Origin: Erythrobacter sp. NAP1
Lineage (GTDB): Bacteria; Pseudomonadota; Alphaproteobacteria; Sphingomonadales; Sphingomonadaceae
Assembly (NCBI RefSeq): GCF_000152865.1
Contig: NZ_CH672390.1
Span: 1,178,001 to 1,242,000, forward strand
Direction of reading: 5' to 3'
Length of the DNA stretch: 64,000 bases
The position numbers were made by a program, and so were the translations under genes. The notes beneath the pieces are model-generated. The model ran no database searches. It saw only the letters and a list, made by a program, of their open reading frames with translations, and had not been told where the DNA came from. Shown here one piece after another: positions 1 through 64,000 of this stretch (position 1 is its first letter; each line of letters begins with the position of its first letter).

Positions 1-1
1 A

Positions 2-280
2 GAGTACGACGACATCAACCTCAACGGCGTTTGCGACAACAACGAGGTCTTCATCGATGCGAACCGCAACGGTCAGTGGGATGCTGATCGCGGTGAGGAA
101 GGTATCGGCGGCGCCCGCGATGCAGTTCTTTACACTGCCATTGTGACCTATCCGCGCGTCTTTCCGATGTATGGCCTCGCTGGCCTCTCGCAGGAAGTGC
201 AGGTCACCGCCTCCACCGTGCTGCGCAACCAGCCCTACGACCAACAAGACACCAGTGTAGAATCCGGGAATTGCCTGTGA
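2..280 (+). CDS. TadE-family pilus assembly protein (3' end only)
   Basis: Open frame entering from the left edge and ending at TGA 278-280; 92 residues are visible. The visible part is a soluble C-terminal domain with an Asn/Asp-rich stretch followed by a beta-rich tail (TASTVLRNQPYD) of the kind that ends TadE/TadG-like pseudopilins. It overlaps the next gene by one base (TGATG at 278-282), and that gene is also TadE-like, so the two are probably translated together as components of a Flp/Tad pilus. The N-terminal membrane segment that would prove the family lies outside the window, so assignment rests mainly on the neighbour. Confidence 0.6.
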   Translation, partial: EYDDINLNGVCDNNEVFIDANRNGQWDADRGEEGIGGARDAVLYTAIVTYPRVFPMYGLAGLSQEVQVTASTVLRNQPYDQQDTSVESGNCL

Positions 281-1005
281 TGACAAAGAACCCTGTGAAA
301 CCCGCCAAGACCTTCGCGAACCGCATGCGCTCTTTGTGGAAGGACAATTCGGCTGTCGCGATGGTCGAGTTTGCCTTCACCGCTCCGCTCGTTCTGGGTC
401 TCGGCATGATGGGTACCGAAACCGCATACTTCACCATCACGCATATGCAGGTCAGCCAGATCGCTATGCAGGTGGCTGATAACGCCTCGCGCGTCGGTGA
501 GAACGACGTGCTCGTTGCGCGCAAGGTGTTTGAGGATGACATCAACGGCACGCTTGTCGGCGCCGAGAAGCTGGGTGCGCGCTACTCGATTTACGAGAAC
601 GGCCGGATCATCATCTCGAGCCTTCAGGACAATGAGCTGAACGACGGCAACAGCCCGAATGGTCAGACCATCCGCTGGCAACGCTGTCGCGGCGCGAAAG
701 TGATCGATTCGCAGTATGGCGAGGAAGGCGTTGGCGCTGACGACAACAGCTTCCCCGGCATGGGCGGCGGTCCGCGTCGCAACGAAAAGATCAAGGCCGA
801 ATCCGGCACTGCAGTGATTTTCGTTGAGGTGTATTACACCTACGAGTCTGTGACGCCGTTCGAGATGTTCGACGGAACGGAGCTCGAGTACACGGCTGCG
901 TTCAATGTCCGCGACAAGCGCGACATCAGCCAAATCTACAATCGGGAAGACGACCCCGCGCCGGTTGCTCGTTGCAACGTCTATTCGGCTAACCGCCCAA
1001 GCTGA
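280..1005 (+). CDS. TadE/TadG-like pilus assembly protein
   Basis: 241 residues from ATG 280. That start is preferred over the upstream in-frame TTG (271) and GTG (277) because it forms a TGATG overlap with the preceding stop. Residues about 22-60 hold the TadE signature: a short basic lead, then a hydrophobic helix beginning AVAMVEFAFTAPLVLG with the conserved Glu near residue 30, followed by an amphipathic helix. The rest is a periplasmic domain without recognisable catalytic residues. TadE/TadG are minor pseudopilins of Flp/Tad pili, anchored in the inner membrane and needed for tight adherence. A terminator-like hairpin follows the stop. Family call is good; exact role (TadE, TadF or TadG) is open. 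Confidence 0.8.
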   Translation: MTKNPVKPAKTFANRMRSLWKDNSAVAMVEFAFTAPLVLGLGMMGTETAYFTITHMQVSQIAMQVADNASRVGENDVLVARKVFEDDINGTLVGAEKLGARYSIYENGRIIISSLQDNELNDGNSPNGQTIRWQRCRGAKVIDSQYGEEGVGADDNSFPGMGGGPRRNEKIKAESGTAVIFVEVYYTYESVTPFEMFDGTELEYTAAFNVRDKRDISQIYNREDDPAPVARCNVYSANRPS

Positions 1006-1011
1006 GGGTGA

Positions 1012-1032
1012 GAGGGCGCTTCTGGCGCCCTC
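1012..1032. terminator. Hairpin between convergent tad and pdhB genes
   Basis: Perfect 8-bp inverted repeat GAGGGCGC (1012-1019) / GCGCCCTC (1025-1032) with the loop TTCTG, just after the stop at 1005. A short T-run (ACTTTT) follows about 10 bases later. It lies between convergent genes and can serve both strands. Confidence 0.6.
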
Positions 1033-1044
1033 CCCACATCACTT

Positions 1045-2400
1045 TTAAACGTAGCAAACCTTCTTGACCGCCTCGACTATGCGAGGCGCGTCAATCAGCG
1101 CGAGCTTTTCAAGGTTCGCGGCATAGGGAAGCGGCACGTCTTCGTTGCAGACCCGCAGGACCGGTGCGTCGAGATCGTCGAAGCCTTCCTCCATGCAGAT
1201 CGAAATGATCTCGCTCGCGATGGAGCAGGTCGGCCAACCCTCTTCCGCAACAACCAGGCGGTTTGTCTTGGCGAGAGATTTGAGAACCGTCTCCTTGTCG
1301 AGCGGGCGCAATGTGCGAAGGTCGATCACTTCGGCATCGATCCCCTGCCCTGCCAGCTCTTCCGCTGCTTCCAAGGCGAGACCCACGCCAATCGAATAGG
1401 TGACGATAGTCGCGTCCTTGCCCTCGCGCACGATCCTCGCCTTGCCGATCGGCAGTACGTGGTCGTCAAGGTCGGGAACTTCGAATGAACGCCCGTAAAC
1501 AAGCTCATTCTCGAGGAAGACAACCGGGTCCTCTGACCGGATCGCAGCCTTCATGAGGCCCTTGGCATCCGAGCTGTCATAGGGGGCAATCACGATCAGG
1601 CCCGGTACGCTCGCATACCACGGGCCGTAGTTTTGCGAGTGCTGCGCTGCGACGCGGCTTGCAGCGCCGTTCGGACCGCGGAACACGATCGGACAGCGCA
1701 TCTGGCCGCCTGACATATAGTTCGTCTTGGCTGCCGAGTTCACGATGTGGTCGATTGCCTGCATCGCGAAGTTGAACGTCATGAATTCAACGATCGGCTT
1801 GAGGCCACCCATAGCGGCGCCCGAACCGATGCCGGCAAACCCGTACTCGGTGATCGGCGTGTCGATGACCCGCTTGGGACCGAACTCATCGAGGAGGCCC
1901 TGCGTTACCTTGTAGGCGCCCTGGTATTCGGCGACTTCCTCACCCATCACGAAGACGCGCTTATCAGCGCGCATTTCTTCAGCCATCGCATCGCGAAGAG
2001 CCTCGCGCACGGTGGTCGAAGTGAAGCTCGTACCTTCCGGGATCTCCGGATCGCTTGGCGTTGCCTTAACCTCTGGCTTAGTTGCCACAGGAGGCGGAGT
2101 TGGCGCAGGTGCAGGTTCTTCTTTCGCCGCAGGCGCGGGAGCAGGCGATGCTTCTTCGCCCTCGCCTTCCATCTCGGCAATCACGGTGCCAACGGCGACG
2201 TTCTCGGTGCCTTCGGCTACGAGGATTTTGGCAAGCACACCCTCGTCGATGGCTTCGAATTCCATTGTTGCTTTGTCGGTTTCGATCTCGGCGATGATGT
2301 CACCGGGTTCAATCGTGTCGCCTTCGGATTTGAGCCATTTGGCGAGCGTGCCTTCTTCCATGGTCGGCGAAAGCGCTGGCATTTTGAGTTCGATAGCCAT
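1045..2400 (-). CDS. pdhB: Pyruvate dehydrogenase E1 component beta subunit with N-terminal lipoyl domain
   Basis: 451 residues from ATG at 2400. Residues 1-77 form a biotinyl/lipoyl domain with the lipoylation motif DKATME (Lys43). A Pro/Ala/Glu-rich linker runs over about 78-125, and a transketolase-type E1 beta domain follows to the end. The fusion of a lipoyl domain to E1 beta is known from alphaproteobacterial PDH complexes such as that of Zymomonas. With E1 alpha the protein decarboxylates pyruvate with thiamine diphosphate and passes acetyl groups to E2. It lies 3 bases downstream of pdhA, so it is co-transcribed. E2 (pdhC) and lpd are not in the window. Confidence 0.96.
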
Positions 2401-2403
2401 GGA

Positions 2404-3504
2404 TCAATACTCCTCCACCAGAACATCGGTGTAGAGTTCGTCCGGGCCCGGTTCGGGTGAACTTTCCGCGAAATCAGCCGCTTCGGTCACGATCTTGCGA
2501 ATATCCTTGTCGATAGCCTTGAGGTCTTCCTCGGCATGGCCGCCTTCGATCAGCGACTTTTTGAGCCGCTCGATCGGGTCATGGTGATCGCGTTGTTCCT
2601 GCACCTCTTCGCGCGTGCGATACTTGGCAGGGTCGGACATCGAGTGGCCGCGATAGCGATAAGTGTTGCATTCCATCAGCACCGGACCCTTGCCCTCGCG
2701 AACGTGCTTGAATGCGACCTCCGCAGCGGCGCGCACTTCGAGCACATCCATACCGTTCACTTCCATGCCCGGAATGCGGAATGCGGTGCCGCGGCGGTGG
2801 AAGCGGGTTTCAGCCGAGGAGCGCGAGGAGGCGGTACCCATCGCGTACTGGTTGTCCTCGACCACGAAAACGATGGGCAAATTCCAGAGGGCAGCCATGT
2901 TGAAGGTCTCGTAAACCTGGCCCTGGTTGGCTGCACCGTCACCGAAATAAGCAAGGCACAGACCGCCATCTTCATTGTATTGGTGAGCGAGCGCGAGGCC
3001 CCCGCCGAGTGCGACCTGCGCACCGACGATGCCGTGGCCGCCATAGAACTTATGCTCGGTCGAGAACATGTGCATCGACCCGCCCTTGCCCTTCGAAATG
3101 CCCGCTTCGCGGCCCGTAAGCTCGGCCATGATGACCTTGGGATCGATACCGTAAGCGAGCATGTGGCCGTGGTCACGGTAGCCGGTGATCACGCTGTCGC
3201 GGTCGTTGTCGAGCGCGGACTGAAGGCCAATCGCAACCGCTTCCTGACCGATATAAAGGTGGCAGAAACCGCCGATCAGGCCGAGGCCGTAAAGCTGGCC
3301 CGCCTTCTCCTCGAAACGGCGAATGAGGAGCATCTGGCGGTAGAATTCGAGCAATTGTTCGTCGCTCGCAGCGTAGCTCTTTGCCGCTTCGAATTCTTCC
3401 TGCAGCGAGTGGAGGATGAAGTCCGGATCGTCAGACGGAGCGAGCGTTTCGGGCGCTGCTGCTTTCTTTGCGGCAGGCTTTTTCGCGGCGGGTTTCTTGG
3501 CCAA
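2404..3504 (-). CDS. pdhA: Pyruvate dehydrogenase E1 component alpha subunit
   Basis: 366 residues. A Lys/Ala-rich basic N-terminal extension (residues 1-20, repeats of KKPAA) precedes a standard E1 alpha domain. The thiamine diphosphate motif GDGAANQG starts at residue 188 and closes with Asn202; the segment YRDHGHMLAYG near 109-119 is the family's regulatory loop region. It forms the alpha2-beta2 E1 of the pyruvate dehydrogenase complex with the adjacent pdhB product. The 183-bp gap upstream (to ftsB) should hold the promoter. Length is normal for alphaproteobacterial PdhA apart from the basic tail. Confidence 0.96.
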   Translation of the reverse strand: MAKKPAAKKPAAKKAAAPETLAPSDDPDFILHSLQEEFEAAKSYAASDEQLLEFYRQMLLIRRFEEKAGQLYGLGLIGGFCHLYIGQEAVAIGLQSALDNDRDSVITGYRDHGHMLAYGIDPKVIMAELTGREAGISKGKGGSMHMFSTEHKFYGGHGIVGAQVALGGGLALAHQYNEDGGLCLAYFGDGAANQGQVYETFNMAALWNLPIVFVVEDNQYAMGTASSRSSAETRFHRRGTAFRIPGMEVNGMDVLEVRAAAEVAFKHVREGKGPVLMECNTYRYRGHSMSDPAKYRTREEVQEQRDHHDPIERLKKSLIEGGHAEEDLKAIDKDIRKIVTEAADFAESSPEPGPDELYTDVLVEEY

Positions 3505-3687
3505 GTGTGATCCCTTCCCTCACTTGCAGCGCGCTTCGCGTGAACCCACGGTGCGCGCCTCTGGTGTTGAAGGGCTGCTATAGGCATCGCAATTGGCCTT
3601 ACGCAACGTAAGTCGACCCGAAGTACCTACAAATTACCGATGTGGTTAAACTAGCTCATTTGGCAAACCAAGAAGGCTGCGATCTGG

Positions 3688-3987
3688 CTATTCGTCTTCG
3701 AGCGTAATGACGATCTCGTCCGGGTGAATCACTCCCAGATCCTCACGCACCAACTCGCTCACCAGGTCAGGGTCAGCGCCCTCTGGATCAAGCAGTTCTA
3801 CGCGGTTCTTCAGCGCGTCTCGCTTTTCCTTGAGCAGGGTGATGCGAACCTGACGCTGTTCGAGCACCTCGCCATTTTCCGCCCATGCGAGGAGACCGGT
3901 GGGACCAGCGATTGCGGAGACGGTCAGGACGACAAGCAGCACGAGCGCAAGGCCCTGCTTGATATGCTCCTGTGGTGGTCTGCGCAT
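3688..3987 (-). CDS. ftsB: FtsB/DivIC-like septum formation initiator
   Basis: 99 residues from ATG 3987 (MRRPPQEH). An in-frame ATG 12 codons upstream (4023) exists, but the sequence GAGGGA sits about 8 bases ahead of 3987, so I prefer the shorter form. One membrane helix (about 12-33) is followed by a coiled-coil stretch rich in Leu/Lys/Arg (about 40-70) and a C-terminal segment ending IHPDEIVITLEDE. This matches FtsB, the bitopic divisome protein that pairs with FtsL and FtsQ at midcell. Its position upstream of pdhA is usual in alphaproteobacteria. Confidence 0.85.
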   Translation of the reverse strand: MRRPPQEHIKQGLALVLLVVLTVSAIAGPTGLLAWAENGEVLEQRQVRITLLKEKRDALKNRVELLDPEGADPDLVSELVREDLGVIHPDEIVITLEDE

Positions 3988-4115
3988 TATCCCAATCCCT
4001 CGATCCGCCGTCCACAGAATCATAGTTAACCACAGACCGCAAGAGAAATGCGCTCTAGGCCACTCAATTCACGAGAAAACGAGTCAGAATTGCCACGCAT
4101 CAGTAAGATCGCTGA

Positions 4116-5288
4116 TCAGTACGAGCGCGGCAGCCCCAAGACGTGTTCGGCGAGATAGGATAGGATCAGGTTCGTCGAGATTGGCGCCACCGTGTAAAGC
4201 CGCGCCTCGCGGAACTTGCGCTCGACGTCGTATTCCTCAGCGAAACCGAACCCGCCGAACGTCTGCACACACATGTCTGCCGCCGCCCAGCTGGCTTCGG
4301 ATGCTAGGAGCTTTGCCATATTGGCTTCTGCCCCCGGATTACCGCCTTCGTCGTAAACCTGTGCCGCGTGATGCACCATGAGCTCTGCCGCGCGCATCTG
4401 GGCGTAACAACGCGCGATCGGGAATTGTACTCCCTGATTCTGCCCGATCGGGCGGGCAAACACGTTGCGGTCGCCCGCATAATTCTTGGCCTGCTCGATG
4501 AACCACTTGGCGTCGCCGATACATTCAGCAGCGATAAGAATGCGTTCGGCGTTCATGCCGGACAGGATGTAGCGGAAGCCCTTCCCTTCCTCGCCAACAA
4601 GCGAGCTGGCCGGAATACGCAGGTCATCGAAGAACACCTCGCACGAAGAGTGGTTCATCATGGTGCGGATCGGCTTGATGCTCATGCCGTTCTTGAGCGC
4701 TTCCTGCATGTCGACGAGAAAGATCGAGAGGCCATCGGTCTTCTTCTCGACCTGGTCACGCGGCGTCGTGCGAGCAAGGAGAAGCATGAGGTCGGAATGC
4801 TCGGCGCGGCTCGTCCATATCTTCTGACCGGATACGACATATTCATCGCCCTCGCGCACCGCACGGGTCTTTAAGCTGAGCGTATCGGTGCCGCTGGTGG
4901 GCTCGGAAACGCCGAAAGCCTGTAATCGCAAGTCTCCCCGCGCAATCTTCGGCAGGTACTCCGCTTTCTGATCGTCAGACCCGTATTTGAGCAGCGTGTT
5001 CATAATGTACATCTGCGCATGAGCGGACGATCCGTTGCACCCGGTTGCCTGGATTTCCTCCATGATGACGGCCGCCGCGTCGAGCGAAAGGCCGCTGCCG
5101 CCGAATTCCTCGGGGATGAGGGCAGCCAGAAAACCGGCCTGTGTGAGCGCGTCGACGAACTCGCCCGGATATTCGCGGGCAGCGTCCTTTGCGCGCCAGT
5201 ACTCTCCCGGAAAGTCATCGCACAAAGCGCGCACGGCGCGGCGGATTTCAGCGAGTTCTTCGCTCTCGTTCGTCATCGGCATTGTCAT
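4116..5288 (-). CDS. Acyl-CoA dehydrogenase family protein
   Basis: 390 residues, normal length for the family, with the all-alpha N-domain (1-120), beta-domain (FGVSEPTSGTDT, the FAD/acyl-CoA contact region) and C-terminal helical domain. The protein is an FAD-dependent flavoenzyme that introduces an alpha-beta double bond into acyl-CoA. The Glu usually found in the late YEGT-type motif is absent (the local sequence is YTVAPISTN), but a Glu in NAERI (Glu248) aligns with the catalytic position used in isovaleryl-CoA dehydrogenase, so the enzyme may still be active. Substrate cannot be told from sequence. Starts at residues 3 and 5 are also possible. It is divergent from the mscS-type gene. 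Confidence 0.9.
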   Translation of the reverse strand: MTMPMTNESEELAEIRRAVRALCDDFPGEYWRAKDAAREYPGEFVDALTQAGFLAALIPEEFGGSGLSLDAAAVIMEEIQATGCNGSSAHAQMYIMNTLLKYGSDDQKAEYLPKIARGDLRLQAFGVSEPTSGTDTLSLKTRAVREGDEYVVSGQKIWTSRAEHSDLMLLLARTTPRDQVEKKTDGLSIFLVDMQEALKNGMSIKPIRTMMNHSSCEVFFDDLRIPASSLVGEEGKGFRYILSGMNAERILIAAECIGDAKWFIEQAKNYAGDRNVFARPIGQNQGVQFPIARCYAQMRAAELMVHHAAQVYDEGGNPGAEANMAKLLASEASWAAADMCVQTFGGFGFAEEYDVERKFREARLYTVAPISTNLILSYLAEHVLGLPRSY

Positions 5289-5414
5289 GGCTGCATCCCT
5301 TGCCGCGACACGGCGCTCGCGTCCAGCACCCGTAAGCGCACACCCCCTGCAAATCCGGAACTATCGGGTACACACAATCGTTGGGTAGCTAACAGAGTTA
5401 CAACACGGGGTAAT

Positions 5415-6278
5415 ATGCTAAGCACTTTGATGGACCAGCTGAACGATATGGGCACGGAATTCGTGCGCCTTCTTCCCTCACTCGGTATCGCCTTAGTCAT
5501 CGTCATTATCACCGCGATTATCGCGGGTTTCGCGACGTCGATCGCAGACAGGATCACAGGCAAGACCGATCTGCGGCCTTCACTGCGCCAGCTGATCGAA
5601 ACCATCGTCAAGCTTGCCGTCTGGATCATCGGTATGCTCATCGCGATGATTGTGGTCTTTCCCGGCCTTACGGTCGGCAGTCTTATCGCGGGCCTCGGCA
5701 TCGGTGCCGTGGCCATCGGGTTCGCGTTTCAGGACATCTTTGAGAACTTCCTCGCCGGCGTACTCATCATGGTGCGCGAGAAAATGCGCATCGGCGATGT
5801 GATTGAATGCGAAGGCATGATCGGCAAGGTCGAGCATATCACCCTCCGCGAAACGCATATCCGCAAGCTGTCGGGCGAAGTGACGGTCGTGCCCAACTCG
5901 ATCCTGTTCAAGAACCCGGTCGAAATCCTCACTGACAAGGAACAGCGCCGTCACGATGTAGTGATAGGCGTTTCCTACGACACCGATCTCGACGAAGCTG
6001 CCGAAGTCATCCGCAAGGCTGTCACCGGCGTTGAAGAGGTCGACGAGGACAAAGGCATCGATATCTTCGCACAGGAGTTCAACTCGTCATCGGTCGATTT
6101 CCTCGTGCGCTGGTGGTCGGGTTCGACCCCGCGTGCTGGCTGGGAATCGAAGGACAAAGTTGTCCGCGCGATCAAGCGTTCGCTGGACGATGCCGGTATC
6201 GAGATTCCGTTCCCCTACATCACGCATACCTTCAAGGAGCGCGTGCCCATGGGTGAGAAGCCGGGCGAAGAGGCTTAG
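5415..6278 (+). CDS. MscS-family small-conductance mechanosensitive channel
   Basis: 287 residues from ATG 5415; a longer open frame upstream runs through the intergenic gap and is not needed. N-terminal hydrophobic helices lie near residues 15-45 and 65-90. The TM3 pore helix plus beta-domain entry reads GIGAVAIGFAFQDIFENFL, the MscS hallmark, followed by the beta domain (IGDVIECEGMIGKVE) and the alpha-beta cytoplasmic cage. It should open under hypo-osmotic membrane tension and release small solutes. It is the compact three-helix type, close to E. coli MscS in length (286). Confidence 0.93.
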   Translation: MLSTLMDQLNDMGTEFVRLLPSLGIALVIVIITAIIAGFATSIADRITGKTDLRPSLRQLIETIVKLAVWIIGMLIAMIVVFPGLTVGSLIAGLGIGAVAIGFAFQDIFENFLAGVLIMVREKMRIGDVIECEGMIGKVEHITLRETHIRKLSGEVTVVPNSILFKNPVEILTDKEQRRHDVVIGVSYDTDLDEAAEVIRKAVTGVEEVDEDKGIDIFAQEFNSSSVDFLVRWWSGSTPRAGWESKDKVVRAIKRSLDDAGIEIPFPYITHTFKERVPMGEKPGEEA

Positions 6279-6334
6279 TCCTTTCCGATCAGTTTTTTCG
6301 TGCTACTGATCTTCTCGAGCGAGAGGAGACAGAC

Positions 6335-7246
6335 ATGAAAATTCTGACATCGGATCCCGCGCGGTTCGCAAATCTGCCCGACTACGACTTCCAAGAGCAT
6401 TGGATCACTATCGATCTGGGCGAAGGCTATTCGGGCCGAATGCATTACATTGACGAGGGGCCGAAGGATGCACCGCCCGTCCTTCTGTTTCACGGCGAAC
6501 CCAGCTGGAGCTTCCTCTATCGCAAGATGATCCCGGTGCTGCTTGACGCCGGTTTCCGATGTTTGGCGCCCGACCTCATCGGCTTTGGCAAGAGCGACAA
6601 GCCGGACGATATCGCGTTCTACACCTATGACCGCCACATCTCGTGGTTGCGCCAGTGGCGCGACGCGGTGGTACCTGCGCCCGCTGCGCTGTTCTGCCAG
6701 GACTGGGGCGGCCTACTTGGCCTTCGCCTCGTCGGAGAAGAGCCAGACAGGTTCGCTTGTGTGGTCGCGAGCAACACATTTCTACCGACCGGCGGGACAC
6801 CCTCGCCCGCATTCCTTGCATGGCGCCAGTTTGCCAAGAGCTCGCCCGAGTTTGAGATCGGCGAACTGCTCCAGCGAGCGACCGCAACTGAGCGGACGCC
6901 GGAAGAGGTGGCAGCCTATGATGCCCCCTTCCCCGACGAAGCTTCCAAAGCTGGCGCGCGCGCCTTCCCACAGCTTGTGCCGGTTGAAGACGGCATGGAT
7001 GGGATCGAGCAAAACACCAAGGCATGGGAAGGTCTCGCAGCATTCGACAAACCGTTCCTGACACTGTTCGGTGCCGACGATCCTGTGACAGGCGGGCTTG
7101 GCAAGACCCTCAGCGAACGCATCAAGGGCGCAGAGGGAATGCCTCACGAGATCCTGAGCACTTGCGGGCATTTCTGCCAAGAGGATCGCCCCAAGGAACT
7201 GGCCGATGGCGTTGTCTTCGCCGCCAAGAAAGCGGGCATGCTCTGA
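6335..7246 (+). CDS. dhaA: Haloalkane dehalogenase (subfamily HLD-I)
   Basis: 303 residues, alpha/beta-hydrolase fold. The nucleophile elbow reads CQDWGG with Asp123, so the Ser/Cys of ordinary hydrolases is replaced by the Asp that is diagnostic of haloalkane dehalogenases. The oxyanion-region motif HGEPSW lies at 53-58. Trp124 next to the nucleophile and Trp163 (FLAWRQF) fit the two halide-binding Trp of the DhlA-like subfamily. The acid is Asp249 (or 248) in GADDP and the base is His279 in CGHFCQE. The expected reaction is hydrolytic release of halide from haloalkanes, giving alcohols. RBS GAGAGGAG precedes the start. The next gene, a transporter, overlaps its stop. The symbol is given by function; the natural substrate is unknown. 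Confidence 0.9.
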   Translation: MKILTSDPARFANLPDYDFQEHWITIDLGEGYSGRMHYIDEGPKDAPPVLLFHGEPSWSFLYRKMIPVLLDAGFRCLAPDLIGFGKSDKPDDIAFYTYDRHISWLRQWRDAVVPAPAALFCQDWGGLLGLRLVGEEPDRFACVVASNTFLPTGGTPSPAFLAWRQFAKSSPEFEIGELLQRATATERTPEEVAAYDAPFPDEASKAGARAFPQLVPVEDGMDGIEQNTKAWEGLAAFDKPFLTLFGADDPVTGGLGKTLSERIKGAEGMPHEILSTCGHFCQEDRPKELADGVVFAAKKAGML

Positions 7247-8472
7247 GCGAGACCCACGCGCAGTCCAACCCAGCCTATCTTACACGCGGCCAGGAATTCG
7301 CTCTGGCCGTGACTGCGGCTGTGGTCATCGCAAATGCCTATTACATCCACCCGATCATCGGAGAGGTCGCCGCGCACTTTGGTGTGAGTGAAGCGCGGAT
7401 TGGCATCGTACCAGCGCTTAACCAGCTGGCGTTGGCGGTCGGTATTTTGCTGCTTCTGCCGCTGGGCGATATCTACTCAAACCGGTCGCTCTGCATCATC
7501 TTCGTAAGCGCGCAGAGCCTGTTCATGCTCGGCATGGTGATGGCGGAAAGCTTTGTCTTGTTTACGCTGTCCTCGACCCTGCTGGGCTTTGTGACCATCG
7601 CACCATATCTGATTCCCGCTTTCGCTTCGAAGCGTGTGTCGCCTGACAGGCTGGGCCAGGTCACTGCACTTCTTACGGTGGGGGTGATCTTCGGAATATT
7701 GGTTGCGCGCGTTGGCGCTGGTGTGGTGGCGGAGCAATTTGGCTGGCGCGCGGTCTATTGGTGCGCTTTCGTGCTGATGGCGGCAACGACTGCCCTTCTC
7801 CCGATCACGTTCCGCAGCGAGGGGAGCTCTGCCAAACAGCCGCGCACTGGCTATGGCGCGCTCTTGGCGTCGGTCTTCACACTCGCAAAGTCCAACAAGG
7901 ACATGCTGATTTCGGGCTTGATTCAAGGCCTGAACTTCGCCGCATTTACCGCGACATGGCTGGCGCTCGCGCTTCACCTGACGAGTGACGAACTGGGCTA
8001 CGGGGTCGATACGGTGGGCTATCTCGCAGGGGTTTCCGCGATAAGCCTTTTCACCACTGCACGGCTCGGCAAGATCGCCGACAGGATCGGGGCGCGCCGG
8101 GCCCGATTGCTCGCAGCAGTGGTGCAGATGGTTGGCATTGCCCTGATGTACCCGCTCGGCTGGAATGCTTGGGCGGTCATGGTGCCGCTGGTCATCACGA
8201 ACATAGTTGGACCGAGCATCGATGTAACGGGTCGCATGACCTATCTCAGCCTTGAGCCGGCCATCCGCACGCGGCTGACCACGACATATATCGTGATCAT
8301 GTTCATTGGCGGAGCGCTTGGCAGCGTTCTTGGAACATCGATTTACGATTATGGCGGTTGGCTTGGAACGTGCGTGCTGCTCCTCGCGATTTCCTCTGGC
8401 GTCGTAGCCCTTTCATACTATGCGCAGTTCGCTTGGGACCGGCGTTCGCAGTCAGCTGGCGACACTAGGTAA
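7243..8472 (+). CDS. MFS transporter
   Basis: About 409 residues with roughly 12 hydrophobic segments and the two-halves layout of the major facilitator superfamily; the first membrane helix starts around FALAVTAAVVIANAYYI. No ATG or GTG lies at a sensible place upstream of that helix. The best candidate is a CTG at 7243 overlapping the TGA of the dehalogenase gene; GTG 7309 would cut into helix 1. The start is therefore uncertain and translation is probably coupled to the upstream gene. Substrate unknown; co-occurrence with a haloalkane dehalogenase suggests uptake or export of a halogenated compound or its product (inference). Confidence 0.85.
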   Translation: MSETHAQSNPAYLTRGQEFALAVTAAVVIANAYYIHPIIGEVAAHFGVSEARIGIVPALNQLALAVGILLLLPLGDIYSNRSLCIIFVSAQSLFMLGMVMAESFVLFTLSSTLLGFVTIAPYLIPAFASKRVSPDRLGQVTALLTVGVIFGILVARVGAGVVAEQFGWRAVYWCAFVLMAATTALLPITFRSEGSSAKQPRTGYGALLASVFTLAKSNKDMLISGLIQGLNFAAFTATWLALALHLTSDELGYGVDTVGYLAGVSAISLFTTARLGKIADRIGARRARLLAAVVQMVGIALMYPLGWNAWAVMVPLVITNIVGPSIDVTGRMTYLSLEPAIRTRLTTTYIVIMFIGGALGSVLGTSIYDYGGWLGTCVLLLAISSGVVALSYYAQFAWDRRSQSAGDTR

Positions 8473-8800
8473 CAGTGCCTAGGAACCTTTTGTTGTTAAC
8501 CGAAACTTAGCCAACTAGAGAGGCTTAGCGCGCACACGCACTCAGGTGTTTACCGATGATCTTCAGCGTGACCTGATCATCTCCGGTCTTACCGAATGCA
8601 AAGTGTGGTCGGCCCGATCTCCCACTGGACGGGAGATAAAAAAGACGCTGAGGCTTCATCCCGAATGGCTTTTCGCAGAAGCCTCTTCCGGGTTGGCCGA
8701 GCGTCTTTTTTATCGCGCCCTTGTGCTGCAATTCATTGTTGCCACTGCGCCGCGCATTGCCCAAGCTGAGCACTGGAATTTTCAATAGAAAAGGTGCTCG
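8473..8800. other. Intergenic region with CtrA-like box and long inverted repeat
   Basis: 328 bases without a convincing protein gene. It holds TTAA-N7-TTAG at 8496-8510 (7 of 8 to the CtrA consensus) and a long inverted repeat at 8635-8714. An open frame 8546-8788 of 80 codons runs through the inverted repeat and looks non-coding. A short transcript that starts near 8520 and ends at the hairpin is possible but unproven. The 86 bases after the hairpin must carry the promoter of the S9 peptidase gene. Confidence 0.5.
8635..8714. terminator. Bidirectional terminator-like inverted repeat
   Basis: Perfect 15-nt inverted repeat: GATAAAAAAGACGCT at 8635-8649 and AGCGTCTTTTTTATC at 8700-8714. An inner 7-bp pair follows (GAGGCTT 8650-8656 / AAGCCTC 8679-8685). 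The A6/T6 blocks at the outer ends make it work on either strand. The unpaired 14 bases on the right side (8686-8699) make the stem asymmetric. Confidence 0.65.
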
Positions 8801-10855
8801 ATGCAACGAATTCTGGCCATGGCGATCTTCGCCGCAGGTCTCGCCACACCAGCGCTCGCAGATGATCACAGTGAAGAATTGAAGCTGTTTTCGGCGGAAG
8901 ACGTGTTTGAGCTCGAATGGGCAGACGACCCACAGGTTTCCCCGGATGGCAGCCAGGCCATTTACGTGCGCCGTTTCAACGACATCATGACCGATCGCAC
9001 GCGTTCGCATGTCTGGATCGTCGATCTGGATGGCAGCGCACACGAACCACTCCTGGCTGACGGCGGCTCGTACCGCTCGCCGCGCTGGTCCCCCGATGGC
9101 TCGCGCATCGCCTATATGACCTCCGAGAATGGCCGGACGGCGCTGTATGTTCACTACCTCGCATCTGGCCGAAGCGCGCTGATCGGTAGCTTCGAACGCG
9201 GCCCATCGAGCATAACCTGGTCGCCTGATGGAACTATGATCGCCTTTGCGATGTCAGTTGAGGCGAAGAGCGACAAGCTGCTGAGCCCCCCGTCCCGCCC
9301 CGAAGGCGCGAACTGGGCGAAAGCACCGGTCGTGATCGACCGCGCGCGCTATCGCACCAACGGCGCAGGCTTTGTCGAACTGGCCTACGATCACATCTTC
9401 GTAATCCCGGCAGAAGGCGGCACACAGCGACAGCTTACCTCTGGTGACTTCAACCACGGCGGCCCGCTCTCTTTCACCCCCGATGGCGAGCAGATCATCT
9501 TCTCGGCCAATCGCAATGAAGGATGGGAATTGCAGAGCCGAGAGGCGGACGTCTTCTCGGTGAGTGTTTCATCAGGCGAGCTGACGCAGCTGACCGAAAT
9601 GCCGGGTACGGAAACGAGCCCGCAAGTCTCTCCCGATGGTGGGTCGATCGCATTTCTCGGCACCGGCAACGCGCGCGAACCCTTCTTGCCAACCAACGTT
9701 TTTGTGATGAACGTCGATGGCGGTAATGCGCGAAACCTGACTGAAGGCCTCGATCGGCGCGCAGGCGATGTCCAGTGGCTGTCCAGTTCGGAAATAGCTT
9801 TCACGTTTCAGAACCGGGGCGAAAACAATATCGGAGTTGTCGATACGCGGGGCAATCGCCGCACGGCAGTCGAGGGGATCGGCGGAACCACTATCGGCCG
9901 CCCGTATGTCAGCGGATCGTATGACGCAGGGGCGCGCAGCACCCTTCTCTATACCAAGGGGAGCGCGCAGCGGCCCGCTGACCTTTACGCCTTCCGATCA
10001 GGCCGCGCCACGCGTCTGACCTCTCTGAATGAAGACCTTCTCGCACACCGGGATCTGGGTGAAGTCACCAGCTTCACCTACAATTCCGAGCTCGACGGGC
10101 TCGAAATCCAAGGCTGGATGATCACGCCGCCAGGCTATGAGCAAGGCAAGGCTTACCCCCTCATCATCGAGATTCATGGCGGCCCTCACCTTGCTTATGG
10201 CCCGCATTTCTCGGCTGAGCTTCAGCGGATGGCGGCGGAAGGATACGTGGTGATCTATGACAATCATCGCGGATCGATCGGCTATGGAAGCGAGTTCGCG
10301 AACCTGCTGAAATACAAGTACTCAAGCCCCGACGATTTTGCCGACCACAATTCCGCTGTCGATTGGGCGATCGACAACGGCTTTGCTGACCCGGAAAACC
10401 TATTCATCGCAGGCGGATCGGCGGGCGGGATCGCGACCGCTTACGCTATTGGCCTCACGGACCGTTTCAATGCCGCAATGGCCGCAAAACCGGTCATCAA
10501 CTGGGTCTCCAAAGTGCTGACCGCAGACAGCTACATCGGCCAGATAGCAAACCAGTTTCCCGGACCACCATGGGAGCATCTCAATCATTATTGGGAGCGC
10601 TCGCCGCTCAGCCTTGTCGGCAATGTGACGACCCCAACCATGCTGATCACTGGCGAGGTGGATTACCGCACGCCGATCTCGGAAACCGAACAGTTCTACC
10701 AGGCACTGCAACTGCGCGGCGTGCCCAGTGTCATGGTGCGCGTACCGGGTACCAATCACGGCATTGCCTCGCGGCCTTCACTGCTGAACGCCAAGACGGA
10801 CTACACCATCGCATGGTTCGAGCGCTATCGAACCGACCGCGATGGGGAGGAATAA
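8801..10855 (+). CDS. Secreted S9-family peptidase (prolyl oligopeptidase type)
   Basis: 684 residues. A signal peptide (MQRILAMAIFAAGLATPALA, cleavage after about residue 20) is followed by a beta-propeller region with repeated SPDG motifs (about 45-400) and an alpha/beta-hydrolase domain. The catalytic triad is visible as Ser540 in GGSAGG, Asp621 in GEVDYRTP and His653 in GTNHGI. The enzyme is a periplasmic or exported serine peptidase that trims oligopeptides, the propeller limiting substrate size. It sits 104 bases before a tricorn-like protease gene on the same strand, and a related S9 gene faces them at 14298-16418. Confidence 0.92.
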   Translation: MQRILAMAIFAAGLATPALADDHSEELKLFSAEDVFELEWADDPQVSPDGSQAIYVRRFNDIMTDRTRSHVWIVDLDGSAHEPLLADGGSYRSPRWSPDGSRIAYMTSENGRTALYVHYLASGRSALIGSFERGPSSITWSPDGTMIAFAMSVEAKSDKLLSPPSRPEGANWAKAPVVIDRARYRTNGAGFVELAYDHIFVIPAEGGTQRQLTSGDFNHGGPLSFTPDGEQIIFSANRNEGWELQSREADVFSVSVSSGELTQLTEMPGTETSPQVSPDGGSIAFLGTGNAREPFLPTNVFVMNVDGGNARNLTEGLDRRAGDVQWLSSSEIAFTFQNRGENNIGVVDTRGNRRTAVEGIGGTTIGRPYVSGSYDAGARSTLLYTKGSAQRPADLYAFRSGRATRLTSLNEDLLAHRDLGEVTSFTYNSELDGLEIQGWMITPPGYEQGKAYPLIIEIHGGPHLAYGPHFSAELQRMAAEGYVVIYDNHRGSIGYGSEFANLLKYKYSSPDDFADHNSAVDWAIDNGFADPENLFIAGGSAGGIATAYAIGLTDRFNAAMAAKPVINWVSKVLTADSYIGQIANQFPGPPWEHLNHYWERSPLSLVGNVTTPTMLITGEVDYRTPISETEQFYQALQLRGVPSVMVRVPGTNHGIASRPSLLNAKTDYTIAWFERYRTDRDGEE

Positions 10856-10959
10856 CCAGTTTGTCGATGAGGGTGGTGCCTCGCGCTGTCCTCCTCGCTA
10901 GCCAACGATGATTATGCGAGGGGCAGTCGCATCCCCTCGCGCAACAGGGGACTGAATTC

Positions 10960-13900
10960 ATGAAGCCACTTCGTCGGCGCACTCTTGCGCTTGCCGCTGT
11001 TCTTTTGACCTCAACGGCTGCGCCTGTGATGGCCGAAGAAGGGTTCTACCAATACCCTGCTGTGCGCGGCGATGTTCTGGTTTTTGCGAGTGAAGGCGAC
11101 ATCTGGCGCGCATCGCGGGATGGTGGGACTGCAGTTCGCCTGACAAACCATGAGGGCGAGGAGCGCAACCTCCATATCTCGCCCGACGGATCGATGGTCG
11201 CATTCAATGCCGGCTATGACAGCGGCGATGATATCTATGTGATGCCGGTCGCAGGAGGGCGTCCCACTCGCCTCACATATGAGGGCGGCGGCATGACCAC
11301 CGTGGGGTGGACGCCCGACGGACAGGTTATCTTCTCATCGCGTCTGCGCGGAAGCGGTCAGGGCGAAGTCCTTCACACCATCGCTGCCACCGGTGGGCAG
11401 CCAAGCGCTATCCCGCTTTGGCGCGCCAACAGCGCCGCTTACGGATCGGACGGCAGATTCTTCTTCAATCGCCGTGGCCTTTATGCCCGCGCCCGCGATA
11501 ATGCGGTGCTCTATCGTGGTGGCGGAATGGCCCAATTGTGGAGTTGGATGCCCGGATCAACCGACGAAGCAACGCAGCTTCTCGCCGATTTCGGTGCCCC
11601 CATCCGGATGCCGATGGCGCATGGCGGGCGGATTTACTTCATCTCGGACAAAAGCGGAGGAGACGCGATCTGGTCCGTCAGTCAAGACGGCAGCGGCGTC
11701 ACACAGCACAGCGAAGAATTTGCTTTCCCAGTGCTGCAAGCGGCAATCGATGGCGGTGCGGTCTTCATACAGAACGGCGCCGACCTGCATGTCTTCTCGC
11801 TTGCATCAAACACGCTTTCGACGCTCGCCATCGACCTCGTAACCGACCGTGAGCAGACGCGTCCGCGCACACTCGACAATCCCATGGAACAGATCGAGGC
11901 AGCGCGCGTCTCGCCAACAGGCGATGCAATTGCTGTGACTGCCCGTGGTCAGGTGGCCCTCGCCTCCCCCCTCGCGCGCAGGCGGGTCGAGTTCAACGTG
12001 CCCGATGGTGCGCGCGCCCGTGAGGCCGTCGCAGGGCCCGAGGGCGACAATCTCTTCCTCATTCTGGATAGAGGCGATACGCGCGACCTCGTTCGCATGG
12101 ATGCCGATGGTTCCGGTGAACCCAATGTCATCGCTGCCAATTACGACGCGCACATCTGGTCGTTCGTCGTCTCGCCCGATGGCAAAACTCTGGTCGTACG
12201 CGACAAGCTAGCGCGACTGCAGAAGGTCGATGTCGAAAGCGGTGCAGTGACGCTCCTCGCACAAAACACGACCGGCAACGACAACGCCTTCGTCAACATC
12301 GTATTCTCGCCCGACAGCAAGTTCATTGCATATTCCGAAACCGGCCCTGAGCAATTCTCCAACACCGCCAACATCCAGGTTCAGAACCTCTCAACCGGTG
12401 AGCGGGTGCAGGCGAGCTCCGGCAAGTTCAACGACTTCGTCCCCGCCTTCTCGCCGGATGGAAAGTGGCTCTACTTCGTATCGGAACGCAACTTCTCGCC
12501 CGAGCCGGGAAGCCCCTGGGGCGACCGCAACATGGGCGTGTCGTTCCCCGATCGCGGCGAGATTCACGCGTTGAAACTCGACCCCGAAGCCGAATTCCCA
12601 TTCCGCGAAGACAATGAGCTGACGCTCGCCGGCGAAGACGAGGATGAAAGCTCGGACAGCGATAGCGATGATGAAGGTGAAAAGGACGAAGCAGAGGACG
12701 AAAAGCCATCGGCCAACATCGTTCTCGATGGGCTCGCAGATCGGCTCTACAAACTCCCTGTGAAAGCGGGCGCAGGTCGAGAGCTGTTCGTCACGAAGTC
12801 GCATCTGTTCACTCGGATCGGAGATGAGTGGGTTTCCATCGCGATCGACCAGAATGATCCCAAGGTGGAAACGTTCTCGGGCAACGCTCTGGCAATTGAG
12901 CTGGCGGCCGACCGGGAGACCATCGCGGTAACGCTGCCGGGTCCCAATGGCCCTCGCCTTGCTCTGGTTCCGGCAGGTCCAAAGATGCCCGACAAGCTCG
13001 ATGGCAAAATGGTCCGTCTGGACGATTGGAGCCTGACCATCGATCCGGTCTCCGAGTGGCAGCAGATGTTCCACGATGCGTGGCGTCTGCACCGCGACTT
13101 TGCCTATGACCCCGCCCTTCGCGGGATCGACTGGGAGGCGGTTCGCGATCAGCACGAACCGCTGGTCAGCCGCATTGGTCACCGCGCAGAGCTCAACACG
13201 ATCCTCGGCCAGATGGCCTCGCAACTTGGCATCCTTCACAGCCAGGTTCGATCAGGCGACCTGCCTGAGGATGACGAGAACAGCGACATGGCATTCTTGG
13301 GTGCCGAGTATTCATCCGTCTCCGGAGGCCTGAGGATCGACCGCATCTATCAGGGCGAAGCCGATCTTGTATCACTTCGTCCGCCGCTGCGGCGCCCCGA
13401 CGTTGATGTGCGCGAAGGTGACATCATCCGCCTCGTCGACGGACGTTCCGTCACATCGCTGGCTGACCTGAGGCTCGCCCTTGCCTCCAAAGCCGGACAA
13501 CAAGTGCGTCTCGACCTTGCTCGCGGTTCGAGCGAACTTTCACAGATCGTGTCGCCCATGAACGCTCAAGGGCGCGCGATGGCCGAGTATTACGACTTCA
13601 CCGAAGACCGCAAAGCGGCAGCTGAGCGCCTGTCCGGCGGCGAGATCGGCTATCTCAAGCTGCGCGCAATGGGCGGCAGAGACATTGCCAGCTTCGCCCG
13701 CGATTACTTTGCGCAGTTGGACAAGCCGGGCCTGATTATCGACGTACGCAACAACAGCGGCGGCAACATCGATTCCATCATAATTGCGCAGCTGATGCGC
13801 AAGGCGTGGGCGTTTTGGGGCGCTCCTGATGGGACAGGCCAACAGACCACCAACATGCAAAACGCCTATCGCGGACACATCGCCGTGCTGATCGATGAGC

Positions 13901-14280
13901 GCACCTATTCCGATGGCGAGACCTTCGCAGCTGCTGTTAAATCGCTCGGCCTCGGCCCGCTGATCGGCACGCGCACGGCAGGCGCAGGTATTTGGCTCTC
14001 CGATCGCAATCGCCTTGTCGACAACGGCGCGGTTCGAATTGCCGAATATGCCCAATACGACATCGACGGAAACTGGATCGTCGAGGGCTACGGAGTTGCC
14101 CCTGATTACGTGGTCGAGAACGGGCCGGTCGCTACCTATCAGGGAAGCGACGCTCAGCTAGAGGCGGCCATCGGGCTTCTCCAACAACGCATTGCCGAAC
14201 AACCGGTCATGCCGCTTAGGCCGCGTCCGCTTAGTCCGCTGGGAACACCTGCAAGGGACGTGTCGCCGCTCTCGGATTGA
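10960..14280 (+). CDS. Tricorn-like S41 peptidase with beta-propeller and PDZ domain
   Basis: 1106 residues. The signal peptide is residues 1-25 (cleavage after PVMA). TolB/WD40-like propeller blades with SPDG motifs run over about 30-550. A strongly acidic Asp/Glu/Ser linker lies at about 560-587. The tricorn core domain begins near HDAWRLHRDFAYDP (about 706), a PDZ-like domain is near 800-870, and the S41 tail-specific-protease domain runs from about 890 to 1080. The likely nucleophile is Ser984 in TYSDGE, and His760 in LHSQ fits the tricorn His, although the Ser before it is Leu here. Role: exported processing protease acting on peptides. It probably forms an operon with the preceding S9 peptidase. 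Confidence 0.88.
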   Translation: MKPLRRRTLALAAVLLTSTAAPVMAEEGFYQYPAVRGDVLVFASEGDIWRASRDGGTAVRLTNHEGEERNLHISPDGSMVAFNAGYDSGDDIYVMPVAGGRPTRLTYEGGGMTTVGWTPDGQVIFSSRLRGSGQGEVLHTIAATGGQPSAIPLWRANSAAYGSDGRFFFNRRGLYARARDNAVLYRGGGMAQLWSWMPGSTDEATQLLADFGAPIRMPMAHGGRIYFISDKSGGDAIWSVSQDGSGVTQHSEEFAFPVLQAAIDGGAVFIQNGADLHVFSLASNTLSTLAIDLVTDREQTRPRTLDNPMEQIEAARVSPTGDAIAVTARGQVALASPLARRRVEFNVPDGARAREAVAGPEGDNLFLILDRGDTRDLVRMDADGSGEPNVIAANYDAHIWSFVVSPDGKTLVVRDKLARLQKVDVESGAVTLLAQNTTGNDNAFVNIVFSPDSKFIAYSETGPEQFSNTANIQVQNLSTGERVQASSGKFNDFVPAFSPDGKWLYFVSERNFSPEPGSPWGDRNMGVSFPDRGEIHALKLDPEAEFPFREDNELTLAGEDEDESSDSDSDDEGEKDEAEDEKPSANIVLDGLADRLYKLPVKAGAGRELFVTKSHLFTRIGDEWVSIAIDQNDPKVETFSGNALAIELAADRETIAVTLPGPNGPRLALVPAGPKMPDKLDGKMVRLDDWSLTIDPVSEWQQMFHDAWRLHRDFAYDPALRGIDWEAVRDQHEPLVSRIGHRAELNTILGQMASQLGILHSQVRSGDLPEDDENSDMAFLGAEYSSVSGGLRIDRIYQGEADLVSLRPPLRRPDVDVREGDIIRLVDGRSVTSLADLRLALASKAGQQVRLDLARGSSELSQIVSPMNAQGRAMAEYYDFTEDRKAAAERLSGGEIGYLKLRAMGGRDIASFARDYFAQLDKPGLIIDVRNNSGGNIDSIIIAQLMRKAWAFWGAPDGTGQQTTNMQNAYRGHIAVLIDERTYSDGETFAAAVKSLGLGPLIGTRTAGAGIWLSDRNRLVDNGAVRIAEYAQYDIDGNWIVEGYGVAPDYVVENGPVATYQGSDAQLEAAIGLLQQRIAEQPVMPLRPRPLSPLGTPARDVSPLSD

Positions 14281-14288
14281 GCGGCGAC
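14262..14288. terminator. Hairpin between convergent peptidase genes
   Basis: Perfect 9-bp inverted repeat GTCGCCGCT (14262-14270) / AGCGGCGAC (14280-14288) with a 9-base loop, overlapping the tricorn-like stop codon. Only 17 bases separate the two convergent genes. There is no T-run, so intrinsic termination is not certain. Confidence 0.45.
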
Positions 14289-14297
14289 CTAAGCCTG

Positions 14298-16418
14298 TTA
14301 GTCGGCTGTATCGCTTGGCTCCCAACCTTCGGCATAGCGCTCGAACCATGCGAGGATCGCGGAGGCCTTCGCGGCGCTCTGCGAAGGCCGCGCGGTGATC
14401 GCATGACTGGCTCCGGGCACGCGGATGAGCGTGGTCGGCACGTCGGCCAGTTGAAGCGCGGAATAGTACTGCACCGCCTCGCTTACCGGGGTCCGATAGT
14501 CCTCGCCTCCGACAACCACCAGCGTCGGTGTCTGCACATTGCCGATGAGGGAAAGCGGTGACTGATCCCAAAACTTTTGCGGGTCTTCCCATGGGCGCGA
14601 CCCGATCCAGTAAAGTCCGAAATAGCCCGTCCCATCGGCGGTGAGCGCCTGCGTGGTCCAATTGATCACGGGCTTCTGTGTCGCGGCCGCCTTGAAGCGA
14701 TTGGTCTTGCCCACGATCCACGAAGTGAGCACTCCGCCGCCCGAACCGCCAGTCACGAACAGCTTGTCAGGATCGGCAATGCCGAGCTCGATTGCACGGT
14801 CCACGATGCTGATCAGGTCGTCATAGTCCTGGCTTGGGTAAGCCTTGTCGATTTCCTGCGCGAACCCCTCGCCATAGCTGGTCGACCCGCGAGGATTGGC
14901 CGACAGGACAGCATATCCGCTCGCTGCATACAGCTGGTTGTCCGTCGAGAAATGCGGTCCGTAAGCCGCGAATGGTCCTCCGTGAATCTCAAGGATCAGC
15001 GGCACCCTCGAACCTTCGGTGTAATCAGGCGGGAGTGTTAGCCAGCCTTGAACTTCCTGTCCGTCATGGCTCGACGGGGTCGTGATGGCGCGCACTTCAC
15101 CCAGGCGCTTGGTCGTGAGCAGGCTTGAATTGAGCTGCGTCAGATAGCGCGCATTGCCGCGCTGCGCGACTTTGACTTCGGGCGGCCGAGTCGCTGTTCC
15201 GCCTGTAAATGCGATCGTTCCGTTGTCAGCCACCGAGAAGCTGCCGCCGGTGTAGGGTCGATCGAGCCCACCGCCCGAAACACCTTCGACTACATCGCGA
15301 ACCGAGCCATCGAGCGACATGCGCGCCACGAAAGTCTCACCGCGCTTGTCGTACTGGACGTAAAGCGCGCGCGAATTCGCATCCCACTCCACCGCATCAG
15401 GGCTGAAGTCCCAGCTGCCGGTCAGCAGTCGCGAATTGCTGCCATCGGCATCCATCACATAGATTTCGGTTTGCTCGTAGGCTCGACCCTCGTCGTCAAA
15501 TCCGACATAGGCGATCATTGATCCATCAGGTGAAACCAGTGGTCCTCCGTCCGGCCCGTCACGCATGGTCAGCTGCGCAAGAGCAAGCGTGCGCGTGTCA
15601 ACGGACCAGATGTCCGCTTCAACCGGGTCGGTCTGCCAATCAGGATTACGGTTAGACGTGAAGAACACCTTGGTACCGTCGGCCGACCAGCTGAGAGCGC
15701 CTCCATCGTGATTGGGCCCAAAGGTCAGCTGACGCGGCGCGCCGCCGGTGGCTGAAATGACGAAAATCTTCTCGAATCCCGGAGTAATCTCGCCAGCGCC
15801 ATCTGCTCGGAAATTCACGAGGTCGGTGATCTGGAGCGCGTCAGCCCATGTCGCGCCTTCCGGGCGGTTCGACGGTGCAGACCCAAGTGACGGTGCGTTG
15901 TCGTCGACCATCATGACGTAAGAGATCTGCCTGCCATCAGGTGACCAGGTGATGCTCATCGGCGAATTCGGGAGACCGGTCAGCTTGACCGCCTCGCCGC
16001 TATCCATCCACTTGACCCACAATTGTGCGCCGCCGTTCTCGGTAGACACGTAAGCGACGCGCGATCCGTCCGGCGACCAGCGGGCCCCGAAGGCAGCCCC
16101 GTCATTGCCCGCAAAGGGGCGCTCCTCACCGCTTGCGACATCGATCGACCACAGGCTGCTGACAACCCGGTCCGTCATGATATCGCTCTGACGGCGAGTG
16201 TAGATGATGGTCGATCCGTCAGGGCTGATCTGCGGGTCAGATGCGTATGCAATGTCGAACAGGTCTTCGCCCGTCAGACGCGAGTTCGGTCCGGTCCTTT
16301 CCGATCCCTTGCCGGTGACAGACATTTCTGATGAGGGTTCGCTTGTCTGCGCGTTCAGGATCGCTGGCGGAACGGCGATCAGGGCAAACGCGCCGAGCGC
16401 TGCAAATGTCGATTTCAT
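14298..16418 (-). CDS. Secreted S9-family peptidase
   Basis: 706 residues from ATG 16418 (MKSTFAALGAFALIAVPP), chosen over the longer frame to 16475 because it begins exactly at a signal peptide and has GAGAGAGG upstream. Propeller repeats with SPDG motifs fill about 50-420 and the hydrolase domain follows. The triad is Ser559 in GGSGGG, Asp640 in GEDYRTP and His672 in ASHAIT. It is a paralogue of the 8801-10855 product (same layout, same DYRTP motif) but differs at the nucleophile elbow. It is convergent with the tricorn-like gene. Role: exported oligopeptidase. Confidence 0.92.
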   Translation of the reverse strand: MKSTFAALGAFALIAVPPAILNAQTSEPSSEMSVTGKGSERTGPNSRLTGEDLFDIAYASDPQISPDGSTIIYTRRQSDIMTDRVVSSLWSIDVASGEERPFAGNDGAAFGARWSPDGSRVAYVSTENGGAQLWVKWMDSGEAVKLTGLPNSPMSITWSPDGRQISYVMMVDDNAPSLGSAPSNRPEGATWADALQITDLVNFRADGAGEITPGFEKIFVISATGGAPRQLTFGPNHDGGALSWSADGTKVFFTSNRNPDWQTDPVEADIWSVDTRTLALAQLTMRDGPDGGPLVSPDGSMIAYVGFDDEGRAYEQTEIYVMDADGSNSRLLTGSWDFSPDAVEWDANSRALYVQYDKRGETFVARMSLDGSVRDVVEGVSGGGLDRPYTGGSFSVADNGTIAFTGGTATRPPEVKVAQRGNARYLTQLNSSLLTTKRLGEVRAITTPSSHDGQEVQGWLTLPPDYTEGSRVPLILEIHGGPFAAYGPHFSTDNQLYAASGYAVLSANPRGSTSYGEGFAQEIDKAYPSQDYDDLISIVDRAIELGIADPDKLFVTGGSGGGVLTSWIVGKTNRFKAAATQKPVINWTTQALTADGTGYFGLYWIGSRPWEDPQKFWDQSPLSLIGNVQTPTLVVVGGEDYRTPVSEAVQYYSALQLADVPTTLIRVPGASHAITARPSQSAAKASAILAWFERYAEGWEPSDTAD

Positions 16419-16504
16419 TGTCGGGAGCCTCTCTCTCAGAAATGATTGCCCCCGTGTGATAACGTCACGCGGCATGGGGTCAATCTGGACTTGAGAAGCT
16501 GATG

Positions 16505-16581
16505 TGGTGTCCCCGACAGGATTCGAACCTGTGGCCTTTGGATTAGGAATCCAACGCTCTATCCACCTGAGCTACGGGGAC
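16505..16581 (-). tRNA. tRNA-Arg (anticodon CCT)
   Basis: 77 nt including an encoded CCA. On the minus strand the acceptor stem is GTCCCCG/CGGGGAC with discriminator A. The D-arm is GCTC..GAGC, the anticodon stem-loop TTGGA-TTCCTAA-TCCAA places CCT in the middle, and the T-arm is ACAGG-TTCGAAT-CCTGT. It decodes AGG. Confidence 0.97.
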
Positions 16582-16621
16582 TCTCGGCAGAGGGCCTCCC
16601 ATAGCAGGAGCCTCTTTCCAA

Positions 16622-17110
16622 TCAATTGAGTTCGTCAGGTGGGGCCACAGGAAATGGCAGCGGAGCCACTGGTACGCCTTCATCAACGAGCGCCTTCGCC
16701 TCTTCGATACTGGCCTGACCGTGGATCGGCGCTTCGTCGCGCTCGCCATAGTGCATTTCGCGCGACTGGCTGGCGAAATCCTTACCGACCCAGGTGCTGT
16801 TTTTGAGAGCCTTTTCCTGCGCTTTTGCGAGAGCTGTCAGCGCCTTTTGGACCTCGGGAGTTATCGGCGTGTTGGAAACAGGCTGCGCATCTTCGTGTGC
16901 CGCCGTCGCAGGAACCGGCATGCGCGTTTCGGGAGTGGTGTTACCCTTCGCGCCTACTGCCGGAGCCATGGGCGCCTTGCCGACGACGTCGGAGCCACAA
17001 TGCGGGCAACTGACAAGGCCGCTCGCCTTCTGCTCTTCATAGTCGGAGGATGAGCCAAACCAGCCCTCGAACCGGTGGCCTGCATCACAGTGGAGGTCGA
17101 AAACGATCAT
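16622..17110 (-). CDS. DUF1178 family protein
   Basis: 162 residues beginning MIVFDLHCDAGHRFEGWF, with a zinc-ribbon-like pair (Cys8/His12 and CPHC near 35-38) and a helical C-terminal half. This is the conserved pattern of DUF1178, a cytoplasmic alpha- and betaproteobacterial family without proven function. It lies 9 bases downstream of a nitrilase-family gene and is in the usual grxC-nitrilase-DUF1178 order. A Pro/Ala-rich insert separates the zinc ribbon from the C-terminal part. Confidence 0.88.
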   Translation of the reverse strand: MIVFDLHCDAGHRFEGWFGSSSDYEEQKASGLVSCPHCGSDVVGKAPMAPAVGAKGNTTPETRMPVPATAAHEDAQPVSNTPITPEVQKALTALAKAQEKALKNSTWVGKDFASQSREMHYGERDEAPIHGQASIEEAKALVDEGVPVAPLPFPVAPPDELN

Positions 17111-17119
17111 AACACTCTT

Positions 17120-17935
17120 CTAATTGGGAATTTCGCGCCGGTTGGCAAGGCTCGGCACCTGCGAGCGGACTTCTTCGATCCGGGCAAGGTCGATCTCGCA
17201 AAAAGCGAGACCCGGTGCCTCTCCGCCCATATCCAGCAGCACCTCGCCCCACGGATCGACCACGAGGCTGTGGCCATAGGTTTCGCGCCCGTCTTCGTGT
17301 TTGCCGACCTGTGCGGCTGCGATCACAAAAGCGGAGGCTTCGATCGCGCGGGCGCGCAGGAGAGTATGCCAGTGCGCCTTGCCGGTGGGCACGGTGAAAG
17401 CAGCCGGGACAGCGATGGCGTCACATCGACGCTTGCCCAGCGCCTCAAACAGCGCGGGGAAGCGCATGTCGTAACAGATCGTCAGGCCTAGCCGTCCGAC
17501 GGGGGTATCGTCGACGGTCACAACTTCGCTGCCCGCCTCATAGGCATTGCTCTCGCGCCAAGTCTCCCCGGTGGAAAGCTCGACGTCGAACATGTGCATT
17601 TTATCGTAGGTGTCAGGAATTTCACCCGAACTGGGAAAGAGCCATTGACGGTTGGCGTATTTGCCAGTGCCAAGATCAATTGGAACCCCAATAGTCGTCC
17701 AGATACCCTCGGAATCGACCGCATAACGGATACGATCAATCATCTTCCTATCGTCAAAGCGTCGAATTTTCGGAGCGGCGCGCTTGCGATCACGATCTAA
17801 ATGAAGCGACATTTCAGGCGTAAAGAGCATCTTGGCCCCTGCGGCCTGAGCATCCGACATTGCGCGAAAAATCGTCTGGAAATTCGCCTCAGGGTCGATC
17901 CCCGAAGTCATCTGCAGGACAGCGATTTTGACCAT
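17120..17935 (-). CDS. Carbon-nitrogen hydrolase (nitrilase superfamily, Nit1-like)
   Basis: 271 residues with the nitrilase triad Glu41 (TPEMS), Lys112 (YDKMHMFD) and Cys154 (ICYDMRFP). The DKMHLFD-type motif and CYDxRFP motif fit the Nit1/NitFhit-like branch, whose characterised members hydrolyse deaminated glutathione. Its start codon directly abuts the stop of grxC, and this glutaredoxin linkage fits a role in repairing glutathione by-products (inference). Confidence 0.88.
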   Translation of the reverse strand: MVKIAVLQMTSGIDPEANFQTIFRAMSDAQAAGAKMLFTPEMSLHLDRDRKRAAPKIRRFDDRKMIDRIRYAVDSEGIWTTIGVPIDLGTGKYANRQWLFPSSGEIPDTYDKMHMFDVELSTGETWRESNAYEAGSEVVTVDDTPVGRLGLTICYDMRFPALFEALGKRRCDAIAVPAAFTVPTGKAHWHTLLRARAIEASAFVIAAAQVGKHEDGRETYGHSLVVDPWGEVLLDMGGEAPGLAFCEIDLARIEEVRSQVPSLANRREIPN

Positions 17936-18199
17936 TCAGCCCGCCAGCAGCGCGTCGAGCTTGCCCGCTTCCTCCAGCGCGGCAAGGTCATCAGAACCGC
18001 CAACATGGACATCGCCGATGAAAATCTGCGGTACAGTACGCGCGAGCGGCGCACGCTCCATCATCTCTTCACGCTTGGGACCGCCCATCGTGATGTCATA
18101 CTCGTTGAACTCGACGCCCTTTTTCTGAAGCAGGTGCTTTGCTCGCACGCAGAACGGGCATGCGAACTTGGTGTACATATCGATTTGCGGTGTGCTCAT
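17936..18199 (-). CDS. grxC: Glutaredoxin 3
   Basis: 87 residues, a single thioredoxin fold with the dithiol active site CPFC (Cys14-Cys17), the cis-Pro motif TVPQIFIG and the GG-SDDL glutathione-binding end. It reduces protein disulfides and glutathione mixed disulfides in the cytosol. It is the first gene of a three-gene minus-strand unit (grxC, nitrilase, DUF1178) and diverges from the small heat-shock gene across 177 bases. Confidence 0.94.
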   Translation of the reverse strand: MSTPQIDMYTKFACPFCVRAKHLLQKKGVEFNEYDITMGGPKREEMMERAPLARTVPQIFIGDVHVGGSDDLAALEEAGKLDALLAG

Positions 18200-18230
18200 A
18201 ATTCAATCCCATTGGACCTGGCTGAAGGCC

Positions 18231-18261
18231 CTTGAAAGCGTTTTCGCCTCACTTAACTAGG
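18231..18261 (+). promoter_or_regulatory. RpoH (sigma-32) type promoter of the hsp20 gene
   Basis: CTTG at 18231-18234, a 17-base spacer, then CTTAACTAGG at 18252-18261. The alphaproteobacterial RpoH consensus is CTTG-N17/18-CYTATNTNNG; only one defined position in the -10 block differs. It predicts a start near 18267 and a leader of about 110 nt. Confidence 0.7.
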
Positions 18262-18265
18262 ATGT

Positions 18266-18376
18266 GTCGCCCGGTTCCGCCAGTCTTGGGGAACATCAGC
18301 GGGTGACACTAGCAGGTGCTGCATGAGGCAGGCCTGCACGAAGAACCAAATTGCTCAAAGTAAGAGGATTTGAATT
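18266..18376 (+). promoter_or_regulatory. ROSE-like RNA thermometer in the hsp20 leader
   Basis: Three successive hairpins fill the leader. The first is a long stem from GTGTCGCCCG/CGGGTGACAC closing an inner GTTCC/GGAAC. The second is GCAGG..CTGC/GCAG..CCTGC. The last is CAAATTGCTC (18347-18356) / GAGGATTTG (18364-18372), which buries the Shine-Dalgarno AGAGGA. Within it UUGCU faces AGGA with a bulged G and a U-G pair, the defining ROSE micro-domain. ROSE elements hold small heat-shock mRNAs closed at low temperature and melt on heating. Confidence 0.75.
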
Positions 18377-18868
18377 ATGTCACGTCTTGATTTTACCCCC
18401 TATCGCCGCTCGACCGTTGGCTTCGATCGTCTTTTCGACATGATCGAAAATCAGGCCCGGCTGAACTCCGGCGACAACTATCCCCCCTTTAACATCGCGA
18501 AGAACGGCGAAGACAACTACCGCATCACGCTCGCCGTGGCCGGTTTCCGTCCGCAGGATATCGACATCACCGCTCAGGCGAACCTGATGGTTGTTCAGGG
18601 CAAGAAGCGCGAAGAAGCCGACGATGGCTCCGAACTTCTTCACGTCGGTATTGCGAATCGCGGGTTCGAGCGCCGATTCGAACTGGCTGACTACGTTCGC
18701 GTCGATGACGCGCAGCTTGCCGATGGCCTTCTCATAATCGACCTGGTGCGCGAAGTGCCAGACGCGATGAAGCCGAAGAAGATCGCCGTTAATGGCGCTA
18801 CCACGCTCACTGCTGTTCCTTCGGACAATGCGGCGGACGAAGACGACAAGTCAGCTGACGCAGCCTGA
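18377..18868 (+). CDS. Small heat-shock protein, Hsp20/IbpA family
   Basis: 163 residues. The N-terminal arm is 1-35; the alpha-crystallin domain runs over about 38-130 with PPFNIAKNGEDNYRI at the entry and the ADGLLIIDLVRE strand late. The IAV motif near KPKKIAVNG stands where the I-x-I/V oligomer contact lies. The C-terminal tail is acidic and Ala-rich. The protein is an ATP-independent holdase chaperone that binds unfolding proteins. Regulation appears double: an RpoH-type promoter and a ROSE-like thermometer just upstream. Confidence 0.93.
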   Translation: MSRLDFTPYRRSTVGFDRLFDMIENQARLNSGDNYPPFNIAKNGEDNYRITLAVAGFRPQDIDITAQANLMVVQGKKREEADDGSELLHVGIANRGFERRFELADYVRVDDAQLADGLLIIDLVREVPDAMKPKKIAVNGATTLTAVPSDNAADEDDKSADAA

Positions 18869-19402
18869 TCGGACAGGCTAAAATCAGCTTACCGCGATTC
18901 AGGGCTGTCAAAGATCGCCTTGAATTCAGAAACTTCGTGATCAATCGGAAAGAAGTGGGGGCGGCCTTGTAAGGTCCGCCCCCGCGACACTGAAGTCGCC
19001 CCGTACGACAATGATCATCCGGGTCGCAGAAGATGATCAATCCCGACACGAGCTCGGTGTAGCCAAACCTCCGTTCCATGATGGACGGGGCAAAGCTCTA
19101 ACTGTTCCTAGTCCCTCCAGACCCGAACCATGGCAATGAACACCGCCGTGATCCGGAGCCTACCCCTTCAGAAAAGCTGTAGGCTGGTCACAGTGGTAGT
19201 GCGCAAAATGGGAGGCACGCAAGGATTAATTACCCAGCTTGTACGAACGCGACAGATACCGGTCCATTAATGGTCATTTCGGGACAATTACCCTAAAAAT
19301 CGGCTTAAAAAGCAGCAGACTTCCGCCATCGAGCGAATGTCGGACGATTCTGGAACCCGGCGGGATTCTGAGACAAAATAACATGTCTCGAGGTTCGATA
19401 CG
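18869..19402. other. 534-base gene-poor region with several hairpins
   Basis: No convincing protein gene. Three strong inverted repeats stand out: 18957-18983; 19012-19039 (TGATCATC / GATGATCA, 12-base loop); 19157-19185 (AGCCTAC / GTAGGCT). I do not recognise 6S RNA, SRP RNA, RNase P RNA or tmRNA here. The right part (19240-19380) is more AT-rich and lies downstream of pyrG. A non-coding RNA is possible but unsupported by any family match. Confidence 0.4.
18957..18983. terminator. Strong GC hairpin downstream of hsp20
   Basis: GGGGGCGG-CCTT / AAGG-T-CCGCCCCC, a 12-bp stem with one bulged base and a 2-base gap, 88 bases after the hsp20 stop. There is no T-run on either strand, so it may be a 3' end stabiliser rather than an intrinsic terminator. 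Confidence 0.4.
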
Positions 19403-21052
<1,650 letters not shown>

Positions 21053-21145
21053 TTAATCGTGATGAGGGATTCGAGGCAAGCGAATTGATCGGGTGAAGCC
21101 CGTCCAATCCACAAAGCTGTGAGAAAAATTCGAAAGTGAGCGCGC

Positions 21146-21568
21146 TTATTCGGCGAGCGGATCGTCGTTTGCAGGCTCTGTGTTTGCCGGGTTTTCGCCG
21201 AGCAAATCTTCAAGATCGGCCGGGTCCGACGCCGCGCCATCTGGCGAAACGCCTGCGGGCGCGCCCTCGCCCAGCAGATCGGCAGCGCTCGGAGCGTTCA
21301 CATCGCGCTCGAGATCCGTACTGACGTCGCCCATGCTCGATTCGCTTACTGCCAGGGCAGCCAGGAAGATCGAAAGCGCGACAAAAGCGATAGCCAGCCA
21401 GCGGGTCGATTTGGTCAGGAAGTCAGCGGCACCGCGCGCACCGAGGGCACCGGAAGGATTGCCGCCAATACCCAGGCCGCCGCCTTCTGAACGCTGCATA
21501 AGGACAACGCCCACAAGCGCAGCAGCCACGATGGCCTGAATGACAGTGAAGATGATAAAGAGCGACAT
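21146..21568 (-). CDS. secG: Preprotein translocase subunit SecG
   Basis: 140 residues. Two membrane helices (3-24 and 56-76) flank a Gly-rich cytoplasmic loop (about 29-45, GGGLGIGG), the SecG hallmark. An acidic, Pro/Ala-rich C-terminal tail of about 60 residues is longer than in E. coli SecG and typical of alphaproteobacteria. It assists SecYE in SecA-driven export. It lies 115 bases downstream of tpiA. Confidence 0.93.
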   Translation of the reverse strand: MSLFIIFTVIQAIVAAALVGVVLMQRSEGGGLGIGGNPSGALGARGAADFLTKSTRWLAIAFVALSIFLAALAVSESSMGDVSTDLERDVNAPSAADLLGEGAPAGVSPDGAASDPADLEDLLGENPANTEPANDDPLAE

Positions 21569-21683
21569 GATCCCGGCTGTGTTCTTCTATGTGAAATCGT
21601 AACGGATGAATGCGTTTGCACCGCGCATTTAGGGATGCGCGCGCGTCTCGGCAAGTGCGGCGCGAATGCTCGCCTTCGCAGCC

Positions 21684-22451
21684 TTACCCTTCGTCGGCTT
21701 CGCCTGCAGCCAGAGCGATCCCCATGAAGCTGTCGGCAGCAAGGCTTGCCCCGCCAACCAATGCTCCGCCGACTTCGGCAGTGGAGAGAATTTCGCCAGC
21801 ATTTTCAGGCTTCACCGAGCCGCCGTACAAGATGCGGACTTCCGCGCCCGCTTCTTCGCCGTACATCTTCACCAACAAGGCACGAATCTCAGCGTGCATC
21901 TCTGCGATATCTTCGACCGTTGCGGTCTTCCCGGTTCCGATCGCCCAGATCGGCTCATATGCGACGGTGAGCTTCTCGGCGACGTCTTCGATGGTTTTGG
22001 GAAGCGAGGCTTTTAGCTGCTTACTCACAAAGGCTACCGCTTTGCCCGCATCGCGGGTCTCTTCGCTCTCACCGCAGCACAAGATGATGCGAAGGCCGGC
22101 AGCAAGCGCCGATTCGGCCTTTGCCCGCACGACCGCGTCTTTCTCGCCGTGGTTTTGGCGACGCTCGGAGTGGCCAAGGATCACGAACTTCGCGCCGGCA
22201 TCGGCAACCATCGCTGCGGAGATGTCGCCGGTATGGGCGCCGCCCTCTTCGTGATGACAATCCTGTGCGCCCACAGCGATCTGCTCCGCCTCCCGGTGGA
22301 TTGGGTGGATCAGCGTGTAAGGCGGCGCAAGCGCCACTTCGACCTTCATATGACGCTGAGCCGCGCGGTCGATCGCGCGCGCTTCGGAGAGCATGGCGCG
22401 GGTGCCGTGCATCTTCCAGTTTCCAACGATGTATGGCCGCTGGGACATCAA
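21684..22451 (-). CDS. tpiA: Triose-phosphate isomerase
   Basis: 255 residues, a TIM barrel with Asn11-Lys13 in GNWKMHG, the electrophile His94 in GHSERR, the catalytic base Glu166 in AYEPIWAIGTG, and the phosphate-binding YGGSVKPEN loop. It interconverts dihydroxyacetone phosphate and glyceraldehyde 3-phosphate. It is divergent from ppiD across 288 bases and upstream of secG and pyrG on the minus strand. Confidence 0.97.
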   Translation of the reverse strand: MMSQRPYIVGNWKMHGTRAMLSEARAIDRAAQRHMKVEVALAPPYTLIHPIHREAEQIAVGAQDCHHEEGGAHTGDISAAMVADAGAKFVILGHSERRQNHGEKDAVVRAKAESALAAGLRIILCCGESEETRDAGKAVAFVSKQLKASLPKTIEDVAEKLTVAYEPIWAIGTGKTATVEDIAEMHAEIRALLVKMYGEEAGAEVRILYGGSVKPENAGEILSTAEVGGALVGGASLAADSFMGIALAAGEADEG

Positions 22452-22739
22452 GTAATCCTGTCTATCGTGAAGCTTGAATTCGAATCTTGGTTGACCCGAT
22501 TTAGGGTCAGGGGGTTGGGTCGGCTAGCGGAGGTGCAAGATTTAGTCAAAAGCTCCGCCAACCTGTTGCCGGGAGGTCGCAGGACCGATAAAGCGCTGAA
22601 CTTCCCGGTCGAGGTTTGGGTTAGCGCACGCCAGCCCCTTCCCCGCACCGAAACACAATTGCATTATCCACCGCCAGAAGGGCAAGTATCGCGCGCAATT
22701 CTGCCAACGCGATCATAGATAACCGGAAGCCACCAAGAA
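22452..22739. other. Divergent promoter region between tpiA and ppiD
   Basis: 288 bases with no gene. It holds two small inverted repeats, TGACCC/GGGTCA (22492-22509) and a GCGGAG/CTCCGC pair (about 22525-22558). No attenuator with Trp codons is visible, although the trp genes follow ppiD. Promoters for both flanking genes must be here. Confidence 0.4.
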
Positions 22740-24677
22740 ATGATTTCGCTGTTCCGCAACTTCTTCCAGTCGAAAATTGGTCTGCCGATCTTCATTGGAT
22801 TTCTCGTTCTGGTTGCCCTCGCCTTCGCGGCGTCGGACATCTCGGGATCAGCGACTTTTGGTGGTCTGACCGGTGACGACAAGGTCGCAGTTGTGGGCGG
22901 CGAACCGATCACCAGCAACGAGATGAGCGGCGCAATGAACAACGCGCTTGACCGCGCTCGCGATCAGAACCCGACGATTACGATGCCGCAATTGGTCGCA
23001 AATGATGGCCTTAATCGCGAACTTGAACTGCTTATCGACCGCTTTGCAATTGGACAGTTTGCGCAGGAATACGGCCTTCGCGCTGGCGAAAACCTCGTGA
23101 ACAGCGAGATCCTGCAGATTGGTGCATTCCGCAATGTCACCGGTGAGTTTGATCAGGCCACATATCAGGCGGCGCTTCGCCGTCAGGGGATTACCGATGC
23201 GATCCTTCGCAAGGACATCGCGGACGGCCTCCTTGCCCAGCAACTCCTGCGCCCGGCCTTTGCTGCGCCGCAATTGCCGCGCGCAGCCGCTCGTCAGTAT
23301 GCCGCGCTGGTGCTGGAGCGTCGTCAGGGGCGCATCGGCTTGGTTCCGAGCAGTGAATATGCACCCGATGGCGATCCCACGGATGAGCAACTCAACACAT
23401 TTTACAGTGAGAACCGCGCAAACTTCATTCTGCCTGAGCGCCGCACGATCCGCTTCGCACGGTTCGGGGCTGACAGCGTTCAAACCGTAGCAGAGCCGAC
23501 CGATGCCCAGATCGCGGCCCGTTACGAGGCAGACGCTGCACAGTACGCAGCGCAGGAACGACGCGCGATCAGCACTTTCGTCGTGCCAACCGAAGCGGCA
23601 GCACAAGCCCTAGTAGAGCGCATTCGTGCCGGTCTCAGCCTTGAAGCTGCGGCGCAGCAGGCAGGGTTCAACGTGTCGTCGGGCGAGCTCCTCGACCGCG
23701 AAAGCATGTCATCCTCAACCAGTTTTGCGCTTGCAGAGGCAGTCTTTGCCGAAAGCGAAGGCGATGTCATCACCCCTCAGCGGTCTCAGCTGGGCTGGTA
23801 CGTCGCGCGGGTAGACGATGTGGAAAACACGCCAGCTCGCTCGCTTGCAGATGTTCGAGGCGAGATCGCTGCGCAAATCCGCAGAGAAGCGGTCGCTGCG
23901 CAGCTGATTGACCTCAGCTCTCAGATCGAAGAACTGGTCGACACCGGCACGTCGCTGATGGATGCTGCGACCCAGTTCGGTCTTGAAGTCACTGCCGTTC
24001 CGGGTGTTTTGGCTGACGGGCGCATCTTTGGAACGCCTGGGCAGACCCTCAATCAAGCGGTCCGTCCGGTACTCGAGACTGCTTTCCAGATGGACGAAGG
24101 CGAGCCGCAACTTGCAGAACTCGTGGCTGGCGAACAGTTCCTGATCTTCGACGTCTCGGACATCACAGAAAGCGCCGCACCACCGATCGCCGAAGTGCGC
24201 GAGGAAGTGACTGCCGCGTGGCGCCGCAACGAGGGCAACCGCATCGCGCAACAGGCAGCCAACCGCATTCTTGAAGACGTGCGTAGCGGAACTCCGCTGG
24301 CCGAGGCGATGCGTGCGGAAAATCCGTCTCTGACCCAGGTCGAACGGATCGACCTTGAACGCCGCGAGCTGCTGGCAAATCCAAACCAGCGCGTGCCCAC
24401 GGCATTGATCCTAATGTTCTCGATGGCGCAGGGATCGACCAAGATTCTTGAAGAAGAAAATGACCTTGGCTGGTTCCTTGTTGACCTTGACGAGATCGTT
24501 GTTCCCGAAGTCGCTAACGACAATCCGATCCTTGATCAGACACAGAACTCGCTCGCGCAGGCTCTGGCCGGCGAGTACAACGCGCAGTTCGCTGCCGCAG
24601 TGCGCGAGGAAGTGGGCGTGGAACGCAACGAAGAAGCGGTCGAAGCGCTGCGTCGTCAGCTTGCTGGCGAAATCTGA
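22740..24677 (+). CDS. ppiD: PpiD-like membrane-anchored peptidyl-prolyl isomerase / SurA N-domain chaperone
   Basis: 645 residues. A short basic N-terminus and a single membrane helix (about 13-35) tether it to the inner membrane. A SurA-like chaperone domain with an N-terminal segment (VAVVGGEPITSNEM, the usual entry) spans about 48-230. A parvulin-type rotamase domain lies about 270-370, and a further helical region ends the chain. PpiD helps newly exported proteins fold at the SecYEG exit. Only 23 bases separate it from trpE, so trpE is probably read from the ppiD promoter. Confidence 0.88.
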   Translation: MISLFRNFFQSKIGLPIFIGFLVLVALAFAASDISGSATFGGLTGDDKVAVVGGEPITSNEMSGAMNNALDRARDQNPTITMPQLVANDGLNRELELLIDRFAIGQFAQEYGLRAGENLVNSEILQIGAFRNVTGEFDQATYQAALRRQGITDAILRKDIADGLLAQQLLRPAFAAPQLPRAAARQYAALVLERRQGRIGLVPSSEYAPDGDPTDEQLNTFYSENRANFILPERRTIRFARFGADSVQTVAEPTDAQIAARYEADAAQYAAQERRAISTFVVPTEAAAQALVERIRAGLSLEAAAQQAGFNVSSGELLDRESMSSSTSFALAEAVFAESEGDVITPQRSQLGWYVARVDDVENTPARSLADVRGEIAAQIRREAVAAQLIDLSSQIEELVDTGTSLMDAATQFGLEVTAVPGVLADGRIFGTPGQTLNQAVRPVLETAFQMDEGEPQLAELVAGEQFLIFDVSDITESAAPPIAEVREEVTAAWRRNEGNRIAQQAANRILEDVRSGTPLAEAMRAENPSLTQVERIDLERRELLANPNQRVPTALILMFSMAQGSTKILEEENDLGWFLVDLDEIVVPEVANDNPILDQTQNSLAQALAGEYNAQFAAAVREEVGVERNEEAVEALRRQLAGEI

Positions 24678-24700
24678 GCAGGGACACACGCGAAAACACC

Positions 24701-26245
24701 GTGAACGCATCCCCCGCATCCCTTCCGATCGGGCTCGAAAACGCTGCCGGAGCCGCCAAGGCTCTCGAAAGCGGCGCGCCTGCGCTCGTGTGGCGCAAGG
24801 TCGTTGCCGACAGCGACACGCCGGTTGGAGCAGCGCGGCGACTGATCGTGCCCGGTCGCGGCGACTTCCTGCTGGAATCGGTCGAAGGTGGTGAGGTTCG
24901 CGGGCGCTATTCACTCCTCGGCCTCGATCCCGATCTCGTTTTCCGTGCCAGCGCTAGCGAGGCGGCGATCAACCGTGCATGGAAATCCGACCGCGACGCG
25001 TTTGAGCCTTGTTCGGGCAACGCTCTGAGCGAACTTCGCGCGCTGGCCGATGCATGCCGCGTTGATGTGCCCGAGGGCGCCGAGAACCCGCTTCCCCCTG
25101 CCCTTGCCTGCCTCGTTGGCTATTTCGGCTACGAGACGATCGGGCTTGTCGAAACGCTTCCGCGTGCGCCGCAAAGCGAGTTGGCACTGCCAGACATGCT
25201 GTTCGTGCGCCCGACTGTCATTCTCGTGTTCGACGGGTTGAGCGATGCGCTCTTTTGCGTCGCGCCGATCTGGGAAGCCGATGATGCCCGCGCCGCTATC
25301 GAAGCGGCAGGCGAGCGGATCGACGAAACCCTGCGTGCCCTCGTCCAGCCTCGTCCCGAAGCGCCACGTGCGGCCGCTGACACGCTCGAGCCTGAACTCA
25401 CGCCTGTGATGGACGGGGAGGACTACAAGGCGCTCGCCCTGCGCGCGAAAGAGTACATCCTTGCCGGCGACATCTTCCAGGTCGTGCTGGCCCAGCGATT
25501 TACCTGTCCGTTCGAATTGCCGCCGCTGGAACTTTACCGCAGCCTGCGCCGGGTAAACCCGTCGCCCTTCCTCTATTTCCTCGACCTGCCAGGTTTCGCC
25601 ATCGTCGGTTCGAGCCCTGAGATACTCGTCCGCGTCCGAGACGGAGAAGTCACGATCCGCCCCATCGCCGGGACACGCCCACGCGGCGAAACCCCCGCGC
25701 TCGACCGCGAGAACGAGACGAGCCTGCTCGCCGATCCTAAGGAGCGCGCGGAGCATCTCATGCTGCTCGACCTTGGACGGAACGATGTTGGCCGGGTGGC
25801 AGCGCGCGGGACCGTCGAAGTCACAGACAGCTTCACCATCGAACGCTACAGCCATGTCATGCACATCGTCAGCAATGTCGTAGGCCGCCTCGCGAGCGAC
25901 AAGGACGCGCTCGACGCGCTTTTCGCAGGCTTCCCAGCAGGCACAGTCTCGGGAGCACCGAAAGTGCGCGCCTGCGAGATCATTGCCGAACTCGAACCAG
26001 AAACGCGAGGGGCCTATGCGGGCGGGGTCGGCTATTTCGCGCCGGACGGGTCGGTGGATTCGTGCATCGTCCTGCGCACCGCTGTCGTGAAAGACGGAAC
26101 CATGCACGTGCAGGCGGGCGCTGGCATCGTCGCGGACAGCGATCCCGACTACGAACTGGCAGAATGCCGTGCCAAGGCGGGCGCGCTAATAGCGGCGGCA
26201 AAGGAGGCCGTGCGCGTCGCCAGCGAGCCGGGGTTCGGACAATGA
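24701..26245 (+). CDS. trpE: Anthranilate synthase component I
   Basis: 514 residues from a GTG start at 24701. The chorismate-binding domain occupies the C-terminal half with SPEILVRV, GTRPRG, LGRNDVGRV and the AGTVSGAPKVRA motif. It makes anthranilate from chorismate, using ammonia from the glutaminase subunit TrpG encoded at 28048-28650. Its stop overlaps the next gene (ATGA 26242-26245). No leader peptide or attenuator precedes it. Confidence 0.96.
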   Translation: MNASPASLPIGLENAAGAAKALESGAPALVWRKVVADSDTPVGAARRLIVPGRGDFLLESVEGGEVRGRYSLLGLDPDLVFRASASEAAINRAWKSDRDAFEPCSGNALSELRALADACRVDVPEGAENPLPPALACLVGYFGYETIGLVETLPRAPQSELALPDMLFVRPTVILVFDGLSDALFCVAPIWEADDARAAIEAAGERIDETLRALVQPRPEAPRAAADTLEPELTPVMDGEDYKALALRAKEYILAGDIFQVVLAQRFTCPFELPPLELYRSLRRVNPSPFLYFLDLPGFAIVGSSPEILVRVRDGEVTIRPIAGTRPRGETPALDRENETSLLADPKERAEHLMLLDLGRNDVGRVAARGTVEVTDSFTIERYSHVMHIVSNVVGRLASDKDALDALFAGFPAGTVSGAPKVRACEIIAELEPETRGAYAGGVGYFAPDGSVDSCIVLRTAVVKDGTMHVQAGAGIVADSDPDYELAECRAKAGALIAAAKEAVRVASEPGFGQ

Positions 26246-27081
26246 GGCGCGCAGCAATCATCGTCGCCGCCCTCGCCCTCTCGGCATGCGAACAACAACC
26301 CGCTGGCGAGCCGGTCGTGCGAGCGGAGTTGAGCGAAGCGGTCGCGGGCGAAGAACTCGCCGTGCTTGAGGAAATCGTGCCCGATGCGGGCGGCGTTCCC
26401 GATGCGAACTCTGCTTGTGTGCCGGTGACGTTTGAGGAAACCTCCCTCACCCACTGCATCGCCGATCCGGCGACCCACCGCATCCGCACGAGCCTCGCCC
26501 CATCAAGCGGCGATGACTTCGGCACGATCCGCGCATGGGCCGCTGGCCGCAACGAAAGCGCGATTGCCTTTGTGATGAATGCCGGGATGTACGGCGACGA
26601 CCTGCGCCCTCTCGGCTACTTCGTCGAGGACGGTGAGCGCCTTGCCGAGCTCGACAGAGGCGACGGCAGCGGTAACTTCTACATGAAGCCCAATGGCGTG
26701 TTTTTTGGCACGGGCGGCAACTGGAATATCATCGAAACAGGCGTCTTCCTGCGCACCATCGGCACGCGCCCCGCATTCGGCACCCAATCAGGCCCGATGC
26801 TGGTCGTGAATGGCGAGTTGCACCCGGACTTCCAGGAAAACGGCCCATCGCGCGCCATTCGCAATGGCGTGGGCATTGACGAAGAAGGCCGCGCTCACTT
26901 CGTGATTTCGAACGAGGCAATCAGCTTCGGACGCTTCGCCCGCTTCTTCCGAGACGAATTGCAGACCCCCAACGCGCTGTTCCTCGACGGCAACATTTCC
27001 TCGCTCTGGAACCCGGCGTCCGGGCGCATGGACGACCGCCGCGTAGGACCGCTTTTGGTGGTGGAGAAAATTGATGAGTAA
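26242..27081 (+). CDS. Putative lipoprotein with phosphodiester glycosidase (NAGPA/DUF2233) domain
   Basis: 279 residues from ATG 26242, which overlaps the trpE stop. Residues 1-15 are a signal and the lipobox LSAC puts the lipidated Cys at position 16. The rest matches the phosphodiester glycosidase domain: IAFVMNAGMYGDDLRP, an YMKPNGVFFG core, QSGPMLVVNGELHP and LFLDGNISSLW near the end. Characterised members cleave GlcNAc-phosphodiester linkages; the bacterial substrate is unknown. Its place inside a trp operon is unusual. It overlaps the following aminopeptidase gene by 8 bases. Confidence 0.85.
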   Translation: MRRAAIIVAALALSACEQQPAGEPVVRAELSEAVAGEELAVLEEIVPDAGGVPDANSACVPVTFEETSLTHCIADPATHRIRTSLAPSSGDDFGTIRAWAAGRNESAIAFVMNAGMYGDDLRPLGYFVEDGERLAELDRGDGSGNFYMKPNGVFFGTGGNWNIIETGVFLRTIGTRPAFGTQSGPMLVVNGELHPDFQENGPSRAIRNGVGIDEEGRAHFVISNEAISFGRFARFFRDELQTPNALFLDGNISSLWNPASGRMDDRRVGPLLVVEKIDE

Positions 27082-28051
27082 CTCGAACATGCTCGACTAC
27101 ACCCGCACGCTCTATCCCGAGATCGAGCCCTACGAGACCGGGATGCTCGACGTGGGCGAAGGCCATCAGCTCTATTACGAGCGCGTTGGCACTCCGGGCA
27201 CGAAACCTGCTGTGTTCCTCCACGGCGGTCCCGGCGGCGGGATGGCACCATCGCATCGGCGGCAGTGGGACCCGCAAGCCTACGACGTGCTGCTGTTTGA
27301 CCAGCGCGGCTGCGGCAAATCGTTGCCCTTCGCGGAGATCGAGAACAACGACACCTGGCGCATCGTCGCGGACGTGGAGCGTCTGCGCGAAATGTGCGGG
27401 CATGAGAAATGGCAAGTCTTTGGCGGCAGCTGGGGCGCTACTCTCGCGCTGGCTTATGCGCAGAAACATCCTGAGCGCACCTCCGAGATCGTCCTGCGCG
27501 GCGTATTTCTCGCCCGCCAGAAGGAAAAGGCGTGGCTCTATGAGTACGGAGCGAGCGAAATCATGTCCGAGCAGTGGGACCAGTTCACCGGTCTCATTCC
27601 CGAAGATGAGCGTGGCAACCTCGTCAAAGCCTATCACGACCGCCTGACCAGCGATGACGAGGCCACGCGCCTCGCCGCCGCCAAGGAATGGTCGCTGTGG
27701 GAGGGCACGGTCGCAACGCTTCTGCCCAATGACGAATTGCTCGCCGATTTCGAGGACCCCGCAAGGGCTGTCCCCTTCGCCCGCATCTGCGCGCGCTTCT
27801 TCCTCAATGATTTCTACCTCGAGGAAGCCCAGTTGCTATGCGACGTAGACGCGATCCGCGATATCCCCACGATCATCGTGCAGGGCCGCCACGACATCTG
27901 CACCCCGCCCACCAGCGCGTGGGAGCTCAAAAAGGCGATGCCCGAGGCCGAGCTCTGGATGGTTCACGACGCTGGCCACTCGGCCGGTGAACCTGGCATC
28001 ATTGACGGACTGGTCCGCGCAACCGACAAGCTGGCGGGCAAAACGCCATGA
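27074..28051 (+). CDS. pip: Prolyl aminopeptidase (S33)
   Basis: 325 residues from ATG 27074; GGAG stands 9 bases ahead, and the TTG before it (27071) is less likely. Alpha/beta-hydrolase with HGGPGGG at the oxyanion site, DQRGCGKS, nucleophile Ser119 in GGSWGA, Asp274 in GRHDICTP and His302 in DAGHSAGE. The cytosolic enzyme removes N-terminal proline from peptides. Gene overlaps on both sides (upstream lipoprotein, ATGA with trpG) make it a true member of the trp transcription unit. Confidence 0.94.
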
Positions 28052-28650
28052 GCCAGATACTAGTCATCGACAATTACGACAGCTTCACCTTCAACCTTGT
28101 CCATTACCTGATGGAGCTGGGCGCGGTTGTGCGGGTGGAGCGTAATGACGCAATCAGCGCGAGCGAGGCTTTGGCGACCAATGCGAGCGGTTTCCTGATC
28201 TCGCCCGGCCCATGCACGCCCAACGAGGCCGGGATCAGTCTCGACCTTGTCGCGGCCTGCGCAGATGCCGAGAAGCCGCTGCTCGGCGTTTGTCTTGGCC
28301 ATCAGGCTATCGGGCAGCATTTCGGCGGGACCGTCACACGCGGCGGGTTGATGCATGGCAAGACCTCGCTGGTAACGCATGACGGAACGGGTGTTTTCGA
28401 AGGCCTGCCCTCGCCCTTCACCGCGACGCGCTATCACTCGCTCATCGTCGAGAACATTCCCGATGCGCTCGAGGTCAACGCGAACTCCGATGATGGATAT
28501 GTCCAGGGCTTCCGCCACAATGACTTGCCGATCCACGGCGTGCAGTTCCACCCCGAAAGCATCGCCACCGAGCACGGTCACGACCTGCTCGCAAACTTCC
28601 TGCGCCTATGCGGGATAGAGACGCCAAAGAACGAGGACATGCCCGCATGA
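28048..28650 (+). CDS. trpG: Anthranilate synthase component II (glutamine amidotransferase)
   Basis: 200 residues, a class I glutaminase with the starting motif [26 protein letters not shown], nucleophile Cys in [10 protein letters not shown] and the His-Glu pair in VQFHPESI. It delivers ammonia to TrpE and may also serve as PabA. It overlaps pip upstream and trpD downstream by ATGA. Confidence 0.96.
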
Positions 28651-29639
28651 AGACGCTCCCCCTCGCCGTCCCTCACATGAGCGAAACCGAGGCCGAGGAG
28701 GTGTTCGGCTGGATCCTCGATGGTGAAGCGACCGACGAGGAAATTGCCCGGTTCCTGCTCGCCATGACCGAGCGCAGCGAAACGGCGGACGAAATCGCGG
28801 GGGCCGCGCGTGCCCTTCGCGCTCGCCTAATCCCGATCGACGCGCCCGAAGATGCAGTCGATTGCTGCGGCACGGGCGGCGATGGGCATCACACGCTGAA
28901 TGTCTCAACTGCCGTGAGCCTCGTGGTCGCAGCATGCGGCGTACCGGTGGCCAAGCATGGCAATCGCGCAGCCTCGTCCAAATCGGGTGCGGCGGATACG
29001 CTCGAAGCGCTCGGCCTCGACATGGATGCTGCCGGACGCACGGCTGAGAAGACTCTGGCTGAACTTGGCATCTGCTTCCTCTTTGCCAAGAATCACCACC
29101 CAGCGATGGGCAGGATCCAGCCCATTCGCTTGCAGATCGGCAAGCGCACGATCTTCAATCTGATGGGCCCGCTTTCGAACCCGGCAGGCGTGAAGCGGCA
29201 ACTGATCGGCATCGCGCGCCCCGGCTATGTGCCGATCTATGCCGAGGCAAAGGCCAAGCTTGGCACGACACGCACCTTCATCGTCTCAGGCGACGAAGGG
29301 CTCGACGAGCTTAGCCTCGCAGGCGGAAACGAGCTTGCGGACGTCACCGGAAACGACTTCGAAATGCGCCGTGTGGATGCCTCTACCGTGAACCTTTCGC
29401 ATGCTCCGGTCGAAGCGATCCGCGGAGGCGATGCGCAGCACAATGCGAAGGCGCTCAAGGCACTGCTTGAAGGCACGCCCGGTCCATATCGCGACGCGGT
29501 TGTACTGAACGCTGCGGCGACGTTGGTAGTCTCAGGCAAGGTCGATGAATGGGCCGATGGTGCCGCAATGGCAGCCGAGGCACTCGATAGCGGTGCAGCG
29601 GCGAAGCTGCTTGCCGACTGGATCGAGATGGCGGCCTGA
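28647..29639 (+). CDS. trpD: Anthranilate phosphoribosyltransferase
   Basis: 330 residues from ATG 28647 ([10 protein letters not shown]), preferred over the longer in-frame start because of the ATGA overlap with trpG. The PRPP loop reads [16 protein letters not shown], and [12 protein letters not shown] with [11 protein letters not shown] are the family anchors. It couples anthranilate to PRPP in the second committed tryptophan step. It lies 5 bases before trpC. Confidence 0.96.
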
Positions 29640-29644
29640 CGCGC

Positions 29645-30433
29645 ATGAACAAGCTCGAAGAAATCTGTGCCGCCAAGCGCGAAGTCGTCGCCGCCCGCAA
29701 AAGCGCGGTGCCGATGAGTCAGCTCGAACAGGCCGCCGCAATCCAGACTGCGCCGCGCGGGTTTGAGGCGGCATTGCGCACCCGGGCCAAAACCGGCTTT
29801 GCGCTGATCGCAGAAATCAAGAAAGCGAGCCCCTCCAAGGGCCTGATCCGCGAGGATTTTCAGCCCGCACTGCACGCTGCCGACTATGAAGCAGGCGGCG
29901 CGGCATGCCTCTCGGTCCTGACCGATGCGCCATACTTCCAGGGGCACGAGGACTACCTCATCGCTGCCCGTGCGGCATGCAAGCTGCCGGTTCTGCGCAA
30001 GGACTTCATGGTCGATCCGTGGCAATGCCTTGAGGCGCGCGCGATCGGAGCCGATGCGATCCTCATCATCGTCGCGGCGCTAGACAATGCGCAGATGGCC
30101 GAAATCGAAGCTGCAGCGTCCGAGCACAAGATGGATGTGCTCATTGAGGTTCACGACGAGGAGGAGCTTGAGCGAGCAGCAACGACCCTCGAAAGCCGCC
30201 TTCTCGGAGTAAACAACCGCGATCTGAAGACCTTCACGACCTCGCTCGAAGTGACAGAACGCCTTGCACCGCTGGCGCCGAAGGGGTCGCTGCTGGTCGG
30301 TGAAAGCGGGATCAACAGCCATGCCGACCTCGAACGCTTGGCAGAAAGCGGCGTCCGCACGTTCCTCGTCGGCGAAAGCCTGATGCGGGCTGACGACGTT
30401 GCCGCGGCGACGCGGTCGCTCCTCGAAGGCTGA
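29645..30433 (+). CDS. trpC: Indole-3-glycerol phosphate synthase
   Basis: 262 residues, a TIM barrel with the catalytic segments [43 protein letters not shown] and VGESGI. It closes the indole ring from CdRP. It is the last trp gene here; trpF, trpB and trpA are not in the window. A 168-base gap then leads to moaC. Confidence 0.97.
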
Positions 30434-30538
30434 GCGCGCTCTGTCCTACATGCCGCCGTCGTGGCATCAGGTGGGAATGAGCAGCGCAGCACGTATCCTT
30501 AGTGATCGAGACAGGCGATCAAAAGGCGCTTTCGTGAT

Positions 30539-30581
30539 CGGTCCACTATTTGCCTCTGGACCGTGTAACATGCGGTCCACT
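30539..30581 (+). promoter_or_regulatory. Repeated CGGTCCACT elements upstream of moaC
   Basis: CGGTCCACT occurs at 30539-30547 and again at 30573-30581, and the complementary TGGACCG lies between at 30557-30563. The middle arm can pair with either outer arm, giving two exclusive hairpins (30541-30562 or 30558-30578) ending about 20 bases before the moaC start. It may be an operator or a simple RNA switch; no known motif was recognised. Confidence 0.4.
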
Positions 30582-30601
30582 TCTCAGCTAAGGCACTGAA
30601 C

Positions 30602-31078
30602 ATGAACGGTTTGACGCATCTCGATTCGCAAGGCTCCGCGCACATGGTGGATGTGGGTGGAAAGCCCGAAACGCAGCGTGTCGCAATCGCCTCGGGACGG
30701 ATCACGATGTCGTCCGAGGCGCTGGAAGCGATACGCCTGGGCGATGCGCCCAAAGGCGACGTCCTCGGCACGGCCCGCATCGCAGGGATCATGGCAGCGA
30801 AACGCACTGGCGAGTTGATCCCGCTGTGTCATCCGCTCGGACTTGAAGCGGTGAATGTCGACTTCGCACTCGAAGACGACTCTATCCTCGCCACCGCTAC
30901 CGCATCGCTTACGGGCAAGACCGGGGTCGAGATGGAAGCGATGGTCGCTGTCTCTACCGCGCTTCTCACCATCTACGACATGGCGAAGGCCATCGATAAG
31001 GGGATGGTGATCGGCGAGGTGCGCCTTACCGAAAAACGCGGCGGCAAGTCAGGCGACTGGAAAGCGCCTGCTGCGTGA
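30602..31078 (+). CDS. moaC: Cyclic pyranopterin monophosphate synthase
   Basis: 158 residues with the family blocks [15 protein letters not shown] near the start, [26 protein letters not shown] and [12 protein letters not shown], then [10 protein letters not shown]. It converts the 8,9-dihydro-GTP intermediate to cyclic pyranopterin in molybdenum cofactor synthesis. AAGG stands 9 bases before the ATG. The stop overlaps moeA by GTGA. Confidence 0.97.
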
Positions 31079-32253
31079 GCGGATTGCTCGACCTTTCCGA
31101 TGCGCAAGAACGGCTACTCGCGCTTGCGCCGCAGTTGGGCGAGGAAACTGTCGCGATCGAGGAGGCAATTGGGCGGGTCCTCGCACATGACCTGAGAGCA
31201 AACCGAACCCAGCCCCCTGCGGACCTGTCGGCAATGGACGGCTATGCGCTGTGCGGCGCTGGTCCGTGGACACTTGTGGGAGAAAGCCGCGCCGGTGCCC
31301 CGTTTGAAGGCAAGCTTGCGCCAAGCGAAGCCGTGCGCATCTCGACCGGCGCGCACATGCCAGATGGCGCAGAAAGCGTGCTCATTCAGGAGAACGCGAG
31401 CGTAGCTGACGCAACGATTAGCGCTGATCAGCCCCCGACCGCCGGCAAGCATGTGCGCAAACGAGGCTTCGACTTCTCCTCGGGCGATATCGTGCTTGAA
31501 GGCGGAACCCGGCTTGGACCTGCACAGCTTGCACTCGCCATCGCGGCGGGACATGCGAAACTCACTGTCCGCAAACGGCCGAGAGTGGCAGTGCTGGATA
31601 GCGGCGACGAACTGAGCCTAAACCCGGAAAACTGCGGCCCGAGCCAGATCCCGGCATCGAATGGAGCGATGATCGCTGCCATGCTGAATCCGCTGGTTGG
31701 TCGGTGCGAGCGGATTGGCCCGGTGGGCGATGACATGGACGCGCTCGCGGCTGCTCTCGCCGAGGCTGAGGACTGCGATATCCTGATCACATCCGGCGGG
31801 GCCTCGGTCGGCGATCATGACCTTGTGCAATCCGCTCTGCGCGAATGGGGCGCGGACATCGCCTTCTGGAAAGTCGCAATTCGCCCAGGAAAGCCGCTCA
31901 TGGTCGCAAAGCGCGGCGCGCAAGTGGTTCTCGGTTTGCCGGGAAATCCGGTCTCGAGCTTTGTGACCGCGTTCCTGTTCGCTCTCCCGCTGGTGCGCGC
32001 TGCGATGGGGATGCGCGCACTTATTCCGGGTATGCAAACAGCGATGGCAGCCGAGGCAATGCCCGCAACCGGCGGACGCCGCGAATTCGTGAGAGGTGTC
32101 TTCGATGGTCAGCGCGTGCGCCGTGCAGCATCGCAAGATTCCAGCGCCATCCGCTCACTCGCCGCAGCCAATTGCCTGATCGAACGCCCTGCCGGATCGA
32201 GTGAAGTCGCACCGGGCGACAAGCTTCGCATCTACAACCTCGAAAATGGCTGA
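31075..32253 (+). CDS. moeA: Molybdopterin molybdenumtransferase
   Basis: 392 residues from GTG 31075, overlapping the moaC stop. Motifs: [20 protein letters not shown] region, [38 protein letters not shown] and [14 protein letters not shown]. It inserts molybdate into molybdopterin-AMP. Pairing with moaC and the downstream lexA is the usual Sphingomonadales order. Confidence 0.95.
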
Positions 32254-32309
32254 AATGCTTGGCTTTGTGGATTTAGCCCGCTTGACTTGAAATCCGAAGT
32301 TGCCTACTT

Positions 32310-32324
32310 GTTCCACATTCGTTC
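32310..32324 (+). promoter_or_regulatory. LexA box (alphaproteobacterial SOS operator)
   Basis: GTTC (32310-32313), seven bases CACATTC, GTTC (32321-32324): a perfect GTTC-N7-GTTC direct repeat, the known alphaproteobacterial LexA operator, 144 bases before the lexA start. It implies autoregulation. Confidence 0.85.
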
Positions 32325-32467
32325 ACCATATTGGTGCGCGGTTAGTGCTCTGTATCGCACCTGTTCCGTTTTAGCGGGCGGTGCCTCTGAGGGTGCGCGA
32401 GTTTGGCATTGCGTTTGGACCGGTCCTGGCCCGGGCGCTCATAATGCGGCTTTTACGGAGCTTGCCA

Positions 32468-33172
32468 ATGTTGACGGCAAAACAGCATGAACTGATCCGC
32501 TTCATCCAGCAGCGGCTCGAAGAAACCGGTATTTCGCCCAGCTTTGAGGAAATGAAAGAGGCGCTCGACTTGAAGAGCAAGTCAGGCGTCCACCGCCTGA
32601 TTTCGGCTCTTGAAGAACGCGGCTTCATCCGCCGCCTGCCCAACAGGGCGCGCGCGCTTGAGGTCATCAAGGTTCCCGAAGACGCGGTCACCTCACCGCG
32701 TTCGCAGGCTGCTCCTGCGGCACTGGCAGCCAATGAGGCGGTGGCCTCAGCCTCCAGCGTTATGGCAAGGGCGCCAGAGCCAGCTAACGACGTCATCGAA
32801 ATCCCGCTACACGGCCGAATTGCGGCCGGTGCCCCGATTGAGGCGCTTGAAGGCCAGAATTCCCTGCCTGTTCCCGCTGCGCTGCTTGGCCCGGGCGAGC
32901 ATTATGCTCTCGAGGTATCGGGAGATTCGATGATCGAAGCCGGTATCTTTGACGGGGACTTCGCACTCGTCCGCCGGACAAATACAGCGCGCGATGGCGA
33001 AATCGTCGTGGCGCTTGTCCGCGGAGAGGAAGCAACGCTGAAGTATCTGCACAAGGAAGGCGCAATGGTCCGGCTCGACCCGGCCAATGCGACCTATGAT
33101 GCGCAGGTCTACGGCCCTGATGAAGTCGAAGTACAGGGCAAGCTTGCAGGCTTGCTTCGTCGCTATCACTGA
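32468..33172 (+). CDS. lexA: SOS repressor LexA
   Basis: 234 residues from ATG 32468 ([12 protein letters not shown]); a longer in-frame start at 32381 is rejected because homologues begin here. The N-terminal winged helix is about 1-65, a Pro/Ala linker about 70-105, and the S24 peptidase domain follows. The self-cleavage bond is Ala120-Gly121, with Ser154 in SGDSMI and Lys192 in ATLKYL. It represses the DNA-damage regulon until RecA filaments trigger cleavage. A GTTC-N7-GTTC box upstream shows autocontrol. Confidence 0.97.
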
Positions 33173-33195
33173 TTGATCGGTCGGCGGGGGAATGC

Positions 33196-35481
33196 CTAAT
33201 CGCCTTCCCCTCGCCACCAGCCATGTCCGCCCTGGCTTTCAGCCACGCTAACGATTTGCTGGTCCTTGAGGTTGAGTGCCAATCCACCGCTTTGCAGAAG
33301 CAGGCTGCGATCTGCTTTGAGCCAACGCGGCTTGCAAGACCTCGGCAGGAATCGGTCGGCAACTACAATATCGGCTCGCTCACAGGCAGCGGCTAGAGCG
33401 CGTTCCTCGATCAGATCACGGTTGCGCGCAAGTAGGAGCGACCATTCGCGATCCCCACGCTCGAGGTTGATCGTGCAGAACTCGGTCGAACAGCGAGCGC
33501 CTTCCCAATCGGCGAGCGGGATGGGTTCGCTCTGAACGCTTGCGAGTTCCAGCAAGTTGTCACGCGAGTAGGACGAGCGGCTGTCCCTGAGCGAGAGCAG
33601 ACTTCGGCTTCCATCCTCGTTCTCGATCGTGATACCGACGTGCCTTCCTTCCCGGCCGATGAGAACGTCAGGTATCGGGGTTGCCATGAGCAGTGTCGTA
33701 GCGAGCGCCGCAGGCACGAACCCGAGCAGCCTTGCCTTACCGCTCCATAGCGCGAGCCAAAGGCCTCCTCCTACGAAAAGAGCAATGGTCGCACCGCTCA
33801 TCTGAGGCATCAGCTTCACCGCTCCGGGCTGCGATGCGGTGATGTGAGCGATCGAAAGAAGCAGGTTGAGAGAGCGCTCGACGAGCCACCAGAACGGTGC
33901 GCCCAGCCCTACCAGATCGAATGCCAACGCAAACGCAATCAGCGGCATCGAAATGAACGTGACCAGCGGAATGGCCAGCACGTTGGCAAACGCGCCGTAG
34001 ACACCAGCACGGTGGAAGTGGAACAGCACGATAGGCATCAGCGCTATCTCGATGACGAGACCCGTGAAGAACAACATCAAGACCCGCCTTCCCGCGCGGC
34101 TCGACCAGCTCTCTTCTCGCGGCGCGAGAAATGCTTTCACCGGACTTGACGAATGCAACGCGACAATGGCGAGCACCGCCGCAAAGCTCATCTGAAAACT
34201 CGGCCCGATGACGCTCTCCGGCCAAAGCAGCAATACAAACACAGCAGCAGCTGCGACCATCCTAAGCGAGAGAGCCTCGCGGCCCAGAGCAAGGGCAATC
34301 AGCACCAGCATCGCCGCTGCGCAGCTTCGAACGGTGGGGACCTGCGCGCCTGTCAGCAAGGTGTATGCGATGCCAGCAAGCGCTCCGAAAGCGGCAGCTG
34401 CAACTGGTAGCCTCACTCTAAGGGCGATCGCCGGAAACAACGCCAGAAGCTTCAGTGCAATGAAATAAGCAGCGGCGATCACCGCGCTCACGTGCAGGCC
34501 GCTGATCGCGAGCAAATGCGTGAGCCCTGCATCGCGCATCGCGTCTTCATCCTTCTCGGCGATTGCACCACGGTCGCCGCTCGCAAAGGCCGCCGCGATG
34601 GTGCCGGCCGACCCGTCAACCCGGTCGCGAACGTGCGCCGACAAGGCACGTTGCATCGCGGCGATGCCGCTTGTCTGCGGCGCAGGCTCAACAATCTCGA
34701 TATCGCCCAACACGCTGCCAGTACCGCTCAACCCCTTAAACCATGCGGCGCGCGCAAAGTCGTATGCTCCGGGCAGCATAGGGCTTGCCGGAGGCATGAG
34801 ACGCACACGCATGCGAACAACCGCGCCTTCGGACAGCGTTCCCGTAGCCTGACCGTCGCTTGCACGTGCCGCCACGTCGAGCGGTACATTGACCCTTATC
34901 TTGCGGCCCTGCCCATTGGCCGCGTCACGAACAGCCAGTGTCAGGCGAATGCGGTCGTTAGAGGGTTGGTCGTCCCGTTCGAGGACATATCCCTGCACCC
35001 GCTCAATCATAGGGCGTTCGATTGGCTGTGCACCGACCATTTCAGAGCGCAGCCAGATGACGCTGACCCCGGCGGCAAACACCAATCCGCAAGCAATTAC
35101 TGCGGTTCGAACATGATCGCGCTCAGGCCGGCCTCTCCATGCAGCGACAGCGGACAGGACCACAAATAGGGAAAGCGCGATGGCGCCAATCCATTGCCAC
35201 TCGTTCCGCAAGGCGAACCAACTCAGGATCCCTGATACAAATACAACCGCCAGCCACGGCGCGCGGTCAAAGCCAGCGCCGGCTAAAAAGGCTTCGACCT
35301 TGGTCGCAACCGCGCTCGCAGCGCTGGACAATCCGCCGCCCCTTTGCCACAGGCGCGCAGCGGCCTCTCGAGGCCTGGACGGACCGGCTCGCGCAGCTTC
35401 GGCGCTGCTGTCGGGCTCGCCCGCAATCGGAATGATCGGCGTATTGGCCAAGGGCCCATTTCCCCCCTCGGGTTCGGCCAT
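33196..35481 (-). CDS. comEC: ComEC/Rec2 family DNA-uptake channel protein
   Basis: 761 residues from ATG 35481 (MAEPEGGNG); the frame extends 47 codons further, into gltX, and is not needed. An N-terminal DUF4131-like part with paired membrane helices precedes a periplasmic domain. The polytopic competence domain opens with DAGLTHLLAISGLHVS, its signature. The C-terminal ~150 residues occupy the place of the metallo-beta-lactamase-like nuclease domain but lack an HxHxDH metal motif, so that domain is degenerate or absent. Role: translocation of single-stranded DNA across the inner membrane. Divergent from gltX with 36 bases between the chosen starts. Confidence 0.9.
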   Translation of the reverse strand: MAEPEGGNGPLANTPIIPIAGEPDSSAEAARAGPSRPREAAARLWQRGGGLSSAASAVATKVEAFLAGAGFDRAPWLAVVFVSGILSWFALRNEWQWIGAIALSLFVVLSAVAAWRGRPERDHVRTAVIACGLVFAAGVSVIWLRSEMVGAQPIERPMIERVQGYVLERDDQPSNDRIRLTLAVRDAANGQGRKIRVNVPLDVAARASDGQATGTLSEGAVVRMRVRLMPPASPMLPGAYDFARAAWFKGLSGTGSVLGDIEIVEPAPQTSGIAAMQRALSAHVRDRVDGSAGTIAAAFASGDRGAIAEKDEDAMRDAGLTHLLAISGLHVSAVIAAAYFIALKLLALFPAIALRVRLPVAAAAFGALAGIAYTLLTGAQVPTVRSCAAAMLVLIALALGREALSLRMVAAAAVFVLLLWPESVIGPSFQMSFAAVLAIVALHSSSPVKAFLAPREESWSSRAGRRVLMLFFTGLVIEIALMPIVLFHFHRAGVYGAFANVLAIPLVTFISMPLIAFALAFDLVGLGAPFWWLVERSLNLLLSIAHITASQPGAVKLMPQMSGATIALFVGGGLWLALWSGKARLLGFVPAALATTLLMATPIPDVLIGREGRHVGITIENEDGSRSLLSLRDSRSSYSRDNLLELASVQSEPIPLADWEGARCSTEFCTINLERGDREWSLLLARNRDLIEERALAAACERADIVVADRFLPRSCKPRWLKADRSLLLQSGGLALNLKDQQIVSVAESQGGHGWWRGEGD

Positions 35482-35517
35482 ACTCAATGCGCCTGAATGA
35501 ATAGGAATATCAAGCCC

Positions 35518-36921
35518 ATGGCAAGTCCAGTTGTCACCCGCTTTGCACCTTCGCCGACCGGCTTCCTCCATATCGGTGGAGCTCGGACGGCGCTCTTCAA
35601 CTGGCTTTATGCCCGCCACCACGACGGCAAGGCGCTTTTGCGGATTGAGGACACGGACAAGAAGCGTTCCACGCAGGGAGCGATCGACGCGATCCTGGAC
35701 GGACTGGATTGGCTAGGACTTGATTACGACGAGGAGCCCACGTTCCAGTCACAGCGCGCAGAACGCCACGCCGAGGTTGCTCACAAGCTGCTGGAGGCAG
35801 GCCATGCCTACAAATGTTTTGCGACGCCTGAAGAACTTGAAGCCATGCGCGCAGAGCAGCGCGCAAACAAACAACCCATGCGGTATGATGGACGCTGGCG
35901 CGACCGCGACCCTTCGGAGGCTCCCGAAGGCGCTTCTTACGCGGTCCGCCTCAAGACCCCTCTCGAGGGCGAAGCCACCATTGAAGACCAGGTCCAGGGC
36001 AAAGTCTCGGTGCGCAACGAGGAGCTTGATGACTACATCATCCTTCGCGCCGACGGGACCCCGACCTACATGCTCGCCGTAGTGGTGGACGATCATGACA
36101 TGGGCGTCACTCACGTAATTCGAGGCGACGATCACCTCAACAACGCCTTTCGCCAGTTGCCGATCTATCGCGCAATGGATGCAATCGAAGGGGGTTGGCC
36201 CGATCCGATCTACGCGCATGTCCCTTTGATCCACGGGTCCGACGGGGCGAAGCTGTCGAAGCGTCACGGCGCTCTGGGGGCAGAGACCTATCGCGACGAA
36301 TTCGGCATCCTGCCCGAAGCGCTGTTCAACTACTTGCTGCGTCTTGGCTGGGGTCACGGTGACCGTGAGGAGATCACCCGCGAAGAGGCGATCGAGCTGT
36401 TCGACTTGTCTGGCGTTGGTAAGAGTCCGTCGCGCTTCGACATGAAGAAGCTCGAAAACCTGAATGGACATTACATCCGCGAGGCTGACAACGCGCGTCT
36501 CGCTGAGTTGGTCGCAGCCAAGATCGGCGAAGGTGCGGATGCGGCGATTCTCACCGAAGCCATGCCCGTACTGAAAACGCGCGCGAAGAATGTCGACGAA
36601 CTCGCTGAAGGCGCTGGATTTTTGTTCGCAAAGCGACCCTTGGAAATGACGGAAAAAGCCGCCAAGCTGCTCGATGACGAGGGTCGCGCTCGACTTGCAC
36701 TGGTTTCAACGGCTCTTGCAAAGGAAAATAGCTGGACAATCGAGGCACTCGAAGCCACTACCAAATCGCTTGCGGAGCAACAGGGATTGGGGCTTGGCAA
36801 GCTGGCGCAGCCAATGCGCGCCGCACTGACCGGGACGACCACGTCGCCCGGTATTTTCGATGTTCTGGTCCTGTTGGGACGGGAAGAATCCCTGGCACGG
36901 ATCGACGCGCAGGCTTCTTGA
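35518..36921 (+). CDS. gltX: Glutamyl-tRNA synthetase
   Basis: 467 residues from ATG 35518 ([15 protein letters not shown]). AGGA stands about 11 bases ahead, whereas the ATG seven codons upstream (35497) has no RBS. Class I motifs are HIGG (from His18) and KLSKRH (from Lys245, the KMSKS equivalent). It charges tRNA-Glu and, if the genome lacks GlnRS, may also mischarge tRNA-Gln. It is followed by gltA after 45 bases. Confidence 0.96.
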
Positions 36922-36966
36922 AGTCTGGGCGACCACGCTGAATAGAAATACGGCAGGAGACTTAAC

Positions 36967-38253
36967 TTGGCAGACAAGCAGGCGAAACTCGAACTAGGCG
37001 GGCAAACTTACGAGTTTCCCGTGCTCGAAGGCAGCACCGGCCCTGATGTGGTCGATATTCGGAAGCTGTATGGTTCAACCGGCGCCTTCACCTTTGACCC
37101 CGGCTACAAGTCGACTGCAAGCTGCGAAAGCGCGCTGACATATATCGACGGCCAGGAAGGTGTCCTTCTTCACCGCGGCTATCCGATCGGCCAGCTGGCC
37201 GAGCATTCGAGTTTCATGGAAACCGCGTATCTGCTTCTTAATGGCGAACTGCCGAGCCAGCAGGAGTACGAGGACTTCAATTACACGATCACGCGGCACA
37301 CCATGCTGCACGATCAGTTGAACACGTTCTATCAGGGCTTCCGCCGTGACGCGCACCCGATGGCAATCATGTGCGGCGTTGTTGGTGCTCTGTCGGCCTT
37401 CTATCACGACAGCACCGATATCTCGGACCCCGAGCACCGCAAGATCAGTTCGCACCGATTGATTGCGAAGATGCCAACCATCGCAGCGATGGCTTACAAA
37501 TACTCGGTCGGTCAGCCATTCATGCAGCCCAAGAACGACCTGAGCTACACGGGCAACTTTCTGCGCATGACCTTCGGCGTTCCGGCTGAAGAATACGAAG
37601 TCATTCCGGCGGTAGAAAAGGCGATGGACCGGATCTTCATCCTCCACGCCGACCACGAACAGAACGCATCGACCTCGACCGTTCGCCTCGCCGGCTCGTC
37701 GGGCGCAAACCCGTTTGCCTGTATCGCAGCTGGCATTGCCTGCCTCTGGGGCCCGGCTCACGGCGGCGCAAACGAAGCGGCTCTCAACATGCTGCGCGAG
37801 ATTGGCACGCCTGACCGCATCCCGCACTACATCGAGCGCGCCAAGGACAAGAACGACCCGTTCCGTCTGATGGGCTTTGGCCACCGCGTCTACAAGAACT
37901 ACGACCCGCGTGCGACGGTCATGCAGTCGACGGTGCGCGAGGTGTTCGAGGCGCTCAACGTCAAGGATCCGGTGTTCGAAACCGCGCTCCAGCTCGAAGA
38001 GATCGCTCTCAACGATCCGTATTTCAAAGAAAAGAAGCTGTTCCCGAACGTAGATTTCTACTCAGGCATTATCCTGTCGGCGATCGGCTTCCCGACCACG
38101 ATGTTCACCGCTCTGTTTGCCCTTGCCCGCACGGTGGGCTGGGTCGCGCAGTGGAACGAGATGATCTCCGACCCAGCACAGGTCATCGGACGTCCTCGCC
38201 AGCTTTACACCGGTCCAGTTGAGCGCGACTACGTGCCGCTGAGCGAACGCTAA
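36967..38253 (+). CDS. gltA: Citrate synthase (type II)
   Basis: 428 residues from TTG 36967, with GGAG 7 bases ahead. Motifs: the acidic start with [15 protein letters not shown], catalytic-His blocks [10 protein letters not shown] and [11 protein letters not shown], and the late FYSGI block with Asp. It condenses oxaloacetate and acetyl-CoA at the entry to the TCA cycle. The length and N-terminal domain fit the hexameric, NADH-sensitive type. A strong terminator follows 29 bases after the stop. Confidence 0.97.
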
Positions 38254-38281
38254 GGCTCGCCCTTAAGAGCAACGCATTTGA

Positions 38282-38315
38282 AAAAAGGCCTGCCCCTCAC
38301 CGGGCGGGCCTTTTT
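38282..38315. terminator. Bidirectional Rho-independent terminator
   Basis: AAAAAGGCC-T-GCCC (38282-38295), loop CTCACC, GGGC-G-GGCCTTTTT (38302-38315). The stem is followed by T5 on the plus strand and by the complement of A6 on the minus strand, serving gltA and the convergent histidine kinase gene. Confidence 0.9.
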
Positions 38316-38316
38316 G

Positions 38317-39738
38317 CTAGGACTTCGAGGTATCGGCTGCGGCGAGCGTAAGCTTGAACTGCGCCCCAGCGCTTACTTCGTCCTGGCTCGGTTGAACGAC
38401 TTCGAGATCGCCTCCCATTGCCAGTGCCAGCTTGCGCGAGATGTAGAGGCCGAGACCCGAGCCTGTGTCATTTCCGCCATCACTGTCCCGGCCAAGACGC
38501 TCGAACTTGTCGAAGATCTTCTCGGCCTGCTCGGCATCCACGCCAGGCCCTTCATCGCGCACACTTGCGCTGACCAATCCCTCACCCGCTTTCTGAGCCG
38601 TCACGGTCACGGTGCTACCCTCGGGCGAATAGGCAATCGCGTTACCGATCAGGTTGATTAAGATCTGGAGGACGCGGCGAAATTCGCCCATCGCAATCAC
38701 AGGCTCATCACCGCATTCGATCGCGAAATCGATCTTGCGATCACGGGCTCTGACCCCAAGTATTCCCGTCGCGCGCCTTGCGACGTCAGCGAGATCAACC
38801 CGCTCGCTTGCGGTAGAGAAGCCCGGAGCCTCGACCACTTCAAGGTCAGCAAGGTCATCGAGCATGCCCGACAAGTGCTGACCGGCAGCTGCGATATTGC
38901 CGGCATACTCGCTGTATTCGTCGCGCAAGGGCCCGGCGAGCCGTGTGCGGATGGTTTCGGCATTGGCGATGATGCGCGCGATCGGTTGGCGCAGAACCGG
39001 GGTGAGCGCGCTGCCGATTATGCGGGAATGCGCGCCCTCGATCTCTGCTGGCTCAGTCCCTGCGCCATCAACACCCAGCGGTTCATTCGCGAGCAAGAGC
39101 AGCTCGAAACCGCGCGGCGCCGCTCTATTCGGACCCAAGGGTATTAGCCTCACACGCCAATTGCGAGACGAACCGGGTATGCTGGCGCTCGCGCCGTCTA
39201 GTAGGCGCCAATGAAGGGGCTGCTGGTGCGAGATCCCTTGCAACTCGACATGATCGGACCACGCGCTGCCCGGATTTGCCTCGACAGCATCTTTGAAGCT
39301 GGTCGCATCACCAGCGCAGTCGGTGACGATTTGGACCTGTTGGCGAGCATCCAGACGGGCGCGGACCTCCGCCGTTGCGCGGTCGACTTCATCGATCCTC
39401 TGCGCATCGTCATGTGAGCTGGTTTCGCTCTGAACGGCCCGGTGCCAGTTCTCGACGATCACCTCGCATCCGCCGAGCTCATCATCGTCAATTGGCTGAA
39501 TTCGAGCAAATCCGCTGACGATCTCTTCGCCATCAAATGCACTGAATTCCTTCGCGATGCGAAGGCCCATGCCCCGTGAGCGGCGCACGAGCGCCAACAG
39601 CTCAGGAATGGCGAGCGTTCCAGGTAGAGTGCCACCGCATGCCTCGTGCAGTTCTGCCAAAGGCTCATCGGCAGTCAGCAACCGGTCCTGAGCATCGGTC
39701 AAACCGCGGGCGGCCGTGATGGATTGTTGCCGGTTCAC
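38317..39738 (-). CDS. Histidine kinase-like protein lacking the phospho-acceptor His
   Basis: 473 residues from GTG 39738, overlapping the preceding stop by GTGA. Residues 1-230 resemble no named domain clearly (a PAS-like segment is possible at about 155-225). Helices at 235-305 form a HisKA-like dimerisation domain, but where kinases read SHELRTPL this reads TPVLRQPI: the His is Pro247 and the next Glu is Val248. The ATPase domain is intact, with N box NLIGNAIAYS (Asn366), G1 DEGPG (395-399), F box IFDKFERLG and G2 GSGLGL (427-432). No membrane helix. It can probably bind ATP but not autophosphorylate. It is the last gene of a minus-strand row with 39735-40673. Confidence 0.85.
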   Translation of the reverse strand: MNRQQSITAARGLTDAQDRLLTADEPLAELHEACGGTLPGTLAIPELLALVRRSRGMGLRIAKEFSAFDGEEIVSGFARIQPIDDDELGGCEVIVENWHRAVQSETSSHDDAQRIDEVDRATAEVRARLDARQQVQIVTDCAGDATSFKDAVEANPGSAWSDHVELQGISHQQPLHWRLLDGASASIPGSSRNWRVRLIPLGPNRAAPRGFELLLLANEPLGVDGAGTEPAEIEGAHSRIIGSALTPVLRQPIARIIANAETIRTRLAGPLRDEYSEYAGNIAAAGQHLSGMLDDLADLEVVEAPGFSTASERVDLADVARRATGILGVRARDRKIDFAIECGDEPVIAMGEFRRVLQILINLIGNAIAYSPEGSTVTVTAQKAGEGLVSASVRDEGPGVDAEQAEKIFDKFERLGRDSDGGNDTGSGLGLYISRKLALAMGGDLEVVQPSQDEVSAGAQFKLTLAAADTSKS

Positions 39739-40673
39739 GCGAGCCCTCCGCGAGATGCCTTGAGCAACTCCTTGGCGACCTCAGGCGGCATTGACGCAAT
39801 TCCGTCGGGCGGCGACTGGCTCTGGTCGAGCAGGCCGAACTGCGTTTCGATCTCTTCTGCATCGAGTCCGGCGGCCCGGAGGCTGATGGTCAACCGCGCC
39901 GATTGGCGATCATGGCAGGCACAAATCGCATGGTCACGGCTTTGCATGGTAAGCGCCGCTAGCGAGCTTGCGAACAGAGCAAGCCCGGCGTGTTCAAGGT
40001 TCAGCCCCGCAATCGCCCCTCCACGCATGTTCGATGTCACCCGTGCCAGCAGGCCAAGCCGCGTTGCCGCCTCGTCATAGTTCGCCTTTAGCTGCCCCAT
40101 TGCTCGATCAAGCTGTGCAGGTTCGCAATCCTGCGCGGCATTGCAAAAGCGCTCGATCACAGCCGCGAACAACTCCGAGGGAAGCTCTCCGAGCGGCAAT
40201 TCCATGCGTCTTTGACACAGGTTGAAGCGCGATTGAGCCGCCATCGCACTCATCGCGAGTTCGGCAGTATCGGGATGATTGGACGCAATCAGCTCCTGCA
40301 TCAGCGGGCTGAGGACAGGATCAATCCCAAATTGGGTTTCTAGCCGGTCCGCCAAGTGCCCCTCCATCGCGAGCGCATAGAGGTGGTCAATTAGGGCGCT
40401 ATCATTCGAAAGTTCATCGACAATGCGGTCGATTTCCTCATCGCTCGCCGCGCTGGATGTGACAGCTTCAAGCAACTGCCGCGCGATATCGCTTAGCATG
40501 CCGCGCAACCTCGCGACTGCCGCGTCGCTGACAAGAGAGCCGCCACCTGTGTCGAGCATGTGCGAAATGACCGGCGCAACCGAACGCAGCGCGCGATCTT
40601 CACGCTCCAGCTCATCCTTCAGGATAGCTTCCACAAAGGTGGTTTCAGTCCGGTCCATTCCCATTTCGCCCAT
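39735..40673 (-). CDS. Conserved helical protein of unknown function
   Basis: 312 residues from ATG 40673 (MGEMGMDRTE), with GGGG seven bases ahead; starts at 40685 and 40658 are also possible. Almost entirely alpha-helical by composition (Ala, Leu, Glu rich) and without membrane segments. A conserved-looking stretch lies in the middle around AQSRFNLCQRRMELPLGELP. I do not recognise a family; a match to DUF2336 was considered and not supported. It is translationally coupled to the kinase-like gene (GTGA overlap), and a CtrA-like box lies 26 bases upstream. A partner or regulator of the kinase-like protein is an inference. Confidence 0.75.
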   Translation of the reverse strand: MGEMGMDRTETTFVEAILKDELEREDRALRSVAPVISHMLDTGGGSLVSDAAVARLRGMLSDIARQLLEAVTSSAASDEEIDRIVDELSNDSALIDHLYALAMEGHLADRLETQFGIDPVLSPLMQELIASNHPDTAELAMSAMAAQSRFNLCQRRMELPLGELPSELFAAVIERFCNAAQDCEPAQLDRAMGQLKANYDEAATRLGLLARVTSNMRGGAIAGLNLEHAGLALFASSLAALTMQSRDHAICACHDRQSARLTISLRAAGLDAEEIETQFGLLDQSQSPPDGIASMPPEVAKELLKASRGGLA

Positions 40674-40698
40674 CCGGCACCCCATACAGCGCCTATGG

Positions 40699-40713
40699 TT
40701 AAGGCGGGGTTAG
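40699..40713 (-). promoter_or_regulatory. CtrA-like box upstream of the helical protein gene
   Basis: TTAA-GGCGGGG-TTAG on the plus strand; on the minus strand it reads CTAA-N7-TTAACCAT, 7 of 8 defined bases of TTAA-N7-TTAA and including the extended TTAACCAT half. It lies in the 41-base gap just before the gene at 39735-40673, in promoter position. Confidence 0.5.
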
Positions 40714-40714
40714 C

Positions 40715-41938
40715 TCAATATGCTCGCTCACGCAGCATCAATTGCACTGCGGCCGCGAGTGCAAAGAGAGCAAGCGCTTCCGGCAACAGTCCAAAACCCG
40801 CAGCGCCTGCGAAGATAGCCATATGCAATGCGCGGTCCCTCCAGATGGCTGTAACGAGCGGAGGTCTATTAGGCGTATGACCTTCCCCGGCTATCTGCGA
40901 CAAAACCATTGCAAGAATAGCCAATGATATCAGCGGCAAAGAGATCGAAGTTGAGGCTATCGTCAAGGCAAGGGCAGCAACGCATAGCAGGTCCGTGACA
41001 ATCGATAGCCCACGTTCAAGCCGCGCACTCGCCCCGCGCGACCAAAGCGCAGAGCGCATGCGTGCCCAAGAACCGCTCAGTTGACCAACAAAGGCACCAA
41101 TTGCGGCAACACCCAAGCCCCACGGCCCCAGACCAAGTCCCGCAAGCAGCGCGCCAATACCAAGCATCGCGATGGCGCCGACCGCGCTCATCTCTGCGCC
41201 TTTTTCAAGCCAGCGCGGTGCTGTTTCGCGAACAATCGCATCAGCGACGGCTTGGAATGGTGCGCTTGCTGGTGCCGCTGGCGCACTTGAGGTGATCAAC
41301 GCACGCTCACGCTCTTCCAGAGCTGCCTGCGACGTCGCCAGCAGCCAGCGATCTTCCTCTAGACTGTCTGAGGACACAGCAAGGCACTCCGTCCTTGCTT
41401 GCAGTGCAAGCCGCAGCAGGAGAGAGGTCGCATTGCCGTCTTGTGGAAGATCGGCAAGCTCCTGGACCTTGCCGGCCCGCATGATCGCAAGACCAGCCCA
41501 GTGCCGATCCCGGTCGATCCTTTCAAAATCCTCCGGAAAAGCTTCGGCCAGTTCGTGGCCTGAGGCGATGGTCCAGATCCCCTTTTTCAGCTGGGCTTGA
41601 TCGCTCATCAAGCCAAGAACAGCCCCGCGGTCCGGCACAAGCCCGTCGGCAATCAGCACCAGATCGTCATCAGCCCGCATGATGCCGGTCAGCTGGATGT
41701 TTCCGCGCACCACATGAAACTCATGGCCATCGCTCTCGACCCATTTTTGCTGGGCCAGCACCTCTTCGGAAGGGCTTTCGCACATACATACGACACGTTC
41801 ACAACCGAGCGCTTGAGCAAGCTCGATTTGCCACGCCAGGACGCTGCGCCCACCAAGCGTCAGCTCAGCCAGCAGATTGCCAGAAGAGGTGCGTTTGATC
41901 GCGGCGACAAGAGCGGTGCGCAATGTGGGACTTTCCAA
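40715..41938 (-). CDS. Nucleotidyltransferase-like / CDP-alcohol phosphatidyltransferase-like membrane protein, apparently degenerate
   Basis: 407 residues from a TTG at 41938 (start uncertain, no clear RBS). Residues 1-200 resemble a sugar-nucleotide/IspD-like transferase (TALVAAIKR..GGRSVLAWQIELAQALG), but the GxGxR nucleotide loop and the following Lys are missing. Residues 250-402 hold six hydrophobic helices. Between helices 2 and 3 the CDP-alcohol phosphatidyltransferase signature DG-x2-AR-x8-G-x3-D-x3-D is kept in exact spacing, but reads SG (288-289), AR (292-293), G302, Arg306 and Gly310, so the visible signature Asp are lost. The layout resembles archaeal inositol-phosphate cytidylyltransferase/DIPP synthase fusions. 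Probably a pseudoenzyme in the inner membrane. Confidence 0.75.
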   Translation of the reverse strand: MESPTLRTALVAAIKRTSSGNLLAELTLGGRSVLAWQIELAQALGCERVVCMCESPSEEVLAQQKWVESDGHEFHVVRGNIQLTGIMRADDDLVLIADGLVPDRGAVLGLMSDQAQLKKGIWTIASGHELAEAFPEDFERIDRDRHWAGLAIMRAGKVQELADLPQDGNATSLLLRLALQARTECLAVSSDSLEEDRWLLATSQAALEERERALITSSAPAAPASAPFQAVADAIVRETAPRWLEKGAEMSAVGAIAMLGIGALLAGLGLGPWGLGVAAIGAFVGQLSGSWARMRSALWSRGASARLERGLSIVTDLLCVAALALTIASTSISLPLISLAILAMVLSQIAGEGHTPNRPPLVTAIWRDRALHMAIFAGAAGFGLLPEALALFALAAAVQLMLRERAY

Positions 41939-42045
41939 TTGAGAATGTCCGCGAAGCTAGGCGTAGCAAACGCCGCTCATCAACCGGCGAGCGCAGGCAA
42001 ACCCCATCATTTTGCGGTGAGTGGCAGTGAAAACCGCCCGCGTCG

Positions 42046-42363
42046 TTACTGGAAGCCCACGCCCCGGCCATCGAAGCGGTCGAGAACCGTCTCGATCTGG
42101 CGAATGGCCGCAGGCTCTCCGGGCGCAGACGACAGTGCGTTTTCAGCAGCGAGCAGCAGCTCCTCGGCATGAAAACTGGCAGCGAGGCCCTTCAATCGCA
42201 TTGCTGCGACATTCCAGTTGCCATCACAGCGCGAGCGTTTGAGCAGGTCGAGCTGCTTGGTGGCGCTTTCCACAAATGCCGAGCGCAATTCGCCGAGCAG
42301 TGCCGGATCGTCTCCGGCAGCTGCCGCTAATGTCGCGTCGAGGGCTCCGCTTTCATAGGCCAT
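42046..42363 (-). CDS. Hpt-like protein without the phospho-acceptor His
   Basis: 105 residues, a four-helix Hpt pattern: GDDPALLGELRSAFVES, then AAMRLKGLAASF, then LLLAAENAL. In Hpt domains the central motif is AHxLKGxxxxxG; here the His is replaced by Met55 (AMRLKG), so phosphotransfer by this residue is impossible. His65 is ten residues later and not in the acceptor position. The gene lies upstream of the degenerate nucleotidyltransferase-like gene on the same strand and diverges from the coiled-coil protein gene. It could act as a docking protein for response regulators or the kinase-like ATPase. Confidence 0.75.
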   Translation of the reverse strand: MAYESGALDATLAAAAGDDPALLGELRSAFVESATKQLDLLKRSRCDGNWNVAAMRLKGLAASFHAEELLLAAENALSSAPGEPAAIRQIETVLDRFDGRGVGFQ

Positions 42364-42388
42364 GACTGAGATGGATAAGCACTTGGAG

Positions 42389-42403
42389 TTAATGCGGGGT
42401 TTA
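42389..42403 (+). promoter_or_regulatory. CtrA-like box between the Hpt-like and coiled-coil genes
   Basis: TTAA-TGCGGGG-TTTA, 7 of 8 defined bases of TTAA-N7-TTAA. It lies in an AT-richer stretch between the Hpt-like start (42363) and the preferred coiled-coil start (42434), and could serve both divergent genes. Confidence 0.45.
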
Positions 42404-42433
42404 TCCCAGCCTAAGCTGTGGTATCTTCACGGA

Positions 42434-45013
42434 ATGTCAGGCGGACACCATATCCGGGCCGTGGGCCCCAACGCCGCGCAAGATGCGCAATCCGAAACCG
42501 AATCGGGCGCAGCTGCGCCTGACGAGATCGCTGCCAGCGATGGCGAGCTCGATCTTTCGGATTACACTGAGGAGTACGCCGACGAGGCTGCCTTTGAGGA
42601 CGATGCTTACGTAACCGCGTCGCGTTTCGGTTGGGTCGCCCCTGCCCTCGCCTTCAGTGTCGTTGCGGTATGGACCGGTCTCTACGTTTGGGCGATGCAG
42701 GATCAGCTGCTGAACGCTGCGAGCGCACAGCCGGCGCAATGGACACGCTGGATCATCGACTGGTCGGTTCCGGTTCTTCTTGTTTGCGTCGTCTGGTTAT
42801 TGACCATGCGGCACTCGCGTGCCGAAGCGAAGCGCTTTGCCGAAACCGCGGCGCTTCTTTCGCAGGAAAGCCGCGAGCTTGAAGATCGACTGACCGTCGT
42901 GAATAGGGAACTCAGCCTTGCTCGCGAGTTTCTTGGGGCACAGTCGCGCGAGCTTGAATCGCTTGGCCGTATCGCGAGCGAGAAGCTCTCGACCCACGCC
43001 GCCGAACTCCAGTCCCTCATCAAGACGAACGGCGCTCAAGTCGATGCGATCGGTAGCGCCAGCGAAACCGCGCTTGGCAATATGAACCGCCTTCGTGACG
43101 ATCTGCCAGTGGTCGCCAACTCTGCGCGCGATGTGTCGAACCAGGTTGGCGCGGCCGGGCGCACGGCTCAGGAACAGTTGGACAAGCTTGTCACAGGGTT
43201 TGAACGCCTCAACCAGTTTGGCAAGGCCAGCGAAAATCAGGTGACCGCGCTGGATAACCGTGTTGGTGAGATACTCAGCAGCTTCGGGGCACAGATTGCC
43301 GCGGTGGAAGAAACGGTCGGAAAACGCCTCGAAGCGGTGAAGACCATGGCCGCAGACTATCGGACCGAAGTTCAAGCCGCCGAAGAGCAAGCCATCGCTG
43401 CCATTGGTAAGCGGATCACCACCCTGGAAAGCGAAACGGAAGCGGTTTCGATCAAGCTTCGCGATGCTGAAACGGGGGCGCTGAACCAGTTGCTCGCCTC
43501 GAAGAAACGCTTTGAGGAAGAAGTCGGTAAGACAGTGGAGTCGCTCGATCGACTGGATGCCCATGCTCTTGCTGCATCACAGAAACGGATTCACGAGCTC
43601 AATCAGGAAGCCATCCGCTTCGATGAACGCCTCGGCATTCGTGACCGCAAGTTCCTTGAGGAAATGACCCGCCGCCAAGAGGAGTTTGAAACCCGTGAAG
43701 CGCAGGCCAGCGAAGTTCTGGCGCAGCGCCTGGCCGATCTCGACGATGCTCTTGCGGAACGCCGCGTTGCACAGACGCAGGAAACCGAGAAGCTCGTTGC
43801 CCATTCGGCCGCCATTGGCGAGCAGCTTGAGAAACTCTCTACCCTCATCGGATCGATCGACCAGCAAGGCGAGACAACACGAACGAACCTCACCGCAGGG
43901 CTCAGCGATCTCGACAAACAGCTGACCGACAAGCGCGCTGCGCTCAGTGAAACAGAGGCGCAGCTTGCTGAATTGACGGAATCAGGCATCAGGCTGCTCG
44001 AGATCATTCAATCTGGTGCCAAGCATAGCCGCGAAGAATTGCCTGAAGCGATAGAAACGGCGCTCGGATCGCTGGGGTCGGTCGAGGAACGAGCGGACAA
44101 GCTTTCCAGCATCATGTTCAGCACTCGCGAGAACGCCGAAGGCTTGGCCGAATACCTGATCACCACGCAAGGGAAGATCAGCGATACGGAAAGCCAGGTT
44201 GCAGACCTTCAAGCCAAGCTCACCGAACAATCCGAAGAAGCGCTTTCGCGTCTGCAGGGCCTTCGTGGCGGTTTCACGCGCCTGAGCCTTGAAAGCAGCG
44301 AGTTCGCCGAAGGGACGCAGGATACGCTTCGGCTCGCGCTCAACACGCTTGAGAGCGCTACGAAGTCCGCATTCGCTGCGCTCGAGGACGGGGCACGCGA
44401 GAAGGTCGGGACGCTGGCGCAGACTATCTCGAAAGAGGCAGCTCAGGAGATCGAGCGCGCTCTTCGCAATGACACCGCAGAAACCGTCGGGAAGCTTGAA
44501 CAGGCGGCAAGCCATGCCGCTGGCGTAGGCCGTGAAGCCACCGCACAATTGCGCGATCAACTCGCCAAGGTGAACGAGTTGACCGTCAACCTGGAGCAGC
44601 GCGTCTCGCGGGCGCGCGAATTGGCCGAAGAGCAAGTCGGGAACGACTTCGCACGGCGCATGGCTCTGATTACGGACAGTCTAAACTCGAATGCCATCGA
44701 TATCGCTTCGTCACTGTCGAGCGAAGTCACCGACACCCAGTGGGATGCATATCTCAAGGGTGACCGCGGTATCTTCACACGGCGAGCGGTTCGCCTTGTG
44801 AACAGCGGAGAGGCCAAGGAAATCGCTGAACTGTATCAGCGAGACGATGCGTTCAAGGCCAATGTCAGTCGTTACATCCACGATTTCGAAGCGATGTTGC
44901 GCTCGATGCTGTCCACACGCGATGGCAACGCACTGGGCGTCACGATCCTGGGGTCGGACATGGGCAAGCTCTATGTCGTGCTTGCTCAGGCAATCGAGCG
45001 CTTCCGCCAGTAG
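42434..45013 (+). CDS. Large membrane-anchored coiled-coil protein (TipN-like architecture)
   Basis: 859 residues from ATG 42434 (MSGGHHIRAVGPN). The frame opens at 42362, but that would overlap the start of the divergent Hpt gene and leave no promoter; 42392 is also possible. An acidic N-terminal region (about 15-60) is followed by two membrane helices (about 66-87 and 106-125). About 650 residues of heptad-rich, Glu/Ala/Leu/Gln-rich coiled coil follow, and a conserved-looking C-terminal domain of ~110 residues (TQWDAYLKGDRGIFTRR, RYIHDFEAMLRS). No ATPase motif is visible. The size and layout resemble Caulobacter TipN, a new-pole marker; this is architecture only, not demonstrated homology. 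Related sphingomonad proteins are often labelled ATPase without evidence. Confidence 0.8.
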   Translation: MSGGHHIRAVGPNAAQDAQSETESGAAAPDEIAASDGELDLSDYTEEYADEAAFEDDAYVTASRFGWVAPALAFSVVAVWTGLYVWAMQDQLLNAASAQPAQWTRWIIDWSVPVLLVCVVWLLTMRHSRAEAKRFAETAALLSQESRELEDRLTVVNRELSLAREFLGAQSRELESLGRIASEKLSTHAAELQSLIKTNGAQVDAIGSASETALGNMNRLRDDLPVVANSARDVSNQVGAAGRTAQEQLDKLVTGFERLNQFGKASENQVTALDNRVGEILSSFGAQIAAVEETVGKRLEAVKTMAADYRTEVQAAEEQAIAAIGKRITTLESETEAVSIKLRDAETGALNQLLASKKRFEEEVGKTVESLDRLDAHALAASQKRIHELNQEAIRFDERLGIRDRKFLEEMTRRQEEFETREAQASEVLAQRLADLDDALAERRVAQTQETEKLVAHSAAIGEQLEKLSTLIGSIDQQGETTRTNLTAGLSDLDKQLTDKRAALSETEAQLAELTESGIRLLEIIQSGAKHSREELPEAIETALGSLGSVEERADKLSSIMFSTRENAEGLAEYLITTQGKISDTESQVADLQAKLTEQSEEALSRLQGLRGGFTRLSLESSEFAEGTQDTLRLALNTLESATKSAFAALEDGAREKVGTLAQTISKEAAQEIERALRNDTAETVGKLEQAASHAAGVGREATAQLRDQLAKVNELTVNLEQRVSRARELAEEQVGNDFARRMALITDSLNSNAIDIASSLSSEVTDTQWDAYLKGDRGIFTRRAVRLVNSGEAKEIAELYQRDDAFKANVSRYIHDFEAMLRSMLSTRDGNALGVTILGSDMGKLYVVLAQAIERFRQ

Positions 45014-45019
45014 GAAAGA

Positions 45020-45310
45020 CTAGTCGCGCGGCCCGATCTGGGCCGGTGGCTCAGGGAAGATGTCGAGATCTTCGGCAGACAGCCAGCCATACTCAAAATT
45101 GAGCACGAACAGTGTGGTCAACACGCTCGCGATGATCGTGGCCTTGATCACCAGCGGTCCCGGCCTGAAGTTGGTCGGAGCGCTTTCAGCCTGTCCGGGC
45201 ACCTTCTTGATGCCTTCCTCATCCGCCGTACGCACGCCGAATGGGAGGAGCATGAAAGCGCTCATCACCCAGAACAGGAAGTAGATCGCAAGGATCGAGG
45301 TCAACTGCAT
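45020..45310 (-). CDS. DUF1467 family membrane protein
   Basis: 96 residues from ATG 45310 (MQLTSILAIYFLFWVMSAF), which overlaps the rnj stop by one base (TGATG). Two membrane helices lie at about 3-24 and 53-73, with the family stretch LPFGVRTADEEG after the first. DUF1467 is a small alphaproteobacterial family of unknown function, regularly found after rnj as here. It ends 6 bases from the convergent coiled-coil gene. Confidence 0.88.
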   Translation of the reverse strand: MQLTSILAIYFLFWVMSAFMLLPFGVRTADEEGIKKVPGQAESAPTNFRPGPLVIKATIIASVLTTLFVLNFEYGWLSAEDLDIFPEPPAQIGPRD

Positions 45311-46977
45311 CAATTCACCTCTGGCGAGCCGAGACCTGGCATGATCACGCGAACCTGCGGGTTCTTGCCAGACCATCGACGGGCTGCGCGCCGTGCAGCA
45401 AGACGAGCCGCTTCGTGAACTGCGGCAGGGTCGTTGGCGTCGCGGCCTTTGAGCTTCCCGATTGCCTTCAGGATATCTTCCTGCGTCTCCTCGATAAACT
45501 CAGGCAGATCCTCATCGAGAGGCAGACCGATTGGTTCGACCACCGGCACCTGTCCGCGAGCGAGTACCGCAACCACCAGCCCTTCAAAGGATAGGCGGCG
45601 CCGCGTGGTGACTGCTTCTCCGTCGGCGGGCGCAATGATGTCTCCGTCAAGCACAAGGCGTCCACTGAGTACTTCGGCAATCTTCCCGGGCTGGCCCGGC
45701 GCAAGGCGAACCACATCGCCATTCTTCTGGACGACACCTGCGAGGATGCCGCAAGCCTTTCCAAGACGAGCTTGTTCAGCCATGTGGCGAATTTCACCGT
45801 GCACCGGTACCAAGACTTCTGGCTTGAGCCAGTCATAAAGCGCCTCAAGCTCAGGGCGTCCCGGATGGCCCGAGACATGAATGAGGCTCTGCCGATCAGT
45901 GATCATCGTGATCCCTTTGGCAGCCAACTGGTTCTGCATCTTGCCGATGGCGATTTCATTGCCGGGGATCTGGCGAGATGAGAAAAGCACCACGTCGCCA
46001 GGCACCAGTTCTAGCGGGTGGTTGTCGTCCGCAATCCGGGCCAGGGCGGCACGCGGTTCTCCCTGCCCCCCGGTTGCGAGGATCAGGACCTCGCCCCGCG
46101 GCAGGCTCATGGCGGTGTCAAAGTCGACGGTCTCCGGAAAGTCCTGAAGATAGCCGTTGTCTTGAGCGACCTCGATGATGCGATCGAGCGAGCGGCCAGC
46201 AACGCACACTTGTCGGCCCGTCTCGCGCGCCACTTCGCCAAGCGTCTGCAACCGCGCGACATTGCTTGCAAAGGTCGTGACGAGCACGCGCTTGCCTTTG
46301 TGAAGCGCGATTTCCTCCATGAGCCCCTTGTGCACGGCGCCTTCGGAACCTGAAGGCTTGGGATTGAATACATTGGTGGAATCGCAGACCAATGCCAGCA
46401 CGCCCTCTTCACCGATCGCACGCAATTCTGCTTCGGTGGTCGGTTCTCCGATGATCGGGTCCTCGTCGAGCTTCCAGTCGCCAGTGTGAAACACGCGGCC
46501 ATACGGCGTGTCGATCAGCAGCGCGTTGCCTTCCGCGATTGAATGGGCAAGCGGGAGGTAAGTGACAGAGAAAGGTCCGATGTCGAACTGTCCGTGGTCT
46601 TCCTCGATGATGTTGAGTTCGACCTTGCCGAGCAAGCCAGCTTCTTCAAGTTTTCGCGCAACCAGATCAGCGGTGAACGGCGTCGCATAGAGCGGCACAC
46701 CCAGCTCACCAGCGAAGTATGGAACAGCGCCAATGTGATCCTCATGCGCGTGCGTGAGGACGATGCCAAGCAAGTCCTTGGTGCGCTCTTCAATGAATTC
46801 CAGATCAGCAAAAACAAGGTCGACGCCCGGATACTCGCCGCCTGAAAATGTCATCCCAAGATCAACCATCAGCCACTTGCCGTCGCAGCCATACAGGTTG
46901 ACGTTCATTCCAATCTCACCTGACCCACCAAGGGCCAGGAAAAGCAGTTCCTTTTCAGGAGTGTAATTCTTCTTCAC
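45310..46977 (-). CDS. rnj: Ribonuclease J
   Basis: 555 residues. Metallo-beta-lactamase/beta-CASP nuclease with the metal motif HAHEDH (His76-His81), the DSTNVF segment of the beta-CASP part, the VSGHPGRPEL motif and a shortish C-terminal domain. In alphaproteobacteria RNase J matures 5' ends of rRNA and degrades RNA by 5'-3' exonuclease activity. It follows coaX after 29 bases and overlaps the DUF1467 gene. Confidence 0.95.
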   Translation of the reverse strand: MKKNYTPEKELLFLALGGSGEIGMNVNLYGCDGKWLMVDLGMTFSGGEYPGVDLVFADLEFIEERTKDLLGIVLTHAHEDHIGAVPYFAGELGVPLYATPFTADLVARKLEEAGLLGKVELNIIEEDHGQFDIGPFSVTYLPLAHSIAEGNALLIDTPYGRVFHTGDWKLDEDPIIGEPTTEAELRAIGEEGVLALVCDSTNVFNPKPSGSEGAVHKGLMEEIALHKGKRVLVTTFASNVARLQTLGEVARETGRQVCVAGRSLDRIIEVAQDNGYLQDFPETVDFDTAMSLPRGEVLILATGGQGEPRAALARIADDNHPLELVPGDVVLFSSRQIPGNEIAIGKMQNQLAAKGITMITDRQSLIHVSGHPGRPELEALYDWLKPEVLVPVHGEIRHMAEQARLGKACGILAGVVQKNGDVVRLAPGQPGKIAEVLSGRLVLDGDIIAPADGEAVTTRRRLSFEGLVVAVLARGQVPVVEPIGLPLDEDLPEFIEETQEDILKAIGKLKGRDANDPAAVHEAARLAARRAARRWSGKNPQVRVIMPGLGSPEVN

Positions 46978-47006
46978 GGATTCTCTTTGTTATCTGGAAA
47001 GGGAGC

Positions 47007-47804
47007 TTATTCGCTCGCCTGCTGGGCGAGGATGGCGAGCCCTTCAATTGTGAGATCAGCGTCGACGATGTCGAAGATGTCGGTCGCTTCGTCGAACAAG
47101 ATAGCGAGCCCGCCGGTCGCTACAACCTTGGTCGGGCGGCCAATCTCTTTCTTCATACGCGCGACAATCCCCTCCATCATCGCAACATAGCCCCAGAAAA
47201 CGCCGATCAGCATCTGGTCTTCGGTGTTGCGGCCGATGACGCTGGTGCTTTCCGGCGAGCGGATGGCAATACGGGGGAGCTTGGCGGTCTTCCCTACAAG
47301 TGCATCCAGCGAGAGATTGATCCCGGGCGCGATCGAACCGCCCTTGTAAGTGCCGTTGAAATCAATCGCTTCGAATTTGGTCGCGGTGCCGAAGTCGATT
47401 GCAATGATATCACCGCCATATTTCTGGTGCGCAGCGAGGATGTTGAGCGCCCGGTCCGCACCCAGCGAACTGGGCTGATCGACATCAATCTCAAACTGCC
47501 ACGCTGCCTTGCCCTCGCCCGCCTTCAGCGGCGTGATGCCGAAATACTTCTGCGCGAGAACCGTCAAATTATGGTCGGCGCGTGGCACGACCGATGCGTA
47601 AACGATCTGAGTGATGTTATCGCGGCTCACGCCCTCGATGGTGAGCAATTGCAGCAACCAGACAGCGTATTCATCGCCAGTGCGCCGCGGATCGGTCGCA
47701 ATCCTCCATCGAGCGCGCGGCGGGCAGACGTAACCGCCCTCCCCGTCCGCTTCGAACAGGGCGAAAACAACATTGGTGTTTCCGACATCGGCCGCCAACA
47801 GCAT
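47007..47804 (-). CDS. coaX: Type III pantothenate kinase
   Basis: 265 residues with the ASKHA-fold motifs [13 protein letters not shown] at the start (Asp6), [11 protein letters not shown] and [12 protein letters not shown], then GGSIAPGI and VVATGGLA. It catalyses the first step of coenzyme A synthesis and is typical of bacteria without CoaA. It lies 15 bases after birA, and the birA-coaX-rnj order after nuoN is a common alphaproteobacterial arrangement. Confidence 0.95.
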
Positions 47805-47819
47805 GGGCCTTACACTCCT

Positions 47820-48530
47820 CTAGGTAATGTCGCCCGCTCGAATGACACGTTCGGAGCCATCCGCCAAGTTCAGCTTGAGCGCGCCGTCCGATGGGTCGAG
47901 CCCGGCGAAGGCGCCTTCGATCAGTGAGCCATCGGCATCGTGCACCCGGACGCGGTCACCGCTTTGGTGTATCGAGGCGTCGAGAAACGCGCGCAAAACC
48001 GCTCCAAGGCCGTTGTCGCGCCAGATTGTGACATAGCGAGCAAAACGGCTAGCGAGCTCGTCGGCAAAGACTTCGACGGTTGGTGCTCGTCCAAAATCTG
48101 CAAGCGCCGCAGTCTCACGGTCCGGCAGGCTAGGAGCTCTTGCAAGGTTGACCCCGATGCCGACGACAACGCTGCGTTCGACCATTTCAAGCAAGATGCC
48201 CGACGCCTTCGCGCGGTTCACTAATACGTCATTTGGCCACTTGAGCTCGGCGCGAACCGTGCCCTCGACACTTTGGTGGATCGCGTCTGCCACCGCCAGC
48301 GCCGCAACGAAGCTAAGCGAGGCTGGTGGAGGATCGCCATCGCGAATGGGGACGACGGTCGAGCCCATGAAATTGCCCTCTCCATCGAACCACTCGCGTC
48401 CTTGACGCCCTTTGCCCGCCGTCTGTCGACGCGCGACCAACCAATCCCCCTCTGCCGGTGTAGACGCAGAGCGCAAGGAGGCTGCGAGATCGGCGTTTGT
48501 AGAGCCGGTTTCCTCGACGAAACGGATCAA
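47820..48530 (-). CDS. birA: Biotin--[acetyl-CoA-carboxylase] ligase
   Basis: 236 residues from a TTG at 48530, 14 bases after the nuoN stop; the longer frame to 48659 would run 115 bases into nuoN and is rejected. Motifs: GSTN near the start, GKGRQGREW (biotinyl-AMP loop), KWPNDVLVN and GIGVNL. There is no N-terminal HTH, so it is a ligase without repressor function. It biotinylates AccB and similar carriers. Confidence 0.92.
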   Translation of the reverse strand: MIRFVEETGSTNADLAASLRSASTPAEGDWLVARRQTAGKGRQGREWFDGEGNFMGSTVVPIRDGDPPPASLSFVAALAVADAIHQSVEGTVRAELKWPNDVLVNRAKASGILLEMVERSVVVGIGVNLARAPSLPDRETAALADFGRAPTVEVFADELASRFARYVTIWRDNGLGAVLRAFLDASIHQSGDRVRVHDADGSLIEGAFAGLDPSDGALKLNLADGSERVIRAGDIT

Positions 48531-48544
48531 ACCAGCCTGTCCGA

Positions 48545-50026
48545 TCAGACCGCCATGAAGAGCGCGCGCGCGGCCTTGTCCGCAAGATCGGTCAGCGACG
48601 GCGTCAGCAAATAGCCGAGCGGCGAAATAATCACAGCTGTGATGGCTAGCAACACCCAATGCGCGGCTCCGCTCTTGCCGGTGGCGACACCAGCGGGCTC
48701 ATCGAAGAACATCACCTTGACGAACTTGATATAGTAAAATGCGCCAATGACGCTCGCCGCGATGGCGATGGCCGCGAACACTACTAGGCCCGCCTCGACG
48801 GTCGCTTGGAAGACCACGAACTTGCTGTAGAAGCCAAGCAGCGGCGGAATACCGGCGAGGCTGAACATCAGCAGCAAGAGGCACCACGCAATCGCAGGAC
48901 GCGTGACCGCAAGGCCTGCAATGTCTCCAAATGTCTCGAACAGGTTCCCGTCTTCGCTACGCAGCATGAGCAGAGCAACGAAGCTGCCAAGGCTCATCGC
49001 GACATAGATGAAAAGGTAAATGAGCATCGCGCTAGCCCCAGCTGGCGATGCCACGGCAAGGCCGAGCAGGATAAAGCCGATATTGTTGATCGAAGAATAA
49101 GCGAGCAGGCGCTTCAAGTTTTCCTGACCGATGGCGCCGAGCGCGCCGAACACGATCGAGGCCAGCGCTGCAAACATGACGATCTGCTGCCAAGCGAGGA
49201 CCTGACCTCCGAACACCTCGAACGCCACGCGAGCCGTCAGGGCTACGGCGGCGACCTTCGGAGCGGTGGCGAAGAACGCCGTTACCGGGGTCGGTGCGCC
49301 CTCGTAAACGTCGGGCGTCCACATATGGAACGGCACTGCGGCGATCTTGAACGCAAGGCCTGCCATCACGAAGATCAGGCCGAACAGCTGCCCGGTCGAA
49401 AGCTCACCTTCGAGGCCAGCACGTACGCTTGCGAAGTCAGTGCCGCCAGTGAAGCCGTAGAGAAGGCTCATTCCATAAAGCAGGATGCCCGAGGCAAGCG
49501 CGCCCAGAACGAAGTATTTGAGGCCCGCTTCGGCCGAACGCTGGTCCGCGCGAAGGATCGACGCCAGCACATAAGCTGCGAGCGAATTGAGCTCGAGCCC
49601 GAGATACAGCGTCATGAAATCGCTGGCAGACACCATGATGCTCATGCCGAGCGTCGCGAACAGGACCAGCACCGGATACTCGGCGCGAAGACCGCGCTCC
49701 GCCCCAGCTGCGGCTGAATTAAAGAATGCAGGAGCGACAATCAGACAGCCGATGGCCGCCAGATAGATCAGCGCCTTTGAGAACAGCGCGAAGCTGTCAA
49801 CCTTCATCAGCGTGCCGAAAGCGTATGTGTCCGCCCCGTCGACGCCGAAGTGAAGGCCGGGAACCGTCATAACTCCAGCACCGAACAGCGCGGAGACAGC
49901 AAGGATCGCAACCGGGCGGGCAAGCTTGTCACCACCCCATGCCGCAACAAGAAGGAGGATAAGCCCTGCTGCGGTCAGCAGCAGTTCCGGCATGACCAGC
50001 GCGAAAGAGGATGCAAAGTCGATCAT
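48545..50026 (-). CDS. nuoN: NADH-quinone oxidoreductase subunit N
   Basis: 493 residues, about 14 membrane helices, an antiporter-like proton-pumping subunit of complex I. The family core FFATAPKVAAVAL and the LAYSSINNIGFILLG segment with its discontinuous helix are present. It overlaps nuoM by one base (TGATG) and is the last subunit gene of the operon. Confidence 0.96.
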   Translation of the reverse strand: MIDFASSFALVMPELLLTAAGLILLLVAAWGGDKLARPVAILAVSALFGAGVMTVPGLHFGVDGADTYAFGTLMKVDSFALFSKALIYLAAIGCLIVAPAFFNSAAAGAERGLRAEYPVLVLFATLGMSIMVSASDFMTLYLGLELNSLAAYVLASILRADQRSAEAGLKYFVLGALASGILLYGMSLLYGFTGGTDFASVRAGLEGELSTGQLFGLIFVMAGLAFKIAAVPFHMWTPDVYEGAPTPVTAFFATAPKVAAVALTARVAFEVFGGQVLAWQQIVMFAALASIVFGALGAIGQENLKRLLAYSSINNIGFILLGLAVASPAGASAMLIYLFIYVAMSLGSFVALLMLRSEDGNLFETFGDIAGLAVTRPAIAWCLLLLMFSLAGIPPLLGFYSKFVVFQATVEAGLVVFAAIAIAASVIGAFYYIKFVKVMFFDEPAGVATGKSGAAHWVLLAITAVIISPLGYLLTPSLTDLADKAARALFMAV

Positions 50027-51567
50027 CAGTGACCCTCCCCTTCGGCGTGATCGTACTCAATGGCGTTGGCTGCCTCCGCACGCGGATCGCCAGCGGCGAG
50101 TTCAGCATCACTCGCCGGTGCCGCCGCAGCAATCTGCGCATCGAGCGCGGCAATGTCGGCGCGCATCGGTGCAAGGAAGCTTTCAGGGTAGACGCCCATC
50201 CACAGAACCACGGCGGCAATCGGTGCCATCATGGCCCACTCGCGCACGGTGATGTCGGACATGGCGGCCGCATCGGGGTTCTTCTGCCCCCCGAAAGCGA
50301 CGCGGCGATAAAGGTAAAGCATGTAGGCAGCGCCAAGGATGATGCCGGTGGTGCAGATCAGCGCCACGAGGCTGGAAGTCTGATAGATGCCCGCAAGCGA
50401 GAGGAACTCGCCGACAAAGCCGCTCGTGCCCGGCAGGCCGATCGAGGCCATGGTGAACAGCAGGAAGAAGATCGCGTAATACGGCATGTTGATCGACAGG
50501 CCGCCGTAACGCTCGATCTCGCGGGTGTGCAGACGGTCGTAGATCACGCCTACGCACAGGAACAGCGCGCCCGACACTAGGCCATGCGAAAGCATGACGA
50601 TCATCGCGCCCTCAAGCCCCTGAACATTGAATGCGAACAGGCCGACGGTCACGATCGCCATGTGAGCGACCGAGGAATAGGCGATAAGCTTCTTCATGTC
50701 CGCCTGAACCAGCGCGACGAGCGAGGTGTAGACCACTGCGATCATCGACAAGATGAAGACGAACCATGCGAAATCAGCGCTGGCTTCCGGGAACATCGGG
50801 AGGCTGAAACGGATGAAACCGTACCCGCCAAGCTTCAGAAGCACACCGGCAAGAATGACAGAACCCGCAGTCGGCGCCTGCACGTGCGCGTCGGGTAGCC
50901 AGGTGTGAAACGGCCACATCGGCACTTTCACCGCAAAGCTCGCGAAGAATGCTAGCCATAGCCAAGTCTGCGCTCCCCCCGGGAACGGATACTCCATGAG
51001 TGCCGGAATGTAGGACGTGCCCGCTTCGGCAACCATCCAGAACATTGCGACGAGCATCAGAACTGAGCCGAGCAGCGTGTAGAGGAAGAACTTATACGAC
51101 GCGTAGATTCGGTTATCGCCTCCCCAGACACCGATGATCAGGTACATCGGAATTAGGCCCGCCTCGAACATGATGTAGAACAGGAAGATATCCTGCGCAG
51201 CGAATGTTCCGATCATGAGGACTTCCATGAACAGGAAGGCAGCCATGTATTCGCCAACGCGCTTCGTGATGCCTTCCCAGCTTGCAAGGATGCAGATCGG
51301 CATAAGGAAGACGCTGAGCATGATGAGCATCAAGGCGATGCCGTCGATCCCGAGCGCGTAGGAGAAGCCTGCAACGAGCTCGTAACTTTCCTGGAACTGC
51401 CACTGAGCGCCGCCGATCTCGTAATTGGCCCACAGCATCACGCCCAGACCAAAGGTCACGAGCGTTGCGCCGAGCGCGATCACGCGGGAAGCATTTCCTG
51501 CAAACAAGCAGGCAATCGCTCCAGCGAGCGGCACCAGCATCATGGTGGTGAGGATGGGAAAATCCAT
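50026..51567 (-). CDS. nuoM: NADH-quinone oxidoreductase subunit M
   Basis: 513 residues from ATG 51567 (MDFPILTTMML); a TTG three codons earlier is less likely. About 14 membrane helices form an antiporter-like subunit with the core segments WPFHTWLPDAHVQAPT (Lys/His line) and IAYSSVAHMAIV. The C-terminal tail of about 45 residues is acidic and Ala-rich. It pumps protons as part of complex I. Confidence 0.96.
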   Translation of the reverse strand: MDFPILTTMMLVPLAGAIACLFAGNASRVIALGATLVTFGLGVMLWANYEIGGAQWQFQESYELVAGFSYALGIDGIALMLIMLSVFLMPICILASWEGITKRVGEYMAAFLFMEVLMIGTFAAQDIFLFYIMFEAGLIPMYLIIGVWGGDNRIYASYKFFLYTLLGSVLMLVAMFWMVAEAGTSYIPALMEYPFPGGAQTWLWLAFFASFAVKVPMWPFHTWLPDAHVQAPTAGSVILAGVLLKLGGYGFIRFSLPMFPEASADFAWFVFILSMIAVVYTSLVALVQADMKKLIAYSSVAHMAIVTVGLFAFNVQGLEGAMIVMLSHGLVSGALFLCVGVIYDRLHTREIERYGGLSINMPYYAIFFLLFTMASIGLPGTSGFVGEFLSLAGIYQTSSLVALICTTGIILGAAYMLYLYRRVAFGGQKNPDAAAMSDITVREWAMMAPIAAVVLWMGVYPESFLAPMRADIAALDAQIAAAAPASDAELAAGDPRAEAANAIEYDHAEGEGH

Positions 51568-51582
51568 TGCTCTCAATGACCC

Positions 51583-53592
51583 CTAGAGCAGCACGTAAGT
51601 GACAGCGGCGATCAGGCCGAGAAGCATGATCAGCGCGTAAGTGTAGAGATAGCCCGACTGGATCGACTTGGCGGCTACCGAACCGCGCTGGACCATGGCG
51701 GCAACGCCGTTGGGGCCGAAGCGGTCAATCGTGCCGATATCGCCGAGTTTCCAGAACTGGCGCCCGAACCAGAAGGCTGGCTTGACGAAGATCGCGTTGT
51801 AGAGCTCGTCGAAGTACCATTTGCGGAACACGAAGTTGTGAAGCGCGCCGAAAGTGCCCACGAACTTCGCCGGAATGTCAGGCTTTGCGATGTAAGCGAC
51901 ATAGGCGCCGATGAAGCCGACAATCATCACGACCGTCGCGGTCAGCTTGACCCACAGCGGCACCGCATGAAGCGCGTGGACGAGATTCTCGTTGAAGTAG
52001 ATCGATCCACCCCAGAACGCGCCATTCACAGTATCGGATGCTCCGTCGATGAACGGATACTTGAAAACATAGCCAGCAAACACCGCACCTACCGTCAGCA
52101 GACCGAGCGGAACGAGCATGGTGATCGGGCTTTCATGCGGGTGATAGCCCCCGGTGGTGTCTTCTCCAGCTTCCTCGGGCGTCTTGTGGACCGAGTGCTG
52201 GATATGCTCGCTCTCGATCCAGCGCGGCTTGCCCCAGAAGGTGAGGAACATGAGACGCCAGCTGTAGAAGCTGGTCAGCAGAGCTGCGATTGCGCCCGCC
52301 CAGAATGCGAACTGCGCAACGCCAGTACCGCGCGCCCAGGCCGCCTCAAGGATGGCGTCCTTCGAGTAGAAGCCAGCAAAGCCGAATACGCCAAGCACGC
52401 CGACACCGGTAATCGCGAGAGTGCCCGCCATCATCGCCCAGAAGGTGACCGGGATCTCTTTCCGCAGGTTGCCGTAATAGCGCATGTCCTGCTCATGATG
52501 CATCGCGTGAATGACCGAGCCTGCGCCAAGGAACAGCAGCGCCTTGAAGAATGCGTGTGTGAAAAGGTGGAACATCGCGACGCCATATGCGCCGACGCCC
52601 GCTGCAAAGAACATGTAGCCCAGCTGCGAACAGGTCGAATAGGCGATGACCCGCTTGATGTCCCACTGCGTCGTGCCGATCGTGGCTGCGAAGAAGCAGG
52701 TGGCGGCACCGATCACGGTAACGATCATTAGCGCGGTCGGCGCGGTCTCGAACATCGGCGAAAGGCGGCAGACCATGAACACACCAGCAGTGACCATGGT
52801 CGCCGCGTGGATCAGGGCCGACACCGGGGTCGGGCCTTCCATCGCATCGGGCAGCCAGGTGTGAAGACCAAGCTGCGCGGACTTGCCCATCGCGCCAATG
52901 AACAGAAGGATACACAGGATATCCATTGTGTAGAGGCGCATGCCAAGGAAGGTGATGGTCGTCCCGCTCATCGCGGGCGCTGCATCGAGGATTTCGGGGA
53001 TCGAGGTGGTGTTGAACACCAGAAACGTCCCAAAAATGCCGAGCATGAAGCCAAGGTCGCCCACACGGTTGACCACGAAAGCCTTGATCGCAGCGGCGTT
53101 GGCGGAGGGCTTCTTGAACCAGAAACCGATCAGCAGGTAGCTCGCAAGGCCAACCCCTTCCCATCCGAAGAACATCTGGACAAGGTTGTCGGCAGTCACG
53201 AGCATCAGCATCGCGAAAGTAAAGAGCGACAGATATGCGAAGAACCGCGGCTGATCCGGGTCTTCCTCCATGTACCCCCAGGAATAAAGGTGCACGAGGG
53301 CGGAGACGCTGTTGATGACCACGAGCATGACGGCGGTCAGCGCATCGACGCGCAGCGCCCAGTCAAAGCTCATGTCGCCCGACTGCACCCATTGAAGCAC
53401 GGGTACGACTTCGGCTGTCTGCGTGCCGGTCAGGAAACCGATAAAGATCGGCCAGCTCAGGATCGCAGACAGGAACAGCGCACCGGTCGTGATCGACTTG
53501 GTTACGGTGTTGCCCAGCGCGCGGTTGCCCAGCCCTGCGATAATCGACGCCAGCAACGGCGCGAAAACGATGATGAGGATTTGCGTTGCCAC
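51583..53592 (-). CDS. nuoL: NADH-quinone oxidoreductase subunit L
   Basis: 669 residues with about 16 membrane helices, the distal antiporter-like subunit with the long lateral helix near the C-terminus (around the [11 protein letters not shown] region onward). Core motifs: [36 protein letters not shown] and [12 protein letters not shown]. It lies 15 bases upstream of nuoM and 6 bases after nuoK. Confidence 0.96.
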
Positions 53593-53598
53593 CGGTGC

Positions 53599-53907
53599 TT
53601 ATCCCTTCATCCGGTTCACGTCGTCGACCGCGATGGTGCCGCGTCCGCGATAGTAGATGACAAGGATTGCGAGCCCGATCGCCGCTTCTGCCGCAGCGAC
53701 TGTCAGAACCATCATTGCGAAGACCTGACCCACGAGGTCGCCCATGAACGCGCTGAACGCGACAAGGTTGATGTTGACGCTCAGCAGGATCAGTTCGACC
53801 GCCATCAAGATGACGATCACGTTTTTGCGGTTGAGAAAAATACCCAGCACGCCGAGCACGAACAGGATCGCGCCTACGACTAGGTAATGTTCGATGCCGA
53901 TGCTCAC
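53599..53907 (-). CDS. nuoK: NADH-quinone oxidoreductase subunit K
   Basis: 102 residues, three membrane helices, with the conserved membrane Glu residues in [14 protein letters not shown] and [13 protein letters not shown] that form part of the proton path. Normal length. ATGA overlap with nuoJ. Confidence 0.96.
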
Positions 53908-54527
53908 AGCTCGACCCCCTTCCCGTATTCGGGATTTTTCATGACGGTTGCCTCTTCGGGGCGGCGGCGAATCTGCTTGCCGATGTCCTGACGACCGCGC
54001 GCACCCGGCTTGGCTTCGCGGTGGGTAAGGACGATCGCGCCAATCATCGCAACCAGCAGGATGATCCCCGCGATCTCGAACAGCACGATGTAGCGCCCGT
54101 AAAGTAGAGCACCGATAGCCTGAATGTTGCTGACATCGCCGCGCTCCGCTGCGGTTCCGTCAGGCGTGCCAAGCTCGATACCGCCTGCGCCATAAGCGCC
54201 AAGGCCAAGGAAAAGCTCAGCCAGCAGGATCAGCGCAACCGCGATTCCCAAAGGGAAATTCTTGATGAAACCAGCGCGCATTGCGGCAAAGTCGATGTCG
54301 AGCATCATCACCACGAACAGGAACAAAACCGCGACCGCGCCGACGTAAACGATCACCAGCAGCATCGCGATAAACTCGGCACCGACGAGCACCATGAGGC
54401 CTGCCGCGTTGAAGAACGAGAGGATGAGCCACAGGACGCTGTGCACCGGGTTGCGGGCCATGATGACCATGACCGCACTCGCGATGACGAGCCCTGCGAA
54501 CAGGTAGAAGGCAAGAACTTGAATCAT
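53904..54527 (-). CDS. nuoJ: NADH-quinone oxidoreductase subunit J
   Basis: 207 residues with five membrane helices; [19 protein letters not shown] and the [19 protein letters not shown] helix with its pi-bulge region are the family core. The C-terminal tail is basic. It overlaps nuoK by 4 bases and follows nuoI after a 27-base gap. Confidence 0.95.
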
Positions 54528-54554
54528 GATCCCCGTTTTCCGCTGAGCGCGCCC

Positions 54555-55043
54555 TTAACGATAGGGTGCGTCGGCTTCAAGATTGGCCGCGATGGCCCGT
54601 TCCCATTTGTCACCATTCGCGAGCAGCTTCGCCTTGTCGTAGAGCAGCTCCTCGCGGGTTTCGGTGGCATATTCGAAATTCGGACCCTCGACGATGGCAT
54701 CGACCGGGCAGGCTTCCTGGCAGAAGCCGCAATAGATGCATTTCGTCATGTCGATGTCGTAGCGCGTTGTGCGGCGGCTGCCGTCTTCGCGAGGCTCTGC
54801 TTCAATCGTGATTGCCTGCGCGGGGCACACCGCTTCGCACAGCTTACAAGCGATGCAACGCTCTTCGCCGTTAGGGTAACGACGCAGCGCGTGCTCACCA
54901 CGGAAACGCGGACTGAGCGGCGACTTCTCGAAAGGATAGTTGATCGTCACCTTGGGCTTGAAGAAATACTTCAAGGTCAGGCTGTGAGCCTTGAGGAACT
55001 CCCACAGGGTGAAAGATTTGAGGAGCTGTGTTGCGGTACTCAT
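54555..55043 (-). CDS. nuoI: NADH-quinone oxidoreductase subunit I (2 x 4Fe-4S)
   Basis: 162 residues. Two ferredoxin motifs hold clusters N6a and N6b: Cys63, 66, 69 and 73 in [12 protein letters not shown], and Cys102, 105, 108 and 112 in [12 protein letters not shown]. The N-terminal segment anchors the protein at the membrane. It passes electrons toward NuoB and quinone. ATGA overlap with nuoH. Confidence 0.97.
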
Positions 55044-56182
55044 GATGCTTCACTCGCAGCGATTGGTTGTGCTGCCGGTTTGGTTTCGACGAAATCAGCA
55101 GGTGCAACGCTGGCCGGGTCGACAAGCGGTGTCGGACCGGTGAAGTGCCCGGTTGCCATCAGGTAACCGCTGATCGCTGCGACGAAGAGCAGGCTCATCG
55201 GCAGGAACACCTTCCAGCCAAGCCGCATCAGCTGGTCATAGCGGTAACGTGGCACGGTCGCCCAGATCCAGCTGAACAGCAGGAAGAAGAAGAAGGTCTT
55301 GAGCAAGAACCACACGATGCCCGGCACGTAATAAAGCGGCGCCCACTCAATCGGGGGCAGCCATCCGCCCATAAAGAGCAGCGTGCATAGCGAGCACATC
55401 AACAGGATGTTCGCATATTCGCCCAGCCAGAACAGCGCGAAGGCCATGCTCGAATATTCGGTCTGGTAGCCGGCGACGAGCTCGGACTCCGCCTCGGTCA
55501 GGTCGAAGGGTGCGCGTGCTGTTTCGGCCAGTGCCGAGATGAAGAACACAACGAACATCGGGAACAGCAGCAGGTTGAAGAAAAACCCGTTGACGATCCC
55601 GAAACCATGCCCGCGCTGCGCCTCGACAATGCCGGTCAGGTTGAAGGTCCCCGCCCACAACACTACGCATACGAGGATAAAGCCGATGGAGACCTCGTAA
55701 GAGATCATCTGCGCAGCTGCGCGCATCGCTGAGAAGAAAGGATACTTCGAGTTCGAAGCCCACCCGCTCATCACCACGCCGTAAACGCCAAGCGACGAGA
55801 TCGCGAGAATGTAGAGCAGACCGACATTGATATCCGCCAGCACCACCCCCGCGTCGAACGGGATCACCGCCCACGCGGCGAGCGCAACGGTAAACGTGAT
55901 GATCGGCGCAAGCAGGAAGATGCCCTTGTTCGCGGCGCTCGGGATGATGGTTTCCTGAAGAAACACCTTGAGCCCGTCGGCAAACGACTGCAGCAGCCCG
56001 AATGGCCCGACCACGTTGGGCCCGCGGCGCAGCATAATCGCGCCGAGCACCTTGCGGTCGACATAGATCACCATCGCGACCGAGAACATCACGATCAGCG
56101 AAATCGCGAGGATGCCGACCAGCGTGGCGACGGTCCATGCCCACTCATAGGACATGCCAAAGCTTTGGAAGAACTCGGTCAT
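55040..56182 (-). CDS. nuoH: NADH-quinone oxidoreductase subunit H
   Basis: 380 residues, eight or more membrane helices that build the quinone chamber. Key segments: [19 protein letters not shown], the Glu-rich [18 protein letters not shown] loop and [11 protein letters not shown]. The C-terminal extension (~45 residues, Ala/Pro rich) is longer than in E. coli. Overlaps nuoG and nuoI by 4 bases each. Confidence 0.97.
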
Positions 56183-58194
56183 TCCGCAGCCTCCTTGATC
56201 TCATCTGCGTGTAGCAGTTCAGCCGAGCATTGCTGCATGACCGCGCTCGCACGGGCGATGGGGTTGGTGAGGTAGAAATCCTTGATCGGATAGGCGCTGA
56301 TCGTGCCTTCCGCCTTGGCGCTGCTGTCGGCCTTGGAAAGCGCGCCGTAATCAGCGAGACCTTCTTCGCCGAACGCAGGCACTTCGGCGATCATAGAGCC
56401 CTGAAGCTCGGTGAAGCTGTCGAAGCCGACGCTTACGCCCAGCGCATCGGCGAGCGCACGAAGGATCGTCCAATCTTCGCGGGCATCACCCGGCGCGAAG
56501 ACGGCTTTTTCTGCATACTGCACGCGGCCTTCGGTGTTGACGTAGGTCCCGTCCTTCTCGGCATAGCTTGCCGCCGGAAGGATAATGTCCGCCGCATGGG
56601 CGCCCTTGTCGCCGTGATGGCCGATATAGACCTTGAGGCTGTCGGCGAACGGTTCGTGATTCATCTCATCCGCACCGAGGCTCAGGACAACCTTGGGCTT
56701 GGCCGCGGCAATGTCAGCCATCCCGCCCTCGACCGTAAAGTCGAGCATCAGCGAACCCATGCGAGCCGCACTCATGTGCAACACGTTGAACCCGTTCCAA
56801 CCGTCTTTGACGAGCCCGAACTTGTCGACGAGCTTGAGCGCAGGTGCGAGCGCCCCTGCCGCCAATGCCGCGCCGCCGAGGATCACAGCCGGGCGCTCCG
56901 CAGCCTTCATCGCATCGCCAAGAGCCTTGGGTACGCGATTGAGAACCTTCAGGTCTTCGCCAAGGAATTCTGCAGGATAAGTGGTTTCCCATTCAGGACC
57001 GACCACAAAGACTTTCGCGCCGTGCTTCACTGCCTTGCGGATCCGCGCGTTGACCAACGCCGCTTCCCAGCGAATGTGTGAGCCAACGATTAGGATCGCA
57101 TCAGCGGTTTCGATCCCGGCGAGCGTCGAATTGAAATTGACCGCGGCAATGTTCGACACATCGTAGGTCATGCCGGTCTGACGCGCTTCGACGAGGTCCG
57201 AGCCACAAGCCTTCAAAAGCGACTTGGCTGCGAACATCGTCTCGCAATCGACCATGTCACCAGCGACCGCCGCAATTGAGCTCTTGTCGCTGCCGAGGTG
57301 GCTTGCGATCGTCTCGAAAGCCTCGCTCCAGCCCGATGCCTGAAGTTTGCCGCCCTTGCGGATAAAGACCTTGTCGAGGCGGCGCTTCATCAGGCCATCG
57401 ACCTGATAGCGGCCCTTGTCCGACAGCCACTCTTCGTTGACGTCATCATTGATGCGCGGAAGTGCGCGCATAACTTCGCGGCCCTTCGAGTGCAGCGAGA
57501 TATTCGCGCCCACAGCATCCGACACGTCGATCGAAAGCGTGCGCTTCAACTCCCATGGACGCGCCTCGAAGGCGTAGGGACGCGAAGTCAGAGCGCCGAC
57601 CGGGCACAGGTCGATCACATTGGCTGACAATTCGTGCTTGGCGGCCTGTTCGAGATAGGTCGTGATCTGCATGTCCTCGCCGCGATAGAGCGCGCCGATC
57701 TCGTCGACGCCCGCGATCTCTTCCGAGAAGCGAACGCAGCGGGTGCAATGGATGCAGCGGGTCATGATCGTCTTGATCAGCGGGCCCATATATTTCTCGG
57801 TGACCGCGCGCTTGTTTTCCTTGGTGCGCGATCCGCCGCGGCCATAGGCGACCGCCTGATCCTGCAGGTCGCACTCACCACCCTGGTCACAGATCGGGCA
57901 GTCGAGCGGATGGTTGATGAGCAGGAACTCCATCACCCCTTCGCGGGCCTTTTTGACCATCGGCGTATCGGTGCGGATTTCCTGACCGTCGGCAGCCGGA
58001 AGTGCGCAGGACGCCTGCGGCTTGGGCGGTCCAGGCTTAACCTCGACCAGACACATGCGGCAATTGCCCGCAATCGAAAGGCGTTCGTGATAGCAGAAGC
58101 GCGGGATTTCCTTACCCGCAATCTCGCAAGCCTGCAGGACGGTAGCGCCTGCCGGGACTTCGAGTTCTTCGCCGTCTACGGTGACTTTAGGCAT
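56179..58194 (-). CDS. nuoG: NADH-quinone oxidoreductase subunit G
   Basis: 671 residues. 2Fe-2S ligands are Cys34, 45, 48 and 63; the His95/Cys99/102/108 set binds N5; Cys147, 150, 153 and 197 bind N4. The C-terminal half is a molybdopterin-oxidoreductase-like domain without metal cofactor. It is the largest subunit of the peripheral arm, passing electrons from NuoF to NuoI. A secreted-protein gene lies just upstream, an unusual insertion. Confidence 0.97.
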
Positions 58195-58196
58195 GG

Positions 58197-58943
58197 TTAC
58201 TCCGCTGCCTCCGAATTTTCAGAATCATGAAGGGCGTAGTAAACTGCCTCCGCAATTTGCGTCCGCAGTTTCGGCGCCGTTAGGCGCAGCGTCTGTCCCT
58301 CGACAACGCACTGGCCAAAGCTAGGAGCCATCGCGCCAATAAGCGATTTCTCTTCAGCGCTCGCTGGCTCTGTTTCCAATAGCATCGGGATAGCGTCGGC
58401 ATTGTGGCCCATCACGCAACCCGCGAAACCAAGCGCAAAAACGCGCGACGGGTCGCCTGATCTTTCGCCGTGAAACTTCTCGGCCACATACATGCCATCG
58501 TCTCCGCGCGCCATGCGACCCAATTCCAGTTCCACATCGTTTTGATGAAGGACGTTTTCGGCCAACGCACCGCGCAAAGCTGCATGCTCAAAACGCATTG
58601 TAATTGTGCCTCTGGCCCGTTGCATGTTGCCGACTGAAGACATGTCCATCTCCGGCATGCAACGGTTTAGCTTCCGTTCAAACTTCGCGAACGCTGTGTC
58701 TTCCTGCGTCGATCCTGGAACAGTGCGAAGATAGGCCTCTACATCCTCGACCTGGTCATCGACGATGCAGCGCGCTGTACGCATCATAGTCAGTTCGGGC
58801 GGGGTTGCCTCGGTGACATCGCGGTGATCGGCTTCCGGTTGCTTGATCCGGAAACCGCGAGGATCACCCGTCGTCTGGGCTGCAACCGCACCGCAAACGC
58901 CAAGCGCCATAAAACCAGCAGTCAGGATAGAACGAGCAATCAC
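58197..58943 (-). CDS. Secreted protein of unknown function with duplicated Cys-spaced repeat, inside the nuo operon
   Basis: 248 residues. A signal peptide (1-22, cleavage after VAA) is followed by a soluble domain. Four Cys remain after cleavage: Cys59/Cys95 and Cys176/Cys212, with identical 36-residue spacing. The two segments share the pattern L-x-T-x-P-x-S-x-x-E and look like an internal duplication in which each unit may be closed by a disulfide. It matches no family I know. Its start overlaps the nuoF stop by ATGA and its stop lies 2 bases before nuoG, so it is surely co-expressed with complex I although exported. Confidence 0.8.
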
Positions 58944-60232
58944 TCTGCTGCCTCAGCAAATTTGGCATTGTGTTCTTCGATCCGGCGCTCAAGTTCCGGG
59001 CGGAAGTGGCGGATGAGGCCCTGGATCGGCCATGCTGCCGCATCGCCAAGCGCGCAGATGGTGTGGCCTTCGACCTGCTTGGTCACTTCGTGCAGCATGT
59101 CAATTTCCTCGATCGCCGCATCGCCGGTGCGAAGGCGCTCCATCACGCGCCACATCCAGCCCGTACCTTCGCGGCACGGCGTGCACTGGCCGCAGCTTTC
59201 GTGCTTGTAGAAGTAGGACAGGCGGCTGATCGCGCGCACGATGTCGGTGGACTTGTCCATCACGATGACAGCTGCCGTGCCGAGCCCCGAGCCAAGATCC
59301 TTGAGACCGTCAAAATCCATCGGCGCGTTGCGGATCTGCTCTGCCGGAACCAGCGGAACCGACGAACCGCCGGGGATCACCGCAAGCAGGTTATCCCACC
59401 CGCCGCGAATGCCGCCGCAATGTTTCTCGATCAGCTCTTCGAACGGAATGCTCATCGCTTCTTCGACGACGCATGGCTTTTCGACGTGGCCGCTGATCTG
59501 GAAGAGCTTGGTGCCCTTGTTGTTCTCGCGCCCGAAGCTTGAGAACCAGTTGGCACTGCGGCGCAGGATCGTGGGCACGACGGCGATAGATTCCACGTTA
59601 TTCACCGTGGTCGGGCAGCCATAAAGGCCCGCGCCTGCCGGGAAAGGCGGCTTGAGACGTGGCTGGCCCTTCTTGCCTTCGAGGCTCTCGATCATCGCGG
59701 TCTCTTCGCCGCAAATGTAAGCGCCAGCGCCGCGATGCATGAAAACGTCGAAATCGAAGCCCGAGCCGCTGGCATTCTTGCCGATCAGGCCTGCGTCATA
59801 AGCCTCGTCGATGGCCTTCTGAAGCACCTGCGCTTCGCGAATGTATTCGCCGCGGATGTAGATGTAGGCGGCACGCGCACGCATAGCGAAACCGGCCACA
59901 AGTGCGCCTTCAACCAGCTTGTGCGGGTCGTGACGGATGATCTCGCGGTCCTTGCACGAACCCGGCTCGGATTCGTCGGCGTTGATGACGAGGAAGCTCG
60001 GGCGACCGTCCTTCGATTCCTTGGGCATGAACGACCATTTAAGACCGGTGGGGAAGCCTGCCCCGCCCCGCCCGCGAAGGCCCGATGCCTTGATCTCTTC
60101 GATGATCGCGTCCTGGCCGCGTTCGATCAAGGCCTTGGTGTTGTCCCAATCGCCGCGCGCCTGCGCAGCCTTCAGCCCGGCATCCTGGAAGCCGTAGACA
60201 TTGGTGAAGATGCGGTCCTTGTCAGCCAGCAT
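58940..60232 (-). CDS. nuoF: NADH-quinone oxidoreductase subunit F (NADH/FMN-binding)
   Basis: 430 residues. The Gly-rich NADH-binding loop [16 protein letters not shown] lies at 52-66. FMN contacts ([26 protein letters not shown]) follow. Cys347, 350 and 353 in [11 protein letters not shown], with a later Cys in ICALGDAA, bind cluster N3. It is the NADH entry point. A small membrane-protein gene precedes it with an 11-base overlap. Confidence 0.97.
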
Positions 60233-60407
60233 CGCCTTGATCCTTCACTTTAGAAATTCTCAGCTGGCGCAGCGTCAGCGCCTGAAACAGAAGGCCCATA
60301 CCCATCAGTGCGATACCAACGGGACGCTCACCAGTGGCAGCGAGATACGCGCCGGCACCAAAGCCCACGAGGCCTGCAATCATGAGTGCGAGCGTGCCGC
60401 CGGCCAT
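60222..60407 (-). CDS. Small membrane protein between nuoE and nuoF
   Basis: 61 residues. Two hydrophobic segments (about 4-25 and 28-46), with GxxxG-like Gly/Ala packing in the first, and a basic/polar tail. The start overlaps the nuoE stop (TAATG 60405-60409) and the end overlaps nuoF by 11 bases, so the ORF is fitted into the operon and likely real. No family recognised. It might be an accessory or assembly factor for complex I. Confidence 0.65.
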
Positions 60408-61075
60408 TACCAGTCACCCCGGTAATCGTGGTTGGCGTCGACCATTTCCTTGAGCGTGGTTGGGCCACCGCTTGGCTCGGAGGTGTGGCGGCCCGGCTCT
60501 TGCGTGCCCGTTTTGGGCTGCTCGCCAGCGGCCAGCGCGTCGAGCACAGCGTCGAGACGTTCGACGGTCAGGTCCTCGTAATTGTCGTCATTGATCTGGA
60601 CCATCGGCGCGGTCGCGCAATTGCCCATGCATTCGACTTCGGTGAGGGTCCAAAGGCCGTCCTCGGAGACCTTGCCAAAACCCATGCCGCGCTTTTTGCA
60701 CGCGCTGATGATATCGTCCGAACCGCGCAGCATGCACGGCGTCGTGCCGCAAACCTGCACGTGGTACTTACCCACCGGCTTCATGTTGTACATGAAGTAG
60801 AAGGTCGCGACTTCGAGCACGCGGATCACCGGCATATCGAGATAGTCGGCGATGTATTCGATCACCGGAAGCGGCAGCCAGCCCTGCGTGTCGGTCTCTT
60901 CGCCAACCTGACGCTGGCCGAGGTCGAGCAGCGCCATCACTGCCGACTTCTGGCGGCCCTCGGGATACTTGGCGATCTCGCGATCGGCCTTCTTCTTGTT
61001 CTCTTTCGACCACTCGAAAGAGCCCCAACGCGCGCGCAGCTCGGGCGTATCGGGTGCGGGAGTACGGTCAGCCAT
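60407..61075 (-). CDS. nuoE: NADH-quinone oxidoreductase subunit E
   Basis: 222 residues. Thioredoxin-like domain with the N1a 2Fe-2S ligands Cys109, Cys114, Cys149 and Cys153 (CGTTPC..ECMGNC). A C-terminal extension of about 45 residues, Pro/Gly-rich with the ending DANHDYRGDW, is typical of alphaproteobacterial NuoE. It forms a tight unit with NuoF. It abuts nuoD by one shared base. Confidence 0.96.
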   Translation of the reverse strand: MADRTPAPDTPELRARWGSFEWSKENKKKADREIAKYPEGRQKSAVMALLDLGQRQVGEETDTQGWLPLPVIEYIADYLDMPVIRVLEVATFYFMYNMKPVGKYHVQVCGTTPCMLRGSDDIISACKKRGMGFGKVSEDGLWTLTEVECMGNCATAPMVQINDDNYEDLTVERLDAVLDALAAGEQPKTGTQEPGRHTSEPSGGPTTLKEMVDANHDYRGDW

Positions 61076-62286
61076 TAGCGATCACACTCCCCAAACACGA
61101 CATCAATCGCGCCGAGAATGGCGGTGGCATCTGCCAGCATGTGTCCCTTGCTCATCATATCCATGGCTTGAAGGTGGCTGAAGGCGGTTGGGCGGATCTT
61201 GCAGCGGTACGGCTTGTTAGTGCCGTCGCTGACGAGATAGACGCCGAACTCGCCTTTGGGGCTTTCGGTCGCGACGTAAACTTCGCCTGCGGGGACGTGG
61301 AAGCCCTCGGTGTAGAGCTTGAAGTGGTGGATCAGGCTTTCCATCGACTGCTTCATCTCGCCGCGCTTCGGAGGCGAAACCTTGCCGTCGGTGCTTGCGA
61401 TCGGGCCTTCGGGCATGTCACGCAGGCACTGCTTGATGATCTTGGCGCTCTCGCGAACTTCCTGCACGCGCACCATGAAACGGTCATAGCAATCCGAGTT
61501 CGTGCCGACCGGAATGTCGAATTCCATGCGGTCATAGACGTCGTAAGGCTGCGACTTGCGCAGGTCCCATGGAATGCCCGCAGCACGGATCATCGGGCCG
61601 GAGAAGCCCCATGCAACCGCATCGTCGCGGCTCACAACGGCGATATCGACGTTGCGCTGCTTGAAGATGCGGTTGTCCATGACGAGGCTCATCGCGTCGT
61701 CGAACAGCTGGAAGAAGCGGTTGTCGAGCCAGTCGCCAATGTCGACCAGCAGCTTCTCCGGCACATCCTGATGCACACCACCGGGACGGAACCAGGCCGA
61801 GTGCATCCGTGCGCCCGATGCGCGTTCGAAGAAGTTGAGGCAATCTTCGCGCAGCTCGAACACCCACAGGTTCGGCGTCATTGCACCCACGTCCATGACG
61901 TGCGCGCCGATGTTGAGCATGTGATTGCAGATGCGGGTCAGCTCGGCGAACAGCACGCGAAGATACTGAGCACGCTCCGGCACTTCGATGTTCAGCAGCT
62001 TCTCAATCGCGAGCACGTAGGAGTGCTCCTGACAAAGAGGCGAGCAGTAATCGAGGCGGTCGAAATACGGCAAAGCCTGAAGATAGGTCTTCTGCTCGAT
62101 CAGCTTCTCGGTGCCGCGGTGGAGCAGACCTACATGCGGGTCGACTCGCTCGATCACTTCGCCGTCAAGCTCCATCACCATGCGAAGAACGCCGTGCGCC
62201 GCGGGGTGCTGCGGGCCGAAATTCAGCGTGTAGTTGGTGATGACTTCGCCGTCGGTGGTCGGCGATTCTTCTATCTGGACGCTCAT
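61075..62286 (-). CDS. nuoD: NADH-quinone oxidoreductase subunit D
   Basis: 403 residues, related to the [NiFe]-hydrogenase large subunit but without Ni ligands. Conserved quinone-site segments: [14 protein letters not shown] (His pair), [16 protein letters not shown] and the late [17 protein letters not shown]. With NuoB it forms the quinone pocket. ATGA overlap with nuoC. Confidence 0.97.
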
Positions 62287-63062
62287 TCGTCGCCCTCCTT
62301 CAATTCGTCGTCATCGCCGATCTCGACCTCGATCATGTCGGGCGGAACGGCGTCGGTGCCTTCAGCGGCAGCTTCCGTGGCTTTGGGGCCAGCGCCGGTG
62401 TCGGCGGGTTTTTCGGTTACCTTGGGCTTGTCGACCTGCGGCGGACCATCAGCCTTTTCATCGCCAGGGAGCACGTAATCCGAGCCTTCCCAAGGCGAGA
62501 GGAAGTCGAAGGTGCGCATGTCCTGCGGCAGTTCTACCGGCTCGTAGACAACGCGCTTTTCATCTTCCGAATAGCGCAGCTCAGTGTAGCCGGTCATCGG
62601 GAAGTCTTTGCGGAAAGGATGTCCTTCGAAACCGTAGTCGGTGAGAATGCGGCGCAGGTCCGAATTGCCCTCGAACACGACACCGTAAAGGTCGAAAACC
62701 TCACGCTCGAGCCAACCCGCATTGGGCCACAGCGAAGTCACACTGGGGACGGGCGTCGTCTCGTCAGTCGAGCATTTCACCATGATCCGGTGGTTCTTGG
62801 TAAGGCTCAGAAGCATGTAGACGACTTCGAAACGCTCATCGCGGTCGGGATAATCGGCCCCAGCGATCTCCATCATCTGCTGATAGGCGTGATCGTCGCG
62901 AAGGATGCGCAGCACTTCGGCGATGCTTTCGCGCTTGGCGGTCAGAATGATCTCGCCGTGCTGTTCCTCGGCACGGTCAAGCCACACGCTGACGCTTTCG
63001 CTCAGAGCATCAAGAACGCCTTCGTTCGAGGCGAATTTGGGGGCGGAATGGAGAACGGTCAT
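62283..63062 (-). CDS. nuoC: NADH-quinone oxidoreductase subunit C
   Basis: 259 residues from ATG 63062 ([10 protein letters not shown]); the longer frame runs into the neighbouring small gene. The 30-kDa domain contains [30 protein letters not shown] and the GHPFRKDFP signature. An acidic, Pro/Ala-rich tail of about 75 residues (to the ending [10 protein letters not shown]) is not part of the fold. ATGA overlaps join it to nuoD and to the small gene upstream. Confidence 0.95.
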
Positions 63063-63268
63063 GTCTTTGCCTTGGATATTGCCATCGCGGTGAGCGCAGC
63101 CGAAGCCACGCCTGCAATTGCTACTGCTATCCACAAGACCGACTGCGATACTACCACTTCCTGCCCGGTCCATTGCTTGATCGCGCCCGGTGAAAGCGCG
63201 GCAATCAACGCGCCGATAAACACGAGGTCGCAGATAACAACGAATGTGATAACCACGCCCCGGCTCAC
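63059..63268 (-). CDS. Small two-helix membrane protein between nuoB and nuoC
   Basis: 69 residues from GTG 63268, whose GTGA overlaps the nuoB stop. The end overlaps the nuoC start by 4 bases. Two membrane helices (about 4-26 and 43-64) are separated by a polar loop with [12 protein letters not shown]. The perfect fit between neighbours argues that it is real although it is below usual size limits and hidden in a longer frame. No family recognised; function unknown. Confidence 0.6.
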
Positions 63269-63858
63269 CGTTCGATCGTCCCCGAACGGCGGATCTTCCG
63301 CTGCAGCTGCATCACGCCGTAAAGAAGCGCTTCGGCAGTCGGAGGGCAGCCAGGCACATAGATGTCTACCGGTACGATCCGGTCGCAGCCGCGCACGACG
63401 CTGTAGGAATAGTGGTAATAGCCACCGCCATTGGCGCACGAACCCATGCTGATCACGTATTTGGGATCGGACATCTGGTCGTAGACCTTGCGCAGCGCCG
63501 GAGCCATCTTGTTGCACAGAGTTCCGGCGACGATCATCACGTCCGACTGGCGCGGCGATGCACGCGGGGCGATGCCGAAACGCTCCATGTCATAGCGCGG
63601 CATGTTGACGTGGATCATCTCGACCGCGCAGCATGCGAGGCCAAAGGTCATCCACCACAGCGAACCGGTACGCGCCCACTGAAACAGGTCTTCGGTCGAA
63701 GTGACGAGGAAACCCTTGTCATTCACCTCTGTCTGAAGCGAGCGGAAGTAATCTTCGTCAGGCTGGCGCACCTCGCCCGCTTTCGCGGTTTCGAGTGCGC
63801 TCACATCCGGCAAATTGTTCGGAGGGGTGATCCCTACCGCTTGTTCGGGCGTGCTCAT
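63265..63858 (-). CDS. nuoB: NADH-quinone oxidoreductase subunit B
   Basis: 197 residues from ATG 63858, overlapping the nuoA stop by ATGA. N2 cluster ligands are Cys76-Cys77 (the adjacent pair in LACCAVEM), Cys141 in GSCANGGG and Cys171 in [11 protein letters not shown]. It donates electrons to quinone. A 50-residue N-terminal extension precedes the conserved domain. Confidence 0.97.
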
Positions 63859-64000
63859 TCCCAATCCAGAGCTCCCTTCTTCCATTCGTAAGCAAGGCCG
63901 ATCGCGAGAATGCCTAGGAAGGTCATCATGCCGATCCAGCCAACCCAGCCCGTTTCGCCAAGGCTCACCGCCCACGGAAACAGAAATGCGGCTTCGAGAT
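63855..64000 (-). CDS. nuoA: NADH-quinone oxidoreductase subunit A (3' part, cut by window edge)
   Basis: The last 47 codons of nuo[15 protein letters not shown], the conserved Glu/Phe-Pro-Trp block at the start of the last membrane helix region, then [17 protein letters not shown] and the end KKGALDWE. NuoA is a three-helix subunit next to the quinone chamber. The stop overlaps nuoB (ATGA 63855-63858). The first two helices and the operon promoter lie beyond the right edge. Confidence 0.93.

What the first reader, a model, noticed from the sequence alone, without database searches (positions are those of the whole stretch)
38317..45013. A five-gene locus of apparent pseudoenzymes beside a TipN-like coiled-coil protein
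Seen in sequence: a kinase-like protein with Pro247 for His, an Hpt-like protein with Met55 for His, a CDP-alcohol phosphatidyltransferase-like protein whose signature spacing is intact but whose Asp are lost, a helical protein of unknown family, and a divergent two-helix membrane protein with ~650 residues of coiled coil. Three degenerate active sites in adjacent genes, two of them components of a phosphorelay, is hard to dismiss as decay because all frames are intact. Inference: a scaffold or switch acting by binding rather than catalysis, perhaps in polarity or cell-cycle control, in the manner of DivL (a known Tyr-containing pseudokinase). No function is shown.
Basis: partly seen in the sequence, partly recalled or inferred. 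Interest (0 to 1): 0.7.

Follow-up and report, generated by a model that had tools for sequence, protein, structure and literature searches.

The report
Dead phosphorelay on a polarity scaffold
Across most of the Sphingomonadaceae family, next to a long membrane-anchored scaffold-like protein, a histidine kinase and a phosphotransfer protein have each lost the histidine that carries phosphate while relatives in sister families keep it, so the set likely signals by binding instead of by passing phosphate.

Summary
Five intact genes lie at 38317-45013: a His-less, ATP-site-intact histidine kinase (Pro247); a divergent DUF2336 protein; a degenerate nucleotidyltransferase/CDP-alcohol phosphotransferase fusion (best structural match IPCT-DIPPS); a His-less Hpt (Met55); and an 883-aa two-helix scaffold-like protein of a class-wide alphaproteobacterial family (TipN/GPR-like). 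All five occur together, in one orientation, in 38 of 61 family loci and 64 of 80 named loci. The kinase His-Glu pair is missing in 55 of 55 derived rows; the Hpt His in 41 of 42. Early-branching family members and sister families carry the canonical residues. So this was ancestrally a working module; one loss each of the kinase dyad and of the Hpt His (one apparent regain) fits the gene tree. One genome (G005) has a dead kinase and, on another contig, a His-bearing Hpt, suggesting the kinase went first. Where the kinase is absent, DUF2336 and Hpt nearly always are too. Conserved ATP-site residues and dN/dS of about 0.2-0.4 argue against decay. It is not DivL: the genome has a separate Tyr-type kinase. 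Binding-only, ATP-gated signalling on a polar scaffold is the best explanation; no localisation, binding or phenotype was shown.

The parts
38317..39738 (-). Pseudo-histidine kinase, 473 aa (GTG start), no membrane helix by hydropathy; N half resembles by eye the PAS region of its relatives (no Pfam match in the window copy), DHp without His, intact HATPase_c
38998..39000 (-). Codon 247 (Pro) in the slot of the phosphoacceptor His; next residue Val248 in the slot of the catalytic Glu
39735..40685 (-). Divergent DUF2336-family helical protein, 316 aa
40715..41938 (-). Degenerate nucleotidyltransferase / CDP-alcohol phosphotransferase fusion, 407 aa, IPCT-DIPPS-like fold, hydrophobic C half
41060..41086 (-). 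Slot of DxxDGxxAR reads GQLSGSWAR: both Asp lost
42046..42363 (-). Pseudo-Hpt, 105 aa, helical-bundle Hpt-like fold
42199..42201 (-). Codon 55 (Met) in the slot of the Hpt phosphoacceptor His
42362..45013 (+). 883-aa membrane-anchored scaffold-like protein (TipN/GPR-like architecture), divergent from the Hpt gene
44615..45010 (+). Conserved C-terminal domain, matched in 104 of 289 genomes of the class; in the 20 frames fetched with longer flanks the match ends within 17 residues of the frame end
   Evidence: ends compared from the coordinates

Best explanation
This is a former phosphorelay (histidine kinase plus Hpt) beside a TipN/GPR-like membrane scaffold whose kinase and Hpt have lost their phosphate-carrying histidines across the crown of Sphingomonadaceae, and it likely works now by binding partner proteins rather than by transferring phosphate. 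Shown: the residues are gone, the ATP site and the Arg in the response-regulator-docking position are kept, the genes are under purifying selection, and where the kinase is missing DUF2336 and Hpt are nearly always missing too. Inferred: the kinase, held at the membrane or pole by the scaffold, binds ATP and a response regulator (a DivK/CheY-like protein is the best guess) as a sensor or titrator in the manner of DivL; the pseudo-Hpt is a docking module; the degenerate IPCT-DIPPS-like protein is a structural membrane partner of the scaffold. The output would be on polarity or on the CckA-ChpT-CtrA relay; this last step is the least supported.
For: Kinase: phosphoacceptor column P35 A5 R5 Q3 T, E, N, G, V, D, H one each in 55 aligned family rows (the two His-bearing rows L113 and L114 set apart); neighbouring Glu 0 of 55, Thr 2 of 55, docking-position Arg 50 of 55; N366, D395, G397, G426, G428 and G430 55 of 55, N362 and G399 54 of 55. 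Hpt: W50 and R56 42 of 42, His column M12 L11 Q8 W7 G, A, E, H one each (L113 set apart). Named loci: kinase Pro in 69 of 70 found (1 unread), Hpt His in 0 of 75 found. Kinase outgroups: His in 10 of 10 sister-family kinases read and in 4 early-branching family genomes; the 57 derived rows form one clade, SH-aLRT 100. Hpt outgroups: His in 12 of 12 sister-family Hpts found (in 12 of 20 loci), divergent from the scaffold gene, and in 4 early-branching genomes; profile-profile probability 97.8, E 7e-13. Co-absence: of 15 loci without the kinase 15 lack DUF2336 and 14 lack the Hpt; 8 independent pairs, none opposed. dN/dS medians 0.22-0.37. Precedent for binding by a dead kinase: DivL (PMC4211667, passages). 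Sphingomonadales keep CckA-ChpT-CtrA but have degenerate or lost DivJ-PleC-DivK (PMC2877005, passages); a ChpT-family match is in this genome.
Against: No localisation, binding or phenotype data. The partner is unknown, and DivK itself is said to be degenerate or lost in this order. G024 has a His in the kinase slot (without the Glu) and G034 a His in the Hpt slot, so the strict letter needs 2 changes each, not 1. Kinase-Hpt co-absence alone is not significant (median p 0.06), 10 of 54 loci with the kinase show no Hpt, and P3 shows no co-absence with the kinase. 14 family genomes lack the kinase and show no Hpt at the locus and still keep the scaffold, so the module is dispensable over evolution. 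In early-branching genomes G005, G040 and G056 the kinase lies on another contig than the scaffold, so one compact five-gene locus is itself derived. The Hpt fold call by structure is within what helical bundles reach by chance. Hydropathy is weak evidence for topology.
Confidence: 0.5

Rival explanations
1. Relics: the genes are drifting remnants with no present function, kept by position between gltA and rnj.
For: Active residues are lost in three of five proteins; the kinase branch is long (0.83) and 14 genomes have lost the kinase.
Against: All frames open in the window; dN/dS medians 0.22-0.37; six ATP-site residues 55 of 55; same order kept in 38 of 61 and 64 of 80 loci.
Confidence: 0.1
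2. Neighbours without a joint task: gltA, the five genes and rnj stay together because this stretch is rarely rearranged.
For: gltA is in 50 of 61 and rnj in 48 of 61 of the family loci, 69 and 77 of 80 named loci; P3 and kinase come and go independently.
Against: Hpt stands beside the scaffold gene in 12 of 20 sister-family loci, and neither gltA nor rnj was found in any of those 20; kinase, DUF2336 and Hpt go missing together.
Confidence: 0.2
3. A different catalysis: the kinase hydrolyses ATP or phosphorylates a non-His residue, and the Hpt is an acceptor at another site.
For: HATPase_c is intact; His288 in the second DHp helix is kept in 54 of 55.
Against: A His in that position is also seen in the canonical kinases of the sister families, so it is better read as structural; the Glu beside the acceptor is gone in 55 of 55.
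Confidence: 0.15

Closest known systems
DivL (Caulobacter pseudokinase)
   Same: Histidine-kinase fold without the His; Arg in the docking position kept (placed by counting from the lost His); DivL 4q20 is among the sequence matches
   Different: Pro (or variable) instead of Tyr; no membrane helix found (that DivL has one is recalled); no Glu, seldom Thr; ATP site conserved whereas DivL binds an ATP analogue weakly (PMC4211667, passages); a separate Tyr-type kinase exists in this genome
TipN (Caulobacter) / GPR (Agrobacterium) polar scaffolds
   Same: Length 882 aa for TipN and 883 aa here (PMC13170164, passage); two N-terminal helices as in GPR (PMC8262873, passages); Apolipoprotein-type Pfam hits in 11 of 34 members; GPR is reported similar to TipN (PMC8546619, passage)
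   Different: No named TipN or GPR sequence was compared; polar location of the Sphingomonadaceae protein is unknown
Hpt proteins such as ShpA and HptB
   Different: Phosphoacceptor His absent
IPCT-DIPPS (Archaeoglobus, 4mnd)
   Same: First structural match over the whole protein (E 3e-9, TM 0.54); orthologues in G017, G030, G038, G003 and 5 of 8 sister-family relatives keep DxxDGxxAR
   Different: Motif incomplete in the other 67 of 71 family genomes, the window included; six rows keep the first Asp alone

Membership tests
HisKA histidine kinase | Phosphoacceptor His in the H box | tested here: not met
   Pro247; 1 of 55 derived rows has a letter H there, without the Glu
HisKA histidine kinase | ATP-binding CA domain (N, G1, F, G2 boxes) | tested here: met
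   HATPase_c 82.5 bits; six box residues 55 of 55, N362 and G399 54 of 55
DivL | Tyr in the place of the His | tested here: not met
   Pro; a Tyr-type kinase is found elsewhere in the genome, L341
DivL | Membrane helix at the N terminus (recalled) | tested here: not met
   none by hydropathy
PdhS/PleC/DivJ group | Groups with named members in a tree | tested here: inconclusive
   Nearest relatives have the DHp pattern that I recall for this group; no named PleC or DivJ was in the tree
Hpt | Helical-bundle Hpt fold | tested here: met
Hpt | Phosphoacceptor His | tested here: not met
   Met55; His in 1 of 42 rows (G034), L113 set apart
CDP-alcohol phosphotransferase / IPCT-DIPPS | DxxDGxxAR...GxxxDxxxD signature | tested here: not met
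   GQLSGSWAR; no Pfam match at E<=10
CDP-alcohol phosphotransferase / IPCT-DIPPS | Two-domain fold | tested here: met
   4mnd first of 514, E 3e-9, TM 0.54, rmsd 7.3
TipN/GPR scaffold | Two N-terminal membrane helices | tested here: met
   hydropathy only
TipN/GPR scaffold | Long coiled coil | tested here: inconclusive
   no coiled-coil program was run; SMC and Apolipoprotein profile hits are in line with it
TipN/GPR scaffold | Sequence homology to named TipN or GPR | not tested
   No named TipN could be fetched; one search gave no names
TipN/GPR scaffold | Location at the new pole | not testable with these tools
   needs microscopy
DUF2336 | Match to PF10098 | tested here: inconclusive
   Window protein itself no match; 11 of 33 aligned members match at E<=1; G040 orthologue 218 bits

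The most novel reading that the evidence does not exclude
A complete scaffold-tethered phosphorelay was converted, kinase first and Hpt second, into a catalytically dead signalling complex at the base of crown Sphingomonadaceae and has since been kept by selection as an ATP-gated binding switch for cell polarity: a pseudo-phosphorelay, with a pseudokinase and a pseudo-Hpt in one locus.
Probability: 0.35. Interest if true: 0.78.

Novelty: new variant of a known kind. Interest (0 to 1): 0.62.

Why it matters
Pseudokinases such as DivL are known one at a time. Here a kinase and an Hpt at one locus, beside a polarity-type scaffold, lost their phosphate sites in an order that the tree suggests, and living intermediates exist: His-bearing kinase with His-bearing Hpt (G007, G040, G056), dead kinase with His-bearing Hpt (G005, on separate contigs), both dead (window). 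That makes the question of how a phosphate-passing system becomes a binding-only one directly testable, in an order where the usual DivJ-PleC-DivK control is reported as degenerate.

Tried and rejected
DivL orthology: rejected, a Tyr-type kinase (SYEFRTPL, 785 aa) is elsewhere in the genome; of 20 other HATPase loci read, 14 show a His, 1 the Tyr, 5 could not be read with the patterns used. Decay: rejected on dN/dS and conservation. The scan of genome contigs with the DUF2336 protein found nothing; the genome search found it in 33 of 79. NCBIfam holds no informative match for the scaffold-like protein. Naming TipN through G201's protein failed: 8 hits, no names. PDB sequence search with the Hpt alignment gave only chance matches, best E 0.12. 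Promoter scan found none (mean 1.6 in shuffles). Foldseek gave no Hpt match at E<=0.001 (best 0.42), so the Hpt call leans on VIA-align and on the profile match. A script meant to measure how far the conserved domain lies from the frame end picked wrong domains in coiled-coil stretches (first part) and was set aside; I compared coordinates instead. Paper searches: DUF2336 (0 papers), TipN with Sphingomonas (2, not opened), TipN with pseudokinase (2, titles unrelated), Sphingomonadaceae with cell polarity and CtrA (0), Sphingomonas with pseudokinase and histidine kinase (1, not opened), pseudo-Hpt terms (12 of 19 listed, none opened): no listing describes this locus; only open-access papers are searched. 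No paper was read whole; those cited were seen as passages. My notes said that six of eight sister P3 relatives keep the motif; the output shows 5 of 8. One search scored G024 and G034 as lacking the His; one search repeats the count with the strict letter.
Full report
What is there. Window 38317-45013 holds five intact genes: on the minus strand a 473-aa kinase-like protein, a 316-aa helical protein, a 407-aa membrane protein (P3) and a 105-aa Hpt-like protein; on the plus strand an 883-aa scaffold-like protein. The two divergent start codons overlap in CATG at 42361-42364, though a second ATG of the scaffold gene at 42371 is possible. Citrate synthase (gltA) and ribonuclease J (rnj), named from the sequence by recall, flank the set. 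The best 80 of 568 records found with the scaffold alignment are Erythrobacter, Porphyrobacter, Novosphingobium, Qipengyuania and similar, so the window is from an Erythrobacter-like member of Sphingomonadaceae (here meaning the tools' family f1).

Is it conserved? The scaffold is found in 78 of 79 family genomes, P3 in 59 of 79 with one sequence and in 20 of 20 family genomes with a profile. In 61 loci read in detail (60 plus the window): kinase 57, DUF2336 protein 50, P3 58, Hpt 43, scaffold 58; all five in 38, all 38 in the window's orientation. In 80 named loci all five are in 64; of the other 16, ten lack the kinase and sit on records of 4-12 kb, three lack only a P3 match and three only an Hpt match at the thresholds used.

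The kinase. The phosphoacceptor column reads P35 A5 R5 Q3 and one each of T, E, N, G, V, D, H in 55 family rows (the two His-bearing rows L113 and L114 set apart). The one H (G024) has Ser where the catalytic Glu should be; the Glu is absent in 55 of 55, the Thr of the phosphatase motif in 53 of 55, while an Arg stands in 50 of 55 in the position of DivL R553, needed there for DivK binding (PMC4211667, passages; the position was placed by counting). Six ATP-site residues are kept in 55 of 55 and two more in 54. In named loci the slot is Pro in 69 of 70 kinases found and unread in one. The nearest relatives in sister families, 10 read out of the 60 sister-family genomes searched, all have SHELRTPLNAIIGFA in frames of 575-648 aa; PAS domains were shown by Pfam in the one scanned and in the G040 orthologue. 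Four early-branching family genomes (G007, G052, G040, G056) have the His-bearing form directly beside a DUF2336 gene; in G007 and G052 this pair lies within about 10 kb of the scaffold gene, in G040 and G056 on another contig. In the tree, built without the H-box columns, the 57 derived rows form one clade (SH-aLRT 100, branch 0.83); within it Pro is found in 35 of 36 rows of one subclade.

P3. The model (pLDDT 90.4) matches IPCT-DIPPS 4mnd first. The window has GQLSGSWAR where four early-branching orthologues beside the scaffold gene (G017, G030, G038, G003) have DGVDGKLAR; 4 of 71 family genomes and 5 of 8 sister relatives keep it. Three other family rows have a DGxxAR string outside the slot, and six keep the first Asp alone. 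The three intact forms scanned pass Pfam's cut-off for CDP-OH_P_transf (37-43 bits against 22).

The scaffold. Two hydrophobic stretches and a 130-residue conserved C-terminal domain. That domain is matched in 104 of 289 genomes across the class, on frames of 266 to 2752 aa; in the 20 frames fetched with longer flanks it ends within 17 residues of the frame end (coordinates), and 19 of these 20 have a hydrophobic N-terminal stretch, the other being cut by a contig end. Length and layout fit TipN (882 aa; PMC13170164, passage) and GPR (2115 aa, two N-terminal membrane helices; PMC8262873, passages), and GPR is reported similar to TipN (PMC8546619, passage). A named TipN was not compared.

Order of events. 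On the scaffold gene tree the loss of the kinase His-Glu dyad needs 1 change and of the Hpt His 1 change with G034 set aside; with the strict letter 2 each; P3 needs 3. G005 has a dead, very divergent kinase and, on another contig beside the scaffold gene, a His-bearing Hpt, which suggests that the kinase went first; its place has only moderate support (89) and its kinase branch is the longest of the tree.

Do they work together? Of 69 family rows, 15 lack the kinase at the locus; all 15 lack DUF2336 and 14 lack the Hpt, while P3 stays in 13 and the scaffold in all (the rows were chosen by it). On the tree, 8 independent pairs: DUF2336 goes the same way in 7.3 on average and never the other (median p 0.016), Hpt in 5.1 and never the other (median p 0.06); 10 of 54 rows with the kinase show no Hpt. 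In G075 the kinase lies about 47 kb away; in the other 14 the best whole-genome match is only at the level of unrelated kinases (E 1.5e-25 or weaker). Hpt absence was judged at the locus only. Kinase, DUF2336 and, less surely, Hpt thus behave as one module added to a core of scaffold and P3.

Mechanism. Shown: no phosphate site in kinase or Hpt of the window, no phosphatase motif, ATP site and docking-position Arg kept, purifying selection (dN/dS medians kinase 0.26, DUF2336 0.32, P3 0.37, Hpt 0.23, scaffold 0.31, Nei-Gojobori on stop-to-stop frames of the named loci, so rough). Inferred: a binding-only switch on a membrane or polar scaffold, DivL-like in manner. The relay CckA-ChpT-CtrA is reported for this order (PMC2877005, passages) and a ChpT-family match is in this genome; CckA, CtrA and DivK were not searched.

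Limits.

Noticed in passing
window 36967-38253: Citrate synthase (gltA) lies convergent to the pseudokinase gene; a gltA match is in the same stretch in 50 of 61 family loci and 69 of 80 named loci. In Caulobacter a citrate synthase (CitA) was found as a cell-cycle regulator in a tipN cpdR mutant screen (PMC7083601, passages); a link is only suggestive.
   Followed up: partly
L266 8598-9720, L267 9010-10150, L269 6261-7329, L270 9844-10906; also L255, L261: In other sister-family loci the scaffold gene stands beside a CheY-like receiver protein (by eye) and an Hpt-like protein with IAHDM[RK]GQGGTFGY or similar; the one scanned (L266) scores 22.7 bits for Hpt against a cut-off of 24.6. Phosphorelay parts beside this scaffold may be a wider theme.
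   Followed up: partly
L231, L232, L247, L250: Elsewhere in the class the scaffold gene is near what look like Mla-type lipid transporter genes (ABC protein, MlaD-like, lipoprotein); read by eye only.
   Followed up: no
L341 126-2480: A 785-aa frame of the window's own genome with SYEFRTPL, a Tyr-type DivL-like kinase, distinct from the window's pseudokinase.
   Followed up: partly
L115 (G024) and L107 (G034): Two crown genomes carry a His in the lost slot: G024 in the kinase (no Glu beside it) and G034 in the Hpt (AHRLQG). Regain or retention is open.
   Followed up: partly
window 42361-42364: The start codons of the divergent Hpt and scaffold genes overlap within CATG, so promoters would lie inside the coding sequences unless the scaffold starts later, for example at 42371.
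   Followed up: no
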